Shown piece after piece: positions 1 to 38,370 of a stretch of DNA of 38,370 nucleotides. This stretch comes from Algoriphagus sp. Its GTDB lineage: Bacteria; Bacteroidota; Bacteroidia; Cytophagales; Cyclobacteriaceae. The notes beneath the pieces were generated by a model. That model had not been told where the DNA came from, made no database searches, and saw only the letters and a list, made by a program, of their open reading frames with translations. A program made the position numbers and the translations under genes. Each line of letters starts with the position of its first letter. The stretch's first letter is position 1. The stretch covers positions 1 to 38,370 of the forward strand of contig JAHEBE010000004.1 in NCBI GenBank assembly GCA_024642365.1, written 5' to 3'.

Positions 1-2
1 CG

Positions 3-1838
3 GATGTACTTTTGGCAGCAAGCTGGGAGAGATTCCGTCAAGCACATGATTTTATCGGGAATGGAAAAGGATCAACCATCTGGCGATCAGAGGACGGAGG
101 GAATAGTTGGAAGAAAGCTGTTGAAGGATTTCCAACAGATGAATTTGTCGGAAGAATTGGATTTGATTTCAGCCAAAGTAACCCGGAAGTAGTCTATGCG
201 CTACTTGACAACCAGGCAAAGTCAGATAAAGAACCAGAGGCTCCAAGACAAAGAGGTCCTAAACCCGATGAAAATGCTTTGAAATTTGAAGATTTCAAAA
301 GTATGCCCACAGCAGAAGCATTGGCTTTAGAAGATAAAAGATTAGAAACCTTTCTACGGTCAAATCGATTTGCTACAATTTACACTTCAAAAGAAGTAAA
401 GCGATTGCTGGAAACTGGGAAAATCACTCCTCTTCAAATCGCTAATTACAATGGTGAAGCCGCTGATCCCAATGCTGCAATGTTTGACGGGGCTGTGATC
501 GGAGCAGAAATTTATCGCTCAGAAAATGCAGGAAAATCTTGGAATAAAGTTTCCGAATCTGATATCAGCCGACTTTACAATTCTTATGGGTATTATTTTG
601 GAGAAATTAGAGTGAACACCGAAAATGAGGATGAAATCTTCGTCTTAGGAGTCCCTTTACTTGTATCTCGTGACGGAGGAAAGAACTTCGCAAGAACCGA
701 CTCAGTAGGAAGACCGCACTCGGATCATCAATCCATGTGGATTAATCCAAAAGATGGAAAACACATCCTGTTGGGAAATGATGGAGGACTCTACCGAAGC
801 TACGGAGGTGGAGCGATTTGGGATCACCTGAATACTCAGATGCCGATCTCACAATTCTATTCCATCATGGTGGACAATGCCAGTCCATATAACATCTATG
901 GAGGAATGCAAGATAATGGCGTTTGGTACGGCAGTTCTAAAAATGATCCCGCTGATCCTTGGTCCCCATTGATGGGTGGTGACGGTATGGTCGTAGCCGT
1001 GGATACCCGAGACAATAACATCGTCTATACAGGCTCACAGTTTGGAAGTTACTTCCGGATCGACAAGACCACAGGTCAACGAAAATATATTACTCCGGGG
1101 CATGAGATCGGAACTGCACCAAATCGCTATAACTGGAGAACTCCAGCCGAACTAAGCTATCACAATCAGGATATTGTCTACATGGCTTCTCAGTATGTAT
1201 ACCAAAGCATGGATCAAGGCAATACCTGGAAGCGGATCTCGCCAGACTTAACAAAAAATCAAAAGAGTGGAAATGTTCCTTATGCTACACTTGCTGTAGT
1301 CGAAGAGTCTCCTTTAGAATTTGGGACTATTTATGCCGGTTCGGATGACGGAAATGTTTGGATCACACGAAATAATGGTGGAAACTGGACCAGTTTAAAT
1401 GCAGGTTTACCTGCAGACCGATGGGTAAGTAGCATAGCGCCATCAAATTACCAGGAAGGATTAGTCTATGTGACGCTAAATGGCTACCGATTAGATGAGT
1501 TCAACACCTATGTATACAAAAGCAGCGATTATGGGAAAACTTGGACAGCGATCAAAGGAAACCTTCCTGAGGAATCCACAAACATTGTTGTAGAAGACAA
1601 AGTAAATCCTTCCATTTTGTATTTGGGTACAGATCATGGATTGTATGTAACCATGGATGGAGGAAATAACTGGAATCTTTTCCAAGGAGAAATTCCAAAC
1701 GTTGCCATCTACGATATGGTTATTCAGGAGCGTGAAAATGAGCTAGTCATTGGTACCCATGGACGAAGTGTTTATGTAGTTGATCTTGACCAAATCCACA
1801 AACTGGCTAAACCAGAACAAGCGGTAATGGAAAACTAA
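3..1838 (+). CDS. Sortilin/VPS10-like BNR-repeat glycosyl hydrolase-type protein, 5'-truncated by the window edge
   Basis: ORF is open to the left edge (reads DVLLAASWERF... in frame from nt 3). Repeated S-x-D-x-G-x-x-W Asp-box/BNR motifs (SEDGGNSWKK, SENAGKSWNK, SMDQGNTWKR, TRNNGGNWTS, SSDYGKTWTA, TMDGGNNWNL). Confidence 0.85.
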   Translation, partial: DVLLAASWERFRQAHDFIGNGKGSTIWRSEDGGNSWKKAVEGFPTDEFVGRIGFDFSQSNPEVVYALLDNQAKSDKEPEAPRQRGPKPDENALKFEDFKSMPTAEALALEDKRLETFLRSNRFATIYTSKEVKRLLETGKITPLQIANYNGEAADPNAAMFDGAVIGAEIYRSENAGKSWNKVSESDISRLYNSYGYYFGEIRVNTENEDEIFVLGVPLLVSRDGGKNFARTDSVGRPHSDHQSMWINPKDGKHILLGNDGGLYRSYGGGAIWDHLNTQMPISQFYSIMVDNASPYNIYGGMQDNGVWYGSSKNDPADPWSPLMGGDGMVVAVDTRDNNIVYTGSQFGSYFRIDKTTGQRKYITPGHEIGTAPNRYNWRTPAELSYHNQDIVYMASQYVYQSMDQGNTWKRISPDLTKNQKSGNVPYATLAVVEESPLEFGTIYAGSDDGNVWITRNNGGNWTSLNAGLPADRWVSSIAPSNYQEGLVYVTLNGYRLDEFNTYVYKSSDYGKTWTAIKGNLPEESTNIVVEDKVNPSILYLGTDHGLYVTMDGGNNWNLFQGEIPNVAIYDMVIQERENELVIGTHGRSVYVVDLDQIHKLAKPEQAVMEN

Positions 1839-1855
1839 AAGAGAATAAATAAAGA

Positions 1856-1890
1856 GGCCCTTCGGAAAAAATCCGAAGGGCCATTTTTTT
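1856..1890. terminator. Bidirectional intrinsic terminator between convergent genes
   Basis: GGCCCTTCGGA-aaaaa-TCCGAAGGGCC followed by a T run; A-rich on the other side. Confidence 0.85.
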
Positions 1891-1898
1891 ATAGGGGA

Positions 1899-2501
1899 TT
1901 AAAACAACTTAAATCCTGCTGAAAGCACAAATTGATTGATCCGCTGATCGGTACTTAGCCCAGCAATACTTTCCGTGATAGTGGATAGTGAACTTTCATA
2001 CTTGGCATCTATAATAAGATTTCCAATATCTAATCCGATTCCGGCTTGGTAGCCAAGTGTAGCTTTTTTATAATCCACATTTTTTATGGTGTTTGTGGCA
2101 TCATTCAAGTCGGAATTAATATCAATACTAGCGATAGGGCCTGCCTGTAGCCTAAAGAAGTTAAAGAGCTTCAATCCCAACATAACAGGGATATCTAAGC
2201 GATTGAAATCTTGTGTGAAAGTATTATTTCCTGAACCTCCTCCCGGCTGCGGACTATTGATCTGAAAAGTACCATTGGTTTTCGTGTAAAGAACCTCAGG
2301 TTGCATAAAAAACCCACCGAAGGACAACCTCGTGAAGAGTCCAACATGATAACCAGTCTGTGCATCTCCGGGTATAAAATTATCTTTTTCAAAATCCACT
2401 TTGGTTGAGGAAATACCAAACTTGGGACCGAAAGCAAATTCCTGAGCAGAAAGATTAGAAAACAAGCCTACTAAAAAGAGGGATAAGAGTATTTTTTTCA
2501 T
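1899..2501 (-). CDS. Outer membrane beta-barrel (porin family, PorT-like) protein
   Basis: Signal peptide MKKILLSLFLVGLFSNLSAQ, alternating beta-strand pattern, C-terminal ...VLSAGFKLF. Confidence 0.8.
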   Translation of the reverse strand: MKKILLSLFLVGLFSNLSAQEFAFGPKFGISSTKVDFEKDNFIPGDAQTGYHVGLFTRLSFGGFFMQPEVLYTKTNGTFQINSPQPGGGSGNNTFTQDFNRLDIPVMLGLKLFNFFRLQAGPIASIDINSDLNDATNTIKNVDYKKATLGYQAGIGLDIGNLIIDAKYESSLSTITESIAGLSTDQRINQFVLSAGFKLF

Positions 2502-2578
2502 GGTAGCAAATTGTTGGTCTGGTTATACTAACGAAAACCATTCCCAAAAATTTAACAATTCACTTGCCAAAAAACAGA

Positions 2579-2950
2579 TTAGTTTAGATGCTTTGTTGCT
2601 TTTTCTTTTGCCAGGTCATATAAATCCCAAAAGTCCATAGGTTTTGGGACGAGCACATCAAACTTTTCTCGACTACTATTTCTGTAATATTCTACATCGC
2701 CAGACGTAAATCCTATGATCGGGATTTTGCAGCAATTGTCTCTGCGTTTAATTTCAGCTAATAATTCCAATCCATCCATTTGCGGCATCACGATGTCGGT
2801 CAAAATAATATGGAAATCGGAATTATCTTCCAAAGCATGTAAAGCCTCAAAGCCATTTTTGGCCAAGACCACATCATCTGCCGCATTCTCAAAAATTTTC
2901 TTGAGAATCAGCAAATGAATCGAATCATCATCTACTACAAGTACGCGCAT
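2579..2950 (-). CDS. Single-domain response regulator (CheY-like receiver)
   Basis: MRVLVVDDDSIHLLILKKIF, phospho-Asp in ILTDIVMPQMDGLELL, conserved T/S and K (PIIGFTSGD, VPKPMDF). Confidence 0.9.
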   Translation of the reverse strand: MRVLVVDDDSIHLLILKKIFENAADDVVLAKNGFEALHALEDNSDFHIILTDIVMPQMDGLELLAEIKRRDNCCKIPIIGFTSGDVEYYRNSSREKFDVLVPKPMDFWDLYDLAKEKATKHLN

Positions 2951-3033
2951 TGATATTGGTTTGGGTGACTAATAAATGCTATGGAATTTGGTGAAAAAGC
3001 GTGACTTCGCAAAACTTATAGGATTCAAATCAC

Positions 3034-3063
3034 AAAAAAAGGGGGCGAATTGCCCCCTTTTTT
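3034..3063 (-). terminator. Intrinsic terminator of the SNF transporter gene
   Basis: AAAAAAAGGGGGC-gaatt-GCCCCCTTTTTT just downstream of the minus-strand stop. Confidence 0.85.
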
Positions 3064-3081
3064 ATGAATGGTAAGATTGGA

Positions 3082-4467
3082 TTAAGCTGCTTGAGGGGCA
3101 CCAAAAATTCCAATCATATTTAAAATCAACAGGATAATTACAATTGGACAAACATATTTAATAAAGAATATCCAACCTGATCTAAACGGTCCTTTGAAAG
3201 AAGGGGCTCCAGAAGCCAATTCATCCGCATAATCTGAAATCTTTTGCGCCCAACCTGTATACAATGCAAGCATCAAACAGATCACGATCACTGCGAACGT
3301 ACCAAAGATAAAGTCCATTATCCCGAAGAAACCTACAAGTTCGTTACTCAAGAAAGTAAAGCTTAAATCAGCAAAGAAATTGCCTTCAATCGCTGAAAGA
3401 GCAGAAGGAACAGAGAGAATCATTGCGGCAATACCAATTACCCACGTTGCTTTTTTTCTACCCCACTTTCTGTCATCAATCAAATAAGCAACTGGCACTT
3501 CCAACATCGATATCGTGGATGTCAAGGCTGCTACCATCAATAGAATAAAGAAAAGTCCTCCGATAATATTTCCTCCTGGCATCGCATCGAATACTTTAGG
3601 AAGCACGTCAAACACCAATGCTGGGCCTGCTGCAGGATCTTTACCTGGTAGTAGTGCGAATAAAGCCGGGAACACCATTAATCCACCTAGAAGCGCGACA
3701 GCGGTATCCATTCCTGCGATCCAACTTGATGCTTGAACAATGTTGGATTTTTTATCCAAATAAGATCCAAAAGTGATCATTAGACCCCAACCAACAGACA
3801 TCGAGAAAAAGGCTTGTCCCAATGCTTGAAGAATAACTGAACTGTTGATTTTAGAAAAATCAGGCGTTAAATAATAGTCGATTCCAGCTTGAGCACCTTC
3901 CAAAGTCACCGATCTACCAGCAATGAAAATGATGATGATAAATAACACAGGCATCAAGAATTTAGAGGCCTTTTCAATTCCTCCAGAAACTCCACCTAAT
4001 ACAATTAGGATAGTCATCAAAATAAATAACCAGGTCAATGGGATCACATACATTGGGGTTTCTTGGAAAACCTCAAAATCAACCGGGATATTGATGATTT
4101 CAGTAACGATGTAACCTACAGTCCAACCAGCAATCACTGAGTAATAGCTGAAAACAAAAAAGCAGACCATCACACAAAGGACGCCTGCTAGTTGCCAAAA
4201 TTTATTTCCTCCTGTATCTCTAATCGCTCCAATCGGGTTTTTTCTTGACCTTCTTCCGAGTGCGATCTCATTGAAAAGAAGTGGTAGACCAATTAATAAA
4301 ACGCAAAGCACGTAAACAAAAACGAAAGCACCGCCTCCATTCTCACCTACGAGGTATGGGAATCTCCATATATTTCCGAGACCTACGGCCGAACCTGCCG
4401 CGGCCATAATAAAACCGAGACTAGAGCCAAATTGACCTCTTTCTTCGGGATTTGCACTTACTGCCAT
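3082..4467 (-). CDS. Sodium-dependent transporter, neurotransmitter:sodium symporter (SNF) family
   Basis: FIMAAAGSAVGLGNIWRFPYLVGENGGGAFVFVYVLCVLLIGLPLL is the hallmark NSS TM1-TM2 sequence; polytopic. Confidence 0.95.
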   Translation of the reverse strand: MAVSANPEERGQFGSSLGFIMAAAGSAVGLGNIWRFPYLVGENGGGAFVFVYVLCVLLIGLPLLFNEIALGRRSRKNPIGAIRDTGGNKFWQLAGVLCVMVCFFVFSYYSVIAGWTVGYIVTEIINIPVDFEVFQETPMYVIPLTWLFILMTILIVLGGVSGGIEKASKFLMPVLFIIIIFIAGRSVTLEGAQAGIDYYLTPDFSKINSSVILQALGQAFFSMSVGWGLMITFGSYLDKKSNIVQASSWIAGMDTAVALLGGLMVFPALFALLPGKDPAAGPALVFDVLPKVFDAMPGGNIIGGLFFILLMVAALTSTISMLEVPVAYLIDDRKWGRKKATWVIGIAAMILSVPSALSAIEGNFFADLSFTFLSNELVGFFGIMDFIFGTFAVIVICLMLALYTGWAQKISDYADELASGAPSFKGPFRSGWIFFIKYVCPIVIILLILNMIGIFGAPQAA

Positions 4468-4506
4468 AGAATATGATTAAAGTTTGGTTTGGGGATTAAC
4501 TGCTTT

Positions 4507-5442
4507 TTATAAGCCTGCTAAGTTAATTTGTTTTGCTAAAATACCAATTGCAGCCTCGAAAGATTTAGGTTCAAATCCAAGCTGTTTTCGGGCTTTTTCT
4601 ATTTTAAAGCCTGTCCGCAGTGGTCTTTTCGCCGGCTGAGTAAACGTACTGGAGTCCGCCCGATTGATCAGACTTTTATCTAACTGAAAAAAGTCAGCCG
4701 TCAAATGAGCCATTTCGAAAGGAGTCAAAAAATCCTCTCCTGAAATATTAAAAACACCTTCAGCTTCTTGTTGCGCAATGAGAATACAGCCGGTAGCGAG
4801 ATCCTCAGCAAGAGTTGGAGTCCGGAATTGATCATCTACCACTTGGATCTGTTTACCTGACTCCAAAGAGGCTTTTACCCAAAGGATAATGTTGGTTCGG
4901 CTCATATCATGCGCAATTCCAAAAACCAAAACAGTGCGGGCAATAGCCCATTTAGTATTGGAATTCATGACCATCTGCTCTCCAATCAATTTGGTTTCGC
5001 CATAATAATTAACAGGTGAAGCTTTCTCCTCTTCATCCAGCGGTCCTTTTTCACCTGAGAAAATAAAATCTGTGGAAACAAATATAAAATGAGCTTGAAC
5101 TGCCTCCGCTGACTCAACCAAATAGCGGGTGGCATTCACATTGACATCAAAACAGTCCTCTTGATTTTGCTCGCATTGATCTACATTAGTCATGGCTGCG
5201 CCATGAATTATTACATCAGGCTTGATTTCCCCAATGACTTGGTGGACTTGGTCGCGATTGGTAATTTCTAGGGAGACATAGTTAAACCCATCGCCGGGCA
5301 AGCGAGATTCTCCTTTACCGCTAGCAAAGACCTCAAAGTCACCGATTGAAACTAATTGGCTGACTAGTTTTTGACCTAAAAGCCCATTAGCTCCTGTGAT
5401 GAATATTTTCTTCTTACTTGAGTGCTGGATAGGTATAGCCAT
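4507..5442 (-). CDS. SDR / RmlD-like NAD-dependent sugar-nucleotide reductase
   Basis: Rossmann motif FITGANGLLGQKLV, YYGETKLIGE (YxxxK), VDDQFRTPT. The start in the ORF track (5478) runs deep into the upstream gene; the ATG at 5442 (MAIPIQHSSKKK) is preferred. Confidence 0.85.
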   Translation of the reverse strand: MAIPIQHSSKKKIFITGANGLLGQKLVSQLVSIGDFEVFASGKGESRLPGDGFNYVSLEITNRDQVHQVIGEIKPDVIIHGAAMTNVDQCEQNQEDCFDVNVNATRYLVESAEAVQAHFIFVSTDFIFSGEKGPLDEEEKASPVNYYGETKLIGEQMVMNSNTKWAIARTVLVFGIAHDMSRTNIILWVKASLESGKQIQVVDDQFRTPTLAEDLATGCILIAQQEAEGVFNISGEDFLTPFEMAHLTADFFQLDKSLINRADSSTFTQPAKRPLRTGFKIEKARKQLGFEPKSFEAAIGILAKQINLAGL

Positions 5443-6259
5443 AGTCTTTTTCAATTTTTTTCCTGGAAAGCTTTTCAACTTTCACTTTCATATAAATCGG
5501 GCTAAGTGGTTTATCGCGTTGGCCGGTCTCTACTTTCGAGATTTCTTCTGCGATTTCCAAACCGGAAATCACTTCCCCAAACACAGTATATTCTTTATCA
5601 AGATGTGGCGTACCACCAATGCTCGTGTACACTGCTATCTCCTCTGGGGTAAATTCTTTAGACAAATTCAGATTCAAAGACTTTTCAATCTCCTCCCGCT
5701 TCGAAACAACAAGCATTGTGAGGCTATCATACTTCTGCTCATTGTATAAGCGTGTATATTCATTCCGCAATTCCTCTTGACTTCCTATTTGAACGTATTG
5801 CATAAATGCGGATTGCAGTTTTTCCATATCTGCCAATAGCTCCTTTTCCTCGTACACTTTCCCAATTACAATATAAAATTGAGAGCCATTGGATCGTCTT
5901 AAAGGGTTTACACTATCGGGCTGTCTTGCAGCTGCAATCATCCCTTTTCGGTGAAAATGATTAGGATTGATTTCTGCTTCAATCGTAGGCCATTCAGCGG
6001 GAGGAAGCTCCTCTTTAGTAAACACATCCCCACCTTGAACCATAAAATTTTTCATCACTCGGTGAAATTGAGTGGAATCAAATCTTCCCTCTTCTGCCAA
6101 TTTTATAAAATTGGATTTGTGGGCAGGAGTATCGTCAAATAAAATTGCTTTGATTTCTCCTTGAGGAGTAGTGATTGTCACCAAATAATCCTTTTGCCCT
6201 GAGCAAGCAAAAGAGATTGAAAAAAGAAAAAGAATCAGACTGTTTTTAAGCTTCTTCAT
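5414..6259 (-). CDS. Cyclophilin-type peptidyl-prolyl cis-trans isomerase, lipoprotein
   Basis: Lipobox-like SFACSG; FHRVMKNFMVQGGD, GSQFYIVIG, VFGEVISGLEIAEEI are cyclophilin motifs. Confidence 0.92.
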   Translation of the reverse strand: MKKLKNSLILFLFSISFACSGQKDYLVTITTPQGEIKAILFDDTPAHKSNFIKLAEEGRFDSTQFHRVMKNFMVQGGDVFTKEELPPAEWPTIEAEINPNHFHRKGMIAAARQPDSVNPLRRSNGSQFYIVIGKVYEEKELLADMEKLQSAFMQYVQIGSQEELRNEYTRLYNEQKYDSLTMLVVSKREEIEKSLNLNLSKEFTPEEIAVYTSIGGTPHLDKEYTVFGEVISGLEIAEEISKVETGQRDKPLSPIYMKVKVEKLSRKKIEKDYGYTYPALK

Positions 6260-7194
6260 TACTGCAATTGATTTTTTATAGCTGCTAAAATTTCTTTTCC
6301 ACCTGCATTTAACACTTTGGCCGCTAATTCTTCTCCCAAAGATTCAGGACTAGAAATAGCTCCATTTACTTGAAAGGTGATACGTTTTTCCCCATCCAGA
6401 CTGACTATCCCCCCAGTTAGGCTGAGCTCTTTACCTGAAATTTGTGCCAAAGCAAAAACAGGAATACTACAGCCACCCTCTAAAACTCGAAGGTAAGCAC
6501 GTTCTGCCTTGAGCTTTTGTCCAGTAGAGTAGTCATTACATGCTGCTGAAATTTTGGCTTTCAAGATTGAGTCCAGTTGACTGGAGACTTCGATTGCTAC
6601 CGAACCTTGGCCGACTGCTGGTGTGAATTCATCCAAACTAAGCTCTTCCACTATCAGATTATCGTAGCCCATACGGTGGGCACCAGCATAAGCCAATAGC
6701 AGGCCATCAAAACCCAATTCCTCCATTTTTCGAATTCGGGTTTGAAGATTTCCACGAACCTCCACTGTTTTCACGTGAGGGTAAAAATGTTTGAGTGTAG
6801 CAACTCTTCGTGTCGAGGAAGTTCCCAAAACAATTGATCTGCTTTTATTCTGAAGGGTTAAACTTTTGTCATGAGAGACTAGTACATCATTTTCCTTTTC
6901 TCGAGTCGTGAAGGCTATGATTTCAAATCCTTCCGGAAGAGTTGACTGCATGTCTTTTGCACTGTGCACAGCGATATCTATTCTACCATCTGTCAATTGG
7001 TCTTCCAACTCCTGTGTGAAAACGCCCTTGCTCCCAATTTTTGAAATTGATACATCCAGAATCTGATCCCCTTTAGTATCTATTTCAATAATTTCTGTTT
7101 TTAATCCAGCTTTTTGAAGGAGTTCCTCCACATAATAGGCTTGCCAAAGCGCGAGCTTACTACCTCTTGTACCGATTTTAATGGGTTGACTCAT
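6259..7194 (-). CDS. hemC: Hydroxymethylbilane synthase (porphobilinogen deaminase)
   Basis: IGTRGSKLALWQA, AVHSAKDMQSTLPEG, LGTSSTRRVA, EVRGNLQTRIRK, and cofactor Cys in LEGGCSIPV. Confidence 0.97.
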   Translation of the reverse strand: MSQPIKIGTRGSKLALWQAYYVEELLQKAGLKTEIIEIDTKGDQILDVSISKIGSKGVFTQELEDQLTDGRIDIAVHSAKDMQSTLPEGFEIIAFTTREKENDVLVSHDKSLTLQNKSRSIVLGTSSTRRVATLKHFYPHVKTVEVRGNLQTRIRKMEELGFDGLLLAYAGAHRMGYDNLIVEELSLDEFTPAVGQGSVAIEVSSQLDSILKAKISAACNDYSTGQKLKAERAYLRVLEGGCSIPVFALAQISGKELSLTGGIVSLDGEKRITFQVNGAISSPESLGEELAAKVLNAGGKEILAAIKNQLQ

Positions 7195-8099
7195 TAGGAA
7201 AAAGTTCTTTTTACACGCTTCTTCTTCACGCCTTCTTCAATAAAACGTATGATTTCTCCCGCAATATTTACTCCAGTTGCTTTTTCTATTCCTTCTAATC
7301 CCGGAGAGCTATTCACCTCAAGAATTAAAGGGCCACGAGCAGACTGGAGCATATCCACCCCTGCCACATCTAGGCCTAGCGCTTTTGCAGCTAATAATGC
7401 TGCTTGCTTTTCAACCCGACTTAGTTTAATAATCGTAGCTTTTCCTCCACGGTGAAGATTTGAACGAAATTCCCCTTCTGCTCCTTGTCTCTTCATAGCT
7501 CCTACCACTTTCCCATTCACTACAAAAGCTCTAATATCAGCCCCTTTCGCTTCTTTAATAAATTCTTGGATGATAATCCTCGCTTTCAATCCATGAAATG
7601 CTTCAATTACAGATTGGCTTGCCTTCTTTGTTTCCGCTAAAACCACTCCTAATCCTTGGGTTCCTTCCAACAATTTGATGATTAATGGTGCACCGCCGAC
7701 ATGCTCAATGATCTGCTTTTCTCCACCTTTGGAAAAGTTTGTAAAAGCAGTTTTTGGCATTCCTAAACCCGCACTCGAAAGGATTTGAAGACTTCTCAGT
7801 TTATCTCGGCTTTTTACAATTGCTTCCGAATTCACCGCCGAAAAGGTGTTCATTAATTCAAATTGACGGACCACAGCTGTGCCATAAAAAGTCACCGAAG
7901 CTCCAATTCTGGGAATTATCGCATCGACATTGGAAAGCTTCACTCCTTTGTAAAATATGGTAGGACCATCTTGCTCGAGAACCAAATCACAAATACTATG
8001 ATCTACTATCAAAGCTTCATGCCCAGCAGCCTGAATGGCTTGATACAGTCGCCTGGTTGAATAAAGATTCGGGTTTCGGGATAATATGGCAATTCTCAT
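7194..8099 (-). CDS. rimK: RimK-type alpha-L-glutamate ligase (ribosomal protein S6 modification)
   Basis: ATP-grasp protein with [67 protein letters not shown], closely resembling E. coli RimK. Confidence 0.95.
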
Positions 8100-8148
8100 A
8101 ATGTTCTAGTTGGGTTTGAATAGGAATTTACATCGAAATAGATGCCGC

Positions 8149-8589
8149 TTATATTTTTATTCGGAAAGGTTTTGCCAGATTGACTTTGTCAACATCTACC
8201 AAAAACCTTTTCTTGAGAGTTTTTCGACCTAACAGGATTGAATTTCTCATACTTGAACGATCCGATAAGGTGAATTCAGAAATAAATTCTTCTCCAGCTA
8301 TTCGGATTGTTGTTTGGATCATGTATCTGTATTCTGCGCTTCCAAAGGAGTTTTTCACTTTTTTGGCTGAGAAATTTTCGAAGGATAACCATTTTCCAGT
8401 AAAGCTTTCATGTCCTTCCATGAGTACTTGAAAGCTTAAAATTGACTTACCGTCTATTTCCTTTACTTGAATATTTTCGGCATGAATACTACTAGTATAT
8501 GCGCCGGTATCCACTTTTGCCCAGACCAAGGTGAGACCAAGTTCTGGCAGCGCGATTTTTTCTTTTCGTCCAATGATTTTTTTATCCAT
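8149..8589 (-). CDS. RimK-associated retropepsin-like aspartic/ATP-dependent zinc protease (RimB-like)
   Basis: KVDTGAYTSSIHA (D-T-G-A motif), LLGRKTLKKRFLVDV; directly upstream of rimK in the same orientation. Confidence 0.88.
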   Translation of the reverse strand: MDKKIIGRKEKIALPELGLTLVWAKVDTGAYTSSIHAENIQVKEIDGKSILSFQVLMEGHESFTGKWLSFENFSAKKVKNSFGSAEYRYMIQTTIRIAGEEFISEFTLSDRSSMRNSILLGRKTLKKRFLVDVDKVNLAKPFRIKI

Positions 8590-8590
8590 A

Positions 8591-9742
8591 TCAGCTAATC
8601 TTTGACATCAACAGCGAAATATCCATGGATAAATCTGTGAAAATAAATTTCGCATTTCCATTTCGTTCCAAATGGTAATGCGCTTGATTGAATCCTTGGT
8701 AAAGGGATTCGATGTGCTCGCCTTTTAGAATCGTGCTACTTATTTTATTGACGAAATCTAAATCTTCCCCACGGGTTCGAAGTAATTCGTCCAGTCGGGA
8801 ATCTTTCAACAAAATTTCCCGGAGTACATTCATCCCGGTCAAAATGAGGGATTTTTGACCTTCTATATTGTCCTTGTGAAATGCATCTGCTCTTGCAAAT
8901 AAGGCACGAAAATCTGCTTTATAACAATCTAAAAACCACTCACGAATTAATTTGATCTGCTGATCCTCCACTTGGTCCACCAATCGGAGTGCTTCGCGCA
9001 TACTTCCATCGGCGATCATAGCGATTTGGTTTGCGGTAGCCTGGTCTGCTTTACCTTCTGAGACCAGGTGATTCTGAATCTCCTCATCCGAAAATCCCCT
9101 CACCAAAACTTTTTGAGTACGAGAAAGAATCGTAGTAAGAAGTTGTTCTGGATAAGCAGTAATCAGTAAGAATATGGTTTTGGGCTGGGGTTCCTCCAAA
9201 ATTTTCAGGAGCGCATTTGCAGCAGTGGGGTGCAAATATTCAGTCCCCCAGACGAGCATAATTTTATAGCCTCCTTCAAATGCCTTCAAAGAAAGTGTTT
9301 GTATTATTTTTCGTGCAGCACCTTTGGAGATATTCAGTTGCTTTTTTTCAAAACCATTAAATAAAATGAAATCGTGAACATTAGCATAGGGAGTTTCAAT
9401 GGCAAATTTCCTCCAATTAGCAAGCACATTTGATTTGTCATCTTTCCCATCATCGTCTGATGAATCGTCCTCTTTTTTGTTTGTGCTTATTTCAGGAAAC
9501 GCAAAATTCAAGTCAGGCATGACCAGCTTCCCCATCCGTTGGCAGGAAGCACATTTCCCACAGGAATCATCGGGCATCGGAGATTCGCAGAAAAGGTAAG
9601 TACACAAGGCTAATGCCATGGGCAAAGAAGCTGAGCCCTCTGGTCCATGAAACAATAAGGCATGCGCCAAATGGTTGTTTTTGACCGCATTGATCAGATT
9701 TTCTTTGGTATCAGGTAGTCCTGGAATTGCTGCGAATTGCAT
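8591..9742 (-). CDS. holB: DNA polymerase III subunit delta'
   Basis: ALLFHGPEGSASLPMAL, zinc-knuckle-like C-x8-C-x2-C-x2-C (CESPMPDDSCGKCASC), NALLKILEEPQPKTIFLLIT, SRTQKV. Start at 9742 (MQFAAIPGLPDTKENL) preferred over 9796. Confidence 0.92.
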   Translation of the reverse strand: MQFAAIPGLPDTKENLINAVKNNHLAHALLFHGPEGSASLPMALALCTYLFCESPMPDDSCGKCASCQRMGKLVMPDLNFAFPEISTNKKEDDSSDDDGKDDKSNVLANWRKFAIETPYANVHDFILFNGFEKKQLNISKGAARKIIQTLSLKAFEGGYKIMLVWGTEYLHPTAANALLKILEEPQPKTIFLLITAYPEQLLTTILSRTQKVLVRGFSDEEIQNHLVSEGKADQATANQIAMIADGSMREALRLVDQVEDQQIKLIREWFLDCYKADFRALFARADAFHKDNIEGQKSLILTGMNVLREILLKDSRLDELLRTRGEDLDFVNKISSTILKGEHIESLYQGFNQAHYHLERNGNAKFIFTDLSMDISLLMSKIS

Positions 9743-9752
9743 GATTAATTTT

Positions 9753-10949
9753 TCAGATGGATTTCTCCCAGATTCGATAAGTTTTGGATTGATCAAAAAT
9801 CTCCTGAAGAATAGATCGATCTTCTTCCGTAAATTCTATTTTCCTTCTCCCCATCACTGCTTTGGCCGTTTCTTCAAATTTCGGGAATTGGAAAGTGGAA
9901 AATCCACTCGCTCCGCCCCAGGCAAAAGAAGCAATAAAATTCCGAGGAAAGCCGTCTCCAAAGATATTTGCTCCCACTCCAATCACCGTACCGGTGTTGA
10001 ACATGGTATTAATCCCGCATTTAGAATGGTCCCCCATCATTAATCCACAAAATTGAAGTCCTGTATTTGCAAAACCACCCTTGGTGTAGTCCCAAAGTTT
10101 CACGAAAGCATAATTGTTTTTAAGATTACTGGTATTGGTATCTGCCCCTAAGTTACACCATTCTCCAATGACAGAATTTCCTAAAAACCCTTCGTGACCT
10201 TTATTGCTGTAGCCAAAAAGAACAGAATTGGAAACTTCTCCCCCCACTTTGCAATGCGGTCCTACGGTTGTATCCCCTCTCAATTTGGCCCCCATATTAA
10301 TGGTGCTATGCTCACATAGGGCAAAAGGTCCACGAATTATTGATCCCTCTTGAATCTCTGTATCCTTACCAATATAGATTGGACCATTTTCAGCATTCAA
10401 TATCGCTGCCTTAATGGTAGCCCCTTTTTCAATAAATATGTTTTCGGAGTGATAGATTTTGGTGAAAGGGTCTGTGATTGACTCACTTTTTCTTCCCCGA
10501 GTAATTAATTCAAAATCCTTTCTGATCTCCGCACCATTCATTTGGAAAATATGCCAAGTCTTCAAAAGCAAGTTAGGCTGGTGATCCAGTTGAACGGGGA
10601 CATATTCTTTTGCTTTATCAAGGTTTTTCTCTGTTTCCCCAATATAAGTTGCCAAAAGTGTCTTCCCAGCATATAGTGCATGCCCCTTTTCTAAGTTTTG
10701 TACTGCTTCCCAAGAGTTCTCATCAGGCAACCAGGCGCCATTAATAGCCAGTGTAGCCCCCTTTTCTCTTTTGAACTTTTGCTGAAGGTAGTCCTGAGTC
10801 AGGTAAGAAGTCGTTCTTCCAGAAATTTTGGCCCATTTCTCAGCAATCTCCAAAATTCCTATGCGAATCGAGGCAACTGGTCTGGTAAACGTAAATGGAA
10901 GTAGAGATCCTCGGATAGCAGGATCATCAAACAAGAGAATATTGTCCAT
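9753..10949 (-). CDS. GlmU-family putative sugar-nucleotidyltransferase / left-handed beta-helix protein
   Basis: N-terminal DNILLFDDPAIRGSLLPFTFTRPVASIRIG and C-terminal hexapeptide-repeat stretch (IYIGKDTEIQEGSIIRGPFALCEHSTINMGAKLRG...). Start at 10949 preferred because the longer ORF overlaps a terminator. Confidence 0.85.
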   Translation of the reverse strand: MDNILLFDDPAIRGSLLPFTFTRPVASIRIGILEIAEKWAKISGRTTSYLTQDYLQQKFKREKGATLAINGAWLPDENSWEAVQNLEKGHALYAGKTLLATYIGETEKNLDKAKEYVPVQLDHQPNLLLKTWHIFQMNGAEIRKDFELITRGRKSESITDPFTKIYHSENIFIEKGATIKAAILNAENGPIYIGKDTEIQEGSIIRGPFALCEHSTINMGAKLRGDTTVGPHCKVGGEVSNSVLFGYSNKGHEGFLGNSVIGEWCNLGADTNTSNLKNNYAFVKLWDYTKGGFANTGLQFCGLMMGDHSKCGINTMFNTGTVIGVGANIFGDGFPRNFIASFAWGGASGFSTFQFPKFEETAKAVMGRRKIEFTEEDRSILQEIFDQSKTYRIWEKSI

Positions 10950-10958
10950 GGAGCAAAA

Positions 10959-10998
10959 ATAAAAAAGTCTCCCAGAATCCATGCTCTGGGAGACTTAA
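10959..10998 (-). terminator. Intrinsic terminator after rpmE2
   Basis: AAGTCTCCCAGA...TCTGGGAGACTT inverted repeat with an A run on the plus strand (U run on the minus transcript). Confidence 0.8.
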
Positions 10999-11018
10999 TC
11001 AAGTCAGGTTTTGAAGAA

Positions 11019-11267
11019 TTACTTCTTGCTTGCGTATCTTTTGTTGAATTTCTCAACACGACCAGCAGTATCTAGCATCATTTTCTTACCTGTGTAGAAT
11101 GGGTGAGATTCTGAGCTAACTTCAATTTTGTACACTGGATAGTCTTTACCATCTTCCCAAGTAATTGTCTCAGAAGTTTCGATAGTAGACTTAGTCATAA
11201 ATTTGAATTCGCTTGAAGTGTCATAAAATACGACATCTCTGTAATTTGGATGAATATCAGCTTTCAT
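11019..11267 (-). CDS. rpmE2: 50S ribosomal protein L31 type B (zinc-free)
   Basis: [28 protein letters not shown]...[25 protein letters not shown]; no cysteines, so type B. Confidence 0.96.
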
Positions 11268-11306
11268 TGTATTGCTAGTTATTGAGTACCTTTTTCAAAT
11301 GAGGCA

Positions 11307-11337
11307 CAAAGTTATTCTTTTTCAGAAAATCCGCAAA
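11307..11337 (-). promoter_or_regulatory. Bacteroidetes-type promoter (-33 TTTG / -7 TAACTTTG) upstream of rpmE2
   Basis: On the minus strand TTTG (11334-11337), 19-nt spacer, TAACTTTG (11307-11314): a match to the TTTG-N(17-23)-TAnnTTTG consensus. Confidence 0.75.
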
Positions 11338-11450
11338 ATCTTTATCAAGTATTTCTTTATCAAAGCTTGAAAAGAATTTTCAAATGTGAATTTGCTCTCA
11401 AATATAGCTTAGGTATTTTAAGATATCCCTGCTTTTTTTAGCTTTAAGCG

Positions 11451-13151
11451 ATGCAAAACTTTCTTACTCGCCATTTTAAGGCTACGCTATTCTTTTTTTT
11501 AATCGCGTTAACCTTTCCCTATTTTTCTTTTTCGCAGGGAAGTTACATCCCTTATGATCGAGATTACTACCATCGGATTGAGCGATATGAAATTTTGAGA
11601 GGTCAGAATAACCCGATTTTTCAAACTGGAGTGAGGCCTTGGCGTAGAGATTTGCTTGGAAAATACTTGGATTCGCTCGCCTCAGACCCGGTTATTCAGA
11701 CCAAATCCGATCAATTTAATCTGGCTTATTTAAGTCAGGATAATTGGGAATTCGTCTCGGAAGAAACTCCTTTATCCAAAAAGCCTTTTCTAAATGCTTT
11801 GTACAAGCGCCCAGGTGATCTTGCTTTTTATAACAGTGAGGAATTTGACCTTCATGTGAGCCCTGTGCTTTATTTAAATGGAGGCTTTGAATCTGATAAT
11901 GAACAAAATCCCAATCGGCTCACCAGAGGTGTAGTTTTGCGCGGTTCAATTGACAAAAAAGTTGGTTTCTATACCTATTTCACTTCCTCCGAAGCATTTT
12001 TTCCTTCTTGGGTAAAAAATACCGCAGAACACAATGGTGCCGTCCCTGGGGAGGGTTTTTGGAAAGAATACAATTCTGCTGGTTACAGTTATTTTTCTGC
12101 CTTAGGACATGTGAATTTTAATCTCACTAAAAATATTCAGGCCCAAATCGGGCACGATCGAAACTTTGTGGGTGAAGGATATCGCTCTTTTTTATTGTCG
12201 GACTTTTCAAACCCCTACATGTTCGTGAAGTTGAACACGAAAATCTGGAAATTTCAATTGACCAATATCTGGACGCAAATGACTGCCGATGTCCTTTACA
12301 ATAGAGGAAGGCCTACAGATGGACGCTATCCTCAAAAATGGTTTTCATTTCATCGCTTAGGATTTGATGTGGGGAAGAAATTAAACTTGGGATTCTATGA
12401 ATCTGTCATGACTGACCAGGCAAATTTCAACTATTTCAATCCCATCATCTTTTTCCGCTGGGTGGAACAAGGACTTGGAACACCTGACAAAGTCATGTTG
12501 GGAACAGATTTCAAATGGAATTTGTATCCAGGAATGCAGCTATATGGCCAATTTGCTTTGGATGAATTTGTGTTTAATGAGTTTTTCGGAATTGACGGAA
12601 AAGGATCGAAGCGAAATAAATATGGAATTCAGGCAGGTTATAAATACATCAATGCTTTTACAATTTCCAATCTTGACCTTCAGCTAGAATTCAATTCAGC
12701 AAGACCTTATACCTTTCAGGAAAAACAAGATTACCAATCCTATAGTAATTGGCGCACGCCACTAACCCATCCAAGAGGAGCGAATTTCCGGGAGTTTCTT
12801 GGAATTATTCGCTACCAACCCATCCCTAAACTTAACTTGACCTTAATGGCCATGTATCAATTATATGGGGCGGATCCAGATGAGGTAACCAATTGGGGAG
12901 GAGACGTTTTAAAAAATAGGCTCGAAGGAAGTCCTACGGGTTTGTTTGGAAACTACATAGGTCAGGGGATTGAGAACCAGGTCATACAAACTAACCTCAA
13001 TGCGAGTTACATGCTTCGACATAATTTTTTCATTGACGGAACCGCTACATTTCGTAGACGAACTGCTCAAGATTTATCCGATCCGGAGACCTTGCAATTG
13101 TTGCAGATGGGCATTAGATGGAACTTCTTAAGGCCTGATTACAATTACTAG
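11451..13151 (+). CDS. Capsule assembly Wzi / gliding motility RemB-like outer membrane protein
   Basis: Signal peptide ending FSFSQG; DYYHRIERYEILRGQ...FQTGVRPWRR; long OM beta-barrel with IGHDRNFVGEGYRSFLLSDFSNPYMFVKLNTKIWKFQL and C-terminal MGIRWNFLRPDYNY. Confidence 0.65.
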   Translation: MQNFLTRHFKATLFFFLIALTFPYFSFSQGSYIPYDRDYYHRIERYEILRGQNNPIFQTGVRPWRRDLLGKYLDSLASDPVIQTKSDQFNLAYLSQDNWEFVSEETPLSKKPFLNALYKRPGDLAFYNSEEFDLHVSPVLYLNGGFESDNEQNPNRLTRGVVLRGSIDKKVGFYTYFTSSEAFFPSWVKNTAEHNGAVPGEGFWKEYNSAGYSYFSALGHVNFNLTKNIQAQIGHDRNFVGEGYRSFLLSDFSNPYMFVKLNTKIWKFQLTNIWTQMTADVLYNRGRPTDGRYPQKWFSFHRLGFDVGKKLNLGFYESVMTDQANFNYFNPIIFFRWVEQGLGTPDKVMLGTDFKWNLYPGMQLYGQFALDEFVFNEFFGIDGKGSKRNKYGIQAGYKYINAFTISNLDLQLEFNSARPYTFQEKQDYQSYSNWRTPLTHPRGANFREFLGIIRYQPIPKLNLTLMAMYQLYGADPDEVTNWGGDVLKNRLEGSPTGLFGNYIGQGIENQVIQTNLNASYMLRHNFFIDGTATFRRRTAQDLSDPETLQLLQMGIRWNFLRPDYNY

Positions 13152-13208
13152 TGATTCTAGCGCAATCATTTTTGCGTAAATTCGGACTTTATTTCTGAGA
13201 CTTTCATT

Positions 13209-15041
13209 ATGAATACCTATTTGCGAATTCTTTCTTATGCCAAGCCTTATGGAAAATTCGTGCCTACTTATATTATTTATGCGCTCCTTTCGATCATTTT
13301 TGGACTACTGAATTTCACTTTACTTAAGCCGCTTTTTGATGTGATTTTTGAGCAAGTGGATCCAGCTTCACTTACTCAGTTCACAAGCAAGCCAAGTTTT
13401 GAGTTTTCTATTGGATATTTTTCACACCTCTTTAATTATTATTTCCTACAAGTCGCAGAAACTTATGGAAAAATGGGAACGCTATTTTATGTCTGCATCA
13501 TCATCGTTGTTTCTGTTTTTCTAGCAAATCTTTTCACCTATTTGTCAGGTGTAGTATTGGCCAAAGTAAGGGCTGTAGTCATCAAACGAATGCGGATGGA
13601 CATTTTTGACCGCGTGAGTGGGCTTCAAATTGCCTATTTCTCCAATGAACGAAAAGGTGATCTGATGTCCAAAATGACGAATGACGTTCAGGAAGTGGAG
13701 AATACCATAGTGCAATCCCTTCGAGTGGTATTTCGAGAACCAGCAACCATCATTCTTTATTTTGCAGTTCTTTTTTTAATGTCAGTTAAACTGACACTTT
13801 TCACCATTTTGATCATTCCTATTTCTGGCGCCATTATCGGTGGAATTACAAGAAGGTTAAAGAAAAAAGCGGTACAAAGTCAGCAGTCGTTGGGACGAAT
13901 AGTTAATATTCTCGACGAAACTTTAAGCGGAATGCGGGTCATTAAAGCATTCAATGCGGAATGGTTTATGAAAACCAAATTTGATGAAGAGACAGATTAT
14001 TATTCTCATGTGAACGTCAGCATGGCTCGAAAAAATGAGCTAGCCTCGCCTATTTCTCAATTTTTAGGCGTCTCAGTCGTGGCAGGAATTCTGATTTATG
14101 GAGGTGGATTAGTCCTCAGTGGTAATTCAGATTTAGGGGCTTCTGACTTCATTACCTATATCATCATATTTACACAAGTATTAAATCCTGCAAAGGAAAT
14201 TTCACGTGCCATGAGCAACATTCAACGTGGAATAGCCTCTGCGGAGCGGATTTTCAAAGTCATCGACACACCTTCCAAGATCACTTCTCCGAAAGACCCA
14301 ATCCATTTGGAAGGCTTCAAAAATTCAATCGAATTCAAACAGGTAAGTTTTGCCTATGAGGAATCGACTGTATTGAAAGGGATAAATTTTACCCTTTCCA
14401 AAGGAAAAACCATTGCCTTGGTTGGTCCTTCGGGAGGAGGAAAATCAACTTTAGCAGATTTGGTCCCCCGTTTTTATGACCCTAGTGAAGGAAAGATTGA
14501 ATTAGATGGCGTGAATATTCGCGACTTCGATTTGAACAAGTTGCGAGGATTGATGGGTATTGTCACCCAAGAATCCATACTTTTCAATGATACGGTATTT
14601 AATAATATTGCCTTTGGATTAAGTAATGTCAGTTTGGATCAAGTAATTGAAGCTGCAAAAATCGCCAACGCGCATGAATTCATCGAAAAACTAGAAAATG
14701 GATATGAGACTTCGATTGGAGAGCGAGGATCTAAGCTTTCCGGAGGACAGAAACAACGACTTAGCATAGCCAGGGCCGTGTTGAAAAATCCACCAATCCT
14801 AATTCTGGATGAAGCCACTTCCGCATTGGATTCAGAGTCCGAATTATTAGTGCAGGAAGCCTTGACTAAGTTGATGGCAAACCGAACCACACTTGTAATC
14901 GCTCATCGCCTCAGTACGATTCAGCATGCAGATGAAATCTTGGTCATTGAACAAGGGAAAATTGTCCAGCGTGGCACACATGCTGAGTTAAGCCAAACCA
15001 CCGGACTTTACCAGAAGCTTTCGAGTATTCAGTCGGTTTAG
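13209..15041 (+). CDS. ABC exporter (MsbA-like, fused TMD-NBD)
   Basis: Walker A GPSGGGKST, signature LSGGQKQRLSIARA, Walker B ILILDEATSALDSESE, H-loop VIAHRLSTIQHAD; N-terminal TM domain. Confidence 0.95.
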   Translation: MNTYLRILSYAKPYGKFVPTYIIYALLSIIFGLLNFTLLKPLFDVIFEQVDPASLTQFTSKPSFEFSIGYFSHLFNYYFLQVAETYGKMGTLFYVCIIIVVSVFLANLFTYLSGVVLAKVRAVVIKRMRMDIFDRVSGLQIAYFSNERKGDLMSKMTNDVQEVENTIVQSLRVVFREPATIILYFAVLFLMSVKLTLFTILIIPISGAIIGGITRRLKKKAVQSQQSLGRIVNILDETLSGMRVIKAFNAEWFMKTKFDEETDYYSHVNVSMARKNELASPISQFLGVSVVAGILIYGGGLVLSGNSDLGASDFITYIIIFTQVLNPAKEISRAMSNIQRGIASAERIFKVIDTPSKITSPKDPIHLEGFKNSIEFKQVSFAYEESTVLKGINFTLSKGKTIALVGPSGGGKSTLADLVPRFYDPSEGKIELDGVNIRDFDLNKLRGLMGIVTQESILFNDTVFNNIAFGLSNVSLDQVIEAAKIANAHEFIEKLENGYETSIGERGSKLSGGQKQRLSIARAVLKNPPILILDEATSALDSESELLVQEALTKLMANRTTLVIAHRLSTIQHADEILVIEQGKIVQRGTHAELSQTTGLYQKLSSIQSV

Positions 15042-15066
15042 TATATTCGAGTAATAAAATACAGCC

Positions 15067-15432
15067 ATGAAGAAACTACATCAATACTTACAACTTGCGC
15101 TTTTAGCCTATTTTGGAGGATTATTTATCTTTTACATTGCCTTTGACACCTTAGGCGGCTTATTTGGAATGGATGAAATCACTTCAGACTCCATGGTAAA
15201 AGTAATTCTAACGGGCCTAGTACTTTTTCTAGTGACTTGGGGTTTGGGATATTCTGTGAATAATAGTCTGGTAGGATCTATGAAAAAAATGGAGCAGGAA
15301 ATGAATGCTTTAAAAGCAAAAATTTATGATTTCGAGCATCCTAAAATCCATACTAAAGAGAATCAAGATTCTGTTAGAAAAGGAACTGAAACTGATCCAA
15401 GCAGTCTACCTCCCCGCCAAAATATTACTTGA
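15067..15432 (+). CDS. Small two-TM membrane protein with coiled-coil-like tail, unknown function
   Basis: Two hydrophobic segments then KKMEQEMNALKAKIYDFEH; follows the ABC exporter by 25 nt. Confidence 0.7.
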   Translation: MKKLHQYLQLALLAYFGGLFIFYIAFDTLGGLFGMDEITSDSMVKVILTGLVLFLVTWGLGYSVNNSLVGSMKKMEQEMNALKAKIYDFEHPKIHTKENQDSVRKGTETDPSSLPPRQNIT

Positions 15433-15466
15433 AATAAAGATTTAAGTAAAGCAAAATTGTATATTC

Positions 15467-15491
15467 AGGAGACGTAACGTCTCCTTTTTTT
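15467..15491 (+). terminator. Intrinsic terminator-like hairpin abutting the yifB start codon
   Basis: AGGAGAC-gtaac-GTCTCCT followed by TTTTTTT and immediately ATG at 15492. Confidence 0.75.
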
Positions 15492-17030
15492 ATGGTTGCA
15501 AAAACTTTTGGAAGTGCGGTCTCGGGTGTAGACGCCAACATCATTACCATCGAGGTCAACGTAGGCCAAGGAACAAGTTTTTTCATGGTCGGACTGCCAG
15601 ACTCGGCAGTGAAGGAATCTCAACAGCGAGTAGAATCAGCTTTGAAATACTTTGGTTACCGAATGCCAAGACAAAAAGTAGTGGTCAATCTTGCTCCTGC
15701 TGATATTCGTAAAGAAGGATCTGCTTATGATCTGCCCATAGCAATGGGGATTTTACAAGCTTCTGAACAAGTGGATTTCCCGAATTTGGAAGAATATATC
15801 ATTATGGGAGAACTTTCGCTTGATGGAATTCTGCGACCAGTTAAGGGAGTATTACCAATCGCGATCGAGGCCAGAAAACGAGGGTTTAAAGGATTTATCC
15901 TACCTGTAGAAAATGCAAAAGAGGCCTCCATAGTTAATAGTCTGGATATTATAGGCGTTGAAAATCTGCAACAAGCCACGGACTTCTTAATGGGAAGTCT
16001 TCAAATTGAACCCCTAGTGACAGATACCCGAGAAATTTTTTACCATTCCCTGGATTCAATAGAGTTTGATTTCGCAGATGTCCAAGGGCAAGAAAATATT
16101 AAACGAGCTATGGAAATTGCAGCTGCGGGAGGACATAATGTAATTATGATCGGGCCTCCAGGCGCAGGAAAAACTATGCTTGCAAAGCGACTCCCTTCAA
16201 TATTGCCACCTCTGACACTTGTCGAGGCATTAGAAACAACCAAAATTCATTCGGTTGCAGGAAAACTCGGAAGAAATGGGAGTTTATTGGCACAACGCCC
16301 CTTTCGAAGTCCTCACCATACGATTTCAGATGTAGCGCTTGTCGGCGGAGGAGGGAACCCACAACCAGGAGAAATTTCCCTAGCCCATAATGGTGTACTA
16401 TTTTTAGATGAGTTGCCAGAATTTAAACGGACTGTTTTGGAAGTAATGAGACAGCCTTTAGAAGAACGTAAAGTGACCATTTCAAGAGCAAAGGTATCTG
16501 TCGATTATCCAGCCAACTTCATGTTGATCGCAAGCATGAATCCTTGCCCTTGTGGCTACTACAATCATCCTGAAAAAGAATGTGTCTGTGGTCCTGGTAT
16601 CGTGCAAAGGTATTTGAACAAAGTCTCCGGCCCGCTGCTAGATCGAATCGATCTTCACGTAGAGGTCACTCCAGTGAAATTTGACGAAATGACCTCCACA
16701 CGAAAAACAGAATCAAGTAAAGCAATAAGAGAACGTGTAATTCTTGGGCGAGAGCGACAGAAAGAAAGGTTTAAAGATAATCCAGAGGTATTTTGTAATG
16801 CCATGATGCCTTCCCATCAAGTCAAGGAAGTTTGCCAAATCAATGAAGCGGGAAAAGCATTATTAAAAACTGCAATGGAAAGGCTAGGCCTCTCAGCTAG
16901 AGCTTACGATCGAATTTTAAAAGTCTCTAGGACTATTGCTGATATTTCTGGTTCGGAAAACATTAAAGTAGAACACCTAGCAGAGGCCATTCAATATCGA
17001 AGCTTGGATAGAGAGGGTTGGGCAGGTTAA
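15492..17030 (+). CDS. comM: YifB/ComM family Mg chelatase-like AAA+ ATPase
   Basis: MVAKTFGSAVSGVDANIITIEVNV; Walker A GPPGAGKTMLAKRLPSILPPL; RSPHHTISD; LFLDELPEF; NPCPCGYY; LDRIDLHVEV; LSARAYDRILKVSRTIAD. Confidence 0.95.
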   Translation: MVAKTFGSAVSGVDANIITIEVNVGQGTSFFMVGLPDSAVKESQQRVESALKYFGYRMPRQKVVVNLAPADIRKEGSAYDLPIAMGILQASEQVDFPNLEEYIIMGELSLDGILRPVKGVLPIAIEARKRGFKGFILPVENAKEASIVNSLDIIGVENLQQATDFLMGSLQIEPLVTDTREIFYHSLDSIEFDFADVQGQENIKRAMEIAAAGGHNVIMIGPPGAGKTMLAKRLPSILPPLTLVEALETTKIHSVAGKLGRNGSLLAQRPFRSPHHTISDVALVGGGGNPQPGEISLAHNGVLFLDELPEFKRTVLEVMRQPLEERKVTISRAKVSVDYPANFMLIASMNPCPCGYYNHPEKECVCGPGIVQRYLNKVSGPLLDRIDLHVEVTPVKFDEMTSTRKTESSKAIRERVILGRERQKERFKDNPEVFCNAMMPSHQVKEVCQINEAGKALLKTAMERLGLSARAYDRILKVSRTIADISGSENIKVEHLAEAIQYRSLDREGWAG

Positions 17031-17033
17031 ATT

Positions 17034-17870
17034 TTATCCCATTTCAAATTCCTCACCTTCCTTACAAAGAACCACTTCATAGGTTGGATTAGATTCTTTA
17101 ATGCCAGCTGTGTAGATTTCTTCTAATCTATCATCCGAATTAAGTGGGTCATGGTGGAAAATAGCCATTTTCTTTACGTGACAAGCAGTACCAAAAGCAA
17201 TCGCATCTTTGATAGAACTATGACCCCAGCCTATTTTACTTTGATATTCACTGGCAGTATACTGGCCATCATGAAAAAGTAAGTCCGCATTTTTAGCGAT
17301 TTCCAATCCGCTTATCCAATCCACATTTTTTGGAAAATCAGCAGAACCCAATGCAGGCTCATGATCTGGCATGTAGGCAAAACTTGCATCTCCATCAGTA
17401 ATTCGGTAGCCCAAAGTAGGTCCAGGATGGCAGATGTAAGAAGATTTGATCTTCAAATCTCCAATCATAAAATCTGTGTTGCCAACCTCGTGTATAATGG
17501 GATGCTTCGGTAATTCATTTAGACGTACCGGAAATAATGGAGGAGAAAAATATCTTCTCAACCGCTGTAAAAGTGGTTCAATAGTAGTACTAGGTCCCCA
17601 GATGTGAACTTGAATGGCTGGATTATACATCGGTTGAAAAAATCCCAATCCCATGGTATGATCGATATGCAAATGTGTTAATAACACATGAAGCTCTTTC
17701 ACTTCCGGCTTGATCACTTTTCCCAAACGTTGAATACCAGATCCCCCGTCAAGAATTAATAAAGTGTCTCCTTTCGTCACCTCCACACAGGAAGTATTTC
17801 CACCGTAAATATTATTTTCCGGGCCAGGGGAAGGTAACGACCCTCTACAACCCCAAACTTTGATTTTCAT
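17034..17870 (-). CDS. MBL-fold metallo-hydrolase (PhnP/cyclic-phosphodiesterase-like)
   Basis: LLTHLHIDHTMG (HxHxDH), LLFHDGQYTASEY, GHSS, MAIFHHDPLNSD. Confidence 0.85.
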   Translation of the reverse strand: MKIKVWGCRGSLPSPGPENNIYGGNTSCVEVTKGDTLLILDGGSGIQRLGKVIKPEVKELHVLLTHLHIDHTMGLGFFQPMYNPAIQVHIWGPSTTIEPLLQRLRRYFSPPLFPVRLNELPKHPIIHEVGNTDFMIGDLKIKSSYICHPGPTLGYRITDGDASFAYMPDHEPALGSADFPKNVDWISGLEIAKNADLLFHDGQYTASEYQSKIGWGHSSIKDAIAFGTACHVKKMAIFHHDPLNSDDRLEEIYTAGIKESNPTYEVVLCKEGEEFEMG

Positions 17871-18262
17871 GAAAAATTAGAATTCCAAAACAAAGCCATT
17901 GCCCCTAAGAATCGTTTGGGTCTACCTTCAATAGGAATTGCAGTAACATTTATCAAATGTCGTTCACCTTGCAAATTATCTATATAAAACGAACCTTGAG
18001 CTGGCTTGTGATGCGTGAGCGTCTGAACTAAAGGTAATTTCTCGGGTGGCAAGGGATTTCCATCCTTATCGGTTGGCTTAAAGATCGTAGACCACTCTTC
18101 TACTTTCATACTCCCCGTCTCCCCAAATCTAATTCCAAGAATATGCTCTGCTGGTTCGTTGTAAAAAATCAGTGTGCCCTCAGGGTCTACAAGGAAGACC
18201 GGTAAAGACATACTATCTATAAATTGCCTGCCAAGAATGAGCTCAATAGGCTGAATTGCCAT
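17867..18262 (-). CDS. Stand-alone PAS-domain protein
   Basis: FIDSMSLPVFLVDPEGTLIFYNEPAEHILGIRFGETGSMKVEEWSTIFKPTDKDGNPLPPEKLPL: PAS core. Overlaps the MBL gene by 4 nt. Confidence 0.8.
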   Translation of the reverse strand: MAIQPIELILGRQFIDSMSLPVFLVDPEGTLIFYNEPAEHILGIRFGETGSMKVEEWSTIFKPTDKDGNPLPPEKLPLVQTLTHHKPAQGSFYIDNLQGERHLINVTAIPIEGRPKRFLGAMALFWNSNFS

Positions 18263-18641
18263 GGGTTTATTGTTATTGTAAACTTAAAACAAAGTAGAAG
18301 ATAGGAATAATTTTATAATTCCAACTAATATTAATTAGGATACTTTTCTTGAATTAAAAGCAATTTCTTGAATAATTGAATTAAAAAATAGAATTTTTCC
18401 ATTCTAAACTAAGTTTCTCTCCTGTTTTCGAAAGCTGATTTTAACCTAAAATAGTAGATTTTTTTTAATGAATTGAGGATCGAATTAGAGGTAGATTCAA
18501 TGATTTTTGCGCCGAACCCTTTATAATAAGTTGGATAGTATAAGGCCAATTTTTTTTTGGATTTAAAATTTTCTACCCAATTATTATTAACCTACTCCCT
18601 TTCATGTGAGAAAAATCACTTTTAACTCTTTGGAGAAAAGT

Positions 18642-18649
18642 TACTTTTG
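18642..18649 (+). promoter_or_regulatory. -7 element TACTTTTG upstream of rhodanese gene
   Basis: Match to TAnnTTTG, 17 nt before the ATG at 18667; no convincing -33 TTTG at the right spacing. Confidence 0.4.
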
Positions 18650-18666
18650 TTTAAAACCCAACCCCT

Positions 18667-19089
18667 ATGAAAACTTCATTACTGATCCCAATTGTTTCGC
18701 TTCTACTAATTTCCTGTCAACCAGAAAAGGTAAGTCAAGAATCGGCAACCACTGAAGTAGCTCAACGTAATTCAGTAAAAAGTATCAATGCGGTCGACTT
18801 CCAAAACCTATCTTCCAAAGAAAATGCAACGATTGTTGACGTGCGGACACCTGAAGAAGTTACTCAAGGAAAAATTCCAAATGCGCTCGTTATAAACATT
18901 TACGATGCAGATTTTGAATCCAGAATAAAGGAGCTCAGCAAAGATCAGTCAATTTTTATCTATTGTTCAGCAGGTGTGAGAAGTGAGAAAGCTGCCGAAT
19001 TTTTAATTTCCCAAGGGTATACGGATGTCTACCACCTCGAAGGCGGTCTCGGAGATTGGTATCGTAATGGATTTCCTCTTGAAAAATAA
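18667..19089 (+). CDS. Rhodanese-like domain lipoprotein
   Basis: Lipobox LLLISCQ; NATIVDVRTPEEVTQGKIPNALVINI; catalytic loop FIYCSAGVRSEKAAEFL; GGLGDWYRNGFPL. Confidence 0.9.
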   Translation: MKTSLLIPIVSLLLISCQPEKVSQESATTEVAQRNSVKSINAVDFQNLSSKENATIVDVRTPEEVTQGKIPNALVINIYDADFESRIKELSKDQSIFIYCSAGVRSEKAAEFLISQGYTDVYHLEGGLGDWYRNGFPLEK

Positions 19090-19090
19090 A

Positions 19091-20188
19091 TCAAAAGGCT
19101 TGATCCAAATCTTCCAATAAATCATCTAAGTGCTCCAAACCAACAGAAACACGAATTAGGTTTGGGGGAGTCAAAGTATCTGGACCTTCTGAAGCAGCAC
19201 GTCTTTCAATAAGACTTTCTACTCCTCCAAGGCTAGTTGCATTCGTAAAATAATGGAGTTTGGAGATCAGATTGTTAGCTGCCTCGGCTCCTCCCTTTAC
19301 TTGAAAGGATAAAATCCCACCATAACCAGACATTTGATTAGTCGCAATTTCATGTCCAGGATGACTTTTTAAACCAGGATAAAATACGCGTTCCACTTTT
19401 GAATGCTGATTTAAATAATCTGCCATGATTCCTGCATGCTCCGCATGCCCTTTCATCCGGTAAGGCAAAGTTTTTATGCTTCTACATAAATAATAGCAAT
19501 CAAAAGGTGAAGGGACAGCTCCTCCTACTTTTTGGACTACTCTAATTTTCTCCCAAAAATCATCTGCTTTTTTCGTGATTAAGGCTCCGCCCAAAATATC
19601 ACTATGCCCTCCGAAAAACTTGGTACTAGAATGCATGACAATATCAGCCCCGAGAAGAATCGGGTTTTGAAAAACAGGAGTGGCGAAGGTACTGTCACAC
19701 GCCAGAATAGCCTGATGAGATTTGGCTAATCCTGCAATAGCTTTGATATCCGTAATTTTCAAAAGTGGGTTTGAGGGAGATTCTATCCATACAAGCTTTG
19801 TATTAGCTTGGAAAGCTTTTTCGACCAGCTTTAAATCTGTCATGTCTACAAAAGAAGCCTCGAGGACCCCTTTGAAAAGTTGAAGGATCGCATTTTTCAA
19901 CCCGTGGTACATATCATCTGGTGCAATAATATGAGATCCAGGAGCTAGTGCTTGAAAGACCGCGACTCCAGCAGCATTGCCTGAAGAAAAAGCTGCAGCA
20001 TCGGCTCCAAACTCTAATTTGGTCAAGACCTTTTCGAGCGCATTCCGGTTGGGATTATTTGCTCGGGAATAAATCATCGAATCAGGCTGATGAACAAAGG
20101 TTGTACTCAAAGTGATCGGCTGAATGGCCGGCTTTTCGGAGTCAGTGATGATATTCCCACCATGAATTGCTAATGTTTCGAGCCTCAT
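19091..20188 (-). CDS. Trans-sulfuration family PLP enzyme (cystathionine gamma-synthase/lyase-like)
   Basis: AIHGG, PITLSTTFV, YSRANNPNRNALEKVLTKLE, WIESPSNPLLKITDI, DSTFATPVFQNPILLGADIVMHSSTKFFGGHSDILGG (PLP lysine), SLGGVESLIERRA. Confidence 0.92.
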   Translation of the reverse strand: MRLETLAIHGGNIITDSEKPAIQPITLSTTFVHQPDSMIYSRANNPNRNALEKVLTKLEFGADAAAFSSGNAAGVAVFQALAPGSHIIAPDDMYHGLKNAILQLFKGVLEASFVDMTDLKLVEKAFQANTKLVWIESPSNPLLKITDIKAIAGLAKSHQAILACDSTFATPVFQNPILLGADIVMHSSTKFFGGHSDILGGALITKKADDFWEKIRVVQKVGGAVPSPFDCYYLCRSIKTLPYRMKGHAEHAGIMADYLNQHSKVERVFYPGLKSHPGHEIATNQMSGYGGILSFQVKGGAEAANNLISKLHYFTNATSLGGVESLIERRAASEGPDTLTPPNLIRVSVGLEHLDDLLEDLDQAF

Positions 20189-20210
20189 AAGATGTAATTT
20201 TTGAATTAGG

Positions 20211-20240
20211 TTTGGGGGGAAAAATACTATTAATATTTTG
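20211..20240 (+). promoter_or_regulatory. Bacteroidetes-type promoter for the CotH-like gene
   Basis: TTTG (20211-20214), 18-nt spacer, ATATTTTG (20233-20240, near TAnnTTTG), then CAGA and ATG at 20245. Confidence 0.5.
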
Positions 20241-20244
20241 CAGA

Positions 20245-21858
20245 ATGAAACGAATTTCTTTGGTCAAAATCCAATTTGGCCTTTTACTCTGGGTAAGTTT
20301 TGGCTTCACCTCATTTGCCCAGCTTAGCAGTTCCAAACTTCCCATCGTAGTCATTACAACTGATGTAGCCATACCAGATGAGCCAAAAGTTTTAGGAAGG
20401 ATGGGAATTATCTGGAACGGTGGAGGTACTGAAAATAAAATCACAGATCCTTATAACCATTTCGACGGACCAATTGGTATCGAAATCAGAGGCCAAACCT
20501 CCCAAATGTTCCCTAAAAAAAGCTATGGATTAGAACTATGGGATGAAAATCAAGACGGAATTGACTTCGCTTTGCTGGGATTCCCGGCAGAGGAGGACTT
20601 TGTTTTTCATGGTCCTTTTAGTGACAAATCACTCATGCGAAATGCCTTGGCTTATTACCTCGCTTCCAAAAGCATGACTTATGCACCAAGAATAAAATTT
20701 TTTGAGTTGGTTCTGAATAACCAATACATGGGTGTCTACTTGCTGACAGAGAAAATCAAACGCGATAAAAATAGAGTTGACATCAAAAAAATTGAACCCG
20801 TAGATATTTCGGGTGACAAACTGACTGGAGGATATATTCTTAAGTTTGACAAGGGAGATCCTGAGGAAGTAGCGTGGGAGTCTCCTATCCTACCTTTCCC
20901 AGGAGCTAAAAAGACAAAATTCCTTTATGAAACTCCCAAATATGATGAGATCGTACCAGAGCAATTCAATTACATCAAAGGATATATAGATGAGTTTGAA
21001 CTAGTCTTGAAAGGAACAGAATTCAAAGACCCTGTTAATGGATACGCCAAATACATCAACGTAGCTAGTTTTATTGATTTTTCCCTCATCAATGAAATCG
21101 GCAGAAATGTGGACGGATATCGTTTGAGCACCTTTTTTTATAAAGATCGGACGAGTTTGGGAGGAAAATTAACAGCCGGTCCAGTTTGGGATTTTAATCT
21201 AGCTTTTGGCAATGCCAATTATTGCGATGGTTCGAATATCGATGGATGGGCTTGGGACTTTAATTCCGTTTGCTCGCAAGACAATTGGTTTATTCATTTT
21301 TGGTGGAAACGGTTATTAGAAGACCCAGCATATAGAAATAAAATGTCAGATCGCTGGAGAGAATTACGAAAAGGTCCATTTTCAGATGCTAAAATCATGT
21401 TTGCGATTGATAGCATGCAACAAGAAATCGGAGAAGCTGGAACTCGCAATTTTCAACAATGGGACGTGCTTGGAAAATATATTTGGCCAAATAATTTTAT
21501 TGGAAAAACCTATGCTGAGGAAATGAACTATTTGAAAACCTGGGTTCAAGACCGATTAAATTGGATGGATTATCAGTTTGATGTAATCCTTGCATTAGAG
21601 CCGGAGGAAAATCTTGGATTTAAACTTTATCCAAACCCTTCCTCTGGGAAGATTTTCATCGAAACAGATAAGCCATGGAATAACGGGGAAATAATGACCA
21701 TTTATTCCAGCTTGGGACAAGAAGTTCAATCTTTCAAATTGCCGGAAGGAGAACTTCAAATAGATTTTGAATTGAATGCTCCAAGGGGAATTTATCTGTA
21801 TCAAATCGCCGATCCAATTGGAAAAGTCATGAAGCAAGGAAAAATTTTAATCCAATAA
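20245..21858 (+). CDS. CotH kinase family protein with T9SS type A C-terminal sorting domain
   Basis: YLLTEKIKRDKNRVDIKKIE, GGYILKFDKGD, GPVWDFNLAFGNANYCDG are CotH motifs; C-terminus FKLYPNPSSGKIFIETDKP...GIYLYQIADPIGKVMKQGKILIQ is a type IX sorting domain. Confidence 0.88.
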   Translation: MKRISLVKIQFGLLLWVSFGFTSFAQLSSSKLPIVVITTDVAIPDEPKVLGRMGIIWNGGGTENKITDPYNHFDGPIGIEIRGQTSQMFPKKSYGLELWDENQDGIDFALLGFPAEEDFVFHGPFSDKSLMRNALAYYLASKSMTYAPRIKFFELVLNNQYMGVYLLTEKIKRDKNRVDIKKIEPVDISGDKLTGGYILKFDKGDPEEVAWESPILPFPGAKKTKFLYETPKYDEIVPEQFNYIKGYIDEFELVLKGTEFKDPVNGYAKYINVASFIDFSLINEIGRNVDGYRLSTFFYKDRTSLGGKLTAGPVWDFNLAFGNANYCDGSNIDGWAWDFNSVCSQDNWFIHFWWKRLLEDPAYRNKMSDRWRELRKGPFSDAKIMFAIDSMQQEIGEAGTRNFQQWDVLGKYIWPNNFIGKTYAEEMNYLKTWVQDRLNWMDYQFDVILALEPEENLGFKLYPNPSSGKIFIETDKPWNNGEIMTIYSSLGQEVQSFKLPEGELQIDFELNAPRGIYLYQIADPIGKVMKQGKILIQ

Positions 21859-21865
21859 ATGAGGG

Positions 21866-21893
21866 AGCCAGAATATTTTTCTGGCTTTTTTTA
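21866..21893 (+). terminator. Intrinsic terminator
   Basis: AGCCAGAA...TTCTGGCTTTTTTT immediately after the CotH-like gene. Confidence 0.8.
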
Positions 21894-21950
21894 TTTACTG
21901 TTTCCAACCTTTTTATACTTAAACCACTCTTCCTAGTATAAGCACCACAA

Positions 21951-22481
21951 ATGAGTCAGATTCAAACAGATCAGGAATTAATCGAAAAAGTCATCTCAAA
22001 TGACCGAAAAGCTCAATTTCAGCTCTTTGAACTGACCAAACGCTTGGTATACTCGCTGGCATTTCGGATACTAAATGATGAGGATGACGCACAAGACGTC
22101 CTTCAAGACACTTATGTAGAGGTGTTCCAGCAAATAAAAAAACTGAGCCATCCAGACGCATTGATTTCTTGGATGAAAACAATCACAATGCGTAAAGCCA
22201 TCCAAAAAAGTAAAAAACAAATCCGCTTCGAACCTCTTGATGGAGTTCCTGATGAATCCCATGATGAGTTGAATTCTTGGTTTGATGCAGAGCTTTTGGA
22301 CCAAGCAATAAGAAGTCTCCCAGCGGGATCTAGGGCAGTTTTTATGTTGGTGGCAGTGGAGGGATATCCGCATCAGGAATGCGCTAAGCTCCTAGGCATA
22401 AGTGAAAGCACTTCCAAATCGCAATTGAATTATGCGAAAGGACTCTTGAAAAAAAGAATAAAAACACTCCTTCAAGCATGA
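21951..22481 (+). CDS. RNA polymerase sigma factor, ECF/sigma-70 family
   Basis: LAFRILNDEDDAQDVLQDTYVEVFQQI (region 2), ISWMKTITMRKAIQKSKK, LPAGSRAVFMLVAVEGYPHQECAKLLGISESTSKSQLNYAKGLLKKRI (region 4). Confidence 0.93.
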   Translation: MSQIQTDQELIEKVISNDRKAQFQLFELTKRLVYSLAFRILNDEDDAQDVLQDTYVEVFQQIKKLSHPDALISWMKTITMRKAIQKSKKQIRFEPLDGVPDESHDELNSWFDAELLDQAIRSLPAGSRAVFMLVAVEGYPHQECAKLLGISESTSKSQLNYAKGLLKKRIKTLLQA

Positions 22482-23164
22482 AAAATCTATCGAATCATCA
22501 TAGCCCAAAGGAAGACAGCTGGGAGAAAATCATGGCTGAAGTTAGCTTTGAAAAACAACTAACAGGACACCTTTCAAATCTTCCACAGTATGAACCTGAA
22601 GGAAATACTTGGGAGAAAATCGTCAACCGATTAGATGAAAAACATAAAATTGTCCTTTGGCCTTACTTCGGAATTGCAGCCACCTTAATCGGAGGATTGT
22701 TACTATCAACACTTTTATTAACCAAAGAAGAATTATCAATTTCTAGTTTCGACAAACAACACGAATTGACTCAAATTGAAGAATTGGAGATTCCATTCGA
22801 ATTAACCAAACCAACAAAAGAGTCCTTAGAACCCAAAAGAATAGCTTCCACTAAACCCAGGCTAGCCAGCAAAGCTCAGGTGAAGAATCAAGACCTTCCG
22901 CAAGTCAGTATTTCCCTTCCTGAAATTGATTTAATCGCGACCAATAAGGAGATCATCCTGCCCGAGAAATCTGACATTGATCCCGAGAATAAAAATATTT
23001 CTAATCCAAAAACTCTCCATGAGGTGACGATTTCATGGGGAATAAAAGCAAATGGATTTCAAGTGAAAACAAGTTTTGGGAAGCAAGATCCAAGCACGCT
23101 TGAATCTAAACAGACTGGGAGTATTTCCAGATCCAAACGCATCCGAATCGGAGATAAAAATTAA
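22478..23164 (+). CDS. Single-pass membrane protein, candidate non-canonical anti-sigma factor
   Basis: ATGA overlap with the sigma gene; cytosolic-like N-terminus with duplicated (S/T)WEKI(M/V) motif; one TM segment (VLWPYFGIAATLIGGLLLSTLLL); no HxxxCxxC zinc motif seen. Confidence 0.6.
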   Translation: MKNLSNHHSPKEDSWEKIMAEVSFEKQLTGHLSNLPQYEPEGNTWEKIVNRLDEKHKIVLWPYFGIAATLIGGLLLSTLLLTKEELSISSFDKQHELTQIEELEIPFELTKPTKESLEPKRIASTKPRLASKAQVKNQDLPQVSISLPEIDLIATNKEIILPEKSDIDPENKNISNPKTLHEVTISWGIKANGFQVKTSFGKQDPSTLESKQTGSISRSKRIRIGDKN

Positions 23165-23189
23165 AAACCAACCTTAAACTAATACCAAA

Positions 23190-23948
23190 ATGAAAAGATT
23201 TACACTTCTCACTGGCATTGCTATGCTTGTTTCATTTTCCACTTTTTCACAGGAATTTGAAAATAAGCTCTTCGGAAACGAGATGGAAAAACTCAATTCC
23301 GAATACCCTATCACTGACACTCTCGTATTTGATTTGCCTAATGAGGGGAAATTAATACTCATGTTTAACAGTACAGAGTATCAAATCGAAGAGCTTGAAG
23401 ATCGATTTTCCAAAGTCTTGAAAGAAACTACCGATTTTCCAGAATTCCAATCGCTGACTTATCGACTGAGTGAAGAATATGGCAATACCAAACAAGATGC
23501 AGTAATCCTTGATTTAGAGCGGAAATATTTACCCTATGTGGATCAATTGGAACTCGGACTTGTCTTGGGTATGGATTATACAGGGGGAAGCTTTACGCCT
23601 ACTTTTGGAGCTAAAGCGATGTTTAATTTTAGGAAATTTGATATCGGCGCATCCTTAGTCAATACTGTTTATTTTCCGGAACGGATAGAAAAAAACATCA
23701 AAGTGAATAGCAATTGGTTTGCAAATTTGGAGTTCCGTTGGGACCGCAGCAATCCAAAATCAAATTCAGCAAATGTATTCGGAGCGGGGATTTTATTGAA
23801 TTCCAATGATAGTCAACTATTCACCGGAACCACAATGCAAGCCTTTTACCGTCGAAAAATAAATCAAAACATATCAATTCAAGTAGGCATCATCGGCACC
23901 GAAAACTTAAAAACTTTTTACCCAACTATCGGTATCCGATTTTGGTAA
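23190..23948 (+). CDS. Secreted/OM beta-barrel protein of unknown function
   Basis: Signal peptide ...FSTFSQE; C-terminal half has beta-barrel alternation ending ...FYPTIGIRFW. Confidence 0.65.
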   Translation: MKRFTLLTGIAMLVSFSTFSQEFENKLFGNEMEKLNSEYPITDTLVFDLPNEGKLILMFNSTEYQIEELEDRFSKVLKETTDFPEFQSLTYRLSEEYGNTKQDAVILDLERKYLPYVDQLELGLVLGMDYTGGSFTPTFGAKAMFNFRKFDIGASLVNTVYFPERIEKNIKVNSNWFANLEFRWDRSNPKSNSANVFGAGILLNSNDSQLFTGTTMQAFYRRKINQNISIQVGIIGTENLKTFYPTIGIRFW

Positions 23949-23984
23949 AAAAAATAGCCGGTTCATCGCCGGCTATTTTTTTGA
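23947..23984. terminator. Bidirectional intrinsic terminator
   Basis: AAAAATAGCCGG-ttcatcg-CCGGCTATTTTTTT between convergent genes. Confidence 0.9.
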
Positions 23985-23993
23985 TTTTTTCTT

Positions 23994-24476
23994 TTATCGG
24001 ATTCGATCGACAGATCTTACTAGGGCCTCATCTTTTCGAATAAATCGATTCGCCAGCATATTGCAAACCATTGCTACTAAGATCGCCCAGAATCCGACTT
24101 GGTAGGTGCCTGCGTCAGGAGCGTTTATTTCAGAATTTATTCCATTAGTCGTGAGGAAAACCGCCACAACTAGGCCTACCATAACCAAGCTATTGACCAT
24201 ATTGAGCATCATCTGACGACCTCTATTGCTGTATTGAAATATTGAAATCAATGCCAGTAGACCTGAAAAAGAAGCTAAGGCTGCGATGTACCACTTCGAA
24301 GAAGCCTGAATTTCCGCACCGGCTGCATCCAAATTTGTAAGGGTAAACGCAGACAGCATCCACGAATCACCTGAACCAGAACTGGTCATTAGTTGCTCCC
24401 AAATTGGCATACCGATAGTCACTCCCATGGAAATTACTACCAGAAATAAGAATATTGTTTGAACCCGTTGAATCAT
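23994..24476 (-). CDS. DUF4293-like four-TM membrane protein
   Basis: MIQRVQTIFLFLVVISMGVTIGMPIWE and multiple TM segments; divergent from truA, as remembered for Bacteroidetes DUF4293 genes. Confidence 0.7.
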   Translation of the reverse strand: MIQRVQTIFLFLVVISMGVTIGMPIWEQLMTSSGSGDSWMLSAFTLTNLDAAGAEIQASSKWYIAALASFSGLLALISIFQYSNRGRQMMLNMVNSLVMVGLVVAVFLTTNGINSEINAPDAGTYQVGFWAILVAMVCNMLANRFIRKDEALVRSVDRIR

Positions 24477-24558
24477 AACTTTAAATTTTTGCCAAAGAAA
24501 AGCGGTTCTACGTAGCTTTCCAAGAATTCAATATTCTTCCTGAATTGATCGGGAATAG

Positions 24559-24566
24559 TATCTTTG
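24559..24566 (+). promoter_or_regulatory. -7 element TATCTTTG immediately upstream of truA
   Basis: Match to TAnnTTTG, 6 nt before ATG at 24573. Confidence 0.6.
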
Positions 24567-24572
24567 CTGTTC

Positions 24573-25331
24573 ATGAGTGAATCCAAGCGCTATTTTCTAG
24601 AATTAAGTTACAAAGGCACCCCTTTTCATGGTTGGCAGATTCAAGAAAATGCTTTTTCTGTGCAAGAATGCATCGAGTCAGCGATGTCAACTTTTTTCAG
24701 AGTACCAATGGTTGTGGTTGGAAGCGGACGCACAGACACCGGAGTGCATGCAAAGATGCAGGTCTGTCATTTTGAAACAGATTTACCGTTTGAAAAGGAA
24801 AAATTCCTTAAAGCAATAAATGGGATTTTACCCAAAGAAATTGCTATACATTCGATTCGGGAAGTAAAATCGGATGCCCATGCCCGATTTAATGCCAGAT
24901 GGAGATCCTACGTTTACCGAATCGTATTTAGGAAAGATCCCTTTTTGGATGAATTAGCCTGGAGATGTTTTTACAATCCTGACATAGAGGCAATGAATAA
25001 AGCAGCTTTATATCTGTTGGATTTCGAAGATTTTGAATGCTTTAGCAAAATCAAAACCGATGTCAAGCACTTTCGGTGTCAAATAAAATCGGCTTATTGG
25101 GAACAAAAAGAGGATGAATTGTTATTCCATATAACTGCTAACAGATTTCTCCGTGGAATGGTAAGAACAATCGTCGGTACTTTAATTGAGATTGGCTACC
25201 ATCATCGACCAGTGGAGGAAATGAAGCAAATAATAATGGACAAACAGCGGGTAAATGCAGGCAAAGCCGCTCCCGCAAAAGGTTTGTACTTGAGTAAAAT
25301 CGAATATTCGTCAGAAATCTACTTAGATTAA
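24573..25331 (+). CDS. truA: tRNA pseudouridine(38-40) synthase
   Basis: YKGTPFHGWQIQ, VVGSGRTDTGVHAKMQVCHFE, ARWRSYVYRIV, FLRGMVRTIVGTLIEIG, APAKGLYLSKIEY. Start moved from TTG 24564 to ATG 24573. Confidence 0.96.
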   Translation: MSESKRYFLELSYKGTPFHGWQIQENAFSVQECIESAMSTFFRVPMVVVGSGRTDTGVHAKMQVCHFETDLPFEKEKFLKAINGILPKEIAIHSIREVKSDAHARFNARWRSYVYRIVFRKDPFLDELAWRCFYNPDIEAMNKAALYLLDFEDFECFSKIKTDVKHFRCQIKSAYWEQKEDELLFHITANRFLRGMVRTIVGTLIEIGYHHRPVEEMKQIIMDKQRVNAGKAAPAKGLYLSKIEYSSEIYLD

Positions 25332-25337
25332 TAAATT

Positions 25338-27110
25338 TTGAGCTTAGCTAAAGAAAAGGAATCATCAGGGGAAATCATTGACACCAAGGTTTTAAAGGAA
25401 CTTTACACTTTTGTCAAACCCTATCGCTCCCAATTCTACTTTTTGGTCTTTCTAACGATCGCTATGGCAATCCTTGCCCCCACGCGTCCTTATTATATCC
25501 AAGTTGCGATAGATGATTATGTAGCCTTAGGGGATGGTGCAGGGCTTTTGCGAATCATGTATTTATTGATTGGCTTGATGATTCTACAAGCCATCGTGCA
25601 ATGGGCTCACACCTATTATTCAGGCTGGATCGGGCAAGTGATCATCCGAGACATCCGGGTAAAACTCTACAAATACCTGCTCAAACTTCGATTAAAATTC
25701 TTTGACAATACACCAATCGGAAGATTAGTGACCCGGAATATTTCTGACATCGAAACGCTCGCTGATGTATTTAGTGAGGGTCTGGCTGCTATAATTGGTG
25801 ATTTACTCCAGCTCGTTACGATTCTTGGAGTCATGTTTTACATCGATTGGAAGCTCACGCTTGTGAGTTTGTGTACCCTTCCTTTGATGGTGATCTCCAC
25901 TTATGTGTTCAAAGAAAAAATCAAGGTGACATTCAATGATGTCCGTAACGCTGTTTCCAATCTAAATTCATTTCTTCAGGAACACATCACTGGGATGAAT
26001 ATCGTGCAGATTTTTAATCGGGAGGATCGAGAATTTCAAAAGTTTCAAGAAATCAACAAGGAACATGCTCGGGCTCATATTCGATCAGTTTTGTATTATT
26101 CCATCTACTTTCCTGTTGCCGAAATCATTCAGGCAATAGGCATTGGCTTGGTCGTTTGGTATGGAGCGGTAGGTGTGTTGGGGATGGACCTTCAGATAGG
26201 TGTATTGATTTCTTTCATCATGTACCTTCAATTATTCTTTAGGCCAATTCGAATGATTGCTGACCGGTTCAACACACTTCAAATGGGAGTAGTGAGTTCA
26301 TCTCGGATTTTCAAACTACTAGAGAGTAAAGAACATATTGACAACGAAGGGGATTTTGCACCAGAAAAAGTGAAAGGACACATCGAGTTCAAAGACGTTT
26401 CATTTGCCTACGTGGATGAGGATTATGTTCTCAAAAATATCAGTTTCGAAGTAAAGCCAGGGGAAACTGTTGCCTTGGTGGGTGCAACCGGAGCAGGAAA
26501 ATCTTCCATTATCAATTTGATTTCGAGGTTTTATGAGATCAATACAGGTTCAATCACCATTGATGGTCATAGTATCAAAGATTTTGAATTGGGCATTTTG
26601 CGAAAGCATATCGGCGTAGTACTTCAAGATGTTTTCCTTTTTTCAAACACCATCTTTTACAACATTACCCTTGGCAATCCAGAAATAACAAGAGAACAAG
26701 TCATGTATGCAGCCGATTTGGTGGGGGCAAAACGCTTTATCGAGCGTCTCCCCGGGGGACTGGATTACAATGTCATGGAGCGAGGAGCAACCCTTTCTGT
26801 CGGACAGCGTCAACTTATTTCATTTGTAAGGGCGATAGTTTACAATCCTGAAATCATCATTTTGGATGAAGCCACCTCCTCTGTAGATACTGAAACCGAG
26901 GAACTAATTCAAGAGGCAATTGATAAAATGATGAAGGGCAGAACTTCCATTGTGATCGCACACCGACTATCGACTATTCAAAAAGCAAACAAAATTATTG
27001 TAATGCATAAAGGGGAGATCGTAGAGTCAGGAAGTCATGATTACCTACTTGAACTTGGAGGCTTTTACACCCAGCTTCACCAAATGCAATTGAAGACAAT
27101 GGCGATCTAG
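25338..27110 (+). CDS. ABC exporter (MdlB/heterodimer-subunit-like, fused TMD-NBD), TTG start
   Basis: Walker A GATGAGKSS, signature LSVGQRQLISFVRA, Walker B IIILDEATSSVDTETE, H-loop VIAHRLSTIQKAN. Confidence 0.93.
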   Translation: MSLAKEKESSGEIIDTKVLKELYTFVKPYRSQFYFLVFLTIAMAILAPTRPYYIQVAIDDYVALGDGAGLLRIMYLLIGLMILQAIVQWAHTYYSGWIGQVIIRDIRVKLYKYLLKLRLKFFDNTPIGRLVTRNISDIETLADVFSEGLAAIIGDLLQLVTILGVMFYIDWKLTLVSLCTLPLMVISTYVFKEKIKVTFNDVRNAVSNLNSFLQEHITGMNIVQIFNREDREFQKFQEINKEHARAHIRSVLYYSIYFPVAEIIQAIGIGLVVWYGAVGVLGMDLQIGVLISFIMYLQLFFRPIRMIADRFNTLQMGVVSSSRIFKLLESKEHIDNEGDFAPEKVKGHIEFKDVSFAYVDEDYVLKNISFEVKPGETVALVGATGAGKSSIINLISRFYEINTGSITIDGHSIKDFELGILRKHIGVVLQDVFLFSNTIFYNITLGNPEITREQVMYAADLVGAKRFIERLPGGLDYNVMERGATLSVGQRQLISFVRAIVYNPEIIILDEATSSVDTETEELIQEAIDKMMKGRTSIVIAHRLSTIQKANKIIVMHKGEIVESGSHDYLLELGGFYTQLHQMQLKTMAI

Positions 27111-27151
27111 CCTGGTTTTTGCGAAGTATCGGAAAAAATCAGAATTACCCC

Positions 27152-27742
27152 ATGAAGTACAAAATCATCCTCTTATTTATTCTATTCCCTTTTCTAAGCC
27201 AAGCTCAAGAAAGAAGCATTGGTTTGAGAATCGGCGAACCAATTTCAGTCACTTTCAAGGATTTTATTTCAGATTACGTCTCTTTTGAGCTGATGCTCGG
27301 AAGTGCAGGCCTCAACGGAGCAAGCTATTTCCAAAGGGATTTTGAAAATAATCCCCCAAATTCCAGTGCCTTTTATCTTTCACATAGCGCCAAAAAAGGG
27401 ATTTCTTTGAATGGCAGGCTCGCCTACAATGAAGACATTACAGATGTCTTTGGCATAGAACAAGGATATTTGCTTGGCTATGGCGGAGCTGGAGTGCAGT
27501 TACGGACTGCTTCGCTAACTTACAGATACACGGACGGTTTGATTTCAAATGGCAATACTCCAATATTTGAAGAAACCCGAACCAATATAGATTTTGGTCC
27601 AGAGGCTTTTATCGGAGCTGAATATTATTTTGATGAGCTACCGATGAATATTTTTGTAGAGGCTGGAATGTTTTTGGAACTTTTAGACCGAGTAGGACAT
27701 ATCAAAGGTCAAGGAGGAATTGGTGTTCGATACATTTTCTAA
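27152..27742 (+). CDS. Secreted/outer-membrane protein of unknown function
   Basis: Signal peptide MKYKIILLFILFPFLSQAQE, beta-rich, C-terminal GGIGVRYIF. Start moved from 27119 to ATG 27152. Confidence 0.65.
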   Translation: MKYKIILLFILFPFLSQAQERSIGLRIGEPISVTFKDFISDYVSFELMLGSAGLNGASYFQRDFENNPPNSSAFYLSHSAKKGISLNGRLAYNEDITDVFGIEQGYLLGYGGAGVQLRTASLTYRYTDGLISNGNTPIFEETRTNIDFGPEAFIGAEYYFDELPMNIFVEAGMFLELLDRVGHIKGQGGIGVRYIF

Positions 27743-27745
27743 TCC

Positions 27746-28270
27746 ATGCAAAAGAAATTTCTTATCCTCGCCGTTTTCCTAGTATTACTCCTGGGTTTTG
27801 GATATTGGGGCTATGATCAATTAGGTGGAAATAACCCAATAATTATCGAGCTGATAAATGAAAAGCCGGAAAATTTGGTAGGGAAAACTTTTGTTGGAAT
27901 TCCTCAAGATGAAAAGTTAGGCGAGATTTTTCAAGAAATTCAAACCAAAAAAAGTTTGAATGCGGGTACATTTCTATACACCATTTACGAGGTGGAACCG
28001 GCTGGAAAACTCGATACCATGATTGTATTTGTAGGAATAAATCAATTATTGCCTGAAGAAGGATATGATTTCAAATCGTTCGAAGCGAAGCGTTACCTAG
28101 TGGCAAAAATATCTGGAAGCAGTTGGATAATGCCAGGACCTGAAAAGGTCAAAGAAAAACTTGCCGCATTTGCCGCTGAGAATAACCTGGTTTTGAATGG
28201 AATTTTCGTTGATAAGCTCATCCAAGAAAATGAAGTCCAAGTAATCGCTCCTATACTTGACCCTGGTTAA
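27746..28270 (+). CDS. Membrane-anchored protein, possible GyrI-like small-molecule-binding domain
   Basis: N-terminal TM (FLILAVFLVLLLGFGYWGY); C-terminal part resembles GyrI-like folds (FEAKRYLVAKISGSS..., ENEVQVIAPI). Distant resemblance only. Confidence 0.45.
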   Translation: MQKKFLILAVFLVLLLGFGYWGYDQLGGNNPIIIELINEKPENLVGKTFVGIPQDEKLGEIFQEIQTKKSLNAGTFLYTIYEVEPAGKLDTMIVFVGINQLLPEEGYDFKSFEAKRYLVAKISGSSWIMPGPEKVKEKLAAFAAENNLVLNGIFVDKLIQENEVQVIAPILDPG

Positions 28271-28331
28271 GATTTTTTAAGAAACCTAGTTAGCATTCCT
28301 CACGTGAAAATAGGCATACCAAAAAACCACT

Positions 28332-28859
28332 ATGATGAAAAAGCTACTAGCAATGCCCCTATTCCTTTTTGGAATAATTCTATTCCAAGCTTGTGAAGGT
28401 CCTGAAGGTCCTCCAGGACTAGATGGTTTGGATGGAGTAAATATCGTATCAGAAGTTTTTGAAGTCGATGTCAACTTCACTGCCGCGAATAATTACAGCG
28501 AACAATTCAAATTTACACCTGCCATAATAGAAAGTGATGTCGTCTTGGCATTTATTGAATGGGAGCTTGACGGAGGCAATTCAGTTTGGAGAGCTTTGCC
28601 CCAAACGGTTTTTTTCAATGAAGGGGGAGTTTTGATTTACAACTACGATTTTTCAAAAGTTGATTTCAGACTATTTCTAGATGGAGCAATTAACCCTGCT
28701 GATCTTGGACCTGAATGGAGGCTAAATCAGTTATTCAGGGTGATTGTAGTACCAGGAGATTATGCGAAAAATAGGATTGACTTTACAAACTATGAGGCCG
28801 TCACGGCGATGCTGGGGTTAAAAGATGAAGATTTCAAAAGAATCGATTTGAGAAAATAA
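28332..28859 (+). CDS. Lipoprotein with short collagen-like GXY tract
   Basis: Lipobox ILFQACEGPEGPPGLDGLDG: four GXY triplets begin just after the lipidated Cys. Confidence 0.7.
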   Translation: MMKKLLAMPLFLFGIILFQACEGPEGPPGLDGLDGVNIVSEVFEVDVNFTAANNYSEQFKFTPAIIESDVVLAFIEWELDGGNSVWRALPQTVFFNEGGVLIYNYDFSKVDFRLFLDGAINPADLGPEWRLNQLFRVIVVPGDYAKNRIDFTNYEAVTAMLGLKDEDFKRIDLRK

Positions 28860-28903
28860 AAATCTTTTCCAATACCATTATACCTAAACCAACAATTACC
28901 ACA

Positions 28904-28937
28904 ATCAGGAAGGCGAAATCGTCTTCCTGATTTTTTT
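28904..28937 (+). terminator. Intrinsic terminator
   Basis: ATCAGGAAGgcgaaatcgtCTTCCTGAT followed by a T run. Confidence 0.85.
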
Positions 28938-28976
28938 ATGTTCTAATTTTCCTCTCCCCAAATAAAATTTGCTCCT

Positions 28977-28984
28977 TATCTTTG
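28977..28984 (+). promoter_or_regulatory. -7 element TATCTTTG immediately upstream of hemE
   Basis: Match to TAnnTTTG, 5 nt before ATG at 28990. Confidence 0.6.
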
Positions 28985-28989
28985 CACCC

Positions 28990-30015
28990 ATGCAATTACA
29001 AAATGACTTGCTGCTAAGAGCTGCTAAGGGAGAAAAAACAGAACGAACACCAGTTTGGCTGATGCGTCAGGCAGGGAGGATTTTACCAGAATATCGTGCT
29101 GTACGAGAGAGTGTCAGTGGGTTTATTGAACTTGCTCAAACTCCTGAACTAGCAGCTGAAGTAACTATTCAGCCTGTGGACCTTTTGGGTGTGGATGCAG
29201 CGATTATTTTTTCAGACATTCTTGTAATTCCTGAAGCTATGGGACTACCCTACGAAATGGTAGAAAAGCGTGGCCCTTGGTTTCCAAATACAGTAAAGTC
29301 CACCGCAGATCTCGATAAACTTCGAGTAGCGGATGGAGCAAATGATCTCAGCTATGTGATCAAGGCAATCGAAATCACGAAGAAAAATCTGGCAGGACGC
29401 GTTCCATTGATTGGATTTGCAGGAGCTCCGTGGACTATTTTTGCCTATATGATCGAAGGTTCTGGTTCGAAGACATTCTCCAAAGCAAGGGAAATGTTGT
29501 ATACGCAGCCGAAATTTTCGCACCAATTATTACAAATGATTACGGATAGCACCATCAATTATTTAAAGGCTCAAATCCAAGCCGGTGCTGATTTAGTACA
29601 GATTTTTGACAGTTGGGCGGGTATCCTGGGGCCAAAACAATATGCTGAATTTTCGCACCGTTACATCGCACAGATTTGTGATGCTATCACAGTGGTGCCC
29701 AAAACCGTTTTTGCAAAAGGGGCATTTTTTGCGCGTGAAGAAATGGGTCAATTGAACTGTGAAACTATCGGTTTGGATTGGAATATGGGCATTGCTGAGT
29801 CAAGAAGATTGATTGGTGAAACAAAGACCTTGCAAGGAAACCTTGACCCGGCAGCACTTTATGGCAACCCTGACCAAGTTAGAAATGCAACTTTAGAAAT
29901 GATGGATCAATTCAAAGGAACCCGACACATTGCCAATTTAGGTCACGGCGTTTATCCTGATATTAATCCGGAAATGGTCAAGGTATTTATTGAAACAGTA
30001 AAAAATTACCGTTAA
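28990..30015 (+). CDS. hemE: Uroporphyrinogen decarboxylase
   Basis: [49 protein letters not shown]-type motif, [45 protein letters not shown] 28990 preferred to 28969. Confidence 0.97.
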
Positions 30016-30057
30016 GAAACCTACAAATCTGGTTATCTAAGAATAATAAGAGAAAGA

Positions 30058-30996
30058 TCACAAACTAATCTGGACCCAGGTTTTCACAAAGAAAGGAATT
30101 CGTTGATACGGTTTTTGTCTAGAGGCAGCTTTCCAGGAAATTTTCAAATTACTTCTCATTTCTGGCAGAATCCCTTCAATCAAATTAATCTCTCGAAGTA
30201 ATCCTGATTTTCGGTTTCCCAAAAATGAAAAAAGTGCTTTCTTGATCAATGGACCAAGGAATAATGTCCAAGCTGTCAATAAAATTGCGGCCCTAAGACA
30301 CATTTCTTGAAAGGAATCAGGAATCCCTGGCACAAAATAAATAGCTGCTAAAACTGCAATCAGAGACCATTCAAAATTTATTTTTTGATTCTTTTTGGAG
30401 TCTAAGATCTGGGACTCTTTCCAAAAAGGAATCAAGGATCGGTCTGCATTCAATGTCACCTTTCCAATCATCCATCCCACTACGATTCCTGCCAATAAGT
30501 AGATACCGAGGTAGCTCAAGACCAAGTTTTTGGCACTAAGTACCGTGGCCAAAAACGGGAAGTAATCTACTATCGATATCATAAATTCATCCAAAGCATC
30601 CCAAAAACCCATCCCAAAAAGGATTGTCAAACTAATCAACTTCATTGTTGCAGATTGCAAGTAGGCAAAAACTGCTACAAGCATCCTTGCGGCTTTTTGT
30701 GAAGGAATTACTTTTAATAAAAAAGCTCCTACGACACCTTGAAGAGCTACAGACAAAAATGCACCAAGCGGTGCATGTGGACTCAAAAGCATTTTAAACA
30801 CCAATACAATTAAGGTGGCATGGATCAGCTTTTTCGAACTACCAGTGGATGAATAAATCAAAGAAATAAACAGCACAGAAAAGCAGGCAATAAATACACC
30901 TGCAAGAGGAATCCGAAAGGCATGCAAAAGTCCACCTAAGAAAGTCTCTGCTAACACCCAAAGGGCGATCAGGCGATAATATCTCCTACTGATCAT
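30058..30996 (-). CDS. Polytopic membrane protein of unknown function (possible transporter component)
   Basis: Several predicted TM helices (LIALWVLAETFLGGLLHAF, AGVFIACFSVLFISLIY, LVLSYLGIYLLAGIVVGWMIG); overlaps the MOSC gene by 11 nt. Confidence 0.65.
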   Translation of the reverse strand: MISRRYYRLIALWVLAETFLGGLLHAFRIPLAGVFIACFSVLFISLIYSSTGSSKKLIHATLIVLVFKMLLSPHAPLGAFLSVALQGVVGAFLLKVIPSQKAARMLVAVFAYLQSATMKLISLTILFGMGFWDALDEFMISIVDYFPFLATVLSAKNLVLSYLGIYLLAGIVVGWMIGKVTLNADRSLIPFWKESQILDSKKNQKINFEWSLIAVLAAIYFVPGIPDSFQEMCLRAAILLTAWTLFLGPLIKKALFSFLGNRKSGLLREINLIEGILPEMRSNLKISWKAASRQKPYQRIPFFVKTWVQISL

Positions 30997-31798
30997 CGAG
31001 CATTACTGAATCTCCAATGTGAATATACCCTTCCTCTAAAGCCACAGCATTTTGTCCGAAATAAACTTTATTATTTAAGGTCCGATAAGAAGAAAGTGTC
31101 TGAAGCGGTTCTTTGCTTTTTTTACCTGTTACTTGATCTACTGTGATTAAAACACAGCGAGCGCATGGCTTGACAACTTGAAAATCCACTTTACCTAAAG
31201 TGATTTTCTGCCAGCTATCTTCTTGGAAACTTTCTCCACCAGAGAAAACAATGTTTGGTCGAAATCTATCCATGGGTACTGGATGCTCCAATTTTGAGTT
31301 CAAATGATTCAACGATTCTTGACCTATAATTAAATATGGCATCCCATCTGCGAAACTTACCGATTCGGAATTCACTGCATATTTTGAGCTGATCTTACGC
31401 TGGGAAGATTCCGGCATGACTACCAACTTGCAATCCATTCCAAGTAATTCAGAGAACCATTGGTCAAATTCAGGATTAACCAAATTTGCCATTAAGCGAT
31501 CATCCCAAATCTCAACCTCAATCAGGGTGTCCAGTTTCTGCTCAAATGGTATTTTTATTTGATTTTTTAAATCGAGTGAACTAAATACTAGCAAGTGGTC
31601 CTCCTTCAATTCAACTTGGATCAAAGCCATGTTGGCATGTGTCCGCTGAGTCAAAAAACACCCAGTAGGATCGACTAGCATCCATCTTCGATCATATTGC
31701 AATCCTCTTTCAAGGACTTTTGCAGATTCCATACGAATCCCTTTCAATGATTTAATGGGGTAGATATAAATATCCTGGATCTTCAAAGCTGAATTCAT
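30986..31798 (-). CDS. MOSC-domain protein with N-terminal MOSC_N domain (YcbX/mARC-like)
   Basis: IYIYPIKSLKGIRMESAKVLERGLQYDRRWMLVD, RFRPNIVFSGG, VVKPCARCVLITVDQVTGKKSKEPLQTL, FGQNAVALEEG. Confidence 0.9.
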   Translation of the reverse strand: MNSALKIQDIYIYPIKSLKGIRMESAKVLERGLQYDRRWMLVDPTGCFLTQRTHANMALIQVELKEDHLLVFSSLDLKNQIKIPFEQKLDTLIEVEIWDDRLMANLVNPEFDQWFSELLGMDCKLVVMPESSQRKISSKYAVNSESVSFADGMPYLIIGQESLNHLNSKLEHPVPMDRFRPNIVFSGGESFQEDSWQKITLGKVDFQVVKPCARCVLITVDQVTGKKSKEPLQTLSSYRTLNNKVYFGQNAVALEEGYIHIGDSVMLDDQ

Positions 31799-31988
31799 GA
31801 CCCAAAAATAACTCCTCTGAATCAGAAAAAATTAATTCTTCGTCAAAGAAATTAAAATGGATAAATCAATTCTAAAAACTGTCAGTCAGGTAGTGCTGAC
31901 AAAGCTTTATTGACATTTCCGGAAGAAAAATGAAATTCCAGGAGTAATTTTTCTGCCAATCTGACACAAAAACTGGCCAATTCGTGGA

Positions 31989-32003
31989 TGGCACATAGCT
32001 TGA
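31989..32003 (+). promoter_or_regulatory. Candidate sigma54-like -24/-12 promoter of dnaK
   Basis: TGGCACATAGCTTGA matches TGGCAC-N5-TTGC except the last C; GG-to-G spacing as in sigma54 promoters; 46 nt before the dnaK ATG. Confidence 0.5.
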
Positions 32004-32049
32004 AGAAGGGGTCATGTATTAAATCAGAAACTAAAAATCAATTATAATC

Positions 32050-33969
32050 ATGGGAAAAATTATCGGCATTGACTTGGGTACTACCAACTCCTGCGTAGCT
32101 GTAATGGAGGGTAATGAACCTGTAGTCATTCAAAACAGTGAAGGAAGAAGAACCACACCATCAATTGTGGCTTTTCTTGATAATGGAAATGGTGAGCGAA
32201 AAGTAGGTGACCCTGCAAAAAGACAGGCCATCACTAATCCTCAAAACACCATTTCATCTGTGAAGCGATTCATGGGTAAAAAATTCTCCGAAATTACAGA
32301 AGAGAAAAAGCACGCATCATATAAAGTAGAAAAAGGATCAAACGATACCGTAGCTATTAAAATCGGTGATCGATCTTATACTCCTCAGGAGCTTTCAGCA
32401 ATGATTCTTCAGAAAATGAAGAGTACAGCTGAAGATTTCCTTGGTCAAACAGTCACTGAAGCAGTAATCACAGTTCCTGCATACTTTAATGATGCGGAGC
32501 GTCAAGCGACCAAAGAAGCCGGTCAAATTGCTGGTTTGGAAGTAAAAAGAATTATCAATGAGCCTACTGCTGCTGCTTTGGCTTATGGTATGGACAAGAA
32601 AAATCAGGACATGAAAATTGCTGTGTATGACCTTGGTGGTGGTACATTCGATATTTCAGTTCTTGAACTTGGTGACGGTGTGTTTGAAGTAAAATCTACC
32701 AATGGTGATGTTCACCTTGGTGGAGATGACTTTGATCAAGTGATCATCAATTGGTTGGCAGATGAGTTTCAGACAGAAGAGTCAATCGATTTGAGACAAG
32801 ATCCAATGGCACTTCAGCGATTGAAAGAAGCTTCAGAAAAAGCTAAAATTGAACTTTCAAGTTCAGCTTCAACTGAAATCAACCTTCCATACATCACTGC
32901 CACACAGACAGGACCAAAGCACTTAGTAAGAACTTTGAGCAGAGCCAAATTTGAGCAATTATCTGAAAACTTGGTAAGAAGATCAATGGAGCCTTGTAAG
33001 AAAGCCTTGGCTGATGCAGGCATGAATCCATCTGACATCGATGAAGTAATCTTGGTCGGAGGATCTACACGAATTCCAAAAATTCAGGAGGAAGTGGAAA
33101 AATTCTTCGGAAAGAAGCCTTCAAAAGGAGTTAACCCTGATGAGGTTGTAGCGATCGGAGCTGCAATTCAAGGTGGTGTATTGACAGGTGAAGTGAAAGA
33201 TGTCCTTCTTTTGGATGTGACTCCACTTTCTTTGGGTATCGAAACAATGGGCGGAGTATTCACCAAATTGATCGAATCCAACACCACAATCCCAACCAAA
33301 AAGTCAGAAGTGTTCTCTACCGCTGCAGATAATCAGCCAGCAGTAGACATCCATGTACTTCAAGGCGAGCGGTCAATGGCTAAAGACAATCGAACCATCG
33401 GAAGATTCCAACTTTCTGATATTCCGCCTGCACAGCGAGGAGTACCGCAGATTGAAGTGACATTCGATATCGATGCAAACGGTATTCTAAATGTATCCGC
33501 TAAGGATAAAGGAACCGGTAAAGAGCAGAAAATCAAGATTGAGGCGTCTTCAGGACTTTCTCAAGAAGATATCGATCGTATGAAAGCTGAGGCAGAAGCA
33601 AATGCTGCAACTGATAAAGCTGAAAAAGAAAAGATCGACAAACTAAACCAAGCCGATAGCCTAGTTTTCCAAACAGAAAAGCAGTTGAAAGAATACGGCG
33701 AAAAATTATCTGAAGGAAATAAATCTGGAATCGAAGCTGCTCTTGCAACTTTGAAAGCAGCTCACCAAGCGCAGAATATCGAAGGGATTGACGCTGCTAT
33801 GGATGGCTTAAACAAAGCATGGGAAGCTGCATCATCTGAAATGTACAATGCAGCTGGAGCGACAGGTGCTCAGCCAGGACCAGACGCGAATGCAGGTTCT
33901 GGAGAAGGTACAACTGGCGACGGGGTATCTGATGTAGATTACGAAGAAGTAAGCGAAGAGAAAAAGTAA
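32050..33969 (+). CDS. dnaK: Chaperone DnaK (Hsp70)
   Basis: [74 protein letters not shown]. Confidence 0.99.
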
Positions 33970-33985
33970 GTTTCGTATAAATAAT

Positions 33986-34064
33986 AGCAGCACCGAAAGC
34001 AACTGTGCTGCTACCAATTCCTAAGCCAAGAATCTAGATTTAAGAATCGCGATTCTTGGCTTTT
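33986..34064 (+). terminator. Two tandem hairpins after dnaK
   Basis: AGCAGCAC...GTGCTGCT (33986-34012) and AAGCCAAGAATC...GATTCTTGGCTTTT (34023-34064). Confidence 0.6.
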
Positions 34065-34090
34065 GCTTGTTGACTTAAGATTCAAAACAG

Positions 34091-34465
34091 ATGCAATTGA
34101 CTGCTGAAAACAAATTGAAAAGACTGATTATTGTGGGTGACCGGGTTTTGATCCGATTAAAGCGACCTAATGATAAAACAGGATCTGGGCTATACTTACC
34201 CCCAGGAGTGCAGGAGAAAGAGAAAGTTCAGCAAGGCTATATCATAAAAGCTGGACCGGGTTATCCAATTCCTGTTCAAACCGAGGATCCAGAACCATGG
34301 ATGGATAACGAGGAAAAAGTAAAATATGTGCCACTACAAGCGAAAGAAGGTGATTTAGCCATTTTCTTGCTTTCTGGTGCCCATGAGGTGATCTATGAAG
34401 GTGAAAAATATTTTATCGTCCCTCAGCATAGCATCTTGATGCTTGAGCGAGAAGAAGAATTATAA
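34091..34465 (+). CDS. GroES-like co-chaperone paralog
   Basis: IIVGDRVLIRLKRPNDKTGSGLYLPPGVQEKEKVQQGYIIKAGPG resembles the GroES core and mobile loop; C-terminal EGEKYFIVPQHSILMLE. Confidence 0.8.
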   Translation: MQLTAENKLKRLIIVGDRVLIRLKRPNDKTGSGLYLPPGVQEKEKVQQGYIIKAGPGYPIPVQTEDPEPWMDNEEKVKYVPLQAKEGDLAIFLLSGAHEVIYEGEKYFIVPQHSILMLEREEEL

Positions 34466-34499
34466 AAAAAGGCCTTGAAATTACTCAAGGCCTTTTTTT
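34464..34499. terminator. Bidirectional intrinsic terminator
   Basis: AAAAAAAGGCCTTGA-aattac-TCAAGGCCTTTTTTT between convergent genes. Confidence 0.9.
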
Positions 34500-34860
34500 A
34501 ATGCCACCACACTTTTTTTGGCCGCATGGATTTTGGCAATTGATAGGCTGCCTTAGAAGATACATTAGGGCTTTCTGATTCTTCCCAAACTTTTCTGTTT
34601 TTTGCCGCCAAACCTTTCGGGTTATTGATCACTTTTCGGGTTCGAATCTTTAGTGCAGCGCTTTGTTTATTCCAAACTTTAAAATTTTTTGAAACTGGCC
34701 CCTTTAAAGTGGATGGATCAGCATCAAAAACTAAACTAATTTTGGCAGAACTAACTTTTCCCAGTTTAGCATTTTTGATTGGGAGTTTGTGCAAAAAATC
34801 CTGAGACTTGGCAGTCGAACATACGAGAAATGCCACCAATAAAATTAGAGCGTTTTTCAT
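34498..34860 (-). CDS. Small basic secreted protein with KVW-containing repeats, unknown function
   Basis: Signal peptide MKNALILLVAFLVCSTAKSQ; LKGPVSKNFKVWNK / PKGLAAKNRKVWEE / KSMRPKKVWWH. Confidence 0.65.
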   Translation of the reverse strand: MKNALILLVAFLVCSTAKSQDFLHKLPIKNAKLGKVSSAKISLVFDADPSTLKGPVSKNFKVWNKQSAALKIRTRKVINNPKGLAAKNRKVWEESESPNVSSKAAYQLPKSMRPKKVWWH

Positions 34861-35086
34861 AAAGGTATATTTGGGTTACACAAAAATATACTTCAAGCAT
34901 GAAAAACTGAATACTTAAGCGAAATTTTTTAAATGATTTTTTTCATTTTTTAAAATTTAATTTGTTTTATAAAAACTCGTATGTTAAAATGACGCGTTTT
35001 TATTGCCCAGATTTTAATTGCACGCCAACCCTTTCTTCAAATTATGGGTGTTTTAACAACCTACTTTTTAATTTAATTAGCAGAAA

Positions 35087-35117
35087 TAAAAAAACCGGAG
35101 TGAAAATCACTCCGGCT
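35087..35117 (-). terminator. Intrinsic terminator of the OM beta-barrel gene
   Basis: CCGGAGTGA-aaa-TCACTCCGG with an A run on the plus strand (U run on the minus transcript). Confidence 0.8.
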
Positions 35118-35143
35118 TAATTTACAATAGACCCTATAAAATA

Positions 35144-36322
35144 TCAGAAAGCAAATACTGCTGCGATTAAGAATGAAGCCAAAGATTTACTTGGATTCAA
35201 ATCTTTATTGACAAAAAACTCTTCACCCATTGAATCCAAACGAAGTTCAGGAATCAAAGTAAGATTCTTAGATATTTTTGCATTTCCCGAAAGAGTCATC
35301 GCAAATACGTTTCCGTCTCCTTCGCCATTTACCCCAACAACACCTTCTAATCCGCCATTAAATACGCTGAAATACTCCCCTCTTATTCCGATAGCAAATT
35401 TTTCCGATGTTGTAGCCTGAAGATATCCCGCAAAACCAAGGAATCCAGAACCATCTCCATCAGTATCTTTGATATCCGAACCTGTATAAATCTCTCCAGA
35501 GGAAGTCGTATTGTATGTGGTATTGACACCGACATAAACAGCATCAGACACATTAAATCCTGTAGTTAGATCAACCTGAAAAGTTTTCCCAGCCGATGTT
35601 TGATTCCCTACTAAACTCCCATCATCAGTCAGCTTTCCATCTTGATCACCGTAAACAAAATTCAGAAAAGTACTTCCTGCATCTGTGGAATAACCAAGCT
35701 GACCTCCTAAGGTATAGGTACCTGAAGCATTAAACTCAGTCATATCTGTTGGGTTCATGATCGCTGTAGTAAGTGACCACTTGTCAGACAAGGCAAAATC
35801 AGCTTTCAAACCAGTGTGGGAAAAAGGTCCGTAAGAAAACATGTAAGAAGTGGAATAATTGAAATTCCCAGTTGGAGAGATCACCTCATATCCGAGAAAG
35901 GTGTTGAAATTTCCGAAAGTCAATGTGACTGCATCTGAAACATTCCAGTAAACATACAATTGGTTTACAATTTGGGAGCTACCAGCGAGTCCACCAGCAT
36001 AAAGTGGCGATCCGAAAACAGCATCCTCACCTCTAGGTCCAAATACCAAGTCAGCTACAACTCCAGCTTTTTTGCCTTCATAAGTTGCAATAATATTAGC
36101 CATACCTAGAGAAAAGCCTGGCAGATTACCAAATGACGAAGCCGGAGCCTGGGCATTTTCGCCCTTGTTTGGAGCGTTGAAATTCGTTCTGAAATAAGCA
36201 TCTACAGATCCAGATAAGGTCAATGCTGATTCTTCTTTTTCTTCTGTCGATTCTTCTTGAGCCATTGATACAGGTAAATAGCCCATTGATAAACAAAGCG
36301 TGATTAGGAAATATTTTTTCAT
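35144..36322 (-). CDS. Outer membrane beta-barrel (porin) protein
   Basis: Signal peptide ...LPVSMAQEE; LSGSVDAYFRTNFN..., many amphipathic strands, C-terminal ...SFLIAAVFAF. Confidence 0.82.
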   Translation of the reverse strand: MKKYFLITLCLSMGYLPVSMAQEESTEEKEESALTLSGSVDAYFRTNFNAPNKGENAQAPASSFGNLPGFSLGMANIIATYEGKKAGVVADLVFGPRGEDAVFGSPLYAGGLAGSSQIVNQLYVYWNVSDAVTLTFGNFNTFLGYEVISPTGNFNYSTSYMFSYGPFSHTGLKADFALSDKWSLTTAIMNPTDMTEFNASGTYTLGGQLGYSTDAGSTFLNFVYGDQDGKLTDDGSLVGNQTSAGKTFQVDLTTGFNVSDAVYVGVNTTYNTTSSGEIYTGSDIKDTDGDGSGFLGFAGYLQATTSEKFAIGIRGEYFSVFNGGLEGVVGVNGEGDGNVFAMTLSGNAKISKNLTLIPELRLDSMGEEFFVNKDLNPSKSLASFLIAAVFAF

Positions 36323-36427
36323 ATTAATTTTAAATGTTGGTTAATGATAGAGTTGACTAACAGGACCCCATCCAGATGAAAGAGAGTGGTATTTTTTTCG
36401 CTGGAGGGGTTCTTTATTTTTAATTGT

Positions 36428-37726
36428 TTATTGATCGTAGACGATAGTATAACCTCTGATACCATGTTCGTGAGAATCCAATCCACTTTTTTCATGTGCC
36501 TCAGAAACCCGAATACCCATTGTTTTCTTCAAAACAAAAAAGATTAAAAAAGCACAAGAGAAGGCCATTAAGCCGCAAATCACTACACCGGTCAATTGGG
36601 TAAGGAAAGTGTGCTCGGGATTTGTAGAAAAGATCCCAACAGCAAGAGTACCCCAAACGCCACATGTTAAGTGAACGGATACCGCCCCTACAACATCATC
36701 GAGTTTGAGCTTATCTAGTAAGACCGCAGAGTATACTACTAAAACACCTGCTACTAGACCGATGATTATGGCAGAAGCAGGAGTAATTACATCAGCACCT
36801 GCAGTAATCCCTACTAAACCTGCTAGGATTCCATTCAGCATCATTCCCAAATCAAGTCTTTTGAAAACAAAGTTTCCAGCAAAAAAACCACCTAGACCTC
36901 CAGCACAAGCACCCAATGAAGTAGTGACTAATACATAGGATACTAACGCAGGATCGGCTGACAACACTGAGCCGCCATTGAATCCAAACCAACCAAGCCA
37001 AAGCATGAATACACCGATCACAGCAAGCGGCACGCTTGCACCAGGTTTGTCGACAGTTTTCCCATCCACATATTTTCCAATTCTTGGACCAACCAAAATA
37101 ACTCCAGCTAAGGCTCCCCAACCTCCCACTGAATGGACAAGGGTACTTCCTGCAAAGTCATAAAATCCCATTTCATCTAAGGCACCGCCACCCCATTTCC
37201 AACTCCCGATTAAAGGATAAACTAGCCCTACGAAAAACAAAGTGAAAATCAAGTAGGCGGACAATTTCACTCGCTCCGCTATTGCTCCAGAGACAATTGT
37301 GGCTGCTGTAGCAGCAAACATTCCTTGAAAAAGGAAATCTGTCCAATACGTATATCCGCCACCAGCATACCCTACTGTCACATCCGCATCAGCAGGTGAA
37401 AACCAAAACATCTTCCAACCTGAAAGATCAAAGGCCATCCATCCTGGGGTTTCGAATCCAGGATACATGAGAAAAAAACCTACGAGGGCATAGGTAATTA
37501 ATCCCAATATTGGAGTAATAGTATTTTTAAACAGAATGTTTACAGTGTTTTTTGCTTGTCCAAAGCCTGTTTCTACACCTGCAAAACCGAGGTGCATAAT
37601 AAAAACTAAGGCTGTGGAAAGCATCATCCACACATTATTTGTAGTGAAAAGCCCTTGGGCTATTTCAGCAGATAGATCTGCAGTTGCGCCAACATCTTGA
37701 GCGACTAAGGGTACAAAATACTTCAT
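36428..37726 (-). CDS. amt: Ammonium transporter
   Basis: FAGVETGFGQAKNTVNILFKNTI, DFLFQGMFAATAATIVSGAIAERVKLSAYLIF, DFAGSTLVHSVGGWGALAGVILVGPRIGKY, LGWFGFNGGS, VSVHLTCGVWGTLAVGIF. Confidence 0.97.
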   Translation of the reverse strand: MKYFVPLVAQDVGATADLSAEIAQGLFTTNNVWMMLSTALVFIMHLGFAGVETGFGQAKNTVNILFKNTITPILGLITYALVGFFLMYPGFETPGWMAFDLSGWKMFWFSPADADVTVGYAGGGYTYWTDFLFQGMFAATAATIVSGAIAERVKLSAYLIFTLFFVGLVYPLIGSWKWGGGALDEMGFYDFAGSTLVHSVGGWGALAGVILVGPRIGKYVDGKTVDKPGASVPLAVIGVFMLWLGWFGFNGGSVLSADPALVSYVLVTTSLGACAGGLGGFFAGNFVFKRLDLGMMLNGILAGLVGITAGADVITPASAIIIGLVAGVLVVYSAVLLDKLKLDDVVGAVSVHLTCGVWGTLAVGIFSTNPEHTFLTQLTGVVICGLMAFSCAFLIFFVLKKTMGIRVSEAHEKSGLDSHEHGIRGYTIVYDQ

Positions 37727-38194
37727 AGGTTTTAAGTGAAATTTTGAACGTTTTTCAGAATTTATAATAGGTTTGATAGCAAAAGCTATATTCGAATGTA
37801 ATTATATTATTGATAAAAAAACAAATCACTTTTTGAGATTAATACAAATTTTTAAACTTTTTAATGTCTTTTTTGAACCAATTATTGCCTTTTTTTCAAA
37901 AAAAACACAAAATGAAGGTATATTATAGACCAAGTGATTAAAAAAATAATATTTCGATCATCTCTATAAAATTCTTTGAAATCGATTCCGAGAATTTCAA
38001 TATGAAGTAGATTTAAGGTAATAATGGTTTTTACCAAATTTTATTTTAAAAAGTGCTTCTTTTCAGTATTTTAAACTATATCTTGAATTTTACGAAAAAT
38101 ATAAATTTTTAAAAATTGATTATTTTTTTCACCCAGATTTCAAAAAAATTCAAAATTTTACAAGAATCCACCCCAAATAGATCCCTATAAATAA

Positions 38195-38222
38195 AAATAG
38201 ACTGAATTTCTCCAGTCTATTT
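38195..38222 (-). terminator. Hairpin downstream of hemB, likely terminator
   Basis: AAATAGACTG...CAGTCTATTT with A-rich plus-strand flank (U-rich on the minus transcript). Confidence 0.65.
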
Positions 38223-38247
38223 ATTGGTTTTCAACTCAATTTGAAAA

Positions 38248-38370
38248 TCATCTCTGCATTTCTGCAAATTCTTTGGCAAAATAGGTTAAAATCACTTTCG
38301 CCCCTGCCCTTTTGATACTAATCAAGGATTCGAGCATTGCTCTCTCAGGATCTAGCCAACCTCTTTCTCC
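38248..38370 (-). CDS. hemB: 3' end of delta-aminolevulinic acid dehydratase (porphobilinogen synthase), truncated by the window edge
   Basis: Minus-strand reading [40 protein letters not shown] matches the HemB C-terminal pattern ([21 protein letters not shown]). Confidence 0.88.

Follow-up and report, generated by a model that had tools for sequence, protein, structure and literature searches.

The regulators closest to the locus described here are the dual membrane-spanning anti-sigma factors (Dma) that accompany Das in Bacteroides thetaiotaomicron (PMC13088901) and Reo, the partner of EcfO in B. fragilis and Phocaeicola vulgatus (PMC9308784). In these systems an ECF sigma gene adjoins a membrane anti-sigma that has an N-terminal sigma-binding part, one transmembrane (TM) helix, a long disordered periplasmic tether and an outer membrane (OM) barrel, and loss of the anti-sigma strongly induces the sigma operon (PMC13088901, PMC9308784); deletion of dma2, for instance, strongly induces das2 and its neighbours (PMC13088901). 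The Reo response is elicited by envelope-damaging toxins (PMC9308784, PMC13114119). In class I anti-sigmas such as RseA, RsiW and ChrR, helix 1 binds sigma4 and helix 4 binds sigma2, and their domains (ASDIs) adjoin only 6% of Bacteroidetes ECFs, among which other classes may dominate (PMC7406223).

Parts of this kind are found, in split form, in an Algoriphagus sp. contig, of which a stretch of 38,370 nucleotides (henceforth the window) was analysed. Three genes on the + strand, all confirmed as open reading frames, make up the trio of sigma factor, single-TM protein and barrel protein of the original prediction. SIG (21951–22481, 176 aa) is an ECF sigma factor that matches Pfam Sigma70_r2 and Sigma70_r4_2, both over the cut-off, with region 2 at about residues 25–90 and region 4 at about 114–162. 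ASG (22478–23164, 228 aa) is a single-TM protein and the putative anti-sigma, and BRL (23190–23948, 252 aa) has a predicted signal peptide, a periplasmic alpha/beta domain and an 8-stranded OM barrel. ASG starts inside the SIG stop codon (ATGA, at 22478), as had been pointed out, and of the 26 named Algoriphagus loci in which SIG is intact, 24 keep this overlap. Terminator-like hairpins lie on the + strand between the upstream CotH gene and the trio (21861–21891) and 3' of BRL (23948–23982); the region has three such sites against 2.0 ± 1.4 in shuffles, so their position weighs more than their count. The gene directly upstream (20266–21858, +) encodes a CotH kinase protein with a type IX secretion tail. 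Beyond the trio, a signal-peptide protein with no Pfam match (27158–27742, +) occupies the same place in other Algoriphagus loci.

Upstream of SIG there is an ECF-type promoter element, CCAACCTTTT-N13-CTCTT (21904–21931, +). It aligns gap-free in 26 of 27 loci, of which some differ at one or two positions, and is absent in A. resistens from the stretch compared. The exact form precedes SIG in 15 of the 22 trio genomes and in two remnants of the locus, while the four other exact matches fall inside coding genes (YchF, identified by sequence, in three genomes, and a dehydratase-like gene) and a reversed-pattern control produced three matches in 61 genomes. Allowing two mismatches in the 15 trio genomes returned 85 matches, about 15 of which are the SIG site, against 74 for the reversed control, i.e. 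no signal of a wider regulon above background beyond SIG. The sigma genes of the sister two-unit clade (see below) are preceded by related motifs. Conservation of the element suggests a self-contained operon that would be transcribed under the control of its own sigma factor.

The three genes are conserved together. In our sample of 61 Algoriphagus genomes ASG was found in 22, the same 22 carry a full-length BRL, and SIG adjoins them every time; the trio is complete in 21, the SIG frame of the remaining genome (G001) being broken by a stop. Identity to the window copy is 61–83% for SIG, 39–80% for BRL and, for ASG, 26–43% by BLAST and 23–43% over the 22 aligned orthologues. Three further genomes (L153, L347 and L154) hold joint remnants of the trio at the same syntenic site, between genes for a putative PLP-type transsulfuration enzyme (by sequence) and a DUF4293 protein, each decayed differently: one retains the promoter and SIG 1–103 joined to BRL 170–244, another the promoter and the first codons of SIG, and the third the last 46 codons of BRL. 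No intact SIG without ASG was seen among the 61 genomes, as expected of a sigma factor that is harmful without its inhibitor, and also as would be left by one block deletion per lineage. A contig search with BRL retrieved 27 named loci, from Algoriphagus or its family; a nucleotide-pattern search of contigs with ASG alone gave no match because ASG diverges too fast.

The one TM helix and the duplicated (S/T)WEKI(M/V) motif described earlier for ASG are both where they had been placed. Hydropathy puts the TM helix at about residues 61–83 (22658–22726, +), inside a predicted helix covering residues 61–97, and the motifs occupy residues 12–22 (EDSWEKIMAEV) and 42–52 (GNTWEKIVNRL). They belong to unit 1 (residues 10–22, with W15; 22505–22543, +) and to the TM-proximal unit 2 (residues 24–53, with W45; 22547–22636, +). 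Shuffling of ASG residues 1–58 yields two W..[ILVM] motifs in 3.5% of cases, so that in a single ASG sequence the motif is weak evidence; what makes it real is conservation, since both tryptophans are invariant in 22 of 22 aligned orthologues despite the low overall identity of these proteins. ASG contains no cysteine and thus, as had been noted, no zinc anti-sigma motif (H-x3-C-x2-C). Searches of Pfam and NCBIfam gave no match for ASG or BRL, and a PDB sequence search no credible match for ASG. Its structural model is poor (mean pLDDT 54) and predicts, at low confidence, three short helices on the cytoplasmic side and a single TM helix, then a long disordered stretch that leads to a C-terminal hairpin of two extra-cytoplasmic beta strands. 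This hairpin and an H-x-V-x-I-S-W motif (residues 181–200; 23018–23077, +) follow a variable linker, and H181, V183 and W187 are invariant in the aligned orthologues.

For BRL the AlphaFold model (pLDDT 80) agrees with the expected signal-peptide protein with a C-terminal beta-barrel, and gives a periplasmic alpha/beta N-domain (residues 25–115) followed by eight strands (119–251); the barrel (119–252) ends in RFW. The best PDB fold neighbours are the 8-stranded OM barrels NspA, the OprF N-terminus, Ail and OmpA, at E values of only 0.006–0.04. PDB sequence matches of BRL to designed proteins were dropped, as no stretch passes on its own. A kinship of the N-domain with other split barrels, proposed by eye from the pattern DTxxxxFxxxxKI, was likewise not significant (N-domain alone: probability 2.4%, E 0.019), and scored higher only when the signal peptide was included.

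The duplication in ASG is nothing peculiar to this locus. The motif belongs to a repeat unit with a consensus of about F..L.....P....W..I(E)..LD, present in relatives in 1–6 copies directly before the TM helix, with proline at position −5 in 109 of 119 proteins when the W is used as the alignment anchor. A profile of ASG finds relatives beside ECF sigmas throughout the order. At the threshold used, the ECF family of SIG is present in 226 of 247 Bacteroidia genomes, with up to 12 members per genome, and of 100 proteins sampled from the genes downstream of its members, 93 carry W..[ILVM] ahead of the TM helix, where shuffling predicts 22. We compared profiles restricted to the part before the TM helix, so that the helix itself was excluded: the Algoriphagus ASG profile aligned with two-unit proteins of another family (hhalign E 1.1e-17), with the N-termini of fused-barrel, Dma-like proteins (E 6.6e-13) and with single-unit split systems (E 1.6e-6), a reversed-profile control giving 0.08. 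All three fused proteins tested have a C-terminal OMP_b-brl_2 domain, two of them over the cut-off. The suggestion that this regulator is unlike known families is thus supported for the zinc anti-sigmas and FecR (no cysteine, no Pfam match) and not supported beyond them: its unit is homologous to the N-termini of proteins with the Dma/Reo architecture and is widespread in Bacteroidia. Some Dma-like proteins (L213, L078, L171, L194) carry at least four W..I units ahead of the TM helix. Many class-level anti-sigmas of the ASG type (L240–L264, L265–L344) are 280–390 aa long with a Gly/Ala/Ser-rich stretch before the TM helix, and the large genes downstream of them (700–800 aa) may be further sensor types.

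A tree of the sigma factors separates four groups: two-unit proteins, fused barrels, and two groups of one-unit proteins, which come either with DUF4097 or with a separate barrel. The two-unit group, formed by Algoriphagus with BRL and another family with DUF4097, is firm (support 0.996) and the deep branches are weak; the DUF4097 match is over the cut-off in L065. By this grouping, separate barrels seem to have entered such systems on more than one occasion. The genome of the window itself carries a second split system, a one-unit one (L090, G000:C50:1500-7500), made up of a sigma factor, a one-unit TM protein, a 345-aa barrel, another barrel-like protein and a beta-rich secreted protein. Elsewhere (L062–L066, L071, L155–L158, L160–L162, L183) the same sigma/anti-sigma pairs are followed by DUF4097-like genes and, in some cases, then by an OM barrel.

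To look for contacts between SIG and ASG we applied mean-field direct coupling analysis (DCA) to 210 sigma/ASG pairs (Neff 162), numbering ASG positions from the conserved W (A0, W45 in the window). The first 119 pairs had been suggestive only and the set was enlarged to 210 before conclusions were drawn. The pair S159/A-19 equalled the best score within the sigma factor itself; next came S48/A-4, S56/A+3, S35/A-9, S116/A-16 and S19/A+8. By these pairs, sigma region 4 is coupled to helix 1, the helix of the unit that precedes the proline, and region 2 to the helix that carries the W. Two of the pairs, R19 to D(+8) and V/I56 to I(+3), make chemical sense. The mean score of the top 15 couplings was 1.56, against 1.00 ± 0.03 after shuffling partners within 37 sigma clusters, and control segments taken from the TM helix and linker of these proteins, which leave pairing and phylogeny unchanged, gave 0.98, 0.89 and 0.77, none of their pairs reaching the ten best intra scores. 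The same SIG/ASG pairs stayed on top when the two-unit clade was left out, and couplings trained without that clade scored unit 2 above unit 1 in 27 of 35 two-unit proteins, most of which are related and do not amount to 35 independent tests. From this preference we infer that the TM-proximal unit 2 is the one that binds the sigma factor. In held-out clusters the cognate partner ranked at a mean percentile of 0.70, which is moderate, and the corresponding p-value overstates significance because the pairs are related. The predicted SIG–ASG contacts, along with the joint conservation of the three genes, support the original prediction of a cell-envelope signalling relay of sigma factor, membrane anti-sigma and OM barrel.

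A link between ASG and BRL is more tentative. BRL occurs in two sequence types in the Algoriphagus loci (L106–L132), whose distribution departs from the SIG tree. The switch of type has carried the C-terminus of ASG along in A. resistens and A. antarcticus, which places an exchange point within that gene, and in A. chordae, A. aquimarinus and A. aestuarii BRL alone has been exchanged. Strict co-segregation of the ASG C-terminus with BRL type was consequently rejected; BRL is exchangeable, and any contact it makes with ASG is not type-specific. The H-x-V-x-I-S-W motif is common to loci of both types and is the best candidate for such a contact, which is plausible and, in our judgement, somewhat more probable than its absence. 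One may speculate that exchange of a surface barrel reflects phage or predator pressure.

Taken as a whole, the trio probably forms a self-contained envelope-sensing switch that resembles a Dma anti-sigma with the barrel as a separate protein. ASG would keep SIG inactive at the inner membrane, with the two helices of its TM-proximal unit clamping sigma regions 4 and 2, as the coevolution supports. Its TM helix and a disordered periplasmic stretch of roughly 85 residues could reach the OM, where the conserved C-terminal hairpin would meet the periplasmic domain of BRL. BRL probably supplies the signal: a change in it (damage, misassembly or a ligand) would alter the contact with ASG and free SIG, which would then transcribe its own operon from the CCAACCTTTT-N13-CTCTT element, and more SIG, ASG and BRL would be made until BRL resets the switch. 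Given that Reo responds to envelope-damaging toxins, OM damage is the first candidate signal for the trio.

That ASG acts as the anti-sigma is very likely. Coevolution indicates that SIG and ASG touch and says nothing of the sign of the effect, for which we rely on the genetics of Dma and Reo, so one could picture ASG as a membrane adaptor that recruits or activates SIG. We consider this highly improbable, as the couplings use the same sigma regions as class I anti-sigmas, the Dma/Reo members are genetically negative and none of the 61 genomes keeps an intact SIG without ASG. About as improbable is a miniature of FecA/FecR-like cell-surface signalling, with BRL as transducer and its periplasmic N-domain as signalling domain; it would share the three-component logic of an OM protein, a membrane anti-sigma and an ECF sigma in one locus, but FecR/FecA has a FecR domain and a TonB-dependent receptor, for which ASG and BRL have no match, BRL being instead a small 8-stranded barrel and ASG a homologue of Dma-like N-termini. 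A larger share of doubt attaches to the role of BRL. ASG might sense a periplasmic or membrane cue alone and BRL be mere output, its amount adjusted by the circuit without touching ASG. This would fit the swapping of BRL type, which is uncoupled from SIG and in three species also from the ASG C-terminus, and the DUF4097 gene that follows ASG in the place of BRL in the sister clade of SIG. Strict retention of BRL, strong conservation of the ASG C-terminal motif after a variable linker and the fusion of barrel and anti-sigma in Dma/Reo speak against such a role, and we regard it as unlikely, if clearly less so than the other two.

The trio can now be placed among described anti-sigmas. With ASDIs it shares, by the ASG couplings, a predicted dual sigma2/sigma4 interface, but its unit has only about 30 residues and two helices against the four of an ASDI, no zinc motif and no Pfam match. 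Over its whole cytoplasmic part ASG is predicted, at low confidence, to have three short helices before the TM helix. The zinc anti-sigmas differ by their cysteines. Sequence comparison supports a split, two-unit relative of Dma, akin to the published Dma/Reo class: the ASG unit is homologous to the N-termini of the fused proteins that stand in for Dma1/2 and Reo, and the TM helix and long disordered periplasmic tether are present in the low-confidence model. The cognate sigma of a Dma is of the ECF21 group; SIG and the sigmas next to fused Dma-like proteins fall into one family. Dma, however, has one unit and carries its C-terminal barrel in the same polypeptide; ASG has two units and ends after a short hairpin, and the barrel is the next gene, with a signal peptide and a periplasmic domain of its own. 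The trio should not be filed as Dma, since it lacks the fused barrel by which that class is defined.

Somewhat on the probable side, in our view, is a broader reading in which P-x4-W-x2-I-E-x2-L-D is a minimal anti-sigma module whose two helices suffice to clamp sigma regions 4 and 2, repeated 1–6 times and joined to interchangeable envelope sensors (fused barrel, separate barrel or DUF4097 toastrack). Much of the gap in the known anti-sigmas of Bacteroidota would then be filled, Dma/Reo being one sub-architecture and the window the split two-unit one. The repeat unit provides a sequence-level handle on what regulates the Bacteroidetes ECFs that are not beside a class I anti-sigma (PMC7406223), with residue pairs named for testing, and it ties a genus-specific trio of Algoriphagus to the Dma and Reo systems, which have effects on vesiculation, on the response to toxins and on gut fitness in Bacteroides and Phocaeicola. 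With the split form, sensor and inhibitor could be examined one protein at a time, an option that a fused Dma does not offer.
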